DNA of 64,000 nucleotides, from assembly GCF_021653975.1 (NCBI RefSeq), contig NZ_JAJKFK010000003.1, positions 682,001 through 746,000 of the forward strand, read 5' to 3'. Below are positions 1 through 64,000 of this stretch, piece by piece. Position 1 is the stretch's first letter. Every line of letters starts with the position of its first letter. A program made the translations under genes and the position numbers. The stretch is from Amycolatopsis sp. GM8. Lineage in GTDB: Bacteria; Actinomycetota; Actinomycetes; Mycobacteriales; Pseudonocardiaceae. The notes beneath the pieces are model-generated. The model was not told the origin of the DNA, ran no database searches, and was given only the letters and a program-made list of their open reading frames with translations.

Positions 1-2004
1 TGGATCTCCCCCACCGGCCGGCACGTGCGGGTGCGCACGCAGCGGCTGGTCTCGTTCACGCAGCGGGCCGTGGTCGCGATCCGGTACGAGGTCGAGCCGC
101 TCGACGGCGACACGCAGGTGGTGTTGCAGTCGGACCTGCTGGCCAACGAACCCATCGAGTCCGACACGAGCGACCCGCGGGTGGCCGCCGCGCTGCAGAA
201 CCCGCTGGAGAACGAGTTCTCGTTCGCCGAGGGCTACCGGGCGGCGCTCGTGCACCGGACGCGGCGGTCCGGGCTGCGGATGGCCGCGGCGATGGACCAT
301 CTCATCGAGTCGCCCGACGGCCTGCGCACCACGATCGACGTCGAGGACGACCTCGCGCGGCTGACCATCGCCGTCGACGTGCCGCACGGAAAAGTGTTGC
401 GGCTGACCAAGTTCCTCGCCTACGGATGGTCCGCGCAGCGGTCGATCCCCGCGCTGCGGGCGCAGGTCGACGCCGGTCTCGCGGGCGCGGTGCAGACCGG
501 CTGGGACGGCCTGCTGGCCGAGCAGAAGGCGTACCTCGACGATTTCTGGGACACCGCGGACATCCAGGTCGACGGCGACCCGGAACTGCAGCAGGCGACC
601 CGATTCGCGCTGTTCCACATCCTGCAGGCCGGGGCCCGTGGCGAGAGCCGCGCCATTCCCGGCAAGGGGCTGACGGGTCCCGGCTACGACGGGCATGCGT
701 TCTGGGACACCGAATCCTTCGTGCTGCAGGTGCTCACGTACACGCTGCCCGAAGCCGCACGGGACGCGCTCAGCTGGCGTCACTCCACTTTGGACAAGGC
801 ACGGGATCGGGCCGCACAGCTGGGCTTGCGGGGCGCGGCCTTCCCGTGGCGCTCGATCAACGGTGCCGAATGCTCGGCGTACTGGCCGGCGGGCACCGCC
901 GCGTTCCACGTGAGCGCCGACATCTCCGACGCCGTGGCCCGCTACCTGGCCGCCTCGGCCGATGAGGAGTTCGAACGCGGCTGTGGCACGGAGATCCTGA
1001 CCGAGACGGCACGGTTGTGGATGTCGCTCGGACATTTCGACTCGCACAACCGGTTCCGGATCGACGGCGTGACGGGACCGGACGAGTATTCCGCGGTCGC
1101 GGACAACAACGTCTACACCAACCTGATGGCGCGGCGGAACCTGCGCGAGGCCGCGGCGTCGTGCACCCGGCTGCCGGAGATCGCCGACCGGCTAGGCGTG
1201 ACCGAGCAGGAGATCGCGAAGTGGCGTGACGCCGCCGCGCGGATGTTCGTTCCCTACGACGAAGAACTTCAGGTGCATCCGCAGTCCGAGGGCTTCACCG
1301 AGCACCTGGACTGGGAATTCGCGAACACGCCGATGGCGGACTATCCGCTGCTGCTGCACTACCCCTACTTCGATCTGTACCGGCGGCAGGTCGTGAAGCA
1401 GGCGGATCTCGTGCTGGCGCTGCATTTGTGCGGAGACTCCTTCACGCCGGAGGAAAAGGCGCGGAACTTCGCCTACTACGAGGCCCGCACCGTGCGCGAC
1501 TCGTCCCTTTCGGCCGCCACCCAGTCCGTGATCGCGGCGGAGGTCGGGCATCTGGACCTGGCGTACGACTACCTGGGCGAAGCCGCGCTCACCGACCTGC
1601 ACGACGTGCACAACAACGTCCGAAATGGACTGCACATGGCCTCGCTCGCCGGGGCGTGGCTCGGTTTCGTCGCCGGGTTCGGCGGGATGCGGGACCACGA
1701 CGGCGAGCTCACCTTCGCGCCCCGGTTACCGTCCAATTTGGATCGGCTCGAGTTCAGGATGTGCTTCCGGGGCAGCAAGTTCGCGGTCGAGATCCACGCG
1801 GACCGGGCGACCTACCGGCTGCTGGACGGCAAGCCCGCGGAGATCACGCACCACGGGACGCCGTGCACCATCGGCGAGAGCCCGGTGACCCTGCCGATCC
1901 CGGAGCTGCACCCTGGCACCGCGCCGCGCCAGCCCGTCGGCCGCATACCGTCACGCCGGCAACCCGAACGCCTCCGCCCGGCGCAGGGACTGCCGCAACC
2001 CTGA
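1..2004 (+). CDS. Glycoside hydrolase family 65 sugar phosphorylase/hydrolase (5' partial)
   Basis: The reading frame is open from base 1, so the true start and roughly the first hundred residues lie outside the window; 667 codons are visible. The family cleaves alpha-linked disaccharides (maltose, trehalose, kojibiose), usually by phosphorolysis, in the cytoplasm. Visible signatures are the (alpha/alpha)6-barrel motif HAFWDTE near visible residue 233 and the catalytic-acid motif GPDEY, whose Glu is visible residue 362, followed by NNVYTN. The end of the barrel and the short beta-sheet C-terminal domain are present. The last 40 or so residues are Pro/Arg-rich and look like a disordered tail. 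Which disaccharide is used, and whether it is a phosphorylase or hydrolase, cannot be decided here. The family assignment is firm. Confidence 0.9.
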   Translation, partial: WISPTGRHVRVRTQRLVSFTQRAVVAIRYEVEPLDGDTQVVLQSDLLANEPIESDTSDPRVAAALQNPLENEFSFAEGYRAALVHRTRRSGLRMAAAMDHLIESPDGLRTTIDVEDDLARLTIAVDVPHGKVLRLTKFLAYGWSAQRSIPALRAQVDAGLAGAVQTGWDGLLAEQKAYLDDFWDTADIQVDGDPELQQATRFALFHILQAGARGESRAIPGKGLTGPGYDGHAFWDTESFVLQVLTYTLPEAARDALSWRHSTLDKARDRAAQLGLRGAAFPWRSINGAECSAYWPAGTAAFHVSADISDAVARYLAASADEEFERGCGTEILTETARLWMSLGHFDSHNRFRIDGVTGPDEYSAVADNNVYTNLMARRNLREAAASCTRLPEIADRLGVTEQEIAKWRDAAARMFVPYDEELQVHPQSEGFTEHLDWEFANTPMADYPLLLHYPYFDLYRRQVVKQADLVLALHLCGDSFTPEEKARNFAYYEARTVRDSSLSAATQSVIAAEVGHLDLAYDYLGEAALTDLHDVHNNVRNGLHMASLAGAWLGFVAGFGGMRDHDGELTFAPRLPSNLDRLEFRMCFRGSKFAVEIHADRATYRLLDGKPAEITHHGTPCTIGESPVTLPIPELHPGTAPRQPVGRIPSRRQPERLRPAQGLPQP

Positions 2005-2086
2005 CCCCGGGTGGTTTGCATTGGACGTCCTGAGCCGGACGGTCCACGCTGGCCTTTGACAGGCAGCTGACCGGAAGGAGTTCCCG

Positions 2087-2734
2087 ATGTCCGAGGTCCG
2101 CGTCCACAATTTCGCGATCTCGCTCGACGGCTTCGCCACCGGCGAAGGCCAGGCCGCCGGCGCGCCGTTCGGGCATGCCGGCGAACGGTTGCACGAGTGG
2201 ATGTTCGCCACCCGGTTCTGGCATCAGATGGTCGGCGACCGGGGCGGGAGCGCCGGCACCGACAACGCGTTCGCCGAGCGGTACGGCCCCGGGATCGGCG
2301 CCGAGATCATGGGTGCCGGCAAGTTCGGCCCGCCGGGCTGGCAGGACGATCCCGGCTACCAGGGCGCGTGGGGCCCCAACCCGCCGTTCCACACGCCGGT
2401 GTTCGTGCTCACCCACCGGCCGCGGCCCTCGATCGAGATGGCGGGCGGCACCACGTTCCACTTCCTCGACGCCACGCCGGGCGAGGCGCTCGCGCAGGCC
2501 CGCAAGGCGGCCGACGGTCAGGACGTGCGGATCGGCGGCGGGCCCACCGTCGTGCGCGACTTCCTGACCGCGGGACTGGTCGACCACATGCACGTCGTGC
2601 AGGTGCCCATCGTGCTCGGCCGCGGTGTCCGCCTCTGGAACGGCCTGGAGGCACTCGAGGAGACCTACGACATCGAGGCGGTCTCGACCCCGGGCGGCGT
2701 CACGCACCTGACCTTCACGGCCAAGCCGCGGTGA
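2087..2734 (+). CDS. Dihydrofolate reductase family protein (RibD C-terminal type)
   Basis: A 215-residue cytoplasmic protein with the RibD C-terminal/DHFR-like fold, an NADPH-dependent reductase scaffold. The N-terminus has the typical strand plus SLDGFATG motif. The C-terminal half has the IGGGPTVVRDFLTAGLVD motif (glycine-rich nucleotide loop plus helix) and the VPIVLGRGVRLW strand-loop that end this family. The start is set by an AAGGAG-type ribosome site about ten bases upstream. It is probably transcribed alone; the next gene converges on it. This stand-alone family usually has no known substrate, so riboflavin synthesis should not be assumed. Confidence 0.85.
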   Translation: MSEVRVHNFAISLDGFATGEGQAAGAPFGHAGERLHEWMFATRFWHQMVGDRGGSAGTDNAFAERYGPGIGAEIMGAGKFGPPGWQDDPGYQGAWGPNPPFHTPVFVLTHRPRPSIEMAGGTTFHFLDATPGEALAQARKAADGQDVRIGGGPTVVRDFLTAGLVDHMHVVQVPIVLGRGVRLWNGLEALEETYDIEAVSTPGGVTHLTFTAKPR

Positions 2735-2762
2735 CCGGGACCGAGCTACCTCGAGCCGGGTA

Positions 2763-2969
2763 CTAAGCGGTTGGCGGCTCTACAGCCTGCTGCCCGGGAG
2801 CCGGCACATCGTCGTCCTGACCGGGAGCCCGCACCTCGTCCCGGTTCGCGACGTCGTCGACCTCGTCCGTCTTGTCGAGGTCGAGATCCGGATGGCGGAG
2901 CCGCGGGAAGCTCGAACCGAGCCCCTCGTCCGGCTCCGCCGTGCGCTTCTTGTCCTGATCCTGAGTCAT
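2763..2969 (-). CDS. Small acidic, disordered hypothetical protein
   Basis: A 68-residue reading frame rich in Asp, Glu, Pro and Gln with no hydrophobic core, predicted by eye to be disordered. A central DLDLDKTDEVDD stretch is strongly acidic. It converges on the reductase gene with a 28-base gap and is divergent from the F420-type nitroreductase gene. The ribosome-binding site is weak. No family is recognised. Codon third positions look coding (mostly G/C) and the composition resembles small acidic proteins common in Pseudonocardiaceae, but the call rests mostly on reading-frame quality. Confidence 0.55.
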   Translation of the reverse strand: MTQDQDKKRTAEPDEGLGSSFPRLRHPDLDLDKTDEVDDVANRDEVRAPGQDDDVPAPGQQAVEPPTA

Positions 2970-3060
2970 GGCACCGGCTTACCGCATTTCCCCGAGACGT
3001 CAACCCGGCAACAATTCATCACGTGTTGATTTTCTGCCGCACGCGGCGCATCCTGGACAC

Positions 3061-3438
3061 ATGGTGTTGTCGAAGAAGCTCGCCAGGTTCAACCGCGTCG
3101 GGACCAACCGGGTGCTGGGCAGGATCGCCGGCCGGGCCCCGGGGTTCGGCAAGATCGTGCACCGCGGGCGCCGCTCCGGCCGCGAGTACCGCACGCCGGT
3201 GAACGTGTTCCGGGTGCCGGCGGGGTACGTCGTCGCGCTGACCTATGGCGCCGAAACCGACTGGGTCCGCAATGTCCTCGCCGCGGGCGGGTGTGAGCTG
3301 GAAACGCTGGGAAAGCTGGTCGAACTCACCCATCCCCGCCTCGTGCACGACGAGCAACGCCAAGCGCTTCCCTTCGGGGTCCGCCAGTTCCTCGGCCTGA
3401 TCGGCGTGACCGACCTGCTGTATCTCGACCGGGCGTGA
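3061..3438 (+). CDS. Deazaflavin (F420)-dependent nitroreductase family protein
   Basis: A 125-residue protein of the DDN/FDOR split beta-barrel family, which uses reduced cofactor F420 to reduce quinones, nitro compounds or other small molecules. Typical features are a short N-terminal helix, IVHRGRRSGREYRTPVNVF (the barrel strand that binds the cofactor phosphate), GAETDWVRNVLAAGG and a C-terminal RQFLGLIG helix. The ATG at 3061 is preferred over an upstream in-frame ATG because family members begin just before the first helix. It ends three bases before the convergent luciferase-like gene. F420 use is inferred from the family. Confidence 0.85.
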   Translation: MVLSKKLARFNRVGTNRVLGRIAGRAPGFGKIVHRGRRSGREYRTPVNVFRVPAGYVVALTYGAETDWVRNVLAAGGCELETLGKLVELTHPRLVHDEQRQALPFGVRQFLGLIGVTDLLYLDRA

Positions 3439-3441
3439 GCC

Positions 3442-4482
3442 TCAGTCCATCAGCTCCCGCAGCTGGCTCACGACCTCGACCCGCCGCTGCACACCCGGCT
3501 CGAGCAGCATCGCCTGCAGCGTGGTGACACCGGCCTCGGCGTAGGCGGCCAGCCGCTCCTTCACATAAGCGGCGGGCCCGATCAGCGAAATCGCCTCGAG
3601 CAGCTCCACCGGGACGGCCGCGGCGGCCTCGTCCTTCTTCCCGTCCAGGTAGAGATCCTGGATGAGCTTCGCCTCGGCCTCGTAGCCGTACCGGCAGGCC
3701 AGCTCGTTGTAGAAGTTCTTGCCCCGCGCGCCCATCCCGCCGACATAGAGCGCGACCATCGGCCGCACCCAGTCGATCATGTGCTTGACGTCCTCGCCGA
3801 TCGCGACCGGCGCCCCGACCACGACATCGAGCTCGCCGAGCGAGGAGTCCCGCTTCGCCTTGCCCTCGGCCAGCGACGCGCCCCAGACACCCGCCGCTTT
3901 CTCCGGGTGGAAGAAGATCGGCTCCCAGCCCTCGGCGATTTCCGCGGTCATCGCGACGTTCTTCGGGCCCAGCGAGGCGAGAATGATCGGCACGCGCTCA
4001 CGCACCGGGTGGTTGATCAGCTTCAACGGCTTGCCCAGCCCCGTGCCCTGCCCCTCGAGCAGCGGGATCTGGTAGTGCTTGCCCTCGTGCACGACCCGCT
4101 CACGGCGCCACACCTGACGGCAGATCTCCACGATCTCCCGGGTCCGCGCCAGCGGCGCATCGTAGCGCACGCCATGGAAACCCTCGATGACCTGCGGCCC
4201 GGACGCGCCGATGCCGAGCGAGAACCGGCCGCCCGACACGAAGTCCAGCCCTGCGGCGGTCATCGCGGTGAGGGTCGGGGTGCGGGTGTAGATCTGCAGG
4301 ATCCCCGAAGCGAGCTCGACCCGCTCGGTCCGCGCCGCGAGGTAGCCGAGCTGGCTGACCGCGTCGAACGAGTAGGCCTCGGGCACGGACACGATGTCCA
4401 GCCCCGCCTTCTCCAGCTCCACGACGTCGGCCACGCTCTCGGCGAACCCGCCGGCGTAGTTGATCTGCGTCCCGATGCGCAT
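3442..4482 (-). CDS. LLM-class F420-dependent oxidoreductase
   Basis: A 346-residue luciferase-like monooxygenase-fold (TIM-barrel) enzyme. It begins MRIGTQINYAGG, the standard first beta strand, and contains the internal ASGILQIYTRTP and FSLGIGASGPQV strands typical of actinobacterial F420-dependent members. The start is fixed by a GGAGGG ribosome site five to eight bases upstream; the frame stays open far beyond but only as non-homologous antisense sequence. It lies tail to tail with the DDN-type gene, so two F420-type enzymes sit together. The substrate cannot be named. FMN use instead of F420 is possible but less likely in this lineage. Confidence 0.85.
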   Translation of the reverse strand: MRIGTQINYAGGFAESVADVVELEKAGLDIVSVPEAYSFDAVSQLGYLAARTERVELASGILQIYTRTPTLTAMTAAGLDFVSGGRFSLGIGASGPQVIEGFHGVRYDAPLARTREIVEICRQVWRRERVVHEGKHYQIPLLEGQGTGLGKPLKLINHPVRERVPIILASLGPKNVAMTAEIAEGWEPIFFHPEKAAGVWGASLAEGKAKRDSSLGELDVVVGAPVAIGEDVKHMIDWVRPMVALYVGGMGARGKNFYNELACRYGYEAEAKLIQDLYLDGKKDEAAAAVPVELLEAISLIGPAAYVKERLAAYAEAGVTTLQAMLLEPGVQRRVEVVSQLRELMD

Positions 4483-4523
4483 CTGTGCCGCCCTCCGAAC
4501 TAAGCACCCGCTTACCGCGCACC

Positions 4524-6140
4524 TTACCGCACGGACGCGACCCAGTCCCGCACCACGGCGTCGAGCACGCTCAACGGCAGGATCCCCTGTCCGAGGACCG
4601 TGTCGTGGAAGTCGCGGATGTCGAACGCCGCCCCCAGCGCCTGCTCGGCCTCCGCCCGCACGCGCTGGATCTCCAGCCGCCCCACCATGTACGAGAGAGC
4701 CTGCCCGGGGATGCTCGCGTACCGGTCGATCTCGAGTTCGATCTCCACCGGCGCCATCGGGGTGTTCGCCCGCAGGTAGTCCACCGCCTGCTGCCGGCTC
4801 CAGCCCAGCGCGTGCAGCCCGGTGTCGACGACCAGCCGCCCGGCCCGCATCGAGTCCTGGGTCAGCATCCCGAACCGCGAGACGTCGCTGGAGTACAGGC
4901 CCATCTCGTCGGCGAGCCGCTCGGCGTAGAGCCCCCAGCCCTCCACATAGGAATTGATCTCGGCGACCTTGCGCAGCAACGGGACGCCGTCGAGGTTCAT
5001 CGCGGTGGTGAGCTGGAAATGGTGCCCCGGCACGGCTTCGTGGAAGGCGACGGCCTCGCTCACGTGCCGGAAGCGCTCGTGGGCCTGCGTCGTGTTGGCG
5101 AAGTAGACGCCCGGCCGCGTGCCGGCGAAGTCCGGCTGCACGTAGTACGCGATCGTGCCGCCGTCGGCCTCGGCGGGCGGCACCGGGCGCACTTCGCACT
5201 GCTGCGACGGCACCGTGCGAAACCATTGGGGCGCAACGGCTTCCGCCTGACGAATCGCCGAGCGCGCACCTTCGAGCAGTTCGTCGCCGCTATTCCAGCG
5301 CAGCGCGGGATCGGTCCGCAGGCGCTCGAAGATCTCCGGCAACTCGCTGAGGCCGAACACCCGCGAGCCCAGCTCGCGGTACTCCTCGGCGAGCTCGTCG
5401 ATCATCCGGAGCCCGGTCTCGTGCAGCTCCCGCGCACCGCGGTCGGTGGTCGTGTGCAGGCGGATCAGGCTCGCGTACCGCCGCTCCCCGTCCGGCTGCC
5501 AGCACAGCCCGGCCTGCTCCTCCCCCAGTGCCCGCGGTTTCAGCTCGTCGTTCAGGAAATCCCGGTATCGCGCGAAAGCCGGGCGCACGACGTCGGCGAG
5601 CAACGTCTCCTGACGGTCCACATAGGAGTGTCCACTGAGGCGCAGCGGGTCCTGCTCCGGGTTCGCGAGGTACCGGTCGAGGAAGTCCGCACCGGCCTGC
5701 ACGAGGAAGCCCGGCACCACGGCGGCATGCTGCCGCTCGATCACAGTATCCACAAGGGACGGAATGGATGCCAGGCGGGACAGGTATCCCTGGGCCTTCT
5801 CGTCGTCGTCGAGCGTGACCATCGGCAGCAGCACCAGCGGCGACAGCGCGGGCGCGCTGAGGGTGTCGCTGACCGAGAACTCGATCTCGGCCGCGTCCAG
5901 CCGGTCGATCGCCGCCCGCGCCTGCTGCACGAGGACACCGCGCGTCACCGAGTCACCCGCGGCGTCCTCGGCATGGCCGGCCAGCTCTTCGTACCGTGTG
6001 CGGAACCGTTGCTGCGACGCGGAACTCAGATCAGCCAGCCGCCCGTGATCACCGGGCAGGCCCAGCAGCGACGCCCGGAGCGGGTCCTCGTCGAACCACG
6101 TCTGGACGAAGTCGCCGGCGATCTCCTCGACCTCACTCAT
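4524..6140 (-). CDS. DUF885 family (metallopeptidase-like) protein, copy 1
   Basis: A 538-residue DUF885 protein. The family has a gluzincin-like motif, seen here as AFHEAVPGHHFQL with the first His near residue 367, followed by the conserved VEGWGLYAERLADEMG segment that would supply the downstream Glu ligand. No signal peptide, so a cytoplasmic peptidase-like role is inferred. Its start overlaps the stop of the upstream DUF885 paralogue by eight bases, so the two are translationally coupled. The two copies share the same architecture throughout, indicating tandem duplication. The biochemical substrate is not established for the family. Confidence 0.88.
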   Translation of the reverse strand: MSEVEEIAGDFVQTWFDEDPLRASLLGLPGDHGRLADLSSASQQRFRTRYEELAGHAEDAAGDSVTRGVLVQQARAAIDRLDAAEIEFSVSDTLSAPALSPLVLLPMVTLDDDEKAQGYLSRLASIPSLVDTVIERQHAAVVPGFLVQAGADFLDRYLANPEQDPLRLSGHSYVDRQETLLADVVRPAFARYRDFLNDELKPRALGEEQAGLCWQPDGERRYASLIRLHTTTDRGARELHETGLRMIDELAEEYRELGSRVFGLSELPEIFERLRTDPALRWNSGDELLEGARSAIRQAEAVAPQWFRTVPSQQCEVRPVPPAEADGGTIAYYVQPDFAGTRPGVYFANTTQAHERFRHVSEAVAFHEAVPGHHFQLTTAMNLDGVPLLRKVAEINSYVEGWGLYAERLADEMGLYSSDVSRFGMLTQDSMRAGRLVVDTGLHALGWSRQQAVDYLRANTPMAPVEIELEIDRYASIPGQALSYMVGRLEIQRVRAEAEQALGAAFDIRDFHDTVLGQGILPLSVLDAVVRDWVASVR

Positions 6141-7785
6141 GCTGCTCGATCCAGCCGGTGACCACGGCGTCCAGCACGGACAGCGGCAACGCGCCCCCGC
6201 CGAGCACGACGTCGTGGAACTCGCGGATGTCGAACTTCTCCCCCAGCGCCCGCTTGGCGTGGTCCCGGATCCGCAGGATCTCCAGGCGCCCCACCATGTA
6301 CGACAGCGCCTGGCCCGGGTAGGCGATGTAGCGGTCGACCTCGGAGTCGATCTCGACCTGCGGCATCGGCGTGTGCTCCCGCAGGAAGGCCACGCCCTGC
6401 TCCCGGCTCCAGCCCTTCGCGTGCAAGCCGGTGTCGACGACCAGCCGCCCGGCCCGCATCGAGTCCATGGTCAGCATGCCCAGCTGGGTCAGATCGCTGG
6501 AGTAGAGCCCCATCTCCTGCGCGAGCCGCTCGGTGTAGAGACCCCAGCCCTCGACGTAGGCGGTGAATTCGCCGATCCGGCGCAGCAGCGGCAGATCGGT
6601 CAGCGTCATCGCGGTGGAGAGCTGGAAATGGTGGCCGGGAATGGCCTCGTGGAAGGCGATCACCTCGGAGGTGTGCCGGAACCGCTGGGTGACCTCGTAG
6701 GTGTTGGCGAAGTAGGTGCCCGGCCGGGAGCCGTCGACGGCGGGTTGCATGTAGTACGCGGTGGGCGCGCCGGGCGCATCGGCCGCGGGCACGGCCTCGA
6801 CGACCCACGGGTGCGGCGGGACCCGGCCGAACCACTGCGCGGAAGCCTCTTCCGCGCGAGAGATTGCCGCGCGAGCGGAGTCGAGTAGCTCGTCCTCGCT
6901 CGTCCAGCGCAGCGAGGAATCACTGCGGAGCCGGTCGAAGATCTCGGCCAGGTCGGTGGTGCCGAACACGCGGGAGCCGAGCTCGGCGTACTCGGCGGCC
7001 AGCTCGTCGATGATCCGCAACCCGGTGTCGTGCAGGTCGTCGGGCGTGCGCTCGGTGGTGGTGTGCGACCGGACGAGCGCGGCATACATCCGCTCGCCGC
7101 CGGGCAGCCAGCTCAGGCCGGGCTTGTCGGCGGGACGGCCATGCTGCACGATCTCGTTCGCCAGCACGTCCCGGTAGGCGGCGAACGCCGGCCGGACGGT
7201 GCTCTCGACCAGTTCGGCGCGCCGCTTGGTGAACTCGTCGTCGGGCATCGGCTGGCGCAGCAGCGGGTCGGCGGCGGGATCGGCGAGGTAGCGGTCGAGG
7301 TGATCGATCGCGGCGCGCACCAGGTGCTCGACCGGGACCCGGCCCGCGGCGACACCGCTGCGGTGCCGCTCAGCGGCCTGCTCCAGGTACTTCGGAATGG
7401 CCGCGAGGCGCCGCAGATGCCGCTCGGCCTGCACCGGCGTGCCGATGGCGATCATCGGCAGCACGGTCAGCAGGCCGGCCGCGGGCGCGACCAGCATGTC
7501 GGTGATCGTGTACTCGGCGCTGTGCGAGCTGATCCGGTCCAGCTGGCCGTTCGCCAGGCTGACCAGCACGTCGCGGGTGGTGCGGTCCTCGGCGGTCCGG
7601 GGTTCGAGCGCGAGCCCGCGGCTCGCGAAATCCTTGAGCACGGTGCGCTGTTTGGCCTCGGCCACGTCGCTGAGCTCGCCGATGCCGTCGCGATCGGACT
7701 CGATGCCCAGCACCGCCGGCCACAAGGGATCGGCGTCGAACAGTGCTTCCACGAACTCGTCGGCCAGCTTCGTCACCTCGGTCAT
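6133..7785 (-). CDS. DUF885 family (metallopeptidase-like) protein, copy 2
   Basis: A 550-residue paralogue of the downstream gene. It carries the same zinc-binding signature, AFHEAIPGHHFQLS, near residue 379 and the same VEGWGLYTERLAQEMG block. I prefer the ATG at 7785 (MTEVTKLADEF) because it aligns with the copy-1 start (MSEVEEIAGDF); a GTG six codons upstream is possible. It heads a two-gene operon and is divergent from the winged-helix gene across about 110 bases. Retention of both HExxH-type motifs suggests both copies are active and may have split substrates. Confidence 0.88.
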   Translation of the reverse strand: MTEVTKLADEFVEALFDADPLWPAVLGIESDRDGIGELSDVAEAKQRTVLKDFASRGLALEPRTAEDRTTRDVLVSLANGQLDRISSHSAEYTITDMLVAPAAGLLTVLPMIAIGTPVQAERHLRRLAAIPKYLEQAAERHRSGVAAGRVPVEHLVRAAIDHLDRYLADPAADPLLRQPMPDDEFTKRRAELVESTVRPAFAAYRDVLANEIVQHGRPADKPGLSWLPGGERMYAALVRSHTTTERTPDDLHDTGLRIIDELAAEYAELGSRVFGTTDLAEIFDRLRSDSSLRWTSEDELLDSARAAISRAEEASAQWFGRVPPHPWVVEAVPAADAPGAPTAYYMQPAVDGSRPGTYFANTYEVTQRFRHTSEVIAFHEAIPGHHFQLSTAMTLTDLPLLRRIGEFTAYVEGWGLYTERLAQEMGLYSSDLTQLGMLTMDSMRAGRLVVDTGLHAKGWSREQGVAFLREHTPMPQVEIDSEVDRYIAYPGQALSYMVGRLEILRIRDHAKRALGEKFDIREFHDVVLGGGALPLSVLDAVVTGWIEQHE

Positions 7786-7896
7786 GCCATGAAGACTAGC
7801 CACGCGGAGCGTGACCTTGGGGGGTGGTGGTCGGGCGAGGGGCCGGCGCTATGTCCGGGGGCGGCTCTCCGGTGTGAACAGGTAGCGTTCCGGGCT

Positions 7897-8697
7897 GTGG
7901 CCGTGACCGATCCCGTGGACGCCCGACTGCTCGCCGCACTCGCCGAGGTGGGCAAGGTCGCGGTGCACGAGCTCGCGGCGAAGGTCGGCATGGACCCCCG
8001 CGAGGTCGCGTACCGGCTGGTCGGCCTGTCCGGGAGCGGGTTGCCGTTGCTGGTCGGCGTGGAAAGCGACCCGAACGGGCTGCGCGCCGCGCTCGCCGGT
8101 GCCTGGCCGCCGCCCGTCGCGCCACCGGTCGCCCGCCCGTCCGGGCCGTTCCCGCCGCCGGCGCCGCCCGCCCCGCCTCCCCCGCAGCCGCGCCCGGTCG
8201 ACCCGGTGATCAGCACCTGGGGGCCGCCGCAGACGGCGTCCTGGGCCCGGGGTGACCAAAAGGCCGCCGCTCCCGCGCGGCCGGCGGGCCGGATCGGGGA
8301 CGCGCTGCCCGCACAGGGTCTCGACGGGGAGCAGCTGAGCATCCAGCTGCTGGAGGTGCAGGACCCGGCGGACTTCCTGTTCGGTGCCGCGGGTTACCGG
8401 CTCGACGCGGGCGAGCGGGCGATCGTCGTGCACACGGAGATCACCAACCGGGGCACGGTGCCGATCGCGACGCTGCCGGACAACTTCCTGGAGCTGATCA
8501 CGGCCGGCGGCAAGGCGATCGCGAAGGCGCCGGTCTCGCTGACTTCGCGGCCACCGCACAAGATCGGCGTGCAACCGGGCGAAACCACCGGCGGCCACAC
8601 GATCTACGTCCTGCCCGAGGCGACGCGCGTCGTGTCCGTGCGCTGGAGCCCGCGCCCGGAGCCGGACGAGCGCACCCTGACGTGGGCGCTGGACTGA
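7897..8697 (+). CDS. AsnC-type winged-helix domain fused to a beta-sandwich domain
   Basis: About 266 residues in three parts. Residues 1-55 (DARLLAALAEVGKVAVHELA and following) form a winged helix-turn-helix like AsnC/Lrp N-termini. Residues 65-125 are Pro/Ala-rich linker. The C-terminal 125 residues look like a DUF4352/telokin-like beta-sandwich (IVVHTEITNRGTVPI). No AsnC ligand-binding RAM domain is present, so this is not a classic Lrp regulator. Start candidates are GTG 7897 and GTG 7903; no strong ribosome site decides. It converges on the STAND gene with a seven-base gap. Function unknown; a DNA- or protein-binding role is inferred from the first domain only. Confidence 0.75.
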   Translation: MAVTDPVDARLLAALAEVGKVAVHELAAKVGMDPREVAYRLVGLSGSGLPLLVGVESDPNGLRAALAGAWPPPVAPPVARPSGPFPPPAPPAPPPPQPRPVDPVISTWGPPQTASWARGDQKAAAPARPAGRIGDALPAQGLDGEQLSIQLLEVQDPADFLFGAAGYRLDAGERAIVVHTEITNRGTVPIATLPDNFLELITAGGKAIAKAPVSLTSRPPHKIGVQPGETTGGHTIYVLPEATRVVSVRWSPRPEPDERTLTWALD

Positions 8698-8704
8698 CGG
8701 GGAC

Positions 8705-11700
8705 TCAGGATTCCGTTGCGTGTTCCGCCGGCAGGTAGCTGAACCAGTAGACGCCGCGCCCGCCGACCGCCACCAGCCGCTCGTCCGTCAACCACCGGCA
8801 CTCGGTCAGCTCGCCGTCGAAACGCAGTTCGGTCAGGCAGGTCCCGTCGCCGCTGTCGTGGATCCGGAGAGTGCGGTCGTCGTCGGACACCGTGGCCAGC
8901 AGCGAGCCGTCGGGCGACCACGCGCCATCGGTCGCGGAAACGATCTCGGGTGCCTCGAATTCGGTTTCCCTGGTCCAGGAACCGGTGTTCCAGTACTCGA
9001 TCGTGTCGCCGATACCGACCGCGAACCGGCTGCCATCGGGGAGGACCTTGACCTGGTTCGTACCCAGCCGCAAGGTCGCGATCGGGTCACCGGTCTTCGG
9101 CGCGACCACGTGGGCTGTCTCGTCAACGATCACCATGAGCCAGGCGCCGTCCGGCGCCACCACCATCGTGACATCAGCACTACGCCGGGCCGCGCGCCTG
9201 ACCACCGGCCTCAGCAGCCGCGCCACCAACCGGTCTCGCCACCCCGTCGGCCGTAGTGGGACTCGCCGGGCGAGCCAGCGGTAGAGGGATTTCCGGGGCC
9301 TTGCCGGTTTCTCGCGAACCTTGACACCCGACTCGCCGGCTTCCAGGAACAACGGCGGCGCCCAGGTGTCCAGGTCCCACACCAGTATCCGATTCTCCCG
9401 ATCCGTCGCGCACACGAAGGTGCCGCCCGTGGACAGGTCGCCGAGCATCGAGTCATGGGGATGGCGCAGTGTCCGGGATGCCTGCCAGTTGGCCGATTCA
9501 CAGATCAGGATCTCGCTGTACTGTTCAACAGCCAGATAGCTACTGCCGACCGGCGCCAGTTCGTAGAAGCGGCCGGTGTAGTCCAGCTTCTCGCGAATAC
9601 CGGAAGCAGGATCGTGGATCGTGATCGAGTCCCCGTTGTCGACCGCGAGCCAAGAGCCGTCCTGCGCGGCGACGCAGGCGTTCGCGGTGTCATTCACCGC
9701 CAGATGACGCACGTTGTACTCGTCGGCTCGCACCGGATTCCACAATCTCACGGTGCCGTCGTCGCTCGCCGAGGCCAGCACGGAACCGTCCGGCGAGAAG
9801 GAAAGCGCGTTGATCTCCGACAGATGCGCGCCGATCTGCGCCCGGGGACGCCATCCGGGCACATTCCAGAGAATGATCACTCCGTCTCGTCCACCGGTGG
9901 CAAGGATGCTGCCGTCCGGGGAGAAGACGGCCGTGGACAGATCGGTTGGCTGGTGCAGCATTCTCGGCGGCCGCGTGGGTTCCGTGAGGTCGTAGACGGA
10001 GAGTCCGGCGCTCTCGAGCCGCGCCGCCCACTTACCGTTCCGATCGACGGCGACGCCGAACAGGGAAGAGGTGGCCGGGTCCAGCCCGGTACGGGCCTCG
10101 GGGAGGAAGTCCCACGTTTTCCAGCGGTCGGCGAAGAAGCCGATTGCTTTTCCGCCCACGAGACTGTTGTCGTCACCGAATTCCTCGGACGTCTTGGCGA
10201 ACTCGGTCGCCTTGAACGAGCGCAAGACTTTGGCGGCCTCGACATCCCAGACCACAATGGTCTTACCCAGACCCACGAGCGTGTGGCCATCGGCCGAAAA
10301 ACAGTACCCTTCAACGTAGTTCTCGTGCGGGAGCAGCGCGCGAAACTGCCACTTGCCGGTGTCCCACAGCTGAATCTGGTTGTCCGGACCTTCACAAACC
10401 AGGAATTGCCCGTCCGGTGACAGCGCGAAGTCGGTGGTGTAGACGCCGGTCTCGATCAGCCGCACGAGCTGTCCGGTCTCGGGATGCCAAACCCGGATGC
10501 CGTCACGGGCGACGGAGACCAGGAAGCTGCCGTCGGGAGCGAACGCGCACCTGTCGACCCAGCCGTCGTGGCCGGACAGGACCCGGTTCAGCGCCGGATC
10601 CGGGAGGTCCGGCATCGCCCGGCGCGGGACGAGCCGCGGCCTTCCCGCCACTTCCGCTTCGGCCACCCGGCGAAGCTCTTCGAGCGCACCGGTTTGCGGG
10701 AGGCGCAGCGCGAGTGCGTTCACCACCGCGTGCTCGGGTTCGCCCGGAATCAGCAGATGTCCCTGCTGGTCGATGAACCTGCTGAGTTCCTTCGCGGCGT
10801 CGGTCCGCGCGAAGGCCAGGTCCTCGGCCACGGCGACCGGACCGAACCTGCGCAGTTTCCCGATGACCCAGTGCGGTGCGGTCACGAGCACGGCCAACTC
10901 GGCCGCGCGGCCGGCGCCTTCGAGATGGTAGGCGAGCCGGCGCCACAGGTACTCGGCCGACCTCGGCAGGGTCCACCAGCCGGCGGGCTCGGGAAGCGTC
11001 GCGGCCACCGCGTCCAGCAGGGCATTGTGGAGCCGCCCGAGGTGTTCGGGACCGCATTCGTGCCAGAGATACGAGCGGATGACATCGTGCAGCCGCACCC
11101 GCAGGCGACCGCCGGACCACGTGAGCAGCGACAGGTCGACCAGCTCCTGACACAGCAGCTCGCCCTTCTCCGGCGGCAGGCCCGCGGTCCGCTGCCACAG
11201 CAGCGCGGCCAGTTCCACCGGGATCTCGGCGTCCTCCGGGAAGATCGCGAGTTCCACGACCCGGCCGCGCTGATCGCCGAGCACGCCCAGCGACGACTCG
11301 AGCGTCGCCGCGACCGCCCGGTCACGGCGCGCCGAGTCGGTCACGTCGAGCGCCGACGGGCCGAGGTCCCGCAACCGCCGGAACAGCTGTTCCGCCGTCT
11401 CCCCCACATCGGCACCGTCGCGGACGGCGCGGCGCAGCGCGCCGTTCGCCAGCCCGAGCGCGAGCGGCCATCGGCCGGTGATGTCGAGCAACCGCCCGCC
11501 GACCGCGTCCGGCAGCCCGGGGACGCCCTCGGTCAGCAGCTCGCCGGCCTGCGGCCGGCTCATCTGGTCGACCTTGACGGTTTCGGCGTCGCCGGGGAGC
11601 AGGTCGGGAACCCGGGTCGTGATCAGCAGAGTGCAGCCGCCCGCCGCGGTGAGGAAGGGGCGGAGCTGCTCCGCGGTCCAGACATCATCGACGACCAGCA

Positions 11701-12253
11701 GCGACCTGCCCTTCGCCTTGAGGAGCTCGCCGAGCCGGATCCCGGCCTGCTCCGGGCTGGTCAAACCCGGTCGCTGCCCGCCGATGCGTTCGCTGATGTC
11801 GTTGATCGCGTCGGCGAGCGCGGCGCCGCGGACCTCCTGCCCCACGGTGACCCAGTCGATCCGGTCGAACGCCGCCTTGACGTCGGGACGGGCGCAGACC
11901 TCCGCCGCGAGTGTCGTCTTGCCGAAACCGCCCGCACCGGCGAGCCCCGTGGTGATCCCGAACTTGCGTCGCTTGCCGGCCAGCAGCGCGCGCACGATCG
12001 GACCGGTCAGTTCGGGACGTGCGACGAAGGTGCCGGTGCCCCCGGGCGGTGCGGGCGCGCCGAGCGGCTCGGCGATCGTCCGGCTCGGCGCCGCCCGCCA
12101 GGCTTCGAGCGCGATCCACAAGCCGGACAGCACTGCGAGCAGCACGAAGAACAGCCAGCTCCAGCCCGAAGTCAGCAGGTTGACCACAATGGCCACCGCG
12201 ATGCTCACCGCGGTCGCCGCCGCCGGGACGACCTGCTTGCGCACCGACCTCAC
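8705..12253 (-). CDS. Membrane-anchored NB-ARC/WD40 STAND NTPase
   Basis: A 1182-residue signal-transducing NTPase. Residues 8-50 form two hydrophobic helices (a hairpin anchor). Residues 75-350 are an NB-ARC module: Walker A GLAGAGGFGKTT at 103-114, Walker B LLVVDDVW ending at 192, and sensor LLITTR. A helical region follows to about 560. The rest carries WD40-type blades (e.g. FSPDGSILATGGRDG, FSPDGSVLASASDDG). A very basic stretch near residues 1010-1050 interrupts the propeller. STAND proteins oligomerise after ligand binding; roles include regulation, programmed death and phage defence. No effector domain is fused here beyond the membrane hairpin. GTG start with GGAG six bases upstream. 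It lies 18 bases behind the pseudouridine synthase gene, on the same strand. Confidence 0.9.
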   Translation of the reverse strand: MRSVRKQVVPAAATAVSIAVAIVVNLLTSGWSWLFFVLLAVLSGLWIALEAWRAAPSRTIAEPLGAPAPPGGTGTFVARPELTGPIVRALLAGKRRKFGITTGLAGAGGFGKTTLAAEVCARPDVKAAFDRIDWVTVGQEVRGAALADAINDISERIGGQRPGLTSPEQAGIRLGELLKAKGRSLLVVDDVWTAEQLRPFLTAAGGCTLLITTRVPDLLPGDAETVKVDQMSRPQAGELLTEGVPGLPDAVGGRLLDITGRWPLALGLANGALRRAVRDGADVGETAEQLFRRLRDLGPSALDVTDSARRDRAVAATLESSLGVLGDQRGRVVELAIFPEDAEIPVELAALLWQRTAGLPPEKGELLCQELVDLSLLTWSGGRLRVRLHDVIRSYLWHECGPEHLGRLHNALLDAVAATLPEPAGWWTLPRSAEYLWRRLAYHLEGAGRAAELAVLVTAPHWVIGKLRRFGPVAVAEDLAFARTDAAKELSRFIDQQGHLLIPGEPEHAVVNALALRLPQTGALEELRRVAEAEVAGRPRLVPRRAMPDLPDPALNRVLSGHDGWVDRCAFAPDGSFLVSVARDGIRVWHPETGQLVRLIETGVYTTDFALSPDGQFLVCEGPDNQIQLWDTGKWQFRALLPHENYVEGYCFSADGHTLVGLGKTIVVWDVEAAKVLRSFKATEFAKTSEEFGDDNSLVGGKAIGFFADRWKTWDFLPEARTGLDPATSSLFGVAVDRNGKWAARLESAGLSVYDLTEPTRPPRMLHQPTDLSTAVFSPDGSILATGGRDGVIILWNVPGWRPRAQIGAHLSEINALSFSPDGSVLASASDDGTVRLWNPVRADEYNVRHLAVNDTANACVAAQDGSWLAVDNGDSITIHDPASGIREKLDYTGRFYELAPVGSSYLAVEQYSEILICESANWQASRTLRHPHDSMLGDLSTGGTFVCATDRENRILVWDLDTWAPPLFLEAGESGVKVREKPARPRKSLYRWLARRVPLRPTGWRDRLVARLLRPVVRRAARRSADVTMVVAPDGAWLMVIVDETAHVVAPKTGDPIATLRLGTNQVKVLPDGSRFAVGIGDTIEYWNTGSWTRETEFEAPEIVSATDGAWSPDGSLLATVSDDDRTLRIHDSGDGTCLTELRFDGELTECRWLTDERLVAVGGRGVYWFSYLPAEHATES

Positions 12254-12271
12254 ACCGACTCCAGACGATCG

Positions 12272-13198
12272 CTAGGTTTCCGCGCGCAGGATTTCCAGGG
12301 CGTGGGCCAGATCATCCGGGTATTCGGACTCGAACTGGACCCACCGGCCGTCGGCGGGGTGGGCGAAACCCAGTGTCCGTGCGTGCAGCCACTGCCGCGT
12401 CAGGCCGAGTTTCCGCGCCAGCACCGGGTCCGCGCCGTAGGTCAGATCACCGGCGCACGGGTGCTTCAGCGCCGAGAAGTGCACCCGGATCTGGTGCGTC
12501 CGCCCGGTTTCCAGCTTCACATCGACCAGCGACGCCGCGCGGAAGGCCTCGATCACCTCGTAGTGCGTGATGCTCGGGCGGCCACCGGCGACGACGGCGA
12601 ACTTGTAGTCGTGCCGCGGGTGCCGGTCGATGGGCGCGTCGATGGTGCCCCGCGTCGGATCCGGGTGCCCCTGCACCACCGCGTGGTAGCCCTTGTCGAC
12701 CGTCCGCTCCTTGAACGCCCGCTTCAGCACCGTGTACGCGTGCTCGCTCTTCGCGACGACCATCACGCCCGTGGTCCCCGCGTCGAGCCGGTGCACGACG
12801 CCCTGCCGCTCGGCCGCACCCGAAGTCGAGATCCGCAGCCCCGCCGCCGCGAGACCACCGACGACCGTCGGGCCGGTCCAGCCGGGGCTGGGATGCACCG
12901 CGACCCCGACCGGCTTCGACACCACGACGATGTCGTCGTCCTGAAAGAGCACCCGCAGCCCCGGCACCGGCTCGGCGACGACCTCGATCGGGCTGTCCGG
13001 GTCGGGCAGCGTCACTTCGAGCAGACCGCCCGCGGCGAGCCGCTCCGACTTCCCCACCGGCTTCCCGTCGAGCAGCACCTCGCCGGTCTCCGCGAGGTCT
13101 GCGACCACGGTGCGCGACAGCCCGAGCAGTTTCGCCAGCCCGGCGTCGACGCGCATCCCGTCCAGCCCGTCGGGGACGGGCAGCATCCTCGTGCTCAC
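12272..13198 (-). CDS. RluA/RluD family pseudouridine synthase
   Basis: A 308-residue RNA pseudouridine synthase. An N-terminal S4 RNA-binding domain (residues about 15-75) is followed by the catalytic domain with the motif [12 protein letters not shown], whose Asp is the nucleophile, and GRTHQIRVH near the C-terminus. The GTG at 13198 makes a GTGA overlap with the lspA stop codon, matching the conserved actinobacterial lspA-rluD pair; the ATG four codons later is an alternative. The likely target is 23S rRNA, as for RluD, but the site is not decidable here. Confidence 0.93.
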
Positions 13199-13746
13199 TT
13201 GCGGCCCCGCCGCGTCCCGTCGTACTCGACGCCCAGCAGGCTCAGCAGCACGACCAGGATCCCGCCGATCGTGATGCACGAGTCCGCGACGTTGAACACC
13301 GGGAAGTACTCGGCGTTGGGCCCGAACACCGAGATCCAGTCGACGACATGCCCTTGCAGCGGGCCGGGTGCGCGGAAGATCCGGTCGACGAGGTTGCCGA
13401 GCGCGCCGGCCAGCACCAGGCCGAGCCCGACCGCCCAGCCGGCCGAGCGCAGCCGCCCGGCGAACCAGATCACCGCGACCGCCACCCCGATCGCGACCAG
13501 GGCGAACACCCAGGTCAGCCCGGTCGCCATGGAGAACGCCGCGCCCGGGTTGCGGATCAGCTGCAGGTACACGACCCCGCCCAGGATCCGCACCGGCTCG
13601 TGATCTTCCAAAGTGGACACGACCACGATCTTGCTGACGATGTCGACCACCAGCGCGATGACCGCGACGCAGGCCAGCAGCACGACCCGCCGTCTGCCCG
13701 GCGCCACCGGTTCGGTCTCCGGCTGCGATCCTTGTTCGGTGCTCAC
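13195..13746 (-). CDS. lspA: Lipoprotein signal peptidase (signal peptidase II)
   Basis: A 183-residue inner-membrane aspartyl protease that removes signal peptides from diacylated prolipoproteins. Four transmembrane helices are visible. The catalytic aspartates fall in GNLVDRIF (Asp121) and [12 protein letters not shown] (Asp155); the conserved NPGAAF motif is near residue 66. The short polar N-terminus begins at a GTG (VSTEQGSQ). Overlap with the pseudouridine synthase gene implies coupled translation. One likely substrate in the window is the DUF3558 lipoprotein at 47.6-48.0 kb. Confidence 0.95.
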
Positions 13747-13768
13747 CTGGCCATTGTGCCGGACGCCC

Positions 13769-15199
13769 TCAGACCAGGAACTCCGGCAGTGGACGAGGGT
13801 CGGGCACCGGCGCCCAGCGGCCGTCCGGCTTGCCGTAGGTCCACCGGGCACCGCGGGCGAGAACCTGCCGCAGCGCCAGCACGAGCCGGTCGATGTGCTC
13901 TGCCGTGGTGGCGAGCCCGAGGCTCACCCGCAGCGCCTGCGCGCCGCCGGTCAGCCGCGCCGTCGCGATGTGCGCGCAGAACGCGCCGTCCCGGACCCCG
14001 ATGCCGTACTCGGCCGACAGGACCGCCGCGAGCCAGCCCGGCTCGTACCCGTCCACGGTGAAGCTGACCGTGCCAACACGGTCGCCGTCGTCGTCGAACA
14101 ACCGCAGTTCGGACAGCCCCGGCACCGCCGCGAGCCCGCGGCGCAGGCGCGCCAGCAGCTCCTCTTCGTGCGCCACCACGGCATCCCAGCCGGCAGCGAG
14201 CCGCTCACAGGCGACGCCCAGCGCGTGCACTCCGACGGTGTTCGGTGAACCGGCCTCATGCCGTTCCGGTCCGGCGTTCCACACCACGTCGCGTTCGGTG
14301 ACGAGCTTCGTCGCGCCGCCGCCCGCGAGGTACGGCGGCGCCGCGCGCAGCCAGTCGGACCGCCCGACCAGCGCACCCGCGCCGAACGGCGCGTACAGCT
14401 TGTGCCCGGACAGCACCACGTAGTCGACATCCAGCTCCCGCACGGAGATCGGCCGGTGCGGGGCGAGCTGCGCGGCGTCGAGCGCGATCCGCGCCCCGTG
14501 CCGCCGGGCGACCGCGGCGATCTCGGCGACCGGCAGCAGTTCACCGGTCACGTTGGACGCGCCGGTCAGCACGACCAAACGCGGCCCCGTCGGGCATTCC
14601 GCGAGCGCACTGTCCACAGCGGACACTGCCACCGCCCGCGTCCGGGGAGTCTCGACGCGCCGGACGTCCGGGCCACGCCACGGGAGCAGCGCGGCGTGGT
14701 GCTCGGTGTCGAACAGCACGACCGACGTGTGCCGCGGGACGCTGCGGGCCAGCAGGTTCAGCGCGTCCGTGGTGTTGCGGGTGAAGATCACGCTGTCGCC
14801 GGCGCGGGCGTGCACGAAGCGGCGCAGCACATCGCGGGTGCGTTCATAGACCTTTGTGGACACTTGCGACGCGAAACCCGCGCCGCGGTGGACACTCGCG
14901 TACCACGGCAGGAACTCGTCCACGGCGTGCCGCACGGCGTCGAGACAGGGCGCGCTCGCGGCGTGGTCCAGATTGGCGTACTCCACCGTCTCGCCGGTGA
15001 CGAGCGGGACCTGGGTGGTGAGTGTGGCCGGAACGGAAGGCTGGCCCGCCTCCCCGGAATTCACTGTGTTGGTCACGTCGTGGAAGGACGGTTCTGTTTG
15101 GTCACGTACTTGTGGCTGGCTTGCGTCACGTTCCCCTGAGGTGCGGTGGGGAAGGGCTCGGCCTGATTCCAACCCTAGGGTCGGCACAAGGGATGTCAT
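13769..15199 (-). CDS. Class V aminotransferase (cysteine desulfurase-like), SAM-IV-controlled
   Basis: A 476-residue PLP enzyme of the cysteine desulfurase/class V aminotransferase fold. The Schiff-base lysine sits in LSGHKLYAPFG; other markers are LDHAASAP at the domain start and GSPNTVGVHALG. The first 70 or so residues, before LDHAAS, are an unusual polar extension. The start at ATG 15199 is supported by a strong GAGGAGG site six bases upstream, but an internal start cannot be excluded. A SAM-IV riboswitch lies immediately upstream, so a role in sulfur/methionine or cysteine metabolism is likely. No family active-site Cys loop can be assigned with confidence. Confidence 0.85.
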   Translation of the reverse strand: MTSLVPTLGLESGRALPHRTSGERDASQPQVRDQTEPSFHDVTNTVNSGEAGQPSVPATLTTQVPLVTGETVEYANLDHAASAPCLDAVRHAVDEFLPWYASVHRGAGFASQVSTKVYERTRDVLRRFVHARAGDSVIFTRNTTDALNLLARSVPRHTSVVLFDTEHHAALLPWRGPDVRRVETPRTRAVAVSAVDSALAECPTGPRLVVLTGASNVTGELLPVAEIAAVARRHGARIALDAAQLAPHRPISVRELDVDYVVLSGHKLYAPFGAGALVGRSDWLRAAPPYLAGGGATKLVTERDVVWNAGPERHEAGSPNTVGVHALGVACERLAAGWDAVVAHEEELLARLRRGLAAVPGLSELRLFDDDGDRVGTVSFTVDGYEPGWLAAVLSAEYGIGVRDGAFCAHIATARLTGGAQALRVSLGLATTAEHIDRLVLALRQVLARGARWTYGKPDGRWAPVPDPRPLPEFLV

Positions 15200-15231
15200 G
15201 ACGCCTCCTCGGCGGTCCTGGGGACCCGTGA

Positions 15232-15348
15232 GGGGCCCGCGCTTGCCCGCCGCACTGCGCGGCCGGCCAGGTCCTCACCCGGGGCACCCCACCGCGGTTG
15301 GAGGGTTGCCGGCCAGCAAGCCGGGGCTACGCGCTGGCACTCATGACC
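15232..15348 (-). ncRNA. SAM-IV riboswitch
   Basis: On the minus strand the element begins GGTCATGAGTGCCAGCG, continues with the GCCCCGGCTTGCTGGCCGGC stem-loop, AACCCTCC, CGCGGTGGGGTGCCCCGGGTGA, and ends GGGCAAGCGCGGGCCCC. This matches, nearly base for base in the core, the mycobacterial SAM-IV aptamer as I recall it. It stops about 20 bases before the GAGGAGG ribosome site of the class V aminotransferase gene, so control of translation by S-adenosylmethionine is likely. A TAAGGT -10-like hexamer (15356-15361) sits seven bases before the aptamer; no clear -35 is seen. Confidence 0.9.
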
Positions 15349-15361
15349 TACGCGAACCTTA

Positions 15362-16840
15362 TCAGCGTCCCGTCTCGCCGCGCCAGCGGGCCAGCGGACC
15401 GGCCCGGTCGACCGCGCGCAGCCGCCGTTCCGCGGCCACGAGTGCCCCTTCGGTCGCGACCACCAGCAGCTGGTCGCCCTCCTGCAGCCGGGTGGTGCGC
15501 TGCGGCGTGAAGCTCGACCCGCCGCGCACGACCAGGCTCAGCGTCGCGCCCACGGGCAGCCGCAGCTCGTTCAGGTACACGCCGTGCAGCCGTGACCCGG
15601 GCTGGATCCGCACCTGCAGCAGCGCGGCGTCCAGCTCGTCCAGCGCCGCCGCGTCGACCTCGATCTCCTGGGGCTCGGTGTCCCGCTCCAGCCCGAGCCA
15701 CTTCGCGACCGGCGCCAGCGTCGTGCCCTGCACCAGGGTCAGCACGATGACCAGCACGAACACCGCGTCCACGAGCCGTTCGGCGCCGGGCACGCCATGG
15801 GCGAGCGGGATCATCGCGAGCACGATCGGCACCGCGCCACGCAACCCCGCCCAGGACAGGAACGCCTGTTCACGCCAGGGGACCCGGAACGGCAGCAGCG
15901 CCAGCAGCACCGACAGCGGGCGGGCGAGCAGCAGCACCACGGCCCCGGCGACCAGGCCCGGGATGATGGCGTCGACCAGCCGTTCCGGCGACGCGAACAG
16001 GCCCAGCAGCACGAACAGGCCGATCTGCGCGAGCCAGCCCATCCCCTCGGCGAACGACAGCGTGTCCGAGCGGTGCGGCAGCCGGGAGTTGCCGAGCACC
16101 AGCGCGGCGACGTAGGTCGCGAGCAGGCCGGACGCGTGCGCGAGCTGACCCGACGCGTACGCGACGACACACACCGCGACCGTCGCGAGCGGGTACAGGC
16201 CGGTGGCGGGCAGCGCGGCCCGGCGCAGCGCCCACGCCCCGGCCCAGCCGAGCAGGGCGCCGATCGCGAGGCCGGCGAGCAGTTCGTAGATCTCCAGCAG
16301 CGGTAGCGTCCAGTCCACCTCGGTGGTCTCGACGAGCGCGACGACGAGCAGGTAGGCCGGGGCGTCGTTGATACCGGACTCGAGCTCGAGCGTGCCGACG
16401 AGCCGCTTGCGGATGGCGACCGTGCGCAGCATCGAGAACACCGCGGCCGAATCGGTGGACGCGAGCACCGCACCCCACAGCAGGGCGATCCGCCAGTCGA
16501 GCCCGAGCAGCCAGTGCAGCGCCGACCCGGTGATCGCGACGCTGATCGCGACGGCCACAGTGGACAGTGTGATTCCCTGCCACAGCGCGGGTTTCACCGA
16601 GGACCAGCGGGTGGTCAGGCCACCTTCGGCGAGGATCAGCACGAGCGCGGCCAGGCCGAGTGACTGGGTGAGCGACGCGTCGGAGAAGCGGATGCCGAAC
16701 CCCGCCTCGCCGAGCAGCACCCCCAGCCCGAGGTAGATCAGCAGCGAGGGAAGGCCGACCCGGGTGGACAGCCGGACAGCGAGCACCGCGGCCAGCAGGA
16801 CGGCCGCGCCCACCCCCAGCACGACCGGCAGTTCCGCCAC
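15362..16840 (-). CDS. CPA-type potassium/proton antiporter (NhaP2-like) with TrkA-C domain
   Basis: About 492 residues: some 12 transmembrane helices (residues 1-385), then a cytoplasmic TrkA-C/RCK_C domain (about 410-480) that usually binds a nucleotide or cation signal. The membrane part has the ESGINDAPAYLL motif, where Asp is the ion/proton site, and STDSAAVFS in the neighbouring helix. Two GTG codons compete: GTG 16846 touches the AGGGGAGG ribosome site, while GTG 16840 has a normal five-base spacing, so I choose the latter. Divergent from the hypothetical gene at 17.1 kb. Likely K+ or Na+ export in exchange for protons. Confidence 0.88.
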   Translation of the reverse strand: MAELPVVLGVGAAVLLAAVLAVRLSTRVGLPSLLIYLGLGVLLGEAGFGIRFSDASLTQSLGLAALVLILAEGGLTTRWSSVKPALWQGITLSTVAVAISVAITGSALHWLLGLDWRIALLWGAVLASTDSAAVFSMLRTVAIRKRLVGTLELESGINDAPAYLLVVALVETTEVDWTLPLLEIYELLAGLAIGALLGWAGAWALRRAALPATGLYPLATVAVCVVAYASGQLAHASGLLATYVAALVLGNSRLPHRSDTLSFAEGMGWLAQIGLFVLLGLFASPERLVDAIIPGLVAGAVVLLLARPLSVLLALLPFRVPWREQAFLSWAGLRGAVPIVLAMIPLAHGVPGAERLVDAVFVLVIVLTLVQGTTLAPVAKWLGLERDTEPQEIEVDAAALDELDAALLQVRIQPGSRLHGVYLNELRLPVGATLSLVVRGGSSFTPQRTTRLQEGDQLLVVATEGALVAAERRLRAVDRAGPLARWRGETGR

Positions 16841-17019
16841 CGTCACCTCCCCTGAAGAAGATTATTCCAGAGGGCCTGCGTGGCGGTGCCGGTGGCGGAA
16901 CCTGAGGCGGCCCCTGGCTCCGGGATCGCCTCCTCATGAATGCCAATTCACCACGTCGGCGCTGTCCTCGCCAGGAACCACCTCAGAACCCGCAGCGGTG
17001 CGAGCTGCTTGCCCACAGC

Positions 17020-17036
17020 AAGCGGCTCCGCCGCTT
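17020..17036. repeat. Dispersed hairpin repeat AAGCGGC-TCC-GCCGCTT, copy 1
   Basis: A perfect seven-base inverted repeat with a TCC loop. A 19-base match of the same element (GCAAGCGGCTCCGCCGCTT) recurs at 47528-47546. The rest of the 270-base divergent gap (16841-17110) shows no gene. Terminator-like, but a terminator between divergent genes is unexpected, which suggests an unseen transcript or a mobile hairpin. Confidence 0.6.
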
Positions 17037-17110
17037 CGAAAACATAGGCCCGGCACACATCGTAAAGAAACGCCCGAAAAATGCATGGACCGGGCGGCAC
17101 AGCGCGCCGG

Positions 17111-17692
17111 ATGCTTGTGCGCGTGCTCATCTTCTTCCATCCCGCCCGCGGCGGCGGTACCCGCGCCGTGCTGCATCGCGACGACCGTGTCACGCTCGAA
17201 ATGCGGTCGTACGACCGGAAGTGGCGGGTACCACACGATCTGTCGCACGCCGTGGCCGAACGCGAGCTGGGGCTGAGCGGCGGCATCTTCGGCTGTATCG
17301 CCGGCGGCGCCCTGTTCTCCTCCGTCCGCGTGCTCGACGGGCGCACCCGGCACGACGCGGCCGCGCGCAGCCGCCGCCTGATCGCCTGCCACGAGCGGGA
17401 TATCGCGATCGCCGAGCTGCTGTCCGGGATCGTGCACGACACGGTGGAACACCACCGCCCGAGTGCGTTCGCCGCCGCCAGAGCCGGGTGGGCGTCCGTG
17501 CGGGAGGATCCGTTCCCTTACGGTGAAATGGATTTACAACGTGCCACCAGTACTTTGACAAGACTTGCCGACGCGTTCGCCCACCTGCCACCCGGCACCG
17601 GGCTGCGGTTCGAATGGCCGCGGCGGCTCACCGCTGTCGCAGTGCCGACAACACGTCCTCGATCCCGGCCGGGGCCGCGTCCAGCTCGATGA
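17111..17692 (+). CDS. Conserved-looking hypothetical protein
   Basis: A 193-residue soluble protein beginning MLVRVLIFFHPARGGG. A PHDLSHAVAERELGLSGG segment with spaced His/Asp residues looks like a conserved core; from memory a similar HDLxHxxVE pattern occurs in unnamed actinobacterial proteins. No catalytic family is recognised. The start ATG 17111 is chosen over an ATG ten codons upstream because the first strand follows directly. The final 65 bases overlap the convergent DUF167 gene tail to tail. That tail encodes a low-complexity Pro/Arg stretch, so the real protein may be effectively shorter. Confidence 0.6.
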   Translation: MLVRVLIFFHPARGGGTRAVLHRDDRVTLEMRSYDRKWRVPHDLSHAVAERELGLSGGIFGCIAGGALFSSVRVLDGRTRHDAAARSRRLIACHERDIAIAELLSGIVHDTVEHHRPSAFAAARAGWASVREDPFPYGEMDLQRATSTLTRLADAFAHLPPGTGLRFEWPRRLTAVAVPTTRPRSRPGPRPAR

Positions 17693-17894
17693 TCTTGTCG
17701 CGCCCGCGTTCTCCTTGCACCACAACGAGATCGCGGCCGCGCACACCGAGCTCCTTCGCGAGCACCTTCCGCACGGCCTCGTTCGCCTTGCCCTCGACCG
17801 CGGGCGCCTTGACGGACACGATCAGGGCGCCCGCGTGCTCGCCGCCGACGAAATCCCGTTTCGCGCCGGGTTTGACGCGGATCGCGAACCGCAT
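17628..17894 (-). CDS. DUF167 (YggU) family protein
   Basis: An 88-residue protein with the family core KPGAKRDFVGG and VKAPAVEGKANEAVRKVLAKELGV. The fold is a small alpha/beta domain of unknown function. ATG 17894 overlaps the last base of the upstream regulator stop codon; a GTG one codon earlier is possible. It is the last gene of a likely PBP-regulator-DUF167 run and overlaps the convergent hypothetical gene by 65 bases. Confidence 0.85.
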   Translation of the reverse strand: MRFAIRVKPGAKRDFVGGEHAGALIVSVKAPAVEGKANEAVRKVLAKELGVRGRDLVVVQGERGRDKIIELDAAPAGIEDVLSALRQR

Positions 17895-18571
17895 CACGCC
17901 ACGTCCAACCGGGCGCCGAGGCGCGCGAACGGTTCCGGGTCCAGCAGCCGGATCGCGCGATGCGGCTCACGCCCGAGCCAGCCCGCTGTGACGGCACGAT
18001 CGAGCAGGGCAGCGGGCAGCGCGCCACCGAAGTGCTCGCGGCGCTCCGTCCAATCCAGACAGTCACGCAGCAACGGACGCCGCCCGCCGGCGGGCACCGG
18101 CACCCCCAGGTCCTCGAAGATCGCGCGGCCACGCGCTGTGAGGGCGAGCCCGGCCCCGACGTCGACCAGATCGGTGCGCACCATCCCGTCGCGCAGCGCG
18201 ACCCCGAGCGTCCCGGCGACGTGGTCATAACAGGTACGGGCGAAGGCCAGCCGCCGCGCGCGCAGCGACTCCTTCAGCCCGCGTACGGGCCGGTGCCCGG
18301 CGTGCTGCGCGAGATGCTCGATGAGCTCCGCGACCCGCGGGCCGGCGATCCGCACGTAGCTGTGCCGCCCCTGCTTCGCCCCGGTGACGAAACCGCTGGC
18401 CCGCAGCTTCGTCACGTGTTCGCTCGCCGTCGACGGGCCGACCCCGGCGGCCTTCGCCAGCTCGCCGACCGTCCACGCCCGCCCGTCCAGCAGCGCGAGG
18501 CACATCGCCGCGCGGCTCGGCTCGGCGAGCACCGCGGCGACCTCGGCCAGCTCGACGGTTTCCATGACCAT
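17894..18571 (-). CDS. ArsR-family winged-helix transcriptional regulator
   Basis: About 225 residues. Residues 5-85 form an ArsR-type winged helix (WTVGELAKAAGVGPSTASEH as the recognition helix, RHSYVRIAG as the wing). The C-terminal half carries a conserved FARTCYDHVAGTLGV segment and LLRDCLDWTERREHFGGALP, also found in the regulator at 24.9-25.7 kb, so the two are paralogues. No Cys metal-sensing motif of classical ArsR is seen in the DNA-binding helix. Three starts (GTG 18574, ATG 18571, ATG 18565) are possible. It lies 15 bases behind the penicillin-binding protein gene; a regulatory link is only inferred. Confidence 0.85.
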   Translation of the reverse strand: MVMETVELAEVAAVLAEPSRAAMCLALLDGRAWTVGELAKAAGVGPSTASEHVTKLRASGFVTGAKQGRHSYVRIAGPRVAELIEHLAQHAGHRPVRGLKESLRARRLAFARTCYDHVAGTLGVALRDGMVRTDLVDVGAGLALTARGRAIFEDLGVPVPAGGRRPLLRDCLDWTERREHFGGALPAALLDRAVTAGWLGREPHRAIRLLDPEPFARLGARLDVA

Positions 18572-18586
18572 CACGCTAGCCCGCGG

Positions 18587-20164
18587 TCACAGCCCCCGCA
18601 GGAACGCCGCCGACACCGACACCGCGGGCTTCGACGAGTTGGATCCCAGCAGCAGCACGGAGAACGCCACATCGTCGCGGTAGCCGGTGAACCAGCCGTT
18701 GGCCTGACTGCCGTCCCCGAACTGCGCGGTACCCGTCTTGCCGAACACGTTGCCGCTGCGGGCCAGCCCGGTCGCCGTGCCGCCGGTGACCACCTCGCGC
18801 ATCATCGACCGCAGCGCGGTCAGCACCGCGCCCGACGGGGCCTGGTAGCCGGTCGTGACCGACGTGTCCTGGCCCCGGACCAGTTGCGGCGTAACGGCTT
18901 TGCCCGCACTGACGGTCGCGGCCATCAGCGCGAGGCCGAACGGGCTCGCCTGCACCTTGCCCTGCCCGATCGCCGACTCGACCTGTTCCGCCGAGTTCGC
19001 CGACGGCAGAACCTTGCCCGCCTCAGTGGTCAGCCCCCGGATGTCGAAGTCCGAGTTGAGGCCGAACTGGCTCGCCGCCTTCGCCAGCGCGTCCGCCGGC
19101 AGCTGGGACGCCAGCTGCGCGAACGTCGTGTTGCACGAGTGCGCGAACGCCGAGTGCAGCGGCAGCGACGGCAGCGAGAACTGGTCGTCGTTCGGGATCG
19201 TGCGCTGCCCGATCTGCGCGGTGCCCGGGCAGGGCAGCACGGTGTTCGCGTCCGCCGCCCCGGCCTGCAGCACCGCCGCGGCGGTGGCGATCTTGAACGT
19301 CGAACCCGGCGCGTACAGCCCGGTCAGCGCGTTGCCCGAAGTCACCGAAGCGCTCTGCGCGACCGCCAGGATGTCGCCGGTCGACGGCTGGATCGCGACC
19401 AGCATCGCCGGGAACCCGGCCCCGTCGACGGCCGCCTGCGCGGCGGCCTGCGCCTTGCTGCTCAGCGAAGTGGTCAGTGCCTTCGCGTTCTCGGTCCCCT
19501 CGTTGTACACCGTGGTCGTCTTGTTGGCGGGGTCGACGAGCACGACCCCCCACGCCCTGCCACTGCCCGTGGCCAGCCGGCCGATCCCGGGCAGTACGAG
19601 CGGCGCGAACCCCGGGTCCACGGCCTTGGGACCGTTGGGCTGCCAGGTCATCAGCGCCTTGCCGTCGCGGTCGGTCACCGCGGGCCCCTCCGCGCCGGCG
19701 CGCACCACGAGCCGATCGCCGGGGGCCAGCTGCGGATGGATCGCGGCCGGCGTGAAATGCACCCGCCAGCCCCCGTCGCCGTGCACGAGCGAGAGGTCGT
19801 TGTCGTAGTTCCACACCCGCCCCTCGGCAAGGGTCCATTTCACATGGATGCCCGCCTTCTGGCCGGTGATCTGGCGCAAGGTCGCGGCGAACCCCGTCGG
19901 GGCGAGGCTCGCCCGGACAGCCGCGAAGGCGGCCACGGCGCCCGCCGGGTCGTCGGTCAGCGCGGCGGCCGCCGCGTCGTCACCGGACGACCAGGCCCAC
20001 AGGTACCGGTTGACGACATCGCCCGCGTCCTCTGACGACGGCCTGGGCGCGGCCGGGGGTGGCGTGTCCGAACCGCCGCGCAGCACCACGATCGCCGCCG
20101 CCACGATCGCGATCACCGCAACCGCACCGGCAGCCAGCACCCATCTTTTCGCGTTTCGCGACAC
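18587..20164 (-). CDS. Penicillin-binding transpeptidase with MecA-like N-terminal domain
   Basis: A 525-residue membrane-anchored transpeptidase. A single N-terminal helix (about 9-28) is followed by an NTF2-like/MecA_N domain (about 45-145), a linker, and the transpeptidase domain with all three motifs: STFK at 288-291, SCN at 343-345 and KTG at 476-478. It would cross-link peptidoglycan outside the membrane. The MecA_N-type domain is shared with low-affinity PBPs such as PBP2a, and with actinobacterial PbpA-like proteins of sporulating or beta-lactam-producing species. It sits 33 bases downstream of ileS. Beta-lactam tolerance is a possibility, not a finding. Confidence 0.92.
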   Translation of the reverse strand: MSRNAKRWVLAAGAVAVIAIVAAAIVVLRGGSDTPPPAAPRPSSEDAGDVVNRYLWAWSSGDDAAAAALTDDPAGAVAAFAAVRASLAPTGFAATLRQITGQKAGIHVKWTLAEGRVWNYDNDLSLVHGDGGWRVHFTPAAIHPQLAPGDRLVVRAGAEGPAVTDRDGKALMTWQPNGPKAVDPGFAPLVLPGIGRLATGSGRAWGVVLVDPANKTTTVYNEGTENAKALTTSLSSKAQAAAQAAVDGAGFPAMLVAIQPSTGDILAVAQSASVTSGNALTGLYAPGSTFKIATAAAVLQAGAADANTVLPCPGTAQIGQRTIPNDDQFSLPSLPLHSAFAHSCNTTFAQLASQLPADALAKAASQFGLNSDFDIRGLTTEAGKVLPSANSAEQVESAIGQGKVQASPFGLALMAATVSAGKAVTPQLVRGQDTSVTTGYQAPSGAVLTALRSMMREVVTGGTATGLARSGNVFGKTGTAQFGDGSQANGWFTGYRDDVAFSVLLLGSNSSKPAVSVSAAFLRGL

Positions 20165-20197
20165 GATTACCCCCGGCTTCTCTTGCCGGTCAATCGA

Positions 20198-23100
20198 TCA
20201 CGAACCGGACTTCGTTACTCCCACCCGGACCTTGACGCCCTCGCCGACAGTGCCGTCGAAACCGCCCTCGACCGGGCCGTAGGTGACCTCCACCGTCAAG
20301 GTCTCGCCCAGAACGACGCTCTCGTGTGCTTTCGCCGCCGCGACAACGTCTTCGGGCGCATCGACGGTCAGCTCGATGCGGTCCGCCACGTCGAGCCCCG
20401 CGTCGCGGCGGGCCTGCTGCACGACGCGGATCAGGTCCCGCGCGATGCCCTCGGCCGCCAGCTCCGGGGTGACCTCGGTGTCCAGCAGCACCAGACCCGA
20501 GCTCGCCGGCAGTTCCGCCGCGGCACCGGGATCCTTCGCGACCAGCCGCCGCTCGTACTCGTGGTCCAGCAGCTCGATGCCCGCGGCGACCAGCGCGCCC
20601 TCCGGCGACGTGGTCCAGTCCCCCGCCTTCACGGCCTTGATCACCTTCTGCACGTCCTTGCCCAGCCGGGGCCCGGCGGCGCGCGCGTTCACCGCGACCT
20701 CGAACCCGCCGTGCGCGGCGACATCCGTGCTCAGCTCGACCGTCTTGACGTTGACCTCGTCGGCGATGATGTCGGTGAAGTCCGCCAGCGACTCCGCGTC
20801 GCCCGCCGCCACCAGCAGCTTCGCCAGCGGCAGCCGCACGCGCAGTTTGTTGGCCTTGCGCAAGGAAAGCGCGGACGAGCACACCTGCCGCACCCGGTCC
20901 ATCGCGTGCACCAGCCGCGGGTCCGCGGGCACCTCGTCGACCAGCGGCCAGTCGGTCAGGTGCACCGAGCGCTCGCCGGTCAGCCCGCGCCACACCGCCT
21001 CGGTGGTCAGCGGCAGCAGCGGCGCCAGCGTCCGGCTGGTCACCTCGAGCACCGTGTGCAGCGTGTCGATCGCGTCCTGCTCGCCGGCCCAGAACCGGTC
21101 ACGCGAGCGGCGCACGTACCAGTTCGTCAGCACTTCCAGGAACTCGCGCGCACTCTGGCAGGCGCCCGCGACATCGCTGACGTCCAAACCGGACTGCACA
21201 TCGGTGACCAGCTCGTTGGTCTTGGCCAGGATGTAGCGGTCCAGCACGTGCTTGGAGTCGGTCCGCCAGCGGCCCTCGACCCCGTCCGCGTTCGCATACA
21301 GGGCAAGGAAGTAGTACGAGTTCCACAGCGGCAGCACGGCCTGGCGGACCGCGTCGCGGATGCCCTTCTCGGTGACGACCAGGTTGCCGCCACGCAGGAT
21401 CGGGCTGGCCATCAGGTACCAGCGCATCGCGTCGGACCCGTCGCGGTCGAACACCTCGTTGACATCCGGGTAGTTCCGCAGCGACTTCGACATCTTCTGC
21501 CCGTCCGAGCCGAGCACGATGCCGTGCGAGACGCACGTCTTGAACGCGGGCCGGTCGAACAGCGCCGTCGCCAGCACGTGCAGCAGGTAGAACCAGCCGC
21601 GGGTCTGGCCGATGTACTCGACGATGAAGTCGCTCGGGTAGTGGTGCTCGAACCAGTCCGCGTTCTCGAACGGGTAGTGCACCTGGGCATACGGCATCGA
21701 CCCGGAGTCGAACCACACGTCGAGCACCTCGGGGACCCGGCGCATGGTGGACCGCCCGCTCGGGTCGTCCGGGTTGGGCCGGGTCAGCTCGTCGATGTAG
21801 GGCCGGTGCAGGTCTTCCGGGCGCACGCCGAAGTCCCGTTCCAGCTCGTCGAGCGAGCCGTACACGTCGGTGCGCGGGAACTCGGGATCGTCCGACATCC
21901 ACACCGGGATCGGGGTGCCCCAGTAGCGGTTGCGCGAGACCGACCAGTCGCGCGCGCCCTCCAGCCACTTGCCGAACTGGCCGTCCTTGACGTGCTCGGG
22001 ATACCAGGTGATCTGCTGGTTCAGCTCGACCATCCGGTCGCGGAACTCGGTCACCTTCACGAACCACGACGACACCGCGCGGTAGATCAGCGGGTTGCGG
22101 CAGCGCCAGCAGTGCGGGTACGAGTGCTCGTAGGTCTCGTGCCGCAGCAGTATCGCGCCCTGCCGCGCCGCGGAACCGGTGCCGTTCTTGAGGTCCTTGA
22201 TGATGTTCGGGTTGGCCTCGAACACCTGCTGGCCCTGGTAGTCCGGCACGGTCGCGTCGAAGCGGCCCTTCGCGTCGACCGGAGTCACCGGGGTGATCCC
22301 GTACGTGTCGGCGACGGCCTTGTCGTCCTCACCGTAGGCGGGCGCCATGTGCACGACACCGGTGCCGTTGTCGGTGGTGACGAAGTCCGCGAGCAGCATC
22401 TTGTGCGAGTTCTTCGCGCCCGCGAAGTACGGGAACGGCGGGGCGTAGCGCAGCCCCTCCAGCGCGCTTCCCTTGTACCGCGCGACAACCGGCGGCTCTT
22501 CGCCGAGTTCCTTGGCATACGCCGGAACGCGGGCCTCGGCGAGCAGAAAGCGCTTTCCGCCGGACTCGACGACGACGTAGTCGAGGTCCGGGTGCACGGC
22601 AGTCGCCTGGTTCGACGGCAGCGTCCACGGCGTGGTCGTCCAGATCAGCACATACGCGCCGTCGAGATCGGTTCCGTTGCCCTCCAAGCGGAACCCCACG
22701 GTGACGGCCGGGTCCTGGCGGCTCGCGTAGACGTCGTCGTCCATCCGCAGCTCGTGGTTGGACAGCGGCGTCTCGTCGCGCCAGCAGTAGGGCAGCACGC
22801 GGTAGCCCTCGTAAACCAGGCCCTTGTCCCACAGCTGCTTGAACGCCCAGATCACCGACTCCATGTAGGTCACGTCGAGCGTCTTGTAGTCGTGCTCGAA
22901 GTCGACCCAGCGGGCCTGGCGGGTGACGTACTCCTGCCATTCCTTGGTGTAGCGCAGCACGGACTCGCGGCACGCCTCGTTGAACTTGGCGATGCCCATC
23001 TCGTCGATCTGCACCTTGTCGGTGATGCCCAGCTGCCGCTCGGCCTCCAGCTCCGCCGGCAGGCCGTGGGTGTCCCAGCCGAAGCGCCGCTCGACGCGCT

Positions 23101-23371
23101 TGCCGCGCATGGTCTGGTAGCGCGGCACGATGTCCTTGACGTACCCGGTCAGCAGGTGCCCGTAGTGCGGCAGGCCGTTGGCGAACGGCGGGCCGTCGTA
23201 GAAGACGTACTCGTTGTTGCCGTGCACACCCGGGTCGCGCGCCTCGATGGAGGCCCGGAAGGTGCGGTCGGATTCCCAGTACGCCAGCACGTCCTTTTCC
23301 AGCGCGGGAAAGGACGGCTGGGATTCGACCTGGCCCGGGGTCTGCTCCCCCAGTGCTGCCTTGGGGTACAT
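20198..23371 (-). CDS. ileS: Isoleucyl-tRNA synthetase
   Basis: A 1057-residue class I synthetase charging tRNA-Ile. The HIGH-type motif appears as [10 protein letters not shown] near residue 57 and KMSKS as [14 protein letters not shown]. The CP1 editing domain and the C-terminal anticodon-binding helices are present. The length and N-terminus ([12 protein letters not shown]) fit the long, IleRS2-like form usual in actinobacteria. ATG 23371 is chosen; a GAGGAG ribosome site lies eight bases upstream. A T-box leader precedes it. Confidence 0.97.
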
Positions 23372-23384
23372 CGGTGCGCTCCTC

Positions 23385-23600
23385 GCGGTTTCGTCGCTCT
23401 CGTAAGGGATCTGGCGATCCCGCACGGGGACGAGACGCACCGGCCGGCGCGTTCCGCGGTACCACCCCGCTTGCCCGCGCACGTGCGGGCCGCTCGTTCG
23501 GCGGCTGTCACGGGCCACACCCGTCCGGTTCTACTGGGGCACGCGCCCGTTCTTCCGGAGGCTCCCCGGTGATGGCCGGATCGACGCCTTGCTGCACACC
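23385..23600 (-). promoter_or_regulatory. ileS T-box riboswitch (translational type)
   Basis: The minus strand carries the T-box signature TGGTACCGCG (23455-23464). Its UGGU would pair with the ACCA end of uncharged tRNA-Ile. About 110 bases earlier the sequence GGCCATCACCGGGGAGCC places an isoleucine ATC specifier codon at 23571-23573. Between T-box and gene lies a hairpin GGGATC/GATCCC nested inside CTCGT/ACGAG (23399-23434), just ahead of the GAGGAG ribosome site (23379-23384). No U-tract terminator is seen, so control of translation rather than termination is inferred, as reported for actinobacterial ileS T-boxes. The 5' boundary is approximate. Confidence 0.9.
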
Positions 23601-23603
23601 AGG

Positions 23604-24878
23604 CTAGCGCACCGCGCACCCGGTTATCGCGACGGCCGCCGCCCACACCGCCGCCCCCAGGATGCCCGCGGTGTGCAGCCCGGCAACCGACGTGCCGTAG
23701 TGCCCGAACACCGCGACCCCGAGCGCGCCGAAGGCCTGGCGCGCGGTGTTGTTGACCCCGCTCGCGACGCCGGCGCGCCCAGGCGGCACGTGGGCGACCG
23801 CCGCCGCGACGACCGCTGCCGTCAGCAGGCCCATGCCGATTCCGAGGCCGAGCCAGGCGGGCAGAACGAGCGCGTAGCCGGTTTGAGCGCGCAGCAGGGT
23901 TAGCAACGCTAGCGTTCCGAGCACCAGCCCGGCGATCATCGGTGGCCGCGGCCCGAAGCGCCCGACGAGGCGTCCGGTGACCGGGGCGAGCAGCGACAGC
24001 GGCAGGAACCCGGGCAGCAGCCGCACCGCCGCGGCGAGCGGCGGGTAGCCGAGCACGCCCTGCAGGTACAGCGTGAGCACGAGGATCATGCCGAGCCCGA
24101 CGAAGTTCATCGCCCCCGCGACGAGGTTCGCGCCGACGAACTGGCGTGAACGCAGCAGTTCCCGCGGCAGCATCGGGTCGGCTGCCCGTCGCTCCACGGC
24201 GACGAACACGGCCCCGGCCGCGACGGCGACCACCCCGGCGACGATGGAGCCCTCGATCACGGCGAACACGAGCGCGGCCAGCGTGACGGCCGCGCTCGCC
24301 GCGCCCGCGAAGTCGATCCGGCGCCGAATCCCCCCGCCCGGCTCGAGGAGCCGGAGCGATCCGGCGATCGCGAGCGCGACGAGCGGGACGTTGAGCCAGA
24401 ACAGGATCCGCCAGCCCGCCGCGGCCACGAGAGCACCGCCGAGGACGGGTCCGCCGGCGAGCGCGAGCGCCGACACCCCGGCCCACACGCCGAGCGCCCG
24501 CGCCTGCTCACGTCGCGCCGGGTACGCGCTCGTGATCACCGCCAGCGTTCCGGGCAGCAGCAGCGCCGCGCCAAGTCCTTGCAGCGCGCGAAAACCCACG
24601 AGCACCGGCCCGGACGGCGCGAGCGCGCAGCCCGCGGAGGCGAGCCCGAACGTCGCGAAGCCGGTCACCACGATCCGCCGGTGGCCCAGCACGTCCCCGA
24701 GCGCGCCACCGGCCAGCAGCAGCGCGGCCAGCACGACCGCGTAACCGTCGACGACCTCCTGCAACGTCGCGACCCCCGCACCGAGCTCGTGCCCGATGGT
24801 CGGCAGGGCGACGTTGACGACCGTGACATCGAGCTGCACCAGGAACATCCCGGCGCACATCGTCAGCAACAGCACCAT
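23604..24878 (-). CDS. MFS drug efflux transporter (DHA2/EmrB-QacA family)
   Basis: A 424-residue multi-pass membrane protein. The DHA2 signatures LDVTVVNVALPTIG in helix 1 and GGALGDVLGHRRIVVTG (motif A) after helix 2 are clear; antiporter motif C appears as ALALAGGPVLGGALV. About 12-14 helices can be counted. ATG 24878 is used; an ATG at 24944 would add 22 residues and overlap the divergent regulator start. Its promoter region contains the perfect palindrome at 24899-24922. Proton-driven export of a hydrophobic compound is inferred. Confidence 0.9.
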   Translation of the reverse strand: MVLLLTMCAGMFLVQLDVTVVNVALPTIGHELGAGVATLQEVVDGYAVVLAALLLAGGALGDVLGHRRIVVTGFATFGLASAGCALAPSGPVLVGFRALQGLGAALLLPGTLAVITSAYPARREQARALGVWAGVSALALAGGPVLGGALVAAAGWRILFWLNVPLVALAIAGSLRLLEPGGGIRRRIDFAGAASAAVTLAALVFAVIEGSIVAGVVAVAAGAVFVAVERRAADPMLPRELLRSRQFVGANLVAGAMNFVGLGMILVLTLYLQGVLGYPPLAAAVRLLPGFLPLSLLAPVTGRLVGRFGPRPPMIAGLVLGTLALLTLLRAQTGYALVLPAWLGLGIGMGLLTAAVVAAAVAHVPPGRAGVASGVNNTARQAFGALGVAVFGHYGTSVAGLHTAGILGAAVWAAAVAITGCAVR

Positions 24879-24898
24879 GCCGCCAGGACAGCGCCGAA

Positions 24899-24922
24899 AC
24901 GGTTCCAGCGCGGTGGAACCGT
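24899..24922. promoter_or_regulatory. Palindromic operator between efflux pump and ArsR-type regulator
   Basis: A perfect nine-base inverted repeat ACGGTTCCA-N6-TGGAACCGT lies in the 64-base gap between the divergent efflux and regulator genes, 20 bases before the regulator ATG. Position and symmetry fit the operator of a dimeric winged-helix repressor controlling both genes. Binding is inferred. Confidence 0.7.
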
Positions 24923-24942
24923 GCGGGTCGCATGATGGAGTC

Positions 24943-25698
24943 ATGCGGGGCGACGCGGATATCGCCCGCACGGCCGCGCTGTTCGCCGATCCGGCGCGGG
25001 TGCGGGTACTGGTGGCACTCGCGGACGGCCGGGCGCTCGCGGCGTCCGTGCTGGCCGGCGAGGCCCGGCTCTCGGCGCAGGGCACGAGCGCGCACCTGGC
25101 GAAGCTGCGCGAGGCGGGCCTCGTCGTCGCGGAACGATCGGGAAGGCACCGGTTCTACCGGCTCGCCGGGCCGCAGGTGGCGGAGATACTCGAAACGCTC
25201 GCCCGGATCTCGCCGCCCCAACCCGTGACGTCATTGAAGACCGGCACCCGCGCCGAAGCGCTGCGCTTCGCCCGCACCTGCTACGACCATCTCGCGGGAC
25301 GGCTCGGGGTCGCCGTCACCGCGGCGCTGCTGGAGCAGGGCGCGCTCGCGACCACCGACGGCCTGCCCACCACCGAGCGACGCGAACAGGACCGCCTCTC
25401 GGCGCCGATGGCGACACATCCCTATGCGCTGGGCCCGAAAGCCGGGCAGGTCTTCGGCGAGCTGGACGTGGATCTCGACGCGGTCGCGCGGCACCGGCGG
25501 CCGCTGCTGAAGTTCTGCCTGGACTGGTCCGAGCAGCGCCACCACCTGGCGGGCGCGCTCGGCGCCGAACTCGCCGCCGCCTTGCGACGGCTCGGCTGGC
25601 TGGCACCACGTACGCCCGGCAACCGGGCCCTGCGGCTGACGGAAACCGGGCGCGCCCAGTTAGGCGACCGGCTCGGGGTCAGGATTTCGCGGCGGTGA
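24943..25698 (+). CDS. ArsR-family regulator of the divergent efflux gene
   Basis: A 251-residue protein. The winged helix (residues 8-85) has SAQGTSAHLAKLREAGLV as the recognition region. The rest shares FARTCYDHLAGRLGV and LLKFCLDWSEQRHHLAGALG with the regulator at 17.9-18.6 kb. ATG 24943 is preceded by GGAG. The divergent arrangement with a DHA2 pump and an intervening palindrome suggests it represses the pump and itself until a ligand binds. Its last 20 bases overlap the convergent membrane protein gene. Confidence 0.88.
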   Translation: MRGDADIARTAALFADPARVRVLVALADGRALAASVLAGEARLSAQGTSAHLAKLREAGLVVAERSGRHRFYRLAGPQVAEILETLARISPPQPVTSLKTGTRAEALRFARTCYDHLAGRLGVAVTAALLEQGALATTDGLPTTERREQDRLSAPMATHPYALGPKAGQVFGELDVDLDAVARHRRPLLKFCLDWSEQRHHLAGALGAELAAALRRLGWLAPRTPGNRALRLTETGRAQLGDRLGVRISRR

Positions 25699-26197
25699 GG
25701 AGCTTCGCGTCCGGCGTGCAGCGGGCGCACGGGGTGAAGCCGAGATCCCGCGCTTCCTTGACCGCGATCGGGATCGTGTCGCGCGTGCCGAGCCAGGGGC
25801 AGCCCAGGACGTGGTAGCGCGGGTGCTCGTCGACCACGACGACCTCCGCGTCGAGCTTCGCGACCTGCTCGGCGTCGACGGTGGAAGTCGCCTCCACCGC
25901 GGGTTCGCCGTTCTCGTCGTCGACAGCCGCGGGCACCGGCTCCGGCTCGTCAGAGGGCTTGGCCGGCTCGGTGCGCTCGACCGGTTCCTCGACGACCTCG
26001 GCGTCCACTTTGGTCGCCACCGCGCGCGCCGCGCGGCGACGGGCGGCGCGGCGGCGGGCGAAGTCCGCCACCAGCAGCAGCGCGGCGAGCACCGACAGCG
26101 CGATCGAAACCCAGGCCCACAGCGAGTTCGCCGTGATCAGTGCCGTGACCAGCAGCCCGAGCGCGCCGAGGACCAGGATCAGAACGATGTAGAGCAC
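25679..26197 (-). CDS. Two-helix membrane protein with C-terminal HxxxC...CxxC domain
   Basis: A 172-residue protein. Two transmembrane helices (about 2-21 and 24-45) are followed by a basic stretch, an acidic Pro/Glu/Val linker (about 65-115) and a C-terminal domain YHVLGCPWL...GFTPCARCTPD. The His/Cys spacing resembles the zinc-binding Ada_Zn-like fold. It directly follows wag31, the position of Rv2144c in M. tuberculosis, which is also a small membrane protein; orthology is inferred from synteny. GTG start, weak ribosome site. A wag31 terminator separates the two, so it may have its own promoter. Confidence 0.75.
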   Translation of the reverse strand: MLYIVLILVLGALGLLVTALITANSLWAWVSIALSVLAALLLVADFARRRAARRRAARAVATKVDAEVVEEPVERTEPAKPSDEPEPVPAAVDDENGEPAVEATSTVDAEQVAKLDAEVVVVDEHPRYHVLGCPWLGTRDTIPIAVKEARDLGFTPCARCTPDAKLLTAAKS

Positions 26198-26224
26198 GCT
26201 GAATTACAACACGAACCACGCCGG

Positions 26225-26263
26225 GAAACGGTTCCGACCCTCGGAGAGTGCCGGAACCGTTTC
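26225..26263 (-). terminator. Terminator behind wag31
   Basis: A perfect 12-base inverted repeat, GAAACGGTTCCG / CGGAACCGTTTC, with a 15-base loop, starts 20 bases after the wag31 stop codon. No clear U-tract follows, as is usual for high-GC actinomycetes. Confidence 0.75.
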
Positions 26264-26283
26264 GGTGCGTGAGGATGAAACCG

Positions 26284-27111
26284 TCAGCCAGCTTCGGCGC
26301 GCGGACCGAACGAGTAGCCCTGGCCACCACCGGACGAGCCGGCGGTCGCGGAGGCCGACGCCGGGGCCGCGGAACCGCGGTCGTCCAGCTCGCGCAGCTG
26401 CGACTCCAGGAAGCCACGCAGGCGGGTCCGGTACTCGCGCTCTATCGTGCGCAGTTCCTCGATCTTCTTGCCGAGCGTGGACTTCTCGGCGTTCATGTTG
26501 TTCATCGTCTCGGTGTACTTGCGCTGCGCCTCGCGCTCCATCGACGTCGCCTTGTCGCGCGCCTGGCGTTCCAGGGTCTCGGCCCTGGTCCTGGCGTCGT
26601 TCAGCATCGTCTCGGCACGGGTGCGCGCCTCGTTCACCATCGAGTCCGACTTCGACCGCGCGTCCGACAGCAGCTGCTCGGACTTGGCCCGGGCCTCGGC
26701 GAGCATGCCGTCGGACTCGGTCTTGGCCTCGGCCGTGAGCCGGTCGGCCATCTCCTGCGCCAGCCCGAGGACCTTGGCGGCCTGCACGTTCGGCTCGCCG
26801 GCATCGGCCATCGAGTGGGCCTGGGTCTGCTCCACCGGGGACGGCGGCGGCACCGGGGCCAGTCTCCGCGACGTCTCCTGGGTGGGGCCGCCGCCGGCAC
26901 GGGCGGCGTCCAGGTCGCCACGCGCGGACTCCAGCTCGGCATCGAGTTGCTCGACCTGCTGGCGCAGCTCGTTGTTGTCCTCGATCAGCCGGGCCAGCTC
27001 GGTCTCCACCAGGTCGAGGAACGCGTCCACCTCGTCCTCGTTGTAGCCCCTCTTGCCGATGGGCGGCTTGCTGAACGCGACGTTGTGCACGTCAGCGGGG
27101 GTCAACGACAT
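26284..27111 (-). CDS. wag31: Polar growth and division scaffold DivIVA (Wag31)
   Basis: A 275-residue coiled-coil protein that marks curved pole membranes and directs tip growth. The N-terminal lipid-binding domain ([31 protein letters not shown]) is intact, followed by a short coiled coil, a Pro-rich linker near residues 75-95 and a long heptad-rich helix to about 240. The C-terminus is Gly/Ser-rich. It is the last gene of the cluster before a strong hairpin. In mycobacteria this protein is essential and phosphorylated by PknA/B in the linker; linker Thr/Ser residues are present here. Confidence 0.95.
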
Positions 27112-27164
27112 CAGATCACCTCACGCACTCCATGGCCTGCTCCGACATCCCGGGTTTCCCCGAG

Positions 27165-27449
27165 TCACCCGGGATACGCCAGTTGCATCAGTATGAACAC
27201 AACCAACAGCAGCACCATAATCGATAAGTCCAGTCCGACGCCGCCAATCCGCACCATCGGGATGATCCGCCGGACCAGCCGGACCGGTGGGTCGGTCACT
27301 GTGTAGATGGTCTCGAGCGTCACCGCAACCCCACCCGCCGGCCGCCACTCGCGGGCGAAGGCGCGCACGAGTTCGACCACGACACGCGCTGTGAGCAGCA
27401 GCCAGAAGACGAACAGCACGTAGTAGACGACAAGCCAGAGCACATCCAC
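27165..27449 (-). CDS. YggT family membrane protein
   Basis: A 94-residue protein with two YggT-type transmembrane helices flanking the conserved TDPPVRLVRRIIP loop. GTG 27449 is chosen because the following residues align, position for position, with the start of the mycobacterial homologue Rv2146c as I recall it; a GTG six codons upstream is an alternative. It lies between sepF and wag31, the conserved location. In other bacteria YggT proteins are linked to osmotic tolerance and division-site organisation; the function here is inferred. Confidence 0.88.
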   Translation of the reverse strand: MDVLWLVVYYVLFVFWLLLTARVVVELVRAFAREWRPAGGVAVTLETIYTVTDPPVRLVRRIIPMVRIGGVGLDLSIMVLLLVVFILMQLAYPG

Positions 27450-27673
27450 GCCACCACTCTGCCACACCTCGCGAAGGCTCCTCGCACCCGAGACGACCGA
27501 ACTGTCCAGGTCTCGTGACCCGGTTGTGATTTATCCAACGATGTCACCCGAACGGAGCAAGATCTCACTCGATGTCATCGGGCAATTACACCTCTCCGGG
27601 CACACACCGACAGACCACGGTGGCGCTCGGTGATGAAAGAAGACCTCGGTACCGGAAGATCAGTGCCGGACGA
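27450..27673. other. sepF-yggT intergenic region (promoter candidate, tandem repeat)
   Basis: 224 bases without a gene, less GC-rich than the flanks. On the minus strand TTGCTC followed 17 bases later by TGGATA is a weak promoter candidate for yggT-wag31. A tandem 14-base repeat, CCGGAAGATCAGTG / CCGGACGATCAGTG (27652-27679, one mismatch), overlaps the sepF stop codon. No terminator hairpin is obvious. Confidence 0.4.
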
Positions 27674-28267
27674 TCAGTGGCGGAGGAAGAGCCCGCCCTC
27701 GGCGATGCGGCGGCGCTCCTCGGCGGTCACCTCGACATCGGGCGGCGACAGCAGGAAGACCTTGTTGGTGACGCGGTCCATCGAGCCCCGCAGCGCGAAC
27801 GCCAGCCCGGCCGCGAAGTCCACGAGCCGCCGCGCGTCGGCGTTCGCCATCTCGGTCAGGTTGATGATCACCGGCGTGCCCTCGCGGTACGCCTCGCCGA
27901 TCGCCCGCGCCTCCAGGTAGCTCGAGGGGTGCAGGGTCGTGATGCGGCTCAGCGGGTCCCGCTGCGGCGCGTGCGCGGTCTCCGCCACCGGCCGCAGCCG
28001 CGCGACGGGCTCCGGCTGCCGGTCGACCGCCAGCGCGCCGTGCACGGACGGCTCACGGCCGCCCCGCGGGCGGCCCACTGGTTCGTCGTCGTAGTCCGAC
28101 CGGTAACGTCGCCGGGAGCGCGGCGGCTCCTCCTCGTACGCGTCGTACGAATCCTCGGCATAGTCCTGCCGGTAGTCGTCGCCGTCGTACTGGTCGTAGC
28201 CGTCGTACTCGTCGCTGTCGGCAGGGATCATGCCGAAGTAGGCCTTCAGCTTGCTCAGCGCACTCAT
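27674..28267 (-). CDS. sepF: Cell division protein SepF
   Basis: A 197-residue FtsZ-membrane anchor. The N-terminal amphipathic membrane-targeting helix ([13 protein letters not shown]) is followed by a Tyr/Asp-rich linker (about 20-100) and the dimerising SepF domain (about 105-190: [21 protein letters not shown]...[16 protein letters not shown]). The C-terminal [16 protein letters not shown] is typical. A GGGAGAGG site supports the ATG. In actinobacteria without FtsA/ZipA, SepF is the principal membrane tether of FtsZ. Confidence 0.95.
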
Positions 28268-28303
28268 GCCTCTCCCTAGCCGCTCCCCATCACCCGCCGG
28301 TCG

Positions 28304-29041
28304 TCACGCACGTCCGGGTGATCCGCTCTCCAGCGAGGCTAAACCGCGCCCGCCGAGCAACGCGGTTCCGACACGCACACATGTCGAACCGTGCCGGATC
28401 GCCTGTTCCAGATCGCCGCTCATCCCCGCGGACAGCTCAGTGGCCCCGGGATGGTCCCTACGCAGGCGTTCGGCGGCCTCGGCCAGGCGCTCGAAGGCCG
28501 GGCCGGGATCCGCGCCCAGGGGCGCCACGGCCATCACACCGCGCAGCCGAAGACCACCCGTGCGGGCGATGTACGCGGCCAGCTCGGGCAATTCCGGCAG
28601 CGGAGCGCCACCACGCCCCGGGTCGCCGTCGATACTCGCCTGGATCAGCACGTCCAGCCGTGGCCGCCCTTCGGCCAGCACCGCCTTGTCGAGCGCGTCC
28701 GCGAGCCGGACCGAGTCCACCGACTGGACCTCGTCGGCCCAGCGCACCACCGAGCGCGCCTTGTTGCGCTGCAGCCGGCCGACCATGTGCCAGCGGATCG
28801 CCGCGTCCGGCCGCAACCGGCCGACTTCGGCGGCCTTCGTACCCGCCTCCTGGTCACGGTTCTCGGCGAGATCGGTCAGCCCGAGATCGGTCAGCAGCGC
28901 GGCGTCCGACGCCGGGAACGTCTTGGTGACGGCCAGCAGCCGGACCTCCTCGCGGGCACGCCCGGCGGCCGCACAAGCGCCGCGCACCCGTGCCTCGACC
29001 CGGTCGAGCGCGGCGGCCAGCTGAGCCTGCCGAGTGCTCAC
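28304..29041 (-). CDS. PLP homeostasis protein (YggS/PLPBP family)
   Basis: A 245-residue single-domain TIM-barrel PLP-binding protein. The PLP lysine is in LLAVTKTFPASD and the phosphate-binding end in LSAGMSGDLEQAIRHGSTCVRVG. It buffers free pyridoxal phosphate and has no known catalytic reaction. GTG start. Its place between pgeF and sepF is conserved in actinobacteria and many Gram-positives. Confidence 0.93.
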   Translation of the reverse strand: MSTRQAQLAAALDRVEARVRGACAAAGRAREEVRLLAVTKTFPASDAALLTDLGLTDLAENRDQEAGTKAAEVGRLRPDAAIRWHMVGRLQRNKARSVVRWADEVQSVDSVRLADALDKAVLAEGRPRLDVLIQASIDGDPGRGGAPLPELPELAAYIARTGGLRLRGVMAVAPLGADPGPAFERLAEAAERLRRDHPGATELSAGMSGDLEQAIRHGSTCVRVGTALLGGRGLASLESGSPGRA

Positions 29042-29141
29042 GGCCGTTCCCGCTCCCCTCGTTCCTCGGTCCGCGAGAACGCCCGCGAGGCACGAGCCGC
29101 CAGTGTCGATTTGAGCGACTCCTCCCTCCGGTCGTCGCCGC

Positions 29142-29843
29142 TCATTCGTGCTCGGTCCAGGTCAGCGCCGCGATGCGGCCGGTGGTGCCGTCGCGGCGGT
29201 AGCTGAACAGGCTCTTTTCCTCGAACGTGCAGCGCGGGTCCACGCCGACCTTGCCGACGCCGGCGTCCGCGAGCTGCTGCCAGAGCCCGGCCCGCAGGTC
29301 GAGCCCGGGTGTGCCCTTGCGGGTTTTCGTCGCGCTGCCGGGCAGATGCCGCTCGACGTCACGCGCCATGTCCGCCGGGACCTCGTAGTCCTGGCCGCAG
29401 ATCGCCGGGCCCAGCAGCACCTCGATGCGGCTCAGCTCGGCCCCGGCGTCCCGCATCGCCTTCAGCGTCGCCGGGAGCACCCCGACCCGCGCCCCGACGC
29501 GACCGGCGTGCACTGCGGCGACGACACCGGCCTCGGCGTCGCCCAGCAGGATCGGCACGCAGTCGGCGACGAGCACCGCGACGGCGACGCCGGGCGTCGC
29601 GGTCACGAGTGCGTCGGTCGCCTCGGCCGGGCCGTCCTCGGCGCCGTCGACGACGGTGACGGTCCGCCCGTGCACCTGTTCCATCCAGGCGATCTTGCCC
29701 AGGCCCAGCTCGGTGGCCAGCCGCTTGCGGTTGGCCGCGACCGCGGCGGAGTCGTCACCGACGTGGTCACCGAGGTTGAAGGATTCGAACTCGCCGGTCG
29801 AGGCCCCACCGGCCCGGGTCGTCACTACCCGTCTGATCCGCAC
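29142..29843 (-). CDS. pgeF: YfiH/PgeF family protein (peptidoglycan editing factor, purine nucleoside/polyphenol oxidase-type)
   Basis: A 233-residue CNF1/YfiH-like protein. The His/Cys active-site residues are visible in WMEQVHGRTV, VLVADCVPILL and AAVHAGRVGARVG. Members have been reported as PgeF, which prevents misincorporation of L-Ser for L-Ala in UDP-MurNAc, and as purine nucleoside phosphorylase/laccase-like enzymes. The start GTG 29843 (VRIRRVVTTRAGG) matches the conserved beginning of mycobacterial homologues, although GGAGG lies only one base upstream, closer than normal. It follows ftsZ by 26 bases. Confidence 0.9.
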   Translation of the reverse strand: MRIRRVVTTRAGGASTGEFESFNLGDHVGDDSAAVAANRKRLATELGLGKIAWMEQVHGRTVTVVDGAEDGPAEATDALVTATPGVAVAVLVADCVPILLGDAEAGVVAAVHAGRVGARVGVLPATLKAMRDAGAELSRIEVLLGPAICGQDYEVPADMARDVERHLPGSATKTRKGTPGLDLRAGLWQQLADAGVGKVGVDPRCTFEEKSLFSYRRDGTTGRIAALTWTEHE

Positions 29844-29869
29844 GCCTCCACTTTCCCACGGAGGCGGGG

Positions 29870-31156
29870 TCAGCGGCGCATGAAGGGCGGCACGTCGACC
29901 TCGTCGTCCGAGGGGTCGTCGGTGACCGGCACGGCCCGGCCGGGCAGGCTGCCCTGACCGCCGCGCGGCGCCGCGTAGCCGCGACTGGACCCGCCGGGCT
30001 GCGGCAGTGACGGCGACTGCGGCTGCGCCTGGTAGCCGGCAGGCGGCGCCGTGCGCGGCGGTGCGACCGGCGGCGGGTACGCCCCGGACGCGGGCGGCGG
30101 CGGCGTCGCCGGCGGCGGCGGGGTGCGCACCTGACCGGCCTCGGCGGACACCGTGCTGCCCGCCGGCCGTGACCCGAGCGCGGGCGACTCGATCTTCTTG
30201 TGGGTCGGCGCGCCGGCGTCGAACCCGGCCGCTATTACCGTGACCCGGACCTCGTCGCCGAGCGAGTCGTCGATGATCGTGCCGAAGATGATGTTGGCGT
30301 CCGGGTGCGCGGCCTCCTGCACGAGCGAGGCGGCCTCGTTGATCTCGAACAGGCCGAGGTCCGAACCACCCGCGATGGACAGCAGCGCGCCGTGCGCGCC
30401 CTCCATCGAGGCCTCCAGCAGCGGCGAGTTGATCGCCTTCTCCGCGGCCTGCACCGCGCGGCCCTCGCCGCGGGCCGAGCCGATGCCCATCAGCGCGCTG
30501 CCCGCGCCGGACATGACGGACTTGACGTCGGCGAAGTCGAGGTTGATCAGACCGGGTGTGGTGATCAGATCGGTGATGCCCTGGACACCGGAGAGCAGCA
30601 CCTCGTCGGCCGAGCGGAACGCGTCCATCAGGCTGACGCCGATGTCGCCGAGCTGCAGCAGCCGGTCGTTGGGGATCACGATCAGGGTGTCGCACTCGTT
30701 GCGCAGCGCCTGGATGCCGTCCTCGGCCTGCTTGCCGCGCCGCTTGCCCTCGAAGGTGAACGGGCGGGTCACCACGCCGATGGTCAGCGCGCCGAGCTTG
30801 CGCGCGATCGAAGCGACGACGGGCGCGCCACCGGTGCCGGTGCCACCGCCCTCGCCCGCGGTCACGAACACCATGTCGGCGCCCTTGATGACCTCTTCGA
30901 TCTCCTCGCGGTGGTCCTCGGCCGCCTTGTGCCCCACTTCGGGGTTGGCGCCGGCTCCCAGGCCGCGGGTGAGTTCGCGGCCGATGTCGAGCTTGACATC
31001 GGCGTCGGACATGAGCAGTGCTTGTGCGTCGGTGTTCACCGCGATGAACTCGACACCCTTGAGGCCGACCTCGATCATGCGGTTGACGGCGTTGACGCCG
31101 CCTCCGCCGATGCCGACGACCTTGATCACCGCGAGATAGTTGTGCGGGGGCGTCAT
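29870..31156 (-). CDS. ftsZ: Cell division GTPase FtsZ
   Basis: A 428-residue tubulin homologue forming the Z ring. The tubulin signature GGGTGTG, the N-terminal [13 protein letters not shown] nucleotide loop and the T7-loop region ([11 protein letters not shown]) are intact. Residues about 315-415 are a Pro/Ala/Gly-rich linker, and the C-terminal peptide [12 protein letters not shown], which binds SepF/FtsW, is present. ATG 31156 follows an AGGAAGGCGG ribosome site; the extra upstream frame is not conserved. It has its own 276-base upstream gap with promoter features. Confidence 0.98.
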
Positions 31157-31432
31157 CGGGTCCGCCTTCCTGATCGTGAGTCTCGTACCGCTCGCCCGGA
31201 GTGGCACAACCGGAAACCTCAACTCAAGGTTTAGAGTTATGTCAACTTCTGGCTTGTTCGAGGACGGTAGGGATCAGGCAGGCAGGAATCCAGCAGCCAC
31301 GCCGCGTGTCGCGGAAGGCTTTTTCGCCACAACACTTTCGCGCGCCCGGACTCCCCCGTCAAGGCGTCCCCCGGGTGACCGCAAGGGATTCGGCGGCACC
31401 AGGCCACAGTGGACAGTCGCGCGACGGGCGGG
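31157..31432 (-). promoter_or_regulatory. ftsZ upstream region with promoter candidate
   Basis: 276 bases between ftsQ and ftsZ without a gene. The minus strand has TTGACA at 31240-31245 followed by an AT-rich stretch with the perfect inverted repeat AAACCT-N7-AGGTTT (31214-31232). No clear -10 is found at the standard distance, so TTGACA may itself overlap a different promoter. The low-GC island against a GC-rich background supports a regulatory site here. Confidence 0.5.
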
Positions 31433-32221
31433 TCAGGAAACCGTGGGCAGCTCGGGGCTCGCCACGTCGTAGATCTTGCCGTCGCGGGTCATCAGCACGG
31501 ACAGCACCTTCATCTTGCGGTCCGGTTCGTCCGCGCTCCCCCAGCGCACGATCTTGCCGTTCGCCAGGGTGAACTCGACGCCGCCGGGGGTCTTCGCGCG
31601 CACCGCGGTGACCTGGTCCTTGAGTGACTGCGGCAGCGACGCCAGCACGGCGGTCACCGACCGGGTCGCCGCGTCGTCCGGGGCGACGTGCGCGAGGCTC
31701 AGCTCGGGCAGCTTGTCCGGCTTGTTCTGCACCGTCTTGTAGTCCAGGCCCGTGCTGTCGACGAGGTGTACCCCGCCAGGCCCGGTGAAGAACGCGATGG
31801 GCGTGCGTTCGGTCACGGTGATGTCGAGAGTGGACGGCCACGAGCGCGAGACGTCCACCGACGCCACCCCGGGCAGCCGCATGACCCGGGCGGCGATCTC
31901 GCCGGTGTCGATGAGCATCATCGGCTTGCGGTCGGGTACCTCGGCGGCGGCGCGGATCTGGTCCGCCGGCACCGCCGCCGCGCCCTCGATCTCGACCGAA
32001 CGCACGCCGAGGAACGACGTGAAGAACACCAGGTACACCAGCGTGAGCACGGTCAGCACGCTGAGCAGCGCGATCCACCGGCGGCGCGCGCCACGGCGCC
32101 GGCTGAGCCCGGTCCCGGTGCGGGTGCGCGCGGTCAACGGGCGGCGGCCCCGGTGGCTGCGCACCGGGGTGTTCCGCCGGGCCGACGGCCGGCGCCGCTC
32201 CTCCCGCTGCCGGGTGACCAC
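31433..32221 (-). CDS. ftsQ: Cell division protein FtsQ
   Basis: A 262-residue bitopic divisome protein. A very basic cytoplasmic tail (1-48) precedes one transmembrane helix (about 49-70), a POTRA domain (about 72-140: VRSVEIEGAAAVPADQIRAA) and the FtsQ beta domain. It links FtsL/FtsB to the early ring. The GTG start is one base after the murC stop. No murB or ddl gene lies between murC and ftsQ. Confidence 0.94.
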   Translation of the reverse strand: MVTRQREERRRPSARRNTPVRSHRGRRPLTARTRTGTGLSRRRGARRRWIALLSVLTVLTLVYLVFFTSFLGVRSVEIEGAAAVPADQIRAAAEVPDRKPMMLIDTGEIAARVMRLPGVASVDVSRSWPSTLDITVTERTPIAFFTGPGGVHLVDSTGLDYKTVQNKPDKLPELSLAHVAPDDAATRSVTAVLASLPQSLKDQVTAVRAKTPGGVEFTLANGKIVRWGSADEPDRKMKVLSVLMTRDGKIYDVASPELPTVS

Positions 32222-32222
32222 C

Positions 32223-33617
32223 TCAGGCTCCCGCGCGCCGGTCTAGTTCGGCGAGGATCTCCGGGCCGAGCTGGGTGACGTCCCCGGCGCCCATGGTGAC
32301 CAGCAGGTCCCCGGGCTTGACCAGGTCGGCGGCCAGCGGCACGACGCGGTCGAACGCCGGCTCGTAGTGCACCCCGGCGCCGGAGATCCGGTCCGCGATC
32401 AGCGCGCCGGTGACGCCCGGCTCCGGCTCTTCGCGCGCGCCGTACACGTCGAGCACGACGACCTCGTCGGCCAGCGACAGCGCCTCCGCGAACTCGGTGG
32501 AGAACAGCTTCGTCCGCGAGTACAGGTGCGGCTGGAACAGCACGACCACGCGCCCGTTGCCGGCCGCGTGCCGCACGGCCCGCAGCTGCGCGGCGACCTC
32601 GGTAGGGTGGTGGGCGTAGTCGTCGTAGACCCGGACGTCCCCGGCGCGGCCCTTGAACTCGAACCGCCGCCGCACCCCGCCGAACGCGGCCAGCCCCTCG
32701 GCGAGGCCATCGACCGGCGCGCCCAGCTCGATCCCGGCCAGCAGCGCGGCGACGGCGTTGAGCCCCATGTGCTCGCCCGGCACCGCGACCGGCACGGTGA
32801 GCTGCTCGCCGTCCAGCTCGATCCGCACCGCACCACCGGTTTCGGTCGCGCGGTACTCCAGCACGCGCGCGTCGCGGGCGCCGGTGACGGTGCGGCCGTA
32901 GCGCTGCACGCGAACCCCGTCCGCGGCGGCCCGGTCGCCGAGCGCGTCCGCGCCCGCGTCGTCGCCGCACACGATCAGCAGCCCGCCGGGCTGGATCCGC
33001 CCGGCGAACTCCGTGAACACCGCCACGTACGCCTCGGGCGTGCCGTGGTGGTCGAGATGGTCCGGTTCGACGTTGGTCACGACGGCGACGGACGGCGAGT
33101 AGGTCAGGAACGACCCGTCGCTCTCGTCGGCCTCGGCGACGAAGATGCCGCCCTCACCGTGGTGCGCGTTCGCGCCGGACTCGTTGAGGTCGCCGCCGAT
33201 CGCGAACGACGGGTCGAGCCGGCAGTGCTGTAGCGCGACGGTGAGCATCGAGGTGGTCGACGTCTTGCCGTGCGTGCCCGCGATGCACGCGACGCGGTGC
33301 CCGTCCATCAGCAACGCGAGCGCCTGTGCCCGGTGCAGCACCGGGATCCCGCGTTCGCGGGCCGCGGCCAGCTCCGGGTTGGTGTCCTTGATCGCGGTCG
33401 AGACCACGACGGCCGTCGGGTCGGTCAGGTTCTCGGGGCGCTGGCCCACTTCGATGCGCGCGCCCTGGGCCCGCAGGGTCAGGAACGCGCGCGAATCCTT
33501 GGCGTCGGAGCCGGACACCTGCCCGCCGCGGGCCAGCAGGATCCGGGCGATACCGCTCATGCCCGCCCCGCCGATACCGATCAGGTGCGCGCGCTCCAAC
33601 TGGCCGGGGACACTCAC
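32223..33617 (-). CDS. murC: UDP-N-acetylmuramate--L-alanine ligase
   Basis: A 464-residue cytoplasmic ATP-dependent ligase adding the first stem residue, L-Ala, to UDP-MurNAc. It shows the N-terminal Rossmann motif [12 protein letters not shown], the Mur ligase P-loop GTHGKTST and the central [13 protein letters not shown] block. GTG 33617 forms a GTGA overlap with the murG stop codon; the open frame upstream is antisense noise. Confidence 0.97.
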
Positions 33618-34726
33618 TTCGCCGCCTCCAGCACGATCTTCGCCAGCACCTCGTCGGCCTCGCGGTGGCCCATGCCGACCGCGGCCGCGCTCATCTTCGC
33701 CAGCCGGTCCGCGTCGGTCAGGCGCGGGATGACCAGTTCGGCCACCTTCGCCGGGTTCAGGTTCGCGTCCTCCACCAGCAGCGCCGCGCCCGCGTCGACG
33801 GCCGGGCGCGCGTTCGTGGTCTGCTCGCCGTTGCCGATCGGCAGCGGTACGAACACCGCGGGCAGGCCGACCGCGGACACCTCGGCCGCGGTCATCGCGC
33901 CGGACCGGCACAGCACCATGTCCGCCGCCGCGTACGCGAGGTCCATCCGCTCCAGGTACGGCACCGGCACGTACGGCGGGCGGCCCGGAAACTCCTGCAC
34001 CACAAGGGTGTTCTTGGGTCCGTGCGCGTGCAGCACGCCGATGCCCGCGTCCGCCAGCTCCTTCGCCGCGCCGGACACCGCGTTGTTGATCGAGCGGGCA
34101 CCCTGCGAGCCGCCGAACACCAGCAGGGTCGGCGCGTCCGGGTCGAGGTCGAAATGCTTGCGGGCCTCGGCGCGCAGCGCGGCGCGATCGAGGGAGGTGA
34201 TCGAACGCCGCAGCGGGATCCCGATCACCTCGGCCTTCGGCAGCGGCGTGTCCGGCACGGCGACGGCCACCCGCTTGGCGAAGCGGGCACCGACGCGGTT
34301 CGCCAGCCCCGGCGACTGGTTGGCCTCGTGCACAACGATCGGCACGCGCCCGCGCGCGGCCAGGTACGCCGGCAGCGACACGTAGCCGCCGAAGCCGACC
34401 ACGACATCCGCGCCGACCCGGTCGAAGATCTCGCGGGCCTGCCGGACCGAGTCCCGCACCTTCAGCGGCAGCCGCAGCAGGTCGGTGGTCGGCTTGCGGG
34501 GCAGCGGCACCGGCGGGATCAGCTCCAGCTGGTAGCCGCGCGGCGGGATGAGCTCGTTCTCCAGGCCTTTGGGGGTGCCCAGCGCGACCACGGTCGCGTC
34601 GGGGCGAAGGCGCTTCACCGCGTCGGCGAGCGCCATGGCGGGCTCGATGTGTCCGGCGGTGCCGCCGCCCGCCACCACGACGGTGGGGGCCGGTCCGGTG
34701 ACCGCGCCGGTAACGCCTTCAGTCAC
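33614..34726 (-). CDS. murG: UDP-GlcNAc:lipid I N-acetylglucosaminyltransferase MurG
   Basis: A 370-residue GT28 glycosyltransferase on the cytoplasmic membrane face, converting lipid I to lipid II. The N-terminal G-loop [11 protein letters not shown], the [12 protein letters not shown] loop and the C-terminal donor motif ([35 protein letters not shown]) are all present. The GTG start overlaps the ftsW stop by four bases. Confidence 0.97.
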
Positions 34727-36156
34727 GTGGTTCCTCTTCGCGTCGAACGTCTACCGTAGTCTGCCCGGCCCTGGCGCCGGCGCTCCGCCGGCTGGGCGGA
34801 GCGGGTCCGGCGGGCGGACGGCCGGGCCCCGCGGGACGCGCTCGCGCGCCCACCGCCGCGCCGCTTCGCCGGCGGGCGGTAGACCTCGGGCGCGGGCAAC
34901 CGCAGGAGACGCCCGAATTTACCCGGTCCCTGCGTGCGCAGTGCGGCGACCGACTCGGGTTCGTGCCGGGCCGCGTTCGCCAGCAGGCCCATCAGGAACA
35001 TGGTGACCCAGATCGACGTGCCACCGGCGGAGATCAGCGGCAGCGTGACCCCGGTGACCGGCAGCAGCCCGACCACGTAGCCGATGTTGATCCCGGCCTG
35101 GGACACGGTGAACACGGTCAGCGTGCCGGCCACGATCCGGATCCACGGGTCGAGGTTGCGGGTCGCGATGCGCAGGCCGACGATCGCGAGCCCGACGAAC
35201 AGGCCGATCACCACGACACAGCCGATGAAACCCAGCTCCTCGCCGATCACCGCGAAGATGAAGTCGTTCTGCACGTTGGGCAGGTACGCCCATTTCGACG
35301 GTCCCTGGCCGAGCCCCTTGCCGAACAGCCCGCCGTCCGCGAGCGCGTACTTCGCTTGTGTGGCTTGATAAGCGGCGCCGCTGGTGTCGTTGGCGGGCGA
35401 GAGGAACGAGAGCACGCGCGAGGCCCGGTAGCTGGCGGTCAGCGCGAGCACCACGACCGCGGCGATACCGCCCCCGAGCAGCACCGCGAAGAGCCGTTTC
35501 GGCGCGCCGGCGAACCACAGCAGCGACGCCAGCACCACGCCGAGGGTGATCGTGCCGGACAGGTTGGGCTGCGCCAGCACCAGCGCGAACATCAGCAGCG
35601 CGACCGGTACGACCGGGACCAGCAGGTGCCGCCACTGGTGCAGCAGCTGGTACTTGGTGACCAGCACGTGCGCGCCCCACAGGGCCAGCACGACCTTGGT
35701 GAACTCGACCGGCTGCACCGAGAACCCGCCGATCACGAACCAGCGTTGCGCGCCGCCGCCCGCCGAGCCCAGCGGGGTCAGCACCAGCGCGAGCATGCCG
35801 AGGCAGATCAGCACGGCCACCGACGACAGCGCGCGGGTGCGCTTGAGCGGCAGCCACAGGCCCAGCCAGAACACCAGCATGCCGCTGGCCACGAACACCA
35901 GGTGCTTCTTGAACAGCGAGTACACGCCCGAGCCGGTGGCCGGGTCGACGGAGGCGACCGAGGACGCCGACAGCACCATCACGACGCCGATCGAGGTCAG
36001 CAGCCCGGTCAGCGCGAGCACCAGGTGGAAGTCCGCGAGCGGCCGGGAAAGCCAGGCCGTCAGCGCGGTGTAGACCGACCCGAGCCTGCTGTCGCCTCGC
36101 TGCTTGCGCCGCGGTCTGTGCTCACCTGCCTCGGGCTTCTCCTCAACCGCGGTCAT
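34723..36156 (-). CDS. ftsW: Septal peptidoglycan glycosyltransferase FtsW
   Basis: A 477-residue SEDS-family polymerase with about ten transmembrane helices, partner of FtsI. Conserved SEDS elements include [27 protein letters not shown] around helix 4 (with the acidic residue of the PVEF motif) and [10 protein letters not shown] basic C-terminal tail of about 60 residues is disordered, as in mycobacterial FtsW. ATG 36156 overlaps the murD 3' end by 14 bases. Confidence 0.96.
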
Positions 36157-37528
36157 CCGCGCCGTCCCGGAGTCCACGCACGGCGTCTGCGAACGCGTCG
36201 CCGCGGTGCGCGTAGTCCCGGAACTGGTCCATCGATGCCGCGGCCGGTGCCAGCAGCACGACGTCACCTGGACGTGCCAGCACCCGGGCCGCCTCAACCG
36301 CCGCGTTCATGGGCTCATCGTCACCCGGCGGCACCTGCCGGACGGGGACATTCGGCGCGTGTCGCGCGAGAGCGGCGGCGATCACCCCGGAATCGGTGCC
36401 GAGCAGCACCGCGCCCCGCAACCGGTCCGCCACCGCGACGACCAGGTCGTCCACGTGCGCGCCTTTGAGCAGCCCGCCCGCGATCCACACGACATCGGGA
36501 TGGGCGAGCAGCGATCCGGCGGCGGCGTGCGGGTTGGTGGCCTTGGAGTCATTGATGTAGCGGACGCCGTCCAGCTCGCCGACCTCCACCGACCGGTGCG
36601 CACCGGGCTGGAACTCGCGCAGTCCCTTGGCGACGGCGTCCGGGCCGACGCCGTGTGCGCGAGCGAGCGCGGCGGCGGCGAGCGCGTTGGCGAGGTTGTG
36701 CGGACCGGCGGGGCGCACGTCGGCGACCGCGCACAGCTCCTCCGCGCTGTTCACCGGGTCCTCGACATAGGCCCGGTCGACCAGCAGGTCCTCGACCAGG
36801 CCCAGCTCGCCGGGGCGCGGCGTGTCCAACCGGAAGCCGATGTGGCGCGCCCGCTCGTTCGCCTCGGCCAGCCGGGGCGACCACGGGTCGTCGGCGTTGT
36901 GCACCACGACTTCCGCGTGTCCGAGGAGCTTGCCCTTGTCGGCCGCGTACGCCTCGATCGAGCCGTGCCAGTCGAGGTGGTCCTCGGCGACGTTGAGCAC
37001 CACGGCGGCCCGCGGGGCGAGGGTGTTCGACCAGTGCAGCTGGAAGCTGGACAGCTCAACGGCCAGCACGTCGTACCCGGCGTTGACCGCGTCCAGCACG
37101 GCGAACCCGACGTTCCCGCAGGCGACGGCATTGAGCCCGGCCGCGCGCAGGATCGACTCCAGCATGCCGACGGTGGTGGTCTTGCCGTTGGTGCCGGTGA
37201 CCGCGAGCCACACGGGCGGCTTCTCCCGCCGCTGCCCGATCCGCCAGGCCAGCTCGACGTCGCCGATGACCTCGACCCCGGCGCCGGCCGCCGCGACCAG
37301 CAGCGGCGAGGTAGGACGCCAGCCGGGGCTGGTCACCACGAGATCGACGCCCACGGGCGGCTCGGTGAGCCCGGGCACCAGCTCGGCGCCCAGGCCCGCC
37401 AGCTCGGCGAGCCGGGCGACGTTGCCGTCGGTGACGGTGACGCGCGCGCCCAGCTCCAACAGCGCGGGTACCGCCGAACGCCCGGTGACCCCGGCGCCGG
37501 CGACGAGCACGTGACGTCCGGCGAACAC
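36143..37528 (-). CDS. murD: UDP-MurNAc-L-alanine--D-glutamate ligase
   Basis: A 461-residue Mur ligase adding D-Glu. It has the N-terminal dinucleotide-like loop VAGAGVTGRSAVP, the P-loop VTGTNGKTTTVG and the C-terminal INDSKATNPHAA motif. GTG 37528 lies five bases after the mraY stop; sequence upstream of it in frame runs antisense to mraY. Confidence 0.96.
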   Translation of the reverse strand: MFAGRHVLVAGAGVTGRSAVPALLELGARVTVTDGNVARLAELAGLGAELVPGLTEPPVGVDLVVTSPGWRPTSPLLVAAAGAGVEVIGDVELAWRIGQRREKPPVWLAVTGTNGKTTTVGMLESILRAAGLNAVACGNVGFAVLDAVNAGYDVLAVELSSFQLHWSNTLAPRAAVVLNVAEDHLDWHGSIEAYAADKGKLLGHAEVVVHNADDPWSPRLAEANERARHIGFRLDTPRPGELGLVEDLLVDRAYVEDPVNSAEELCAVADVRPAGPHNLANALAAAALARAHGVGPDAVAKGLREFQPGAHRSVEVGELDGVRYINDSKATNPHAAAGSLLAHPDVVWIAGGLLKGAHVDDLVVAVADRLRGAVLLGTDSGVIAAALARHAPNVPVRQVPPGDDEPMNAAVEAARVLARPGDVVLLAPAAASMDQFRDYAHRGDAFADAVRGLRDGADDRG

Positions 37529-37533
37529 GGGTA

Positions 37534-38598
37534 CTAGCCTCCCGCGCCCAGCTGCTCGGAGTAGAACAGGCCGAGCCCGAACATGCAGCAGATCGCGGCC
37601 AGTAACCAGAACCGGATGATGACCGTGGTTTCCGCCCAGCCCGCGAGTTCGAAGTGGTGGTGGAACGGTGCCATCCGGAACAGCCGCCGCCGGGTTGTGC
37701 GGAAGACCGCGATCTGCAGCACCACCGAGATCATCTCGACCATGAACAGGCCGCCGATCACGATGGCCAGCAGCTCGGTACGGGTGGTGATGGACAGCCC
37801 CGCGACCAGCCCGCCGAGTGCGAGCGAACCGGTGTCGCCCATGAAGATCTTGGCCGGTGCGGCGTTCCACCACAGGAAGCCGATACACGCCCCCGCCGCG
37901 GCCGCCGCGACCACCGCCAGGTCCAACGGATCACGCACGTCGTAACAGGCGGCCTGCGGGCTGTTCACGCAGGAGAGCCGCTCCTGCCAGAACGCGATCA
38001 CCACGTACGTCGCGAGCACCATCGCCGAGACCCCGCCGGCGAGCCCGTCCAGGCCGTCGGTGAAGTTGACCGCGTTGGACCAGCCGGACACCACGATGTA
38101 GACGAACACCACGAACAGGATCGACGGGAACGTGATCAGCGCCAGGTCACGCACGTAGGACAGATGCCGCGACGCGGGTGTGAGGCCGTACTTGTCGGCG
38201 AAGTTGAGCACCAGCACGCCGAACGCGACGGCGACGATCAGCTGCCCGACGAGCTTCGCGGTCTTGTTCAGCCCGAGGTTCCGCTGCTTGCGGATCTTGA
38301 TGAAGTCGTCGAGGAAACCGACGACACCCAGCCCCACGGCCAGGAACAGCACCAGCAGGCCGGAAACCGACGGCAGCTGCCAGTTGATCAGGTGGGCGAG
38401 GAAGTAGCCGGCGACGGTCGCGGTGATGATCGCGACCCCGCCCATGGTCGGGGTGCCGCGCTTGGACTTGTGCCCCTGCGGGCCCTCCTCCCGGATCTCC
38501 TGGCCGAACCCGCGCCGGGAGAACACCCGGATCAGGTACGGCGTGAGTAGAATGGAGACCAGGAGGCCGATCCCCGCGGCGACCAGAATGCTGATCAA
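37534..38598 (-). CDS. mraY: Phospho-MurNAc-pentapeptide transferase (MraY/MurX)
   Basis: A 354-residue, ten-helix membrane enzyme forming lipid I on polyprenyl phosphate. Motifs include the Asp pair [20 protein letters not shown] and the [13 protein letters not shown] histidine loop. A TTG start at 38598 is inferred from the TTGA overlap with the murF stop codon and the conserved N-terminus ([12 protein letters not shown]). Confidence 0.96.
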
Positions 38599-40046
38599 GC
38601 GACACCATCCTCGAGCAGCGCGTCCGCCACCCGCCACAGCTGGGTGTAGTTGGAGGCCTTGACGAGTACGACGTCACCGGGTTCGAGCTCCGCGCGCAGC
38701 AGCGCCGTAGCCGCGTCGGTGTCGGGCACCAGAACGGACTCCTCTCCCCAGGAGCCCTCGTGACTGGCTCCCTGGTGCATGGCCGCGGCCTCGTCTCCGA
38801 CGGCCACCAGCCTGCTGATGTTGAGCCGGACCGCGAGGCGGCCGATCTCGTCGTGCGCGGACACGCTATCGGCACCCAGTTCGCCCATCACACCGAGGAC
38901 CGCCCAAGATCGCCGGCCGCGGCTCATCGAGGCGAGCGTCTTGAGTGCCGCGCGGACGGATTCGGGGTTGGCGTTGTAGGCGTCGTTGAGGATCGTGACC
39001 CCGTCGGCGCGGGTGACGACCTCCATCCGGCGCGCCGAGCGACGCTCCACAGTGGACAGACGGGCGGCGATCGCGGCCACATCGGACCCGAGTTCGAGCG
39101 CGACCGCGGCGGCGGAAAGCGCGTTGCCCACATGGTGTTCACCGTGCAGCGCCAGCGTGACGTTCGCTTCGCCCCGCGGGGTGATCAACCGGAACGACGG
39201 GCGCGCCTGCTCGTCCAGCGTGATGTCCTCGGCGCGGATGTCGGCGTCGGGATGCTCCCCCACGTACACCACGCGCGCCTTGGTACGGCTCGCCATCGCG
39301 GCGACCAGCGGGTCGTCCAGGTTCAGCACGGCAACCCCGTCTTCGGGCAGCGCCTCGACCAGCTCGCCCTTCGCCTGCGCGGTCGCTTCCCGCGAGCCGA
39401 ACTCGCTGGCGTGCGCGGAGCCGACGTTGAGCACGACGCCGATCCGCGGTGGCGCGGTCGCGGCCAGCTCGGCGATGTGACCGCGGCCGCGTGCGGACAT
39501 CTCCAGCACCAGGTGCCGGGTGTGCTCGTCGGCGCGCAGCACCGTCCACGGGTGGCCGAGCTCGTTGTTGAAGGACCCGGGCGGCGCGACCGTCGGGCCC
39601 AGCGGCTCCAGCAGCTGCGCGATGAGGTCCTTGGTGGACGTCTTGCCGGACGAGCCGGTGACGCCGACGACGGTCAGGTCCTTCAGGTGCGTCACGACGT
39701 AGTGCGCGAGCTTGCCGAGCGCCGCGAGCACGGCGGCGCCGGACCCGTCGGTGTCCCCGGCCAGCACGTACGACCGCTCGTGCGCCCCGTCGCCGACCGG
39801 CGGCACGACCACCGCGGGCACGCCGACCGGCCGCGCGGCGAGCACACCGGCAGCCCCGGCCTGCGCCGCCTTCCCGGCGAACGTGTGGCCGTCGACCTTT
39901 TCCCCTGGCAGGGCAAGGAAAAGCCCACCGGGCCCGACCTTGCGGGAGTCGAACTCGACGCTGCCGGTGACTTTCGCGCTGCCGTCACTGTCGTGCACCG
40001 TCCCGCCGACGATGCTGGCGATCTCCGCCAGGCTGAGCGAGATCAA
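38595..40046 (-). CDS. murF: UDP-MurNAc-tripeptide--D-alanyl-D-alanine ligase
   Basis: A 483-residue Mur ligase adding the D-Ala-D-Ala dipeptide. It shows the P-loop [12 protein letters not shown], the [15 protein letters not shown] segment and C-terminal [20 protein letters not shown] start at 40046 overlapping the murE stop as TTGA. Confidence 0.96.
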
Positions 40047-41620
40047 ACGGATACTCCTGGTTGTCCCTCGAGCCGGTGGCGGATGGCGGCCGCCAGCTCG
40101 TCACGGTCGGAGAAGGGATGCACGACGCCGCCGGCCTCCTGGCCGGTTTCGTGCCCCTTCCCCGCGATCAGCACCACGTCGCCGGGCTCGGCCAGTTCGA
40201 CGGCCTTACCGATGGCGGCGCGGCGGTCCCCGATCTCCAGCACCCGGCCGCCGGCGCGGGCGGCGCGCGCCCCGGTGAGCATCGCCGCGCGGATCAGCGC
40301 CGGGTCCTCCGAGCGGGGGTTGTCGTCGGTCACGATGAGCACCTCGCTGCGGCGCGCGGCGGCCTCGCCCATCATCGGGCGCTTGCCGGTGTCGCGGTCG
40401 CCGCCACAGCCGAGCACGGTGATGACGCGGTTGTCGGTGCGGGCCCGCAGGGCGTCCAGCGCCTCGGCGACGGCCGCGGGCTTGTGCGCGTAGTCGACGA
40501 CGGCGGCGAACTCCTGCCCGAGGTAGACGCGCTCCATCCGGCCCGGCACCTCGACGTCGGCGAGGCCCTTGACGATCTCGTCGAGTGCGACGCCGGTGGT
40601 GTCCAGGATCGCGGCCGCGAGCAGCGCGTTGGCGATGTTGAAGGCACCCGGCAGCGGCAGTGTCGCGCGGGCGGCGCGGCCTTCGGGTCCGTGCAGCGTG
40701 AAGGACTGCTTGCCGGTCGGTGTGGTCTCGACGTCGGCGGCGGTCCAGGCGGCCTCGACGCCCTGCTGGGTCGACACGGTGATCGTGTGCGGCTTGACCA
40801 GTGCCTGGCCCCACGCGGTGTCGATGACGATGACCTCGGTGCTGGAGCGCCCGTCGAACAGCAGCGACTTGGCGGCGAAGTACTCCTCCATGTCGCGGTG
40901 GAAGTCCAGGTGGTCCTGGGAGAGGTTGGTGAACGCGCCGACGGCGAACCGGGTGCCGTTGACCCGGCCGAGGGCGAGCGCGTGGCTGGAGACCTCCATC
41001 GGCACGTGCGTGACGCCCCGCTCGACCATCACCGCGAACAGCGCCTGCAGATCCGGTGCCTCCGGGGTGGTGAACGCGCTCGCCAGCCGCTCGCCCGCGA
41101 TCCGGGTCTCGACCGTGCCGATGAGCCCGGTGGTGCGGCCGGCAGCACGCAGCCCGGCTTCGACGAGGTAGGCCGTCGTGGTCTTGCCGGAGGTCCCGGT
41201 GACGCCGAGCACGGCCAGTTCGAGCGACGGCTCGCCGTAGATCCACGCGGCGACCGAACCGAGGACCGCGCGGGGATCGTTGTGCACCAGCACGGGCACC
41301 TCGGCATCGCGCAGTGCTGGGCGCTCGGCACCGGCCTCGTCCGTCAGCACGGCGGCGGCGCCCGCGGCGAGCGCCTCGGCGGCGAAGTCCGCGCCGTGCG
41401 CGCGGGCGCCGGGCAGCGCCGCGAAGAGGTCGCCCGGGATGACGTGCTGGGCGCGCAGCGTGGCGCCGGCGACCGCCGTCTCGTCCTGCCCGATCACCCG
41501 GGCGTCGGCGCGGGCGGCCAGTGTGGCGACGGGAACCGGCTCGATCCGCTCGGGCCGCGGCGGCGCGATCGCCGCCTTGACCGGGCTGTCCGGGACCTGC
41601 CCTTCATTGTTGACCGACAC
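40043..41620 (-). CDS. murE: UDP-MurNAc-L-Ala-D-Glu--meso-diaminopimelate ligase
   Basis: A 525-residue Mur ligase adding the third stem residue. The P-loop GVTGTSGKTTT and the specificity motif DNPR (in VTDDNPRSEDP) point to meso-diaminopimelate rather than lysine, so the organism should have DAP-type peptidoglycan. The first 30 residues are a Pro-rich extension. The GTG start has no clear ribosome site; 76 bases separate it from ftsI. Confidence 0.96.
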   Translation of the reverse strand: MSVNNEGQVPDSPVKAAIAPPRPERIEPVPVATLAARADARVIGQDETAVAGATLRAQHVIPGDLFAALPGARAHGADFAAEALAAGAAAVLTDEAGAERPALRDAEVPVLVHNDPRAVLGSVAAWIYGEPSLELAVLGVTGTSGKTTTAYLVEAGLRAAGRTTGLIGTVETRIAGERLASAFTTPEAPDLQALFAVMVERGVTHVPMEVSSHALALGRVNGTRFAVGAFTNLSQDHLDFHRDMEEYFAAKSLLFDGRSSTEVIVIDTAWGQALVKPHTITVSTQQGVEAAWTAADVETTPTGKQSFTLHGPEGRAARATLPLPGAFNIANALLAAAILDTTGVALDEIVKGLADVEVPGRMERVYLGQEFAAVVDYAHKPAAVAEALDALRARTDNRVITVLGCGGDRDTGKRPMMGEAAARRSEVLIVTDDNPRSEDPALIRAAMLTGARAARAGGRVLEIGDRRAAIGKAVELAEPGDVVLIAGKGHETGQEAGGVVHPFSDRDELAAAIRHRLEGQPGVSV

Positions 41621-41696
41621 AGGCCGGAAGGTTACCGACGCGATGGTCCACTCCCGCGAGCCGGTACGGATTCCGCCGGGATCGGGGCCCGCAGGC

Positions 41697-43598
41697 TCAT
41701 TGGTTGATCTGCAAGGGCATGTAAGGCGTCGGCTCCGGGGAGAGCGGGATCTGGTACCGCTGCGTGAGATACGACGCGAGATCGTGGAACAGCGGGGCCG
41801 CCGAGTGGCCGGCGGGCAGCGTCGTGTCCGGGGCGTTGAGCCAGATACCGACCACGAACCGCGGGTTGTCGGCGGGCAGCATGCCGGCGAACGTGATGTT
41901 GTACAGCGAATCGCTGTAGGCCTTCGTCACCGGGTTGACCTGCTGCGCGGTGCCCGTCTTGCCGGAGATCTGGTACCCCTCCAGCGAGGCGGTCGGCGCC
42001 GTGCCGCTGTTACCGTTCTTCCCGGTCTGGGTGACCGCGCGCAGCATGTCCCGCACGGTCGTCGCCGTCTGCGGGCTGACCACCCGCTCGGTCTTCGGCG
42101 CGGGCTCCGGCACCACGGTGCCGTCCGGCCGGACCTCACTCTTCACGATGCGCGGCTGCACGCGCAGCCCGTTGTTGGCGATCGCCTGGTACATCCCGGC
42201 CATCTGCACCACGGTCATCGAAAGCCCTTGCCCGATCGGCAGGTTGCCGAACGTGGTGCCCGTCCACGTGTTGCGCGGCGGCACGAACCCGCGGCTCTCG
42301 CCCGGCAGGCCGATGCCCGTCGGCTGCCCGATGCCGAACTTGCTCAGGTAGTCCAGGTACCGGTCCGGGCCGACCTGTTGCGCCAGCAATAGCGTGCCGA
42401 TGTTCGACGACTTCGCGAAGATCCCCGTCGTGGTGTACTGCACCGTCCCGTGTGTCCACGCGTCGTGCACCGTGTGGTCGGCGATCTTCAGCGAGCCGGG
42501 AACCTGGTTCACCGCCTGCGGAGTCGTCACGCCGGTGTCGATCGCCGCGGTCGCGGTGATGATCTTGTTCACCGAACCCGGTTCGTACGGGGTCGTCACC
42601 GCCTGCAGGTTCATCAACGTCGGATCGGCGAAGGTCGACGGGTCGTTCGGGTCGAACGTCCGGTCGTCGGCGAGGCCGTAGATCTCCCCCGTCTTCGCGT
42701 CCATGATGACCGCGCTGCCGCCCTTGGCGTGCGACTGCTGGACATAGTCCGAAAGCTGGCTCTGCAACGCGTACTGCACGTCGGAGTCCAGCGTCAGCAC
42801 CAGGTCGTTGCCCGCGGTCGCCGGCTGCACGTCACGCTCGGTACCGGGGATGATCACATTGTTGTTGCCCTGCGCGGTATCGGCGACGTACTCCCCCGGC
42901 TTGCCCGCGAGGTCCGCGTCCCTGGTCATCTCGAGCCCGGCGAGGCCGTGCAAGTTGTGCTTGGACACATCGGGATCGTCGGTGCGCCAGTTCGCCAGAC
43001 CGACCACATTGGACGCCAGCGTGTTGCCCGGGTACTCGCGCGCCGCCTGCTGCTCGCTGCCGATCTCCGGGAACTGCTTGGTGATCTCGTCCGAAACGGA
43101 CGGTTCCACGTCCTTCACCAGGTAGGTGAAGTCCTGCGGCTTGTGGAAGTCGGCGAGCATCTCGGCCTCGGTGACCTTGCCCGGCAGCTTCGCGGCGATG
43201 AACTTCGCGGCCGCGGCCGCGCGGGTGTCGAAGTTCTGGCCCAGCGCCGGGTTCTTCTGCGCGTAGTCCGTCCACGTCCGGCGCATGATCTTCAGGTTCA
43301 CCGACAGCGCGCGCGTTTCCACGCTGAACGCGAGCTTGACGCCGTTGCGGTCCTCGATCGCACCCCGCTTCGCCGGGATGGTCATCGTCGTGGTGCGCTG
43401 GCTCTCCGCCTTCGCGGACAGCGCCTCCGCCTGGAAACCCTGTACCTGCACCAGTTTCAGCGCGGCCACGACGAGCACCCCGACCAGCGCGATCCGGACC
43501 GCGACGTAGCGTCCCTTGCCGGTGGCCGCACCCGGCCGCCCCGCGACCTGCCGGACGCGGGCGGTGTAGGTGCGGCGGGGCCGGCCGCGGCCCGCCAT
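41697..43598 (-). CDS. ftsI: Septal transpeptidase FtsI (PBP3/PbpB)
   Basis: A 633-residue class B penicillin-binding protein. A basic cytoplasmic tail and one transmembrane helix (about 33-50) precede the PBP dimerisation domain (about 70-250) and the transpeptidase domain with SVNK at 342-345, SSN at 397-399 and KTG at 547-549. No PASTA repeats. The ATG overlaps the ftsL stop as TAATG. It works with FtsW in septal synthesis. Confidence 0.97.
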   Translation of the reverse strand: MAGRGRPRRTYTARVRQVAGRPGAATGKGRYVAVRIALVGVLVVAALKLVQVQGFQAEALSAKAESQRTTTMTIPAKRGAIEDRNGVKLAFSVETRALSVNLKIMRRTWTDYAQKNPALGQNFDTRAAAAAKFIAAKLPGKVTEAEMLADFHKPQDFTYLVKDVEPSVSDEITKQFPEIGSEQQAAREYPGNTLASNVVGLANWRTDDPDVSKHNLHGLAGLEMTRDADLAGKPGEYVADTAQGNNNVIIPGTERDVQPATAGNDLVLTLDSDVQYALQSQLSDYVQQSHAKGGSAVIMDAKTGEIYGLADDRTFDPNDPSTFADPTLMNLQAVTTPYEPGSVNKIITATAAIDTGVTTPQAVNQVPGSLKIADHTVHDAWTHGTVQYTTTGIFAKSSNIGTLLLAQQVGPDRYLDYLSKFGIGQPTGIGLPGESRGFVPPRNTWTGTTFGNLPIGQGLSMTVVQMAGMYQAIANNGLRVQPRIVKSEVRPDGTVVPEPAPKTERVVSPQTATTVRDMLRAVTQTGKNGNSGTAPTASLEGYQISGKTGTAQQVNPVTKAYSDSLYNITFAGMLPADNPRFVVGIWLNAPDTTLPAGHSAAPLFHDLASYLTQRYQIPLSPEPTPYMPLQINQ

Positions 43599-44344
43599 TA
43601 CTGGCCTCCCGCCTGCACCGGCGGTTGCTGCTCGTCGCCCTGGGCCACATCCCCCTCGATCGGCGCGGTGTTCTGGCCGGTCGGCGGAGCCTGCGTCGTC
43701 GGGTTCGGTGTCGTCGGATTCGGCGTCGCCGGCGGGTTCTGGGCCGCGGGCGGCGCGGCGGGCGGCGGCGTCGATGCCGGGGTCGTCGGGGCGGGCGGCG
43801 GCGGCGCCTGGACGGCCTTCTTCGGCTGCCCGACGACGGTGATCGAGCCGTCCGGGTTCTGCACCAGGTGCGCCGGGTCACCGGCGGGCACCATGCCCAG
43901 CGCCTTGGCCCGGTCGGCGAGCGAGGACGCCGCCTCCGCCTTGGTCACCCCCTGCTGCAGCAGCTCGGACTGCTCGGCGAGGCCCGCGTTCTCCTGCCGG
44001 ATCTGCTCCAGCCGGTAGGAGTCGGCGATCGCCTGCGTCGAGAGCAGCAGCGTGGTGGCCACCCCGGCGGCGAGCAGCGTCATCACGATCAGCACGAACG
44101 AAGCCCGCGACCGGGGCCAGTGCAGGCGAAGCTTGCGCGGCTCGGGCCGCGGCCCGGTTTCGTCGCGGCGCACCTCTTCCGCGCGTTGTGCGCGGCGCGC
44201 GTACGCCCGCTCGGCCGCGGTGCTGCGCTGCTGGCCGGCGCGGGTGTGCCGCCGCTCGGTGCGGGTGGCCTCCCTGGTCACCGTGCCGGTCTGCGACGGG
44301 TCTTCGACCGGGGGCTTCCGCCGGGTCCGGGTGGGCGCTGTCAT
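43598..44344 (-). CDS. ftsL: FtsL-like divisome protein with long proline-rich tail
   Basis: A 248-residue bitopic protein in the ftsL position between rsmH and ftsI. It has a basic cytoplasmic region (1-80), one transmembrane helix (about 82-103) and a periplasmic coiled coil (about 108-147: [20 protein letters not shown]) ending in [10 protein letters not shown], typical of FtsL/septum-initiator proteins. The last 70 residues are Pro/Thr/Gln-rich, much longer than in E. coli FtsL. ATGA overlap with rsmH. Naming rests on synteny plus topology, because FtsL sequences diverge quickly. Confidence 0.88.
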
Positions 44345-45291
44345 GCCGCCGCCTCCTGTATCCGTTCCGCCGCGCGGAGCCGCACCGAAGCGGCCCGCGG
44401 GTTGTGCTCGATCTCGGTCTCGCCGGCCTTCTCGGCCCCTCGGGTCAGCAGTTTCAGTTCCGGTCCGTGCCCGGGGAGCTCGACCGGCAGCCCCGGTGGC
44501 GTGCGGGACTTCGCCAGCTCGGCGAAGGCCTGCTTGACGATCCGGTCCTCCAGCGACTGGTAGGACTCCACGACGATCCGGCCGCCGACCGAGAGCGCTT
44601 TCAGCGCGGCCGGGATCGCGTCGCGCAGGACCGCCAGCTCACCGTTGACCTCGATCCGCAGCGCCTGGAAGGTGCGCTTCGCCGGATGCCCGCCGGTCCG
44701 CCTGCTGGCCGCCGGCACGGCGTCGTAGAGCAGCCGCACCAGCCGGTCGCTGCGGTCGAAGGGCTCGCGTTCCCGTTCCGCCACAACGGCTTTGACGATC
44801 CGCTGGGCGAACCGCTCCTCGCCGTAGTCACGCAGGATGCGCACCAGCTCGCCGGGCGGATAGGTGTTCAGCACGTCGGCCGCGGTCGGTCCGGTGGTCG
44901 GGTCCATCCGCATGTCGAGCGGCGCGTCGCGGGCGTAGGCGAACCCGCGGTCGGTCCGGTCGAGCTGCATCGACGAGACACCGAGGTCGAACAGCACACC
45001 GTCCACTGTGGACAGGCCAAGATCGGCGAGGACATCCGGCAGCCGGTCGTACACCGCGTGCACCAGCTCGACCCGATCCCCATGGCGGGCAAGCCTTTCC
45101 CGGGACCGCTCGAGCGCGTCCGGGTCCCGGTCCAGCGCGATCAGCCGCAGTCGCGGGTGCGCGGACAGCAGGGCGTCGGAATGGCCGCCGAGACCCACGG
45201 TCGCGTCGATGAGCACCGCGGGACGCCCGGTGATGGCGGGAGCGAACAGGTCGAGCACCCGCTCCAGCAGTACCGGCACATGTTCGGCCAC
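44341..45291 (-). CDS. rsmH: 16S rRNA (cytosine1402-N4)-methyltransferase RsmH (MraW)
   Basis: A 316-residue SAM-dependent enzyme methylating C1402 in the decoding centre. It shows the N-terminal [13 protein letters not shown], the SAM-binding loop [10 protein letters not shown] and the [11 protein letters not shown] motif. Two GTG starts compete: 45297 touches the AAAGGGGGG ribosome site, while 45291 has a five-base spacing and is preferred. An mraW-type structured RNA lies just upstream. Confidence 0.96.
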
Positions 45292-45320
45292 GATCACCCC
45301 CCTTTCGCCCCAAGAGAAAA

Positions 45321-45414
45321 CGGATGCCGTCAGGTCCCCGCCCGCCCGCTGAGAACCTGGTGCCGGGGAAGGTGCACCAGGGCCACTGAGCGGACAGAGG
45401 CCTCACGGCATCCG
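45321..45414 (-). ncRNA. mraW-type cis-regulatory RNA motif
   Basis: Between mraZ and rsmH the sequence folds as nested stems: an outer ten-base stem CGGATGCCGT/ACGGCATCCG (45321-45330 with 45405-45414), a middle CCGCT/AGCGG pairing and an inner CCTGGTGC/GCACCAGG hairpin (8 bp). Location and layout match the mraW RNA motif described upstream of actinobacterial mraW genes. The ligand or function is not known to me. Confidence 0.75.
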
Positions 45415-45436
45415 AGTCCAGGTCGTCCTGCCGGGT

Positions 45437-45459
45437 CCCACGCCCCCCGACGGCGTGGG
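45437..45459 (-). terminator. Hairpin downstream of mraZ
   Basis: CCCACGCC / GGCGTGGG with a seven-base loop lies 20 bases after the mraZ stop, ahead of the mraW-type motif. Possibly an attenuator or mRNA-processing stem between mraZ and rsmH rather than a full terminator. Confidence 0.45.
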
Positions 45460-45478
45460 TACCGGCTCACCGCCACGT

Positions 45479-45910
45479 CTAGAACACGCCCGGCAGAACC
45501 TCTTCCTGCGCCTTGGCGTAGCTGTCCTCGTGCTCTTCCAGATAGGTCTCCCAGGCCTGGGCGTCCCAGATCTCCAGCCTGGTGATCGCGCCGATCACCA
45601 CACAGTCCTTCTCGAGCCCGGCGTAGCGCCGGAGCTCGGGCGCGATCGCGACGCGCCCCTGCCCGTCCGGGCGTTGCTCATCCGTCCCGGCGAACAGATA
45701 ACGCTGGTAGGCGCGGACCGCTTCGTTGGTGAACGGCGCTTCGGCCACCTTGCGGGCCATCTGCTCGAACTCGGCGCGCGGGAAGACGTAAAGACAGTGG
45801 TCTTGTCCCTTGGTGACCATCAGCCCACCTGCCAGCGCGTCGCGGAACTTCGCGGGCAGCGTGAGCCGCCCCTTGTCGTCCAGTTTCGGAGTGTGGGTAC
45901 CGAGGAACAC
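45479..45910 (-). CDS. mraZ: Transcriptional regulator MraZ
   Basis: A 143-residue protein with two AbrB-like/SpoVT domains, each with its DxxGR-type motif ([16 protein letters not shown] and [17 protein letters not shown]). It forms a ring-shaped oligomer that represses the dcw operon. GTG 45910 ([13 protein letters not shown]) matches the mycobacterial N-terminus and follows a GGGAGG site. Three TGGGG-type boxes overlap its own promoter upstream, implying autoregulation. Confidence 0.96.
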
Positions 45911-45942
45911 CGGGCCCCACCTCCCACGGGGACTCCCTTCCG

Positions 45943-45984
45943 CCCCACTGTGCACCACGGTACCCCACTTTTCTCCACAGTCAA
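45943..45984 (-). promoter_or_regulatory. mra promoter with overlapping MraZ operator
   Basis: Minus strand: -35 TTGACT (45979-45984), 16-base spacer, -10 TACCGT (45957-45962). Three direct repeats, TGGGG (45963-45967), TGGTG (45953-45957) and TGGGG (45943-45947), are spaced exactly ten bases apart. This is the known MraZ site pattern (TGGGN repeats with five-base gaps), and two boxes cover the -10, so MraZ should block polymerase. Further TGGG runs lie closer to the gene. Confidence 0.8.
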
Positions 45985-46203
45985 CGGCTTCTGACGCCCC
46001 TTCTGAGCGAATGTCGCCGAGTTTGCGCAGGTGAGACCTGGTGGTGCCGAGTGGGGGAAAGGTGGGGGACGGCGCCCGCCCCTCCCCCGCATCGGGGGTA
46101 GAAGACGCGCCCCGAGCTAGCCCGGCAGGGTCATCCGGGGCGTTCGGGGGGCGAAGTGGGGAGCCGGGTGGAGCGTGGTGGGGAGTGGGGGGCCGAGTGG
46201 GGC
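45985..46203. other. Intergenic region with G-rich tract
   Basis: No gene is seen between the mraZ promoter and espG. The plus strand from 46137 to 46202 has seven runs of three to six G in 66 bases, and a second pair lies at 46052-46068. TGGGG appears at irregular spacing. It forms the 3' flank of espG on the minus strand. Confidence 0.5.
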
Positions 46204-46914
46204 TCAGTCGAGGAGTTCGGCCAGCCGCGCGGCGAGCCGGGCTGGATCGGCCGGGATCAGCGTCAGCCAGTCCTCGCCGCCGCGGCCCGGCGCGACCATC
46301 CCGCAGTACGCGCCGGCGCCGGTGGTGAACCAGCTGACCCCGCCGACCCGCCGGACCCGGCCGTTTTCGCGCACCCGTACCGAAAACTGCCCGGCACCCA
46401 GCACCGGCCGCGCCTGGATCGCGCGGATCTCCGCGAGCTGTTTCGCGACCGCGTCCGAAGCTTTGCCCTCGAGCGCGGACGACGGCACGCTCACCCCGAA
46501 CCCCGGGCCGGCGTCGAACGGCGGCAGTAATCCCACGATCGCCGGGAACAGCTCGGCGTCGCGGATCGCCGACAGGCCGATGGTCCGGCTCGGCTGCGCG
46601 GCCAGCACCGCGCGCCTGCCGCCCGCCGCGGCCACCGCCCGCAACGGCGTCTCGTCATCGAGCGACACCAGCGCCTCGCATTCGACGTACACGTCGGCGT
46701 CGGCCAGCGTTTCCAGCCGCGAGCTCAGCGTGGAACCGGCCCGGCCCGCCGTGGCGAGCCCTCGTTCGGCGAGGTTCTCGTACACCGCCTCGCGGATTTC
46801 GGCACGCTCCGCCGCCGTCCCGCCGACACCGCGCACGTCCAGCGGCACCGGCACCCGGGCGTGCCCCAGGTCCTGCCACAGGATGTCGAACGCCGAAGCC
46901 GAAACGCGGATCAA
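46204..46914 (-). CDS. EspG family ESX secretion-associated chaperone
   Basis: A 236-residue EspG-like protein: opens with the [13 protein letters not shown] helix, has paired alpha/beta halves with the long strand [21 protein letters not shown] and ends with the [15 protein letters not shown] helix. EspG proteins bind the tip of PPE partners and keep them soluble for type VII secretion. TTG 46914 forms a TTGA overlap with the PPE-like gene, fitting a chaperone-client pair. No ESX core genes (eccC, eccD) are in the window. Confidence 0.8.
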
Positions 46915-47453
46915 GACAGCTCCGGCAGCGCCTCGAACGACCGCGCCGGCACCGCGGCCCGCAGAGCGGAATCCCGCGCGTTCATCACGTCGATCGCCTT
47001 GAGCCGGGCCGCCTCGGACTGCTCGCGCCGCGCTGCCATCGCGTCGGACAGGCCGATCAGCCCGAGCACGTTCCCCGCCGTCTCGCGGATCATCGCCACC
47101 GGGTCGTACGGCACCGGCGGCGGCATCTCGGCCCGCGCCCGCGCGGCGATCCCGGCCTGGTCGGTCACCGCGTCCGCGAGCGCGAACGACGCCCCGGCCG
47201 CCTGCTCCGACCACGCCGACACCCGGCCGAGCGCCGCGCGCACGGCATCGCCGCCCGGCCCCTGCCAGCCCTCCTGGCTGCGGTCCGCCATGGACGAGAG
47301 CAGCTCCATCGACTCACGCAACCGCGCGCCGAGCCCGGCCCACTGCTGCCCGACCTGGCCGGCCGCGGCGGGATCGTTGCCCGCGGCCACTTCCGCCGCC
47401 ATCTCCTCGTGCGTGCGGGACTCGTACCCGCGCACCGGTTCCGGAACTCCCAC
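46911..47453 (-). CDS. PPE/WXG100-like ESX substrate candidate
   Basis: A 180-residue, mostly helical protein. The segment WAGLGARLRESMELLSSM...GWQGPGGDAVRAAL matches the WXG-type hairpin turn of PPE-like proteins, followed by more long helices. GTG 47453 is preferred because GGGGAG sits five bases upstream; GTG 47459 is possible. Coupled to the EspG gene. Secretion by an ESX system encoded elsewhere is inferred from the pairing. Confidence 0.75.
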   Translation of the reverse strand: MGVPEPVRGYESRTHEEMAAEVAAGNDPAAAGQVGQQWAGLGARLRESMELLSSMADRSQEGWQGPGGDAVRAALGRVSAWSEQAAGASFALADAVTDQAGIAARARAEMPPPVPYDPVAMIRETAGNVLGLIGLSDAMAARREQSEAARLKAIDVMNARDSALRAAVPARSFEALPELS

Positions 47454-47528
47454 GGCCACTCCCCAAGAGATTGGTTGAAACTGGTTTGCGTAGTGGTGCG
47501 GGTGGCGGCGCCAGCTGACGGCCCACCG

Positions 47529-47547
47529 CAAGCGGCTCCGCCGCTTG
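47529..47547 (-). terminator. Terminator behind the DUF3558 gene (dispersed hairpin, copy 2)
   Basis: CAAGCGGC-TCC-GCCGCTTG, an eight-base perfect stem, 12 bases past the DUF3558 stop codon. The same 19-base core lies at 17018-17036. Confidence 0.65.
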
Positions 47548-47559
47548 TCAAGACACCCC

Positions 47560-48048
47560 CTACGGCAGCTTCGGTTCGATCAGCTGCGCCACGGTGACGG
47601 CACGCCGGCAAGCGAGATTCGTGTCGCGGAAGCTCGCGTTGGTCACGTCGACCTGCACGCTCGCCTTCGCGCCGGCCGGCAGCAGCACGGCGCACGACCC
47701 GTCACCGGGCACGCGGGTCGCTTCGCGGCGCCCGACGGTAAGCGCTTTCCCGCCGTCGGTCTTCAGGTCCGTGACCGCGGCGGTGTCGTCGAGGGTGACG
47801 GTCAGGCCGAACAGGCCCGACACGGTCCAGTCGCAGGCCCGCGCCGGGCCGATGACCTTGTCCTTGCCCAGCGAGGTCAGCCCGGCGTCCGACCGGTCAG
47901 GCGAGGACAGCAGATCGCAGGGGGCGAGCGCGGCGAGTCCGGTCTTCGGTTCCGGGGCGGGCGCGGGCGGCGCGGCCACCTGGGCACCGCACCCGGCCAG
48001 GAGCAGACCGGCCGCGAGCGCCGGGCCGGCCAGTGCCCTAGCCGCCAT
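47560..48048 (-). CDS. DUF3558-like lipoprotein
   Basis: A 162-residue exported protein. The signal peptide ends in a lipobox, LLLAGC, with Cys20 as the lipidation site, followed by a Pro/Ala linker. The mature domain contains the paired Cys of DUF3558 (APCDLLSS... ARACDWTV ...). It overlaps the small upstream gene by 11 bases. The function of the family is unknown; many copies accompany ESX-type loci in Pseudonocardiaceae. Confidence 0.85.
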   Translation of the reverse strand: MAARALAGPALAAGLLLAGCGAQVAAPPAPAPEPKTGLAALAPCDLLSSPDRSDAGLTSLGKDKVIGPARACDWTVSGLFGLTVTLDDTAAVTDLKTDGGKALTVGRREATRVPGDGSCAVLLPAGAKASVQVDVTNASFRDTNLACRRAVTVAQLIEPKLP

Positions 48049-48376
48049 GGCAGTCGACGCCGCCGGCCGCCGAGTCGTCGGAGTCCTGGTACTGCTTCAG
48101 CGCCTTCGCGATGTCGCCCTTGAGTTTGTCCAGCTCACGGCCGAACCGGGTCAGCTGCTCGGCGGCCGAACCGGGACCGTCGATCCCGTACCGCGCCATG
48201 AACTCGCCGATCTCCGCGGCGTAACCACCGCCGAGCGGCACCGTCCGGCCCAGCACGCGGGCCTCCCGCACCATCTCGCCGACGACATCCTGCAACTGGG
48301 TCAGCTGCGCGAACGTGGCCGTCGCGAGCTCCGGGGACACCGCGAACGCGCCCAGGTGCACCTGCGTCTCGCCCAT
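48038..48376 (-). CDS. Small helical protein of the ESX accessory cluster
   Basis: A 112-residue protein with three helices: VSPELATATFAQLTQLQDVVGEMV, a Gly-rich turn, and AAEQLTRFGRELDKLKGDIAKALKQY. No strict WXG motif, but length and amphipathic pattern resemble WXG100-like or ESX-linked DUF proteins. GGAAAGG lies six bases before ATG 48376. First gene of the four-gene minus-strand set ending with espG. Confidence 0.7.
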   Translation of the reverse strand: MGETQVHLGAFAVSPELATATFAQLTQLQDVVGEMVREARVLGRTVPLGGGYAAEIGEFMARYGIDGPGSAAEQLTRFGRELDKLKGDIAKALKQYQDSDDSAAGGVDCHGG

Positions 48377-48615
48377 CCGCGCCTTTCCGTGACCGGCTGA
48401 ATCCTCACCGCAAGCATAAGGGGTACCCCGGCGAAAACCCATCACCAGCGAAATTGAGGGCTGGCTCACGGGGTTGGCGTAGGTTTGACACACTTGGTGG
48501 CAGGCTGGATATCAGTGGGTATCCGCCGAGGAGACGCTGCCGCGCCACCAGTCACCGGGGGCGCCCGGACTCGGTCCGGTCCGAGCACGCGACAGCTTCA
48601 GCACCAGGAGGTCGA
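48377..48615 (+). promoter_or_regulatory. Divergent promoter region of the moxR operon
   Basis: 239 bases without a gene between the ESX-type set and moxR. On the plus strand TTGACA (48485-48490) with GATATC 17 bases later is a candidate promoter. No operator palindrome stands out. Confidence 0.4.
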
Positions 48616-49698
<1,083 letters not shown>

Positions 49699-49704
49699 CC
49701 GGCG

Positions 49705-50991
49705 ATGCTGCGGTCGCTGTCGGGGCTGACCACGCGAGGCCGCTGCCTGCTCGCCGCCGGGATCGCGGCGGCGGTGTGCGCGGTGGTGCTCAACGAGCGC
49801 GACCTGCTGCGGGTCGCGGTGTTCACGGTAGCCCTGCCGCTCGTGGTGGCGGTGTTCATCGCGGCGTCGCGGGTGCGGATCGGCGCCGCGCGGCGGATGC
49901 TGCCCGACCGGGTCTCCGCCGGGTCGGCCAGTGAGGTCGAACTTGCCTTGTGGCGCAACGGAAAGCTCCCCGGCGGCGAGGTGCTGCTGGAGGACGGCGT
50001 GCCGTACGCGCTGGGTGCGCGGCCGCGGTTCGTGGTCGAACGGCTGCCGCACGGGCGGGTCGTCGCGCTGCGCTACCCGATCCAGCCGATGCTGCGCGGC
50101 ATCCAGCAGGTCGGCCCGCTGCGGGCGACCCTGACCGACCCGTTCGGGCTGTGCGAGTTCGACCGCGAGCTGATCGGGCACACCCGGCTCGTCGTGGTGC
50201 CGCGCGTGGTGACCCTGTGGGGCCTGCCGAGCGGCGCCGGGATCGGCGCGGGCGACGACGGCAGCGTCCGGCTGCACGCCGGGCAGGGCGAGGCCGACGT
50301 GATCGTGCGGCACTACCGCCAGGGCGACGACCTGCGCAAGGTGCACTGGCGCTCGACGGCCCGCCGCGACGAGATCATGGTCCGGGTCGAGGAGCGCCCG
50401 TGGCGCGGCGGTACGACGGTGTTGCTGGACCACCGCGCGACCGCGCACCACGGCACCGGGCCCGCGGCCAGCCTGGAATGGGCCGTCTCCTTCGCCGCCA
50501 GCGTCTGCGTGCACGTGCGCAAGGCCGGGCACCGGGTGCGGCTGGTCAGCGAGCACGGCAAGGTCCTCGCGGACACGCCGGGCTACGAGGGCGAAGGCAG
50601 CAACAACACCGCCGACAACGTCATCCTGGACGCGCTGGCCGCGCTGCAGCCCGCGCACCAGCGGGATCTCACCACCGGGCACGACCCGGCCGAAGGGCAG
50701 GAACTGATCGCGATCCTGGGCACCGTGAGCAACGAGGCGGTCAACGAGCTGGCCCGGTTCCGGCCGCGCGGCATCCGCAGCCTCGCGGTGCTGCTGGACA
50801 CGCCCGCGTTCGCGAGCGGGGTCAGCGTGCCCGAGAAACGGGCCGCCGCCACCGAGGAGTCGGCCGCGCTGCTGCGCGCCGCGGGCTGGGGTGTCGTGAT
50901 CGCCGACCCGGCCACGCCGATGCCGCAGGTGTGGACCGAGCTGTGCCGCACGGGCGCGGGCCGCGGCGCGCTGATCGGCGGTCCGCTGTGA
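49705..50991 (+). CDS. DUF58 domain protein (vWA-like), MoxR partner
   Basis: A 428-residue membrane-anchored protein with two N-terminal helices (about 15-55). The DUF58 core signature appears as YRQGDDLRKVHWRSTARRDEIMVRVEE near residue 210, followed by a vWA-like half (TTVLLDHRA). It is the usual partner of MoxR. Six bases after moxR, and its stop overlaps the next start as GTGA. Confidence 0.92.
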   Translation: MLRSLSGLTTRGRCLLAAGIAAAVCAVVLNERDLLRVAVFTVALPLVVAVFIAASRVRIGAARRMLPDRVSAGSASEVELALWRNGKLPGGEVLLEDGVPYALGARPRFVVERLPHGRVVALRYPIQPMLRGIQQVGPLRATLTDPFGLCEFDRELIGHTRLVVVPRVVTLWGLPSGAGIGAGDDGSVRLHAGQGEADVIVRHYRQGDDLRKVHWRSTARRDEIMVRVEERPWRGGTTVLLDHRATAHHGTGPAASLEWAVSFAASVCVHVRKAGHRVRLVSEHGKVLADTPGYEGEGSNNTADNVILDALAALQPAHQRDLTTGHDPAEGQELIAILGTVSNEAVNELARFRPRGIRSLAVLLDTPAFASGVSVPEKRAAATEESAALLRAAGWGVVIADPATPMPQVWTELCRTGAGRGALIGGPL

Positions 50992-53474
50992 CCAGTACCC
51001 TGCCCCGCCCGGACACCGCTCCCCCGGGACCGCCCCGGCTGCACACCCCTACCAAGCGGTACGCCGGGCCGCCGCCCGCCTGGCGCAGCAGCGTGCTCGC
51101 ACCGGTCGGCGCGGGGGTCGCGGTGCTTGCCGCCTCGACCTCGCTGACCGGGGTCGTCGGTGGCGCCAGCTGGCTCGGCTACGTCGCGGTCACCGTCGTG
51201 CTGGTCGCCTGCACCGGGCTCGCGCTGCGCTCGATCCGCACCCCCACCCCGCTGGTCGGGCTGGCCCAGCTGGTCGTGCTCCTACTGCTGGTCACCGGCG
51301 TGTTCACCGGCAGCGGCATCCTCGCGCTCATCCCCGGCCCGGCCGCGTTCGCCGAGCTGAACGACGTGCTCGTGGCCGCGTTCGACCAGATCCGCACCGG
51401 CCTGCCGCCGGTCGACCCGACCCCGCCGATCCTGTGCCTGGTCACGATCGCGATCGGGCTGGTCGCGGTGCTCGTCGACACCCTCGCCGTCGCCGCGTCC
51501 GCGCCGGCCGCGACCGGTCTGGTGCTGCTGTGCGTGTACGCGGTCCCGGCGTCGCTGTCGGACACGATGCTGCCCTGGTGGACGTTCCTGCTCGGCGCGT
51601 CCGCGTTCGCCGCGCTGCTCGCGGTGGACGGCAACCACCGGCACCGCCGCTGGCGCAACCGCGACGCGCCCGGCCTCGGCACCTCCCCGGCCACGGCGTC
51701 CGCGCCGGTCGTCGTCGTGGTGCTGGCGCTGGTGTGCGGGCTGGTCGCCGGCACCACGTTCACGTTCGTCGGCACGGTCGGGCGGCTGCCCGGCAGCGGC
51801 CACAACGGGCAGGGCGCTGGCTCCGGCGGGCTCGGCGTCAACCCGTTCACGTCGCTGCGCGGCATGCTCGACCAGGGCAGCGCGGTGGACCTGTTCCGGG
51901 TCCGTGGTCTCGGCAACGACAAGCGCCTGCTGCGCGCGTTCACCCTCGACACCTACCGGCCGAACCAGGGCTGGAGCCTGCCGGACGGGCCGATGCCGGC
52001 GGGCTACCCGGCGAACCAGACACTGCCGGCCGCCCCGGGTGACGACGGCACCGCCGAGTCGCGGCAGATCCAGATCGAGCCGGTGAACTGGGTGGACGTG
52101 TGGCTGCCGGTGTACGGCCAGCTGCGCGGCCTGCAAGGTGTCGACGCCGGCTGGTACTACGACCCGGCCAGCGGCGCGGTGTTCAGCGAGCGCAAGCAGC
52201 ACATGCAGCCCTACACCGAGGTCGCCTCGCTCACCGAGCCGTCGAAAGCGCAGCTGGAGACCATCAACCGCGCCCCGGCGGCCCCGGCGGTGTACTCGCA
52301 GATCAGCGGCGTGGACCCGCGGGTGGTGGCGCTGACCCAGCAGATCACCGCGGGCGCGCCGACGATGTTCGACAAGGCGAGCGCGATCTGGCGGTACTTC
52401 ACCGCGGCCAACGGCTTCACCTACGACACGCAGACCGCCGCGGCCGCCGACTCCGACGCGCTGGCCGACTTCCTGCTCAACGGCAAGCGCGGGTTCTGCG
52501 AGCAGTTCGCGTCGGCGATGGCGGTCATGCTGCGGGTGCTGCACATCCCGTCGCGGGTGGCGGTCGGCTTCACCACCGGGTATGCCGACGGCGACTACCG
52601 CATGATCTCCTCGCAGGACGCGCACGCCTGGGTCGAGGTCTACTTCGGCGACGAGCTCGGCTGGGTCAGCTTCGACCCGACGCCCCGTTCCGACGGGCGC
52701 GGCTACGTGCCGCCGTACCTGGAATCGAGCGGCACGCCGAGCGACCCGTCGGCGTCGGACACCCAGGAAGTGCCGAGCATCTCGACCACGCACGTGGCCC
52801 CCAGCGGTGCGCAGGACGCGCAGAACGGCGGCACCGGCGCGAACGGCGGCCAGCAGGCCTCGCCTCCGGGGTCGGCGCCGGGCTGGACCGGCTGGCTGGC
52901 GCTGGTGCTCGTGCTGCTGGCGGTCGTGCTGACCGCCGGGGCGTACTTCGGGGCGAGGCTCGCGCGTGACCGGGTTCGCTGGCTCCCGCTCGTCGCGGCC
53001 GGGGCGTGGCTCTTGGCCGTGCTGCTGAGCGCGTGGCTGATCCACTGGTCGCTGGCGCTGATCCTGCTGGTGCTCGCCGGGGCGGTGCTCGCGCCCGCGA
53101 TCGTGCGGGAGGTGCACCGGCGACGGCGCTGGCGGGCGATCACGGCGAGCGAGCCGGGCGCGGCCGACGCGGCCTGGGCCGAGCTGCTCGACGAGTGCGC
53201 GGACCGCGGGATGCCGATCCCGCCGTCGGACACCGTGCGCGCGGCGGCGCAGAAGGTCGCGCAGCAGCAGCATCTGGACCAGAGTGGTCAGGACAACCTG
53301 CGGACCGTGGTCGGTGTCGTGGAGCGATCCTGGTACGCACCGGAGGGCGGCGCGCAGGACCCGACGTTCGTGCCGGCGTTCGAAGGGGTGCGGGAAAGCC
53401 TGCGGCGCAACGCACCGATGTCGTGGCGGGGCCGGCTGTTCCCGCGGTCGATCTTCCGCCGCCGGGGCCGGTGA
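50988..53474 (+). CDS. Membrane transglutaminase-like protein (TgpA/DUF3488-DUF4129)
   Basis: An 828-residue protein: five to six transmembrane helices (about 35-240), an extracytoplasmic transglutaminase-like domain with catalytic Cys504 (RGFCEQFASAM), His546 (DAHAWVEV) and Asp563 (FDPTPR), a Ser/Thr/Gly linker, two further transmembrane helices (about 640-700) and a C-terminal DUF4129-like cytoplasmic tail. The triad is intact, so activity is possible; substrates of bacterial members are largely unknown. Last gene of the moxR operon. Confidence 0.93.
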   Translation: MTSTLPRPDTAPPGPPRLHTPTKRYAGPPPAWRSSVLAPVGAGVAVLAASTSLTGVVGGASWLGYVAVTVVLVACTGLALRSIRTPTPLVGLAQLVVLLLLVTGVFTGSGILALIPGPAAFAELNDVLVAAFDQIRTGLPPVDPTPPILCLVTIAIGLVAVLVDTLAVAASAPAATGLVLLCVYAVPASLSDTMLPWWTFLLGASAFAALLAVDGNHRHRRWRNRDAPGLGTSPATASAPVVVVVLALVCGLVAGTTFTFVGTVGRLPGSGHNGQGAGSGGLGVNPFTSLRGMLDQGSAVDLFRVRGLGNDKRLLRAFTLDTYRPNQGWSLPDGPMPAGYPANQTLPAAPGDDGTAESRQIQIEPVNWVDVWLPVYGQLRGLQGVDAGWYYDPASGAVFSERKQHMQPYTEVASLTEPSKAQLETINRAPAAPAVYSQISGVDPRVVALTQQITAGAPTMFDKASAIWRYFTAANGFTYDTQTAAAADSDALADFLLNGKRGFCEQFASAMAVMLRVLHIPSRVAVGFTTGYADGDYRMISSQDAHAWVEVYFGDELGWVSFDPTPRSDGRGYVPPYLESSGTPSDPSASDTQEVPSISTTHVAPSGAQDAQNGGTGANGGQQASPPGSAPGWTGWLALVLVLLAVVLTAGAYFGARLARDRVRWLPLVAAGAWLLAVLLSAWLIHWSLALILLVLAGAVLAPAIVREVHRRRRWRAITASEPGAADAAWAELLDECADRGMPIPPSDTVRAAAQKVAQQQHLDQSGQDNLRTVVGVVERSWYAPEGGAQDPTFVPAFEGVRESLRRNAPMSWRGRLFPRSIFRRRGR

Positions 53475-53488
53475 GCACGAGCACACGA

Positions 53489-53518
53489 AAAGCGAGTGCC
53501 CGCGCGGGCACTCGCTTT
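53489..53518. terminator. Bidirectional terminator between tgpA-like and DUF3040 genes
   Basis: AAAGCGAGTGCCCG / CGGGCACTCGCTTT, a perfect 14-base inverted repeat with a minimal loop, sits in the 54-base gap between the two convergent genes. A-rich and T-rich ends give U-tracts on both strands. Confidence 0.9.
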
Positions 53519-53528
53519 CGTCTTCGGA

Positions 53529-53912
53529 CTACTGGTCCTCGAAGCGCTGGCGGAAGCGTTCTTCCATGCGCTGCGTGAACGAGCTCTTCTGCTTGGCGGG
53601 CGCACCCTTGCCGTCCTTGGCCGCCGCGCCACCGCGGCCGCCCATCACGGCGAGCACCACCCCGAAGAACATCACGAGGAATCCGAGCACGCTCGCTATC
53701 GGGACCTCGGCGACCCACAGCGCCCTGACCATCACGCCCACCACGAGCAGCGCGACTCCGACTACGAACAGCGCGATCCCCTGGACGCGGCGCCGGCGGG
53801 CTGGCCGGCGGAACCGGGCCCCCCGTACGGTAGACGCGAACTTGGGGTCCTCGGCATAGAGCTCGCGCTCGATCTGATCGAGCAGCCGCTGCTCATGCTC
53901 GGAGAGTGGCAT
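53529..53912 (-). CDS. DUF3040 membrane protein
   Basis: A 127-residue protein. The N-terminal PLSEHEQRLLDQIERELYAEDPKFAS is the DUF3040 signature. Two transmembrane helices follow (about 44-64 and 68-90), then a basic Lys/Gln-rich tail. GGAGGAGG supports ATG 53912. Homologues sit near the mra region in mycobacteria (Rv2169c, from memory). Function unknown. Confidence 0.9.
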   Translation of the reverse strand: MPLSEHEQRLLDQIERELYAEDPKFASTVRGARFRRPARRRRVQGIALFVVGVALLVVGVMVRALWVAEVPIASVLGFLVMFFGVVLAVMGGRGGAAAKDGKGAPAKQKSSFTQRMEERFRQRFEDQ

Positions 53913-53958
53913 CTTTCCTCCTCCGGCACAGCTGTCACGGGCGCCGGGCCGCGCAACG

Positions 53959-54006
53959 TCCTGGACCCAACAATCACACCCCGACCGGGGTGTCTTGAGT
54001 CCAGGA
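53959..54006 (-). terminator. Nested hairpin downstream of dinB
   Basis: An inner stem ACACCCC-GACC-GGGGTGT lies within an outer TCCTGGAC/GTCCAGGA pairing. It sits 90 bases past the dinB stop and 47 before the DUF3040 start codon. Likely dinB terminator; an operator role for the DUF3040 promoter is also possible. Confidence 0.5.
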
Positions 54007-54095
54007 TACGAGTCCTGCGCGCGGAGGACTACCCGATCCCGCCGGGAAGCTGTGCCCCGTTCGGTTCATCTGTGTTCCTGGTCCACGTTCCCTTC

Positions 54096-55361
54096 TCACG
54101 TGGGACCGTGGCGCCGCGGTTCAGCCGGGCCCGGTGCCAGCAGTGACGCCGGCCGGATGGCCGCGGATCCGAACTTCGATCGTGCGACGTCGGCCGCGAC
54201 CTCGGCGTCCCGCCACCGTGGTTCGGCCCGCTCGAAGCTCAGCTGCTCGGGCGTGTCGGCTCCGGTGAGCCCGCCGGCCCGCACGCCGAGTAGCCGGATC
54301 TCGGCGCCGGAAATCGCCTCCGTGAGCAACGCGACAGCGGTCGAGTGGATCACCCGCGCGACGTCGGTGGCCGAGGCGAGGGTGCGGGCCCGGGTGATCG
54401 TCCGGAAGTCCGCGAACCGGACCTTGATCGACACCGTGCGGCCGCGGACCTTCTTGGCCCGCAGGCTCGCCGCGACGCGTTCGGACAGCCGCAGCAGCTC
54501 GCGTTCCAGGAGTTGCCGGTCGCTCTGGTCGGTGTCGAAGGTGTGCTCCGCGCTGATCGACTTGTCCGGGTTGTCGACGACCACGCCGCGCTCGTCGCGG
54601 CCGTTGGCGAGCGCGTGCAGGTGCTCGGCCGCGGCGTTGCCGACCGCGCGGCGCAGCCTCGGCAACGGTGCGGCGGCGACCTCCGCGACCGTGGTGAGTC
54701 CCATCCGCCGCAGGCTTTCCTCGGTGCGCTTGCCGACACCCCACAGCGCCGAGATCGGCAGCGGGTGCAGGAACGCCAGGGTGTCGGCGACCGGCACCAC
54801 GACGACGCCGTCGGGTTTCGCCATGCCGGAGGCGAGCTTCGCGATGAACTTGACCCCGGCCACGCCGACCGAGCACGTGATGCCGTGGTCCGCGTGGACT
54901 CGCCGGCGGATCAGCTCGGCCAGTTCCACCGGGGTGGCTTTGAGCCGCCGGAGGGCGCCGCTGACGTCCAGGAAGGCCTCGTCCAGGCTCATCGGTTCGA
55001 CGAGCGGGGTCAGCTCGCGGAAGATCGCCATCACGCCGCGGGAAACCTCGCCGTAGAGGCCCGGGGTGGGCGGGATGAACACGGCGTGCGGGCACAGCCG
55101 CCGCGCGACCGAGGCCGGCATCGCGGCGCGGACGCCGTACTCGCGCGCCGGGTAGTTGGCCGAGGTCACCACCGAGCGCGGGCCACTGCCGGCCACGATC
55201 ACCGGCTTGGCGGCCAACTCGGGCCGGGTGCGCAACTCGACGGCCGCGAAGAACGCGTCCATGTCCACGTGCAGCAGACCGCAGCCGGAGTCGTCCGGCA
55301 TCTGCCGCGGCGACACCCTGAACCGCTCGTGACCAGCGGGCAGGGCGGAGTTCCTTCCCAT
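54096..55361 (-). CDS. dinB: DNA polymerase IV (Y-family)
   Basis: A 421-residue translesion polymerase. Catalytic motifs LLHVDMDAFFAAVE (Asp33) and PMSLDEAFLDVSG are intact; the helix-hairpin-helix thumb (ISALWGVGKRTEESLRRMG) and little-finger domain follow. A beta-clamp-binding motif EQLSF lies near the C-terminus, so it should dock on the sliding clamp. No LexA box is obvious upstream. ATG 55361 used; a shorter start at residue 21 is possible. Confidence 0.95.
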   Translation of the reverse strand: MGRNSALPAGHERFRVSPRQMPDDSGCGLLHVDMDAFFAAVELRTRPELAAKPVIVAGSGPRSVVTSANYPAREYGVRAAMPASVARRLCPHAVFIPPTPGLYGEVSRGVMAIFRELTPLVEPMSLDEAFLDVSGALRRLKATPVELAELIRRRVHADHGITCSVGVAGVKFIAKLASGMAKPDGVVVVPVADTLAFLHPLPISALWGVGKRTEESLRRMGLTTVAEVAAAPLPRLRRAVGNAAAEHLHALANGRDERGVVVDNPDKSISAEHTFDTDQSDRQLLERELLRLSERVAASLRAKKVRGRTVSIKVRFADFRTITRARTLASATDVARVIHSTAVALLTEAISGAEIRLLGVRAGGLTGADTPEQLSFERAEPRWRDAEVAADVARSKFGSAAIRPASLLAPGPAEPRRHGPT

Positions 55362-55383
55362 CGCCGCCGAGCCTACGTGGCCC

Positions 55384-55461
55384 CTACGACAGTTTCAGGA
55401 AGCCCGCCCGCTCCAATGCCTTGATCACCTGGGCGCGGGAAATGACCTGCGGCCGGGTCAC
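55384..55461 (-). pseudogene. Truncated hicA toxin remnant
   Basis: A 25-codon frame, starting with a GTG that overlaps the hicB stop as GTGA, encodes VTRPQVISRAQVIKALERAGF then LKLS and a TAG stop. This is the classic first helix of HicA (…VIKALERAGF), but the catalytic His strand (GSHxxF/R) and the rest of the fold are missing. An active mRNA interferase is therefore not expected. Translational coupling to hicB argues it was once a working hicBA pair. A sequencing error is possible but no restored frame was seen in the 22 bases before dinB. Confidence 0.7.
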
Positions 55462-55688
55462 GCCACGCTCACCTGCACCGGCGCCGTGACCGGATGGGCG
55501 GTCAACCCGGCCATCTCTTCCGGCGTCGCCTCTTCCAGAGACAACTCGGCAGCGTCCCGCACGTTCGCCAGTGCGGCCTCGACCGTCTCGCTCTGGATGA
55601 TCGCGCCGGGCCGCTCGACGATCTGCACGACCTGGCCGCCATCGGGGTCGGGGGTGAGCAGCGCGGTCAGAAAGTAGCTCTCCGCCAT
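55458..55688 (-). CDS. HicB-family antitoxin-like protein
   Basis: A 76-residue protein with the partial RNase-H-like HicB fold: YFLTALLTPDPDGGQVVQIVERPGAIIQSETVEAALANVRDAAELSLEE. The C-terminal DNA-binding segment of full HicB proteins is absent; the protein ends in a hydrophobic tail. It precedes the hicA remnant, an antitoxin-first order. ATG 55688 lies 25 bases after the methyltransferase stop. Confidence 0.75.
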   Translation of the reverse strand: MAESYFLTALLTPDPDGGQVVQIVERPGAIIQSETVEAALANVRDAAELSLEEATPEEMAGLTAHPVTAPVQVSVA

Positions 55689-55713
55689 ACGTTTGCGGTC
55701 CCGCACGTTCCGA

Positions 55714-56460
55714 TCAGCCCGGACGCCTCGCCAGTACATGCAGCCGGGAAGCGATGTCGCGCAGCGGGGAGACCATGCTCGCCGCGGTCTCGAAGTCCGT
55801 CAGGTCGTCGCCGCCGTACTGGGCGGCCTCCGCCTCGCCGAGTGAGTCGGACACCACGCCGTCGCCCTGCAGGAGCGCGATCTCGACGCCGACGCTCTCC
55901 AGCAGCGCGCGCAGCCCGGAGCTGTCGAAGCGGCGCCGCAGGCTCTCGCCGTCATCGGCCAGGACGCCGTCGGCGCCGGTGAGCAGGTGCCGTGCCTCGG
56001 CCAGGCGCCCGGCGAGCGCCCGGTGCAGCACCGCCGCGAACCGGTTCGCGGCCAGCACCGACACGGCACCTCCTGGCGCGACGGTCGCGGCCAGTGCGGC
56101 GGCCGCCCGGGCCGGATCATCCACGACCTCCAGCAAACCGTGTGCCAGCACCAGATCGGCCGACCCCGCCGGCACCCGCGCGGCGAGCGCGTCGGTGTCG
56201 TCGGCCACCACGGTGACGCGGTCGGCGACTCCCGTCTCCTGCGCGCGGCGGCTCAGCATGGCCAGCGCGTTCTGGTTCGGGTCGACCACGGTCACGACGC
56301 ATCCCGCGGCGGCCAGGGGCACCGCCCAGACCCCGGTCCCGCCACCCACGTCCACCACGCGCGGTTCGGCCCTGCCCTGCGCCCGGACGCGCGCCACCTC
56401 GTCGTCGAGCACCCGCCAGACGGCGCTCGAGCCGCGTGCCGCCCCGATCTCGGTTCGCAT
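55714..56460 (-). CDS. Class I SAM-dependent methyltransferase
   Basis: A 248-residue Rossmann-fold methyltransferase: motif I VVDVGGGTGVWAVPLA, acidic VVDPN at the end of strand 2, and motif IV region SADLVLAHGLLEVVDDP. Residues 165-245 form a cap seen in UbiE/COQ5-like and CmoM-like enzymes. The overall pattern (DDGESLRRRFDSSGLRALLESVGV) resembles CmoM (tRNA 5-carboxymethoxyuridine methyltransferase), but that is only a suggestion. Divergent from parA. Confidence 0.85.
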   Translation of the reverse strand: MRTEIGAARGSSAVWRVLDDEVARVRAQGRAEPRVVDVGGGTGVWAVPLAAAGCVVTVVDPNQNALAMLSRRAQETGVADRVTVVADDTDALAARVPAGSADLVLAHGLLEVVDDPARAAAALAATVAPGGAVSVLAANRFAAVLHRALAGRLAEARHLLTGADGVLADDGESLRRRFDSSGLRALLESVGVEIALLQGDGVVSDSLGEAEAAQYGGDDLTDFETAASMVSPLRDIASRLHVLARRPG

Positions 56461-56523
56461 GGTGAGACAGCGTAGTAAGACAGCGGGCGCGACCCGTGGG
56501 CGCACCCGGCTACTCTCGGGGTC

Positions 56524-57387
56524 GTGCACACGGTCGCCGTACTCAGCCTCAAGGGAGGCGTCGGCAAAACCACGGTCGCGCTGGGCATCGCCTCGGCCGC
56601 GATGCGCAGGGGCATCCGGACGCTGGTGGCCGATCTCGACCCGCAGGGCAACGCCACCGCGTCGCTCGACCCGCCCTACACCGACGCGACACTCGCCGAC
56701 GTGCTGGAGAACCCGCACCGGTCGGTCCTCGAACGCGCCATCGCGGCCAGCGTGTGGAGCGACGACGTCGAGGTGCTCGTCGGCGCCGAGGATCTGGAGG
56801 CGCTCAACGAGCCTGGCCCGGACGAGCGGCGGCTGGCCAGCCTGTCGCGCGCGCTCGACGAGCTGCACGACTCACCGCCCCGCGGCAAGGGGTACGACCT
56901 GGTGATCCTCGACTGCCCGCCGTCGCTGGGCCGGCTCACGAAGTCGGCGCTGGTCGCCGCCGACAGCGCGCTCCTGGTCACCGAGCCGACGATGTACGCC
57001 GTCTCCGGGGCGCAGCGCGCGCTCGAGGCGATCGAGAAGATCCGCGACGAGCACAACCAGGGCCTGCGGGCGGTCGGCGTGCTGGTGAACCGGCTGCGGC
57101 CGCGCTCGCACGAGCACCAGTTCCGCATCGCCGAGCTGCGCGAGTCGTTCGGCGCGCTGGTCATGCCGACCGCGATCCCCGACCGGCTCGCGATCCAGCA
57201 GGCACAGGGCGCGTGCAGCCCGATCCACGAGTGGCACTCCCCCGGCGCGCAGGAGATCGCGCTGACGTTCAACATGGTGCTGGCCAAGATCCTTCGGTCC
57301 ACCCGCGCGGGCCGGCACCGGATCGACGCCGACGAGACCGAGACCACCGGGCCGATCGAGGCGATCCGCACCGATGCCCGAGGGTGA
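56524..57387 (+). CDS. ParA/MinD-type ATPase (orphan)
   Basis: A 287-residue deviant Walker A ATPase: KGGVGKTT at residues 10-17 with the signature Lys10, Walker A' DLDPQGNATASL, and ILDCPPSLGRLT as Walker B. No ParB gene or parS-like site is adjacent, so plasmid-type partition is unlikely; a role in positioning a cargo, or chromosome maintenance, is inferred. GTG start. Its 3' end overlaps the nei-type gene by 14 bases. Confidence 0.9.
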   Translation: MHTVAVLSLKGGVGKTTVALGIASAAMRRGIRTLVADLDPQGNATASLDPPYTDATLADVLENPHRSVLERAIAASVWSDDVEVLVGAEDLEALNEPGPDERRLASLSRALDELHDSPPRGKGYDLVILDCPPSLGRLTKSALVAADSALLVTEPTMYAVSGAQRALEAIEKIRDEHNQGLRAVGVLVNRLRPRSHEHQFRIAELRESFGALVMPTAIPDRLAIQQAQGACSPIHEWHSPGAQEIALTFNMVLAKILRSTRAGRHRIDADETETTGPIEAIRTDARG

Positions 57388-58177
57388 CACCGTCTTCCTC
57401 GCCGGCAAGATGCTCGACCGGGCGCTCGCCGGACGGACGTTGTCCCGCACCGACTTCCGCCATCCCGCACTCGCCACCGCCGACCTGACCGGCCGGCAGG
57501 TGCTGGGCGTGGGCACCGTCGGCAAGCACCTGTTCACCCGGTTCTCCGGCGAGCTGAGCCTGCACAGCCACCTCAAGATGGACGGCACCTGGGAGATCTA
57601 CCGGGCCGGCGCGCGGTGGCGGCATCCGGCGCACCACATGCGGGTCGTGCTGGCCGACGCGCGGGTGCAGGCCGTCGGGTTCCGGCTGCACGATCTCGAG
57701 CTGCTGCCCACCGGCGAGGAGTCCCGGCTCGTCGGGCACCTCGGCCCGGACCTGCTCGATCCACAGTGGACGGACGAGCACACCGCGCTGGCCGCCGCCG
57801 CGCTGGCCGCCGATCCCGCGCGTGAACTCGGTCTGGCGTTGCTCGACCAGCGAGTCATGGCGGGTGTCGGGAATTTGTACAAGTGCGAGATCTGTTTCCT
57901 GCTCGGCGTCACGCCGTGGGTTCCGGTGTCCGAAGTGGACACCGCGAAGGCCGTGGCGCTGGCGCGCAAGCTGTTGCTGGCCAACGCCTGGCGGCACGAG
58001 CAGGTCACCACCGGGGACCTCGCGCGCGGCCGCCGCACCTGGGTGTACGAGCGCACCCGGGCCGGCTGCCATCGCTGCGGCGGCCCGGTGCGGGTCGGCA
58101 CCCAGGGCACGGACGTGCGGCGGCGGCCCACCTGGTACTGCCCGCGCTGCCAGCGCGGGCCCGCGCCCGCGGAGTGA
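57374..58177 (+). CDS. Fpg/Nei-family DNA glycosylase (Nei-like)
   Basis: A 267-residue bifunctional DNA glycosylase/AP lyase. After Met removal the N-terminus is PEGDT, the Pro nucleophile and Glu of the Nei branch. The H2TH domain (LDQRVMAGVGNLYKCE) and the C-terminal zinc finger CHRCGGPV...WYCPRCQ are intact. It would excise oxidised pyrimidines or opened purines. Coupled to parA. Confidence 0.93.
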   Translation: MPEGDTVFLAGKMLDRALAGRTLSRTDFRHPALATADLTGRQVLGVGTVGKHLFTRFSGELSLHSHLKMDGTWEIYRAGARWRHPAHHMRVVLADARVQAVGFRLHDLELLPTGEESRLVGHLGPDLLDPQWTDEHTALAAAALAADPARELGLALLDQRVMAGVGNLYKCEICFLLGVTPWVPVSEVDTAKAVALARKLLLANAWRHEQVTTGDLARGRRTWVYERTRAGCHRCGGPVRVGTQGTDVRRRPTWYCPRCQRGPAPAE

Positions 58178-58188
58178 AATAAATGATG

Positions 58189-58218
58189 TTGCGGCGACGC
58201 CCGGCGCCGGCATAACTT
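58189..58218 (+). promoter_or_regulatory. Candidate promoter of the 58.2-kb leader
   Basis: TTGCGG (58189-58194), an 18-base spacer and TAACTT (58213-58218). Transcription would start near 58225, only a few bases before the AAAGGAGGTGGTCC sequence. It lies 12 bases past the glycosylase stop. Confidence 0.4.
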
Positions 58219-58231
58219 TGCGGTACACGGG

Positions 58232-58245
58232 AAAGGAGGTGGTCC
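58232..58245 (+). promoter_or_regulatory. Extreme Shine-Dalgarno sequence
   Basis: AAAGGAGGTGGTCC can pair over 14 bases with the 16S rRNA 3' end (GGAUCACCUCCUUU), with a single G-U wobble. Ordinary sites in this window match four to seven bases. It precedes a TTG start by four bases. Confidence 0.8.
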
Positions 58246-58249
58246 TACG

Positions 58250-58288
58250 TTGAATATCGACAGGACTCGTGAGGTGGCTGTCCGCTAG
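58250..58288 (+). CDS. Putative 12-residue leader peptide
   Basis: TTG-started frame encoding MNIDRTREVAVR then TAG. The strong site at 58232-58245 argues that it is translated. The stop codon falls inside the palindrome TGTCCGCTAGCGGACA (58279-58294), so a ribosome at the stop would melt that hairpin. No rare-codon run or amino-acid bias that would point to classical attenuation is seen. Confidence 0.5.
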   Translation: MNIDRTREVAVR

Positions 58289-58740
58289 CGGACAAAGCTG
58301 CGAGAAGCTCGTGCCGGCCGCAAGCCGGTACGAAGTGCCGCGCCCGTCGACGCCGCCGGCGTCCGGGCCGCGACAGGACAGTGGAGGCCTGCGAGGCAAT
58401 ACCAGGCAGTCACCGGACCCCCGGCGCCCCGAGCACAGTCCGGCTCGGGCCCACAGCGGCTGACGACGCTGCGGGAGCACGCGCCGGGGGTTTCCTGTCT
58501 CCCGGATCGCCGTCCAAGACCGGGAGTTCCGCCGGACTTGCCGCGCATCGGACACTTCCGGCGGGCCAACTACCAATCCGACCGAAAGTAGGCGGACACG
58601 GTCCGCAGCCGACCTGCTCACAGACACCCGTTTCCGCCGTGGCTGCCGTCGGATTGGTAGTGGACGGCGCTGTAACTTTTCAACATTTTCCTGCCGTAAT
58701 TGCCCAGGTGACCCGCGCACATGCGACTACGCTGCTCCGT

Positions 58741-59298
58741 GTGCTGCAGCCCACATACCCCATCAGGACGCCGCGGCTGAACCTGCGCCCGTTCACCAGC
58801 ACCGATATCGCCGCGTTCACCGCGATCTACACCCATCCCGACGTGATCCGCTACCTGACGTGGGAGCCGCACGGCCGGATGGAGATTCGCGAGCTGCTGG
58901 CACGCAAGGCGAAGCACACCGCCATCACCGAGCCCGGCCAGTCGCTGTCCCTCGCGGTCATCCTCGTCGACAGCGGAGAGGTCATCGGGGACATCTCGCT
59001 GGGCTGGGTGCGCGGCGAGCACGAAAACGGCGAAGTGATCATCGTGCTGCATCCCCGGTTCCACGGGAACGGCTACGGCGCCGAGGTGTGCCTCGAGATC
59101 CTCCGGCTGGGCTTCGACGTGCTCAAGCTGTACCAGATCTTCGGCGCCTGTGACACGCGCAACATCGCCTCCGCCTCCCTGATGGAGGGCCTCGGCATGC
59201 ACCGGGACCCCACGCTGCGCGAGCGCGAGGAGCTCAAGCCGAAGTGGAGCGAGGAGCTGATCTACTCCATGCTGGCCACGGAGTGGCGAAGACGCTGA
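58741..59298 (+). CDS. GNAT family N-acetyltransferase (RimJ/RimL-like)
   Basis: A 185-residue acetyltransferase. The opening IRTPRLNLRPFTSTDIAAF is typical of RimJ/RimL-like GNATs; the acetyl-CoA loop appears as HPRFHGNGYGAEV and the C-terminal ACDTRNIASASLMEGLGM completes the fold. It may acetylate a protein N-terminus or a small molecule; the substrate is not deducible. GTG 58741 has only a weak ribosome site, in contrast to the strong one in its leader. pyrD follows 15 bases later. Confidence 0.9.
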   Translation: MLQPTYPIRTPRLNLRPFTSTDIAAFTAIYTHPDVIRYLTWEPHGRMEIRELLARKAKHTAITEPGQSLSLAVILVDSGEVIGDISLGWVRGEHENGEVIIVLHPRFHGNGYGAEVCLEILRLGFDVLKLYQIFGACDTRNIASASLMEGLGMHRDPTLREREELKPKWSEELIYSMLATEWRRR

Positions 59299-59313
59299 GC
59301 GAAGATGTAAGGC

Positions 59314-60333
59314 GTGCTGTTCGAGAAGCTGATCCGCCCCGCGCTCTACCGGCTGGCCGGCAATGACCCCGAGACCGTGCACGAGCGGACGGTGCGTGCC
59401 CTGAGCCTGCTGCGCGCGGAACCTCCGCTGCTGCGCGGCATCTACGCCGAGGACGACCCCGCCACGGTGTTCGGGCTGAGCTTCCCCAACCGGGTCGGGC
59501 TCGCCGCCGGGATGGACAAGGACGGGCGCGCGCTGCACGCGTGGCCCGCGCTCGGCTTCGGCTTCGTCGAAGTGGGCACGGTCACCCGGCTCGCGCAGCC
59601 GGGAAACCCGAAGCCGCGGCTGTTCACCCTCGCCGGGAACGACGCGGTCATCAACCGGATGGGGTTCAACAACTCCGGGGCCGACGCGCTCGCCGCCAAG
59701 CTCGCCGCGCGCGGGAAACCCGGGGTGCCGCTGGGCATCAGCATCGGCAAGTCCAAAGTGGTCCCGCTCGGCGAGGCGGTCGAGGACTACCGGTACTCGC
59801 TGCGCGCACTGTATCCGTACGCGGACTACTTCGCGGTGAATGTCAGCTCCCCCAACACACCCGGCCTGCGCGAGCTGCAGGACAAGGCCGCGCTGGCCGA
59901 GCTGCTGGGCGAACTCCAGCGCACGTCGGCGGACCTCGGTACGACGCCGCTGCTCGTCAAGGTCGCGCCGGATCTGACCGACAGCGCGCTCGCCGAACTG
60001 CTGGAAGTATGCGACGCGCACGGCGTGGCCGGGGTCATCGCGACCAACACCACGTTGTCCCGCAACGGTTTGACCGGTCCCGAGGCGGCCGCCGGCGCCG
60101 AGGCCGGCGGGTTGTCGGGCCGCCCGCTGGCCGAGCGGGCGCGCGAGGTCGTGAAGTTCGTGCACACCCACAGCGGGTTGCCGATCATCGGGGTCGGCGG
60201 TGTCCTTTGCGGACCGGACGCACGGCGGATGCTGGACGCGGGCGCGAGCCTCGTCCAGGTCTACACCGGGTTCGCGTTGAAGGGGCCGGGGCTGATCCGG
60301 GAGATCAACAGGACATTGGCCGGGTGGCGGTGA
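59314..60333 (+). CDS. pyrD: Dihydroorotate dehydrogenase (quinone), class 2
   Basis: A 339-residue FMN enzyme oxidising dihydroorotate to orotate with quinone, in pyrimidine synthesis. The N-terminal helical extension ([23 protein letters not shown]) that inserts into the membrane surface marks class 2. The core has [21 protein letters not shown], the catalytic-Ser loop [14 protein letters not shown] and the FMN phosphate site [16 protein letters not shown] start. The 3' end overlaps the convergent amidase-like gene by 29 bases. Confidence 0.97.
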
Positions 60334-61492
60334 GGTAGCGCAGGTAGGCCCGCCAGTCGCCGAACTCCGTGATGTCACGGGCTTTCGCGGCGGCGCGCGC
60401 GGTGCAGTGGAAGCCGGCCGCGGTACTGCCGTCCGCCAGCTCGATCTCGGCGAGCGTCAGTCCGGGCAGGCCGGCCCGCAGGGAACCCAGCCCGGCCGGG
60501 GAGATCGTCCACCGTTCGCCGGCCAGCGGGGCGCCGTGGGTGACCGGCCGCACGCCGGGTTTCGGCGGGCTGCTGGGCAGCGCGTACAGCCGGTAGCGGC
60601 CGGACGTCAGCACCTGCCCGCGGTAGCGGGCGCCGAGCGCGACCAGTTGCGCGTTGAGCGGCTGGCCGCGCAGGTGGGTGCCGAACACGACGAGGTCGAT
60701 TCCCGTTGCCGGGTAAGGGTTCTTCAGCTGCTCGACGTTGAGGTACGCGGCCAGGTCGAGCACGACCTGGTCCTCGAACGGCCGCGCGACGATCGTGACG
60801 CCGGCGACGGTGACGGCCGGCAGCCCGCGCGGCCCGGCGACGCCGGCCGGCAGCAGCAGCGCGTCGTGATCGCCGTGGAGTTCCGTGCTGTCAATGGTTT
60901 CCACGCTCGCGCCGGCGGCGAGCAGATCATCGACCGCCTTGCGGAACGCGTCCGGGCCCTCGCCGGCGATGGCGAGCTTCGGCCGCTCCCCTACGGCGAG
61001 TCGCACCGCCGCTGGCCAGGCCGGATCGGGCCCGGTCATCGCGATGAGGGCTTGCTGGCCGTCGGCGACGGAGCGGGCGACGACGGTGCGCGGAACCAAG
61101 CCCGGCGTCGGGGTGAGCACGGCGGTGCCTTCGCACGCCGCCATCTCGGTGCCGATGGCCAGGTCGGTCAGGCCGAGCGCGACGGCCGTGGCCGAGGTGG
61201 TCGTGCCGAGCACGATGGCGCCGGCGTCCGCGAGGCGGCGGACGGCGGTGTCGCTCAGGTCGAGCGTGCCGGTGACCGCGGCCAGCAGGCCCACGAGCGG
61301 CAGGGATTCGCCGGCACGCACGCGGACGTCGACGGCCTTGGCCTCGACGAGGACGTCTTCGAACGGGCGGAGGGTGGGCAGGAGTTCCGGTCGGCCGCCC
61401 TCGGCGATACGGTCGTATGCGGCGAGGACCTGACGGTGAGCACTGGGCGGCACCGGGGGTAGTGGTGCCGGTTCTGGGGGCAGCGTCTCCAT
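60305..61492 (-). CDS. Degenerate amidase-signature/allophanate hydrolase-like protein
   Basis: A 395-residue protein. Residues about 40-260 resemble an amidase-signature domain, but the GGSSGGS-type Ser/cis-Ser loop is replaced by [22 protein letters not shown] and no catalytic Lys motif is evident. The C-terminal 130 residues ([22 protein letters not shown] ... FGDWRAYL) match the C-terminal domain of allophanate hydrolase (AtzF/DUR1 type). Hydrolase activity by the usual Ser-Ser-Lys triad is unlikely; a binding or regulatory role, or decay, is inferred. No urea carboxylase gene is adjacent. ATG 61492. Confidence 0.75.
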
Positions 61493-61496
61493 CCCA

Positions 61497-61536
61497 TTGA
61501 CGGTAAGCAGCGGATATTCCGCGCACCAGCCGTCAA
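61497..61536 (-). terminator. Nested hairpin between pspM and the amidase-like gene
   Basis: TTGACGG/CCGTCAA encloses GCGGA-TAT-TCCGC in the 60-base gap. Likely end of the clgR-pspA-pspM transcript. It reaches within five bases of the amidase-like start codon, so it may also mask that start. Confidence 0.45.
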
Positions 61537-61552
61537 ACGTTACACACAGGTA

Positions 61553-62461
61553 TCAGCTGATTTCGCGCAGCGCGATCGCCAGGCCGGCGAGCCGGTCGGT
61601 CGCATCGGTCAGCGCGTCCTTCGACTGCCGCAGGCCGCTTCCCCCGGCGGCCACCGCGTGCCCGGCCGCGGCGACCAGGGCACCGTAGCCCTCGAGCCCG
61701 TCGTCGAGCTGCTCACGCAGGGTACGGATCGCCGTGTCGAGGGCCTTGCGGTCGCCCGCCGGCGCCGAATTGCGGGCGCGCTCGATCGCCTGGATGCGGC
61801 CCGCGAGGCCACGAAGCGCGGACGCGGCCTCGGCGGCGGTCGCCCGTGCCTCCTCGACCGACTCGTCGGAGACCATCGACGCCGGGGCGGACAGCTGTCG
61901 CAGCAGCTCGGCCAGCGACGCCTCGGACTCGGCGAGCCGCTCCATCGGCTCCCGGGCCGCCGAGCGGGGGCTCGGCAGTGGCGGCGGCGTGGTGCTGACC
62001 GGCAGCTCCGTCCGGTGCAGCTGGCGCAACCGCAGCCCGGTCCGCACCCCGAGGGTGCCGAACACGATCGCGCCCGCGATGCCGCCGAACGCCTCGGTCA
62101 GCCCGCCGGCGCCGATCAGCCCCAACCCGGTGGCCACCGCGTACAGGCCGCACAGCAGGGTCAGGATGATCCACAGGGTCAGCGCCCGCGAGGCCCGCCG
62201 CTTGCGGCGTTCGAGCTTCGCCGCGGGCGCGTTCCACCGTGCCCAGCGCGAGCGCGCCTCGGCGATCACCGGTACGTCGGTGATCGCCGTGGGACGCGCA
62301 GGCGCCGGCCGCCGCAGCGGATTCGCCCGCTGCCCTCCGGCGTCGGGCGGGAAGTACTGCTGCAGCTTTTCCTGAGCGCGCTGCGCGTAGTCGGGCAGCC
62401 GTTCGAGATGCTTCTCCAGCTTCGCGCCGAACTCGCCGAAGTCCCGTCTGCCCGACACCAT
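61553..62461 (-). CDS. pspM: Phage-shock envelope stress protein PspM
   Basis: A 302-residue protein with a helical N-terminus, two transmembrane helices (about 92-113 and 116-138) and a long C-terminal helical region with Ala/Leu heptads. Position behind pspA and topology match the actinobacterial PspM (Rv2743c-like) that binds PspA at the membrane. ATG 62461 has GGAG six bases upstream and lies 11 bases after pspA. Confidence 0.85.
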   Translation of the reverse strand: MVSGRRDFGEFGAKLEKHLERLPDYAQRAQEKLQQYFPPDAGGQRANPLRRPAPARPTAITDVPVIAEARSRWARWNAPAAKLERRKRRASRALTLWIILTLLCGLYAVATGLGLIGAGGLTEAFGGIAGAIVFGTLGVRTGLRLRQLHRTELPVSTTPPPLPSPRSAAREPMERLAESEASLAELLRQLSAPASMVSDESVEEARATAAEAASALRGLAGRIQAIERARNSAPAGDRKALDTAIRTLREQLDDGLEGYGALVAAAGHAVAAGGSGLRQSKDALTDATDRLAGLAIALREIS

Positions 62462-62472
62462 GACGGCTCCGG

Positions 62473-63306
62473 TCAGGCCTTGTTGTTCTGCTGCTCGGCC
62501 TGCACCCGCGCCTGGATCTCACGCTGGATGTCGCCCGACGACGACGCGGGCGCCTTCGAGCCGTCGGTCACCTGCGCGACCGAATCGCCCTTCATCGACG
62601 CCCGGATCTGCTCCAGCCGCGAGTGCCCGGCCAGTTCCGTGGTGGCCGACTGGACCTCGAGCATCCGGCCCTGGACCGAGTTCTGCGCCAGCTCCGCCGA
62701 ACCCAGCGCGGTGGTGTAGCGGCGCTCGATCTTCTCCCGGACCTCTTCCAGCGATGGCGTGTTGCCCGGCGCGGCCAGCTCCGACATCTGGTTGAGCGAG
62801 GCCGACACCTTCTCCTGCATCTTGGCCTGCTCGAGCTGGGAGAGCAGCTTGGTGCGCTCGGCCAGCTTCTGCTGCAGCATCGTGGCGTTGCGCTCGACGG
62901 CCTGCTTGGCCTGCGCGGCCGCCTGCAGCGACTGGTCGTGCAGGGTCTTGAGGTCCTCGATGCTCTGCTCGGCGGTGACCAGCTGGGTCGCGAACGCCTC
63001 GGCGGCGTTCTCGTACTGGGTCGCCTTCTGCTCGTCGCCCTTCGAGCGGGCCTCGTCGGCCAGCACGAGCGCCTGCCGTGCCGAGGCCTGCAACTTCTCG
63101 ACCTCGCCCAGCTGGCGGTTGAGCTTCATCTCCAGCTGGCGCTGGTTACCGATCACCGCCGCCGCCTGCTGGGACAGCGCCTGGTGGTTGCGCTGCGCGT
63201 CCTCGATGGCCTGCTGGATCTGCACCTTCGGGTCGGCGTGCTCGTCGATCTTCGACGAGAACGCGGCCATCAGGTACTTCCAGGCCTTTACGAACGGGTT
63301 GGCCAT
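62473..63306 (-). CDS. pspA: Phage shock protein A (PspA/IM30 family)
   Basis: A 277-residue ESCRT-III-like coiled-coil protein that binds stressed membranes. The N-terminal amphipathic helix ([19 protein letters not shown]) and the [20 protein letters not shown] hinge are typical; heptad repeats run to about residue 220, and a disordered Gln-rich tail follows. An ECF-type promoter (63385-63410) and the clgR terminator lie upstream, so it can be induced apart from clgR. Confidence 0.95.
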
Positions 63307-63384
63307 CTGTTCCGCCTGCCTTCTTACGTCCCACTCTGTCCAAGTTGTCCCGACCGATGGGGCGCTGCACTACCCTAGCTTGGC

Positions 63385-63410
63385 AACGTCCCGGCCTCGG
63401 CGTGGGTTCC
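63385..63410 (-). promoter_or_regulatory. ECF sigma-type promoter of pspA
   Basis: Minus strand: GGAACC (63405-63410), 16-base spacer, CGTT (63385-63388), matching the SigE/SigH-like ECF consensus. It lies about 80 bases before pspA. In mycobacteria the clgR-pspA locus is SigE-dependent, which fits. Confidence 0.65.
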
Positions 63411-63493
63411 ATCGTGTCAGGTCAGCGCCCGCGGTTCCAGGCGACCCCGGGGGAATTCAGGGACTACCCCGATCCTGCTCCCCGAAATGACCT

Positions 63494-63536
63494 CGAGGCC
63501 ACCCTCCGGACGTGGGATGTCCGGAAGGTGGCCTCG
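63494..63536 (-). terminator. Terminator behind clgR
   Basis: CGAGGCCACC-C-TCCGGAC / GTCCGGA-A-GGTGGCCTCG: 17 pairs with one mismatch and a seven-base loop, starting 18 bases after the clgR stop. The rest of the 248-base gap to pspA holds the ECF promoter; no gene is seen. Confidence 0.85.
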
Positions 63537-63554
63537 CGTGAGGAAACCGGTGGT

Positions 63555-63995
63555 TTACGCCGCGACCATCTTCGGCGCGCGGATCGTCGTGCGCAGGGCC
63601 GGGCCCATGCGCTGCGGCGAAACCCGCAGGTCCGCGAGGTCGTTGCCGATCATGCCGTCGACGATGCGGCCACCTTCGAGCCCGTCGGCGGCCTCGTGGC
63701 GCTCCGCCTGCTCGCCCTTCGCGGCTTCGCCTTCGGCCATCGCCGCGACGTCGACGGTGTCGAGCGAGGAGATGTCCGCGGCCACGTTGTGCAGCAGTTC
63801 GCCGAGTGGGAGCTCCAGCGCCCCGCAGATGGAGGCCAGCAGCTCACTGGAGGCTTCCTTCTGGCCGCGCTCCACCTCCGACAGGTAGCCGAGGCTCACC
63901 TTGGCGGCGCGGGAGATGTCGCGCAGCGTGCGACGCTGGTTTGTGCGGGCATGACGGAGCCGATCACCGATCGCCTCACGCAACAGCACGGTCAT
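63555..63995 (-). CDS. clgR: Helix-turn-helix regulator ClgR
   Basis: A 146-residue Cro/CI-type regulator. The helix-turn-helix ([42 protein letters not shown]) is nearly the same as that of mycobacterial ClgR. The C-terminus ends ...[10 protein letters not shown]; ClgR proteins are turned over by ClpP through a hydrophobic Ala-Ala-type end, which is present. It activates clp protease genes and the psp response under envelope stress. ATG 63995 ([11 protein letters not shown]) aligns with the Rv2745c start; a GTG one codon upstream is possible, and the upstream promoter is off the window. Confidence 0.93.
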
Positions 63996-64000
63996 CACGC

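Follow-up and report, generated by a model that had tools for sequence, protein, structure and literature searches.

Does the region in front of a GNAT gene of Amycolatopsis sp. GM8 serve as a leader of this gene, or does it contain an RNA with a role of its own? The question arises from a 64,000-nucleotide stretch of DNA (the window), in which a first-pass annotation described a single 515-base element, an undescribed-looking structured leader, directly upstream of the GNAT gene. The GNAT gene is indeed present. It starts at GTG 58741, matches Pfam Acetyltransf_3 with an E-value of 7.2e-25, and is followed by a dihydroorotate dehydrogenase gene, while an Fpg-like glycosylase gene ends upstream at 58177. 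The RNA between these genes is, however, known as a family. The plus strand at 58225-58499 matches Rfam family RF02471 (Ms_IGR-5) over the entire model (1-184 of 184) with 56.2 bits, as compared to the gathering score of 45, and contains the 3' domain of the Rfam consensus, which consists of the terminator stem and the inner hairpin. The window element is a new member of this already catalogued family, the entry label of which in Rfam is 'Actinobacteria sRNA'. The Rfam scan of the window also reports a SAM-IV riboswitch at 15234-15348 (108.2 bits) and an mraW RNA motif at 45312-45419 (67 bits), both on the minus strand.

The impression that a similar block occurs in other actinomycetes as an RNA family is borne out by the distribution of RF02471. 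It is found in 192 of the 296 genomes of a class sample and in 57 of the 296 genomes of a phylum sample (26 of these 57 over the cut-off), and is absent from all 14 control genomes. A search of named genomes with an exact motif gives at least 120 stretches. The 80 exact-motif rows among the matches listed carry names that we take to be actinobacterial, and Nocardioides, Mycobacterium, Blastococcus, Geodermatophilus, Cellulomonas, Kribbella and Jiangella are among the matches listed. A single Ms_IGR-5 pattern searched against viral contigs gives no exact match.

For comparison, a class set was assembled from 80 of the 192 Rfam matches and from 17 of the 20 genomes obtained by nucleotide search. 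The class rows were found with a motif containing parts of SD1, the ribosome site described below, and of GTGAGGTGGC; three loci missed by the motif were recovered from the Rfam match. The conservation of these parts of SD1 and GTGAGGTGGC within the class is in part a result of selection, because the class rows were chosen with a motif containing both. Thirty-eight distant members were collected outside the class. Of these, 31 score below the Rfam cut-off and were accepted because SD1, the strands of helix C, GAGGTG and an open frame are present. After removal of near-identical rows, 91 of 94 rows were used for class covariation and 122 of 129 rows for combined covariation. The covariation E-values given below were calculated with a custom tree-based null and not with R-scape.

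The coordinates of the features are summarized in Table 1. The promoter is immediately preceded by an A/T-rich stretch, and the pattern TTGNNN-N16-19-TANNNT is present at the promoter position in 73 of 128 members, as compared to none of 910 control stretches taken farther upstream; TANNNT alone is present at this position in 106 of 128 members. At the other end, terminator stem T is an 11-bp, G+C-rich stem, and the RNA ends at the T-rich stretch after it. The gene content around the RNA differs in other lineages. With a promoter and a terminator of its own and with neighbours that vary between lineages, 58225-58499 is, as judged from its sequence and surroundings, an autonomous RNA gene. The 515-base interval is not a single element: the RF02471 match stops at 58499, at the terminator stem and its T-rich tail, and what fills the 3' half of the interval is spacer and a dispersed repeat. 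Thus, with shifting neighbours and a repeat before the GNAT gene, the supposed leader is this RNA gene plus unrelated sequence. One copy of the repeat lies at 58569-58661, between the RNA and the GNAT gene. It is MITE-like, about 100 bp long, has perfect 14-bp inverted ends (ACTACCAATCCGAC/GTCGGATTGGTAGT), and has 20 more matches in its own genome and many in two genomes of the same genus (G004 and G008), at roughly 70-97% identity.

Table 1. Positions of the features of the Ms_IGR-5 locus in the window
Feature	Position	Strand	Description
Promoter	58189..58218	+	-35 TTGCGG 58189-58194, 18-nt spacer, -10 TAACTT 58213-58218
Ms_IGR-5 RNA	58225..58499	+	full-length match to the RF02471 model
Helix C, 5' strand	58226..58229	+	CACG; pairs with 58268-58271
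SD1	58230..58245	+	GGAAAGGAGGTGGTCC; complement of the whole 16S 3' tail
12-codon ORF	58250..58288	+	TTG 58250 to TAG 58286-58288; peptide MNIDRTREVAVR, peptide not conserved
Pseudoknot helix E, 5' strand	58263..58267	+	GGACT; pairs with 58437-58441
Helix C, 3' strand	58268..58271	+	CGTG; from pairing counts and covariation
SD2	58271..58276	+	GAGGTG; 9 nt before the stop codon
Helix B, 5' strand	58273..58282	+	GGTGGCTGTC; pairs with 58405-58414
Variable region	58292..58398	+	about 100 nt longer in the window member and four same-genus relatives than in the remaining members of the genus
Helix B, 3' strand	58405..58414	+	GGCAGTCACC; from pairing counts, shuffle control and covariation
Terminator stem T, 5' arm	58417..58427	+	pairs with 58481-58491
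Inner hairpin of the 3' domain	58428..58449	+	loop 58435-58442 with AGTCC 58437-58441 (helix E, 3' strand); from the Rfam structure
Terminator stem T, 3' arm and T-rich tail	58481..58499	+	3' arm 58481-58491; from sequence, Rfam structure and covariation

The anti-16S match that was noted in the first pass extends over the entire tail. GGAAAGGAGGTGGTCC pairs with 16 of the 16 bases of the 16S tail GGATCACCTCCTTTCT, which was taken from the 16S gene of the same genome, when G-U pairs are counted. The 15-base core GAAAGGAGGTGRTCC, searched with at most one mismatch, has two sites in the genome of 8,157,730 bases, namely SD1 and the complement of the 16S tail; the control, the reversed pattern, has one site on each strand. 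SD1 and 16S rRNA pair without a break (G-U included) over 16 positions in 85 of the 91 class rows, over 15 in four, over 14 in one and over 12 in one; a 16-pair run is also present in 37 of the 38 distant rows.

The 12-codon frame annotated behind this site has its stop codon inside a palindrome as described (GTCCGCTAGCGGAC, 58280-58293), and the frame is conserved when the loci are compared. An ATG, GTG or TTG start is present in 96 of the 97 class loci examined. Among the 94 loci found with the motif, 93 have such a start (TTG in 54, ATG in 29 and GTG in 10), the frame of these 93 being 12 codons long in 91 and 13 codons in two, and ending with TAG in 87, TAA in three and TGA in three. L022 has ATT as the start codon. 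The three members missed by the motif have a GTG start and 12 codons each. By parsimony on a tree of the 91 class rows, 90 of which have the ORF, the start codon has changed 15 times, always among ATG, GTG and TTG, and the stop codon five times, always from stop to stop. A start followed by an open frame to the conserved stop is present in the true frame in 95 of the 97 class loci (96 with L117), as compared to 0 and 19 of 97 in the other two frames; the corresponding numbers for the 38 distant members are 21, 0 and 5. The open frame to the stop is kept in all 38 members outside the class (L241 by eye). Of these, 21 start with ATG, GTG or TTG and 17 have only a near-cognate codon (CTG, ATC, ATT, ATA or ACG), the assignment of which is uncertain because it was picked from a list of eight codons. 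These near-cognate starts in the distant set (L240-L277) sit behind a full or near-full match to the 16S tail; whether they relate to start-codon discrimination by IF3 is a matter of speculation.

A second putative ribosome-binding motif, SD2, is located within the frame. GAGGTG, which is part of the motif used to select the class rows, is identical in all 91 of them and in all 38 distant rows. The distance from SD2 to the stop codon is 9 nt in 126 of 128 rows and 8 nt in two (L022 left out; L241 by eye). GAGGUG lies six bases before the last sense codon; a distance of about six bases from GAGGUG to the P-site codon, with the stop codon in the A site, is a normal SD spacing. In the 91 class rows, the GGUG half of SD2 is constant and the paired CACC varies in 12 cells, always to a wobble pair. 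We infer that SD2 is a second 16S contact, which would retain the terminating ribosome.

The RNA is predicted to be strongly folded. The minimum free energy of 58223-58500 is -145.5 kcal/mol (z -3.93), none of 200 shuffled sequences is as low, and the single-sequence fold of the window element includes helix B and the terminator. Some of the conserved helices are long-range. Over the 91 class rows, standard pairs make up 97.5% of the cells in helix C, 96.2% in helix B, 93.8% in pseudoknot helix E and 94.2% in terminator stem T, as compared to 81.8% in a local hairpin A and 87.9% in hairpin D of the Rfam structure. Double changes are observed in these rows at five of the ten pairs of helix B and at all nine pairs counted of stem T. 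Double changes of helix E to GGAT/ATCC and, among the distant members, to CGACC/GGTCG are also seen. Mismatches in helix B occur, for example in L043, and at its fifth pair in 9 of 91 rows. When one strand of helix C is slid by two positions, 72.4% of the cells pair (97.5% observed) and the number of double-change cells drops from 25 to 0; when one strand of helix B is slid by three positions, these values are 74.6% (96.2% observed) and 7 instead of 49. In a shuffled-partner control, in which 102 of 129 rows could be anchored (the row of the window itself is among the 27 dropped), some anchors are visibly wrong (L045 and L256) and kinship is ignored, none of 200 shuffles is as low for helices B and C, in the class and in the distant set alike, while for helix E four of 200 shuffles are as good in the class and none in the distant set.

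Covariation calculated from 122 rows agrees with these counts, so that the stems proposed for such a check do covary in helices C and B, stem T and, more weakly, helix E. In helix C, 58227-58270 and 58228-58269 have E=0, a level unreached in 80 simulations, and 58229-58268 has E=0.275. Two pairs of stem T have E=0.0125, 58279-58408 and 58281-58406 of helix B have E=0.06 and 0.075, 58428-58449 of the inner hairpin has E=0.54, and 58267-58437 of helix E has E=0.69. High ranks are also reached by two shadow pairs next to helix C (0.25 and 0.275), and non-standard pairs turn up from E of about 1.2. With the class rows alone, the best pair has E=0.28 in helix B, 0.47 in helix C and 2.8 in helix E. 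By these measures, helix E is the weakest of the helices, and in L271 and L274 no clear partner of its 5' strand is seen in the 3' domain. The predicted anatomy of the element is well supported. The term 'structured leader' is therefore right in its first half, the structure being strong, conserved and covarying, but wrong in its second, since the RNA gene appears to be autonomous.

The loop that separates the 5' strands of helices C and E holds SD1 and the start codon. The 5' strand of helix E, the 3' strand of helix C, one unpaired A and the 5' strand of helix B follow each other directly, so that codons 5-11 form one strand and may be part of a nearly continuous composite helix of 19 bp. 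Hairpin A, a weak candidate at the stop codon, has one pair with double changes and may compete with helix B; in the window element the palindrome at 58280-58293 takes its place. Hairpin D (GGUCC/GGAC) is possible in the window element, but was rejected as the main structure: it has no double change in 455 cells of the 91 class rows, its fifth pair is missing in 48 of these rows, and the G to A change that breaks it in five rows converts a G-U pair with 16S rRNA to an A-U pair. The variable region of the window member contains an insertion, which L002-L005 of the same genus share, which the eight remaining same-genus genomes from the nucleotide search do not show, and which is predicted to form long hairpins. 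At 58395-58403, just 5' of the 3' strand of helix B, there is a recurrent GGCGAAUNCC-like motif, which is also present by eye in other members.

The published record of this RNA consists, in the open-licence literature searched, of catalogue-level mentions. Two papers record Ms_IGR-5 among the sRNA transcripts of S. lividans and S. avermitilis (PMC8079986, PMC8780764), and an sRNA of M. smegmatis overlaps IGR-5 (PMC10454040). Ribosome footprints on MS_IGR-5 are reported for M. abscessus and M. smegmatis in a paper which warns that footprints on noncoding RNAs can stem from RNPs that sediment with ribosomes (PMC4974804). Of the signals that the first-pass annotation proposed to look for, a transcript and ribosome footprints are thus reported in relatives. 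The passages on Ms_IGR-5 in these four papers do not mention an ORF, a pseudoknot or a function of Ms_IGR-5, and the main text of a survey of coding sRNAs (PMC5521070) contains no word starting with 'IGR'.

The most economical reading of these results, to which we assign an even chance of being correct, is that the product of the autonomous Ms_IGR-5 RNA gene acts as a ribosome-operated switch. The switch itself is deduced from the arrangement of the conserved parts, as follows. When no ribosome is bound, the RNA would be compactly folded by helices C, B and E, with SD1 and the start codon exposed in the open loop. SD1 would capture a 30S subunit by pairing with the entire 16S tail. Helices E, C and B would then have to be melted, first by the initiation complex and afterwards by the elongating ribosome. 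Judged from usual footprints, a 30S subunit on the start codon already reaches helices E and C; helix B would be opened by elongation. Once the stop codon is in the A site, the distance from GAGGUG to the P-site codon would be that of a normal SD, and GAGGUG could hold the ribosome there. The RNA would then report or soak up initiating ribosomes, and the folded state would mark cells or moments with little initiation. The two states may differ in stability, in a protein partner, or simply in the titration of ribosomes. That Ms_IGR-5 represents a new functional RNA class, a free-standing ribosome sensor in which the micro-ORF is translated for the passage of the ribosome and not for the peptide, is a more tentative proposal, which we doubt somewhat more than we believe. 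If it is true, an SD that covers the whole tail loads the ribosome, the ribosome opens the pseudoknot, an SD-like hexamer before the stop codon parks it, and the RNA, by being either folded or held by a ribosome, signals translation capacity in much of the phylum.

The Ms_IGR-5 RNA might instead be a trans-acting antisense sRNA that pairs with target mRNAs, the translation of the short frame merely protecting or maturing the RNA. By the title of its discovery paper it was found as an sRNA with heterologous Hfq, its sRNA transcript in the two Streptomyces species fits this role, and it contains C-rich stretches. We nevertheless consider this unlikely, as the most constant parts of the RNA are SD1 and GAGGUG, and the candidate seeds, the 3' strand of helix B and the loop AGUCC, co-vary with their internal partners, which a conserved external target would oppose. 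Both were rejected as conserved trans-acting seeds on this ground. A ribosome sponge, which titrates 30S subunits by the full match to the 16S tail only and is folded just for stability, agrees with the conserved promoter and with the search of the genome, in which SD1 and the 16S complement were the only near-full matches to the tail. It needs neither the reading frame nor the stop codon, yet both are kept, and we regard it as improbable.

In favour of a micro-gene, the product of which would be the 12-residue peptide, the frame is conserved and the residues TREVA look conserved within the class. However, 13 of the 139 changes in codons 2-4 on the 91-row class tree are synonymous, as compared to 13.8 expected when the changed position is random, so that these codons show no amino-acid constraint. 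In codons 5-12, synonymous changes are fewer than expected (44 of 119 changes, as compared to 65.7), as the pairing of the RNA would impose, and a change of Arg to Cys goes with the covariation of helix C. The RNA motifs are also read in another frame in other clades. In 14 of the 38 distant members, GGAC is located 8 instead of 7 bases before GAGGTG and is therefore read in another frame, the start codon shifting along. In L271 and L274, one base fewer precedes the stop codon and GAGGTG is read in another frame, while start and stop are still in frame, 10 codons long; these short members also have a simpler 3' end and are possibly a separate subtype. These results suggest that the peptide itself does not matter, and make the micro-gene very improbable.

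A leader or attenuator that acts in cis on the gene behind it, which at this locus is the GNAT gene, agrees with the intrinsic terminator and with the 11 same-genus loci, in which the GNAT cluster is located downstream in eight and the dehydrogenase cluster in all 11. A conserved regulated gene downstream in cis is, however, not found at 77 related loci: of the genes called nearest on the downstream side, 41 are convergent and 28 co-directional, and at eight loci no such gene is called. With these orientations, neighbours that vary by lineage, and a promoter and terminator of its own, cis regulation of the GNAT gene was rejected, and a leader function in general is given hardly any chance. A plain noncoding RNA, in which SD1 and the frame are by-products of the structure, is just as implausible: the RNA is filed as an sRNA gene in Rfam and a helix takes up much of the ORF, but structure alone would not lead one to expect interchanging start and stop codons, one-codon insertions (L112 and L114) or compensated frame changes.

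The ribosome-operated switch accordingly remains our preferred reading, and the comparison of loci has a meaning beyond it. An RNA filed as an sRNA appears, from comparisons across the phylum, to be a translated RNA, the peptide of which seems irrelevant and the frame of which is locked into three covarying helices. Ms_IGR-5 would thus be a clean case in which translation is conserved and its product is not, and a widespread, unexplained actinobacterial sRNA becomes directly testable. As far as the literature searched is concerned, the apparent translation of the frame, the likely irrelevance of the peptide and the three extra helices are new.

The window element shares its 5' block, its 3' terminator domain and its phylum with RF02471, and differs from it by about 100 extra nucleotides in the middle. 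In the Rfam structure line, helices B, C and E are missing and the SD is paired instead (GGUCC with GGAC). Translation-coupled attenuators and uORF leaders, such as the trp leader, resemble Ms_IGR-5 in having a short ORF, the translation of which would choose the fold of the RNA. Further examples are rbf in S. aureus (PMC13009471) and TopAI-YjhQ (PMC12121999). Unlike these systems, Ms_IGR-5 has no conserved downstream gene, is apparently autonomous and ends in a terminator, and no run of repeated sensor codons is seen in the short frames of the class loci. Dual-function sRNAs, such as SgrS/SgrT and RNAIII/hld, likewise hold a translated short frame, but their peptide is functional, whereas in Ms_IGR-5 the frame is conserved inside conserved helices and purifying selection on the peptide is not detected. 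tmRNA, which gives no match in the Rfam scan of the window, is also a pseudoknotted RNA with a frame of about a dozen codons that deals with the ribosome; Ms_IGR-5 differs from it by having its own SD and start codon and no conserved tag. A further comparison is with autonomous RNAs that engage a core machine, as 6S RNA does. Mycobacterial Ms1 engages the RNA polymerase core (PMC10454040). For Ms_IGR-5, in contrast, the sequence points to the 30S ribosome as the partner.
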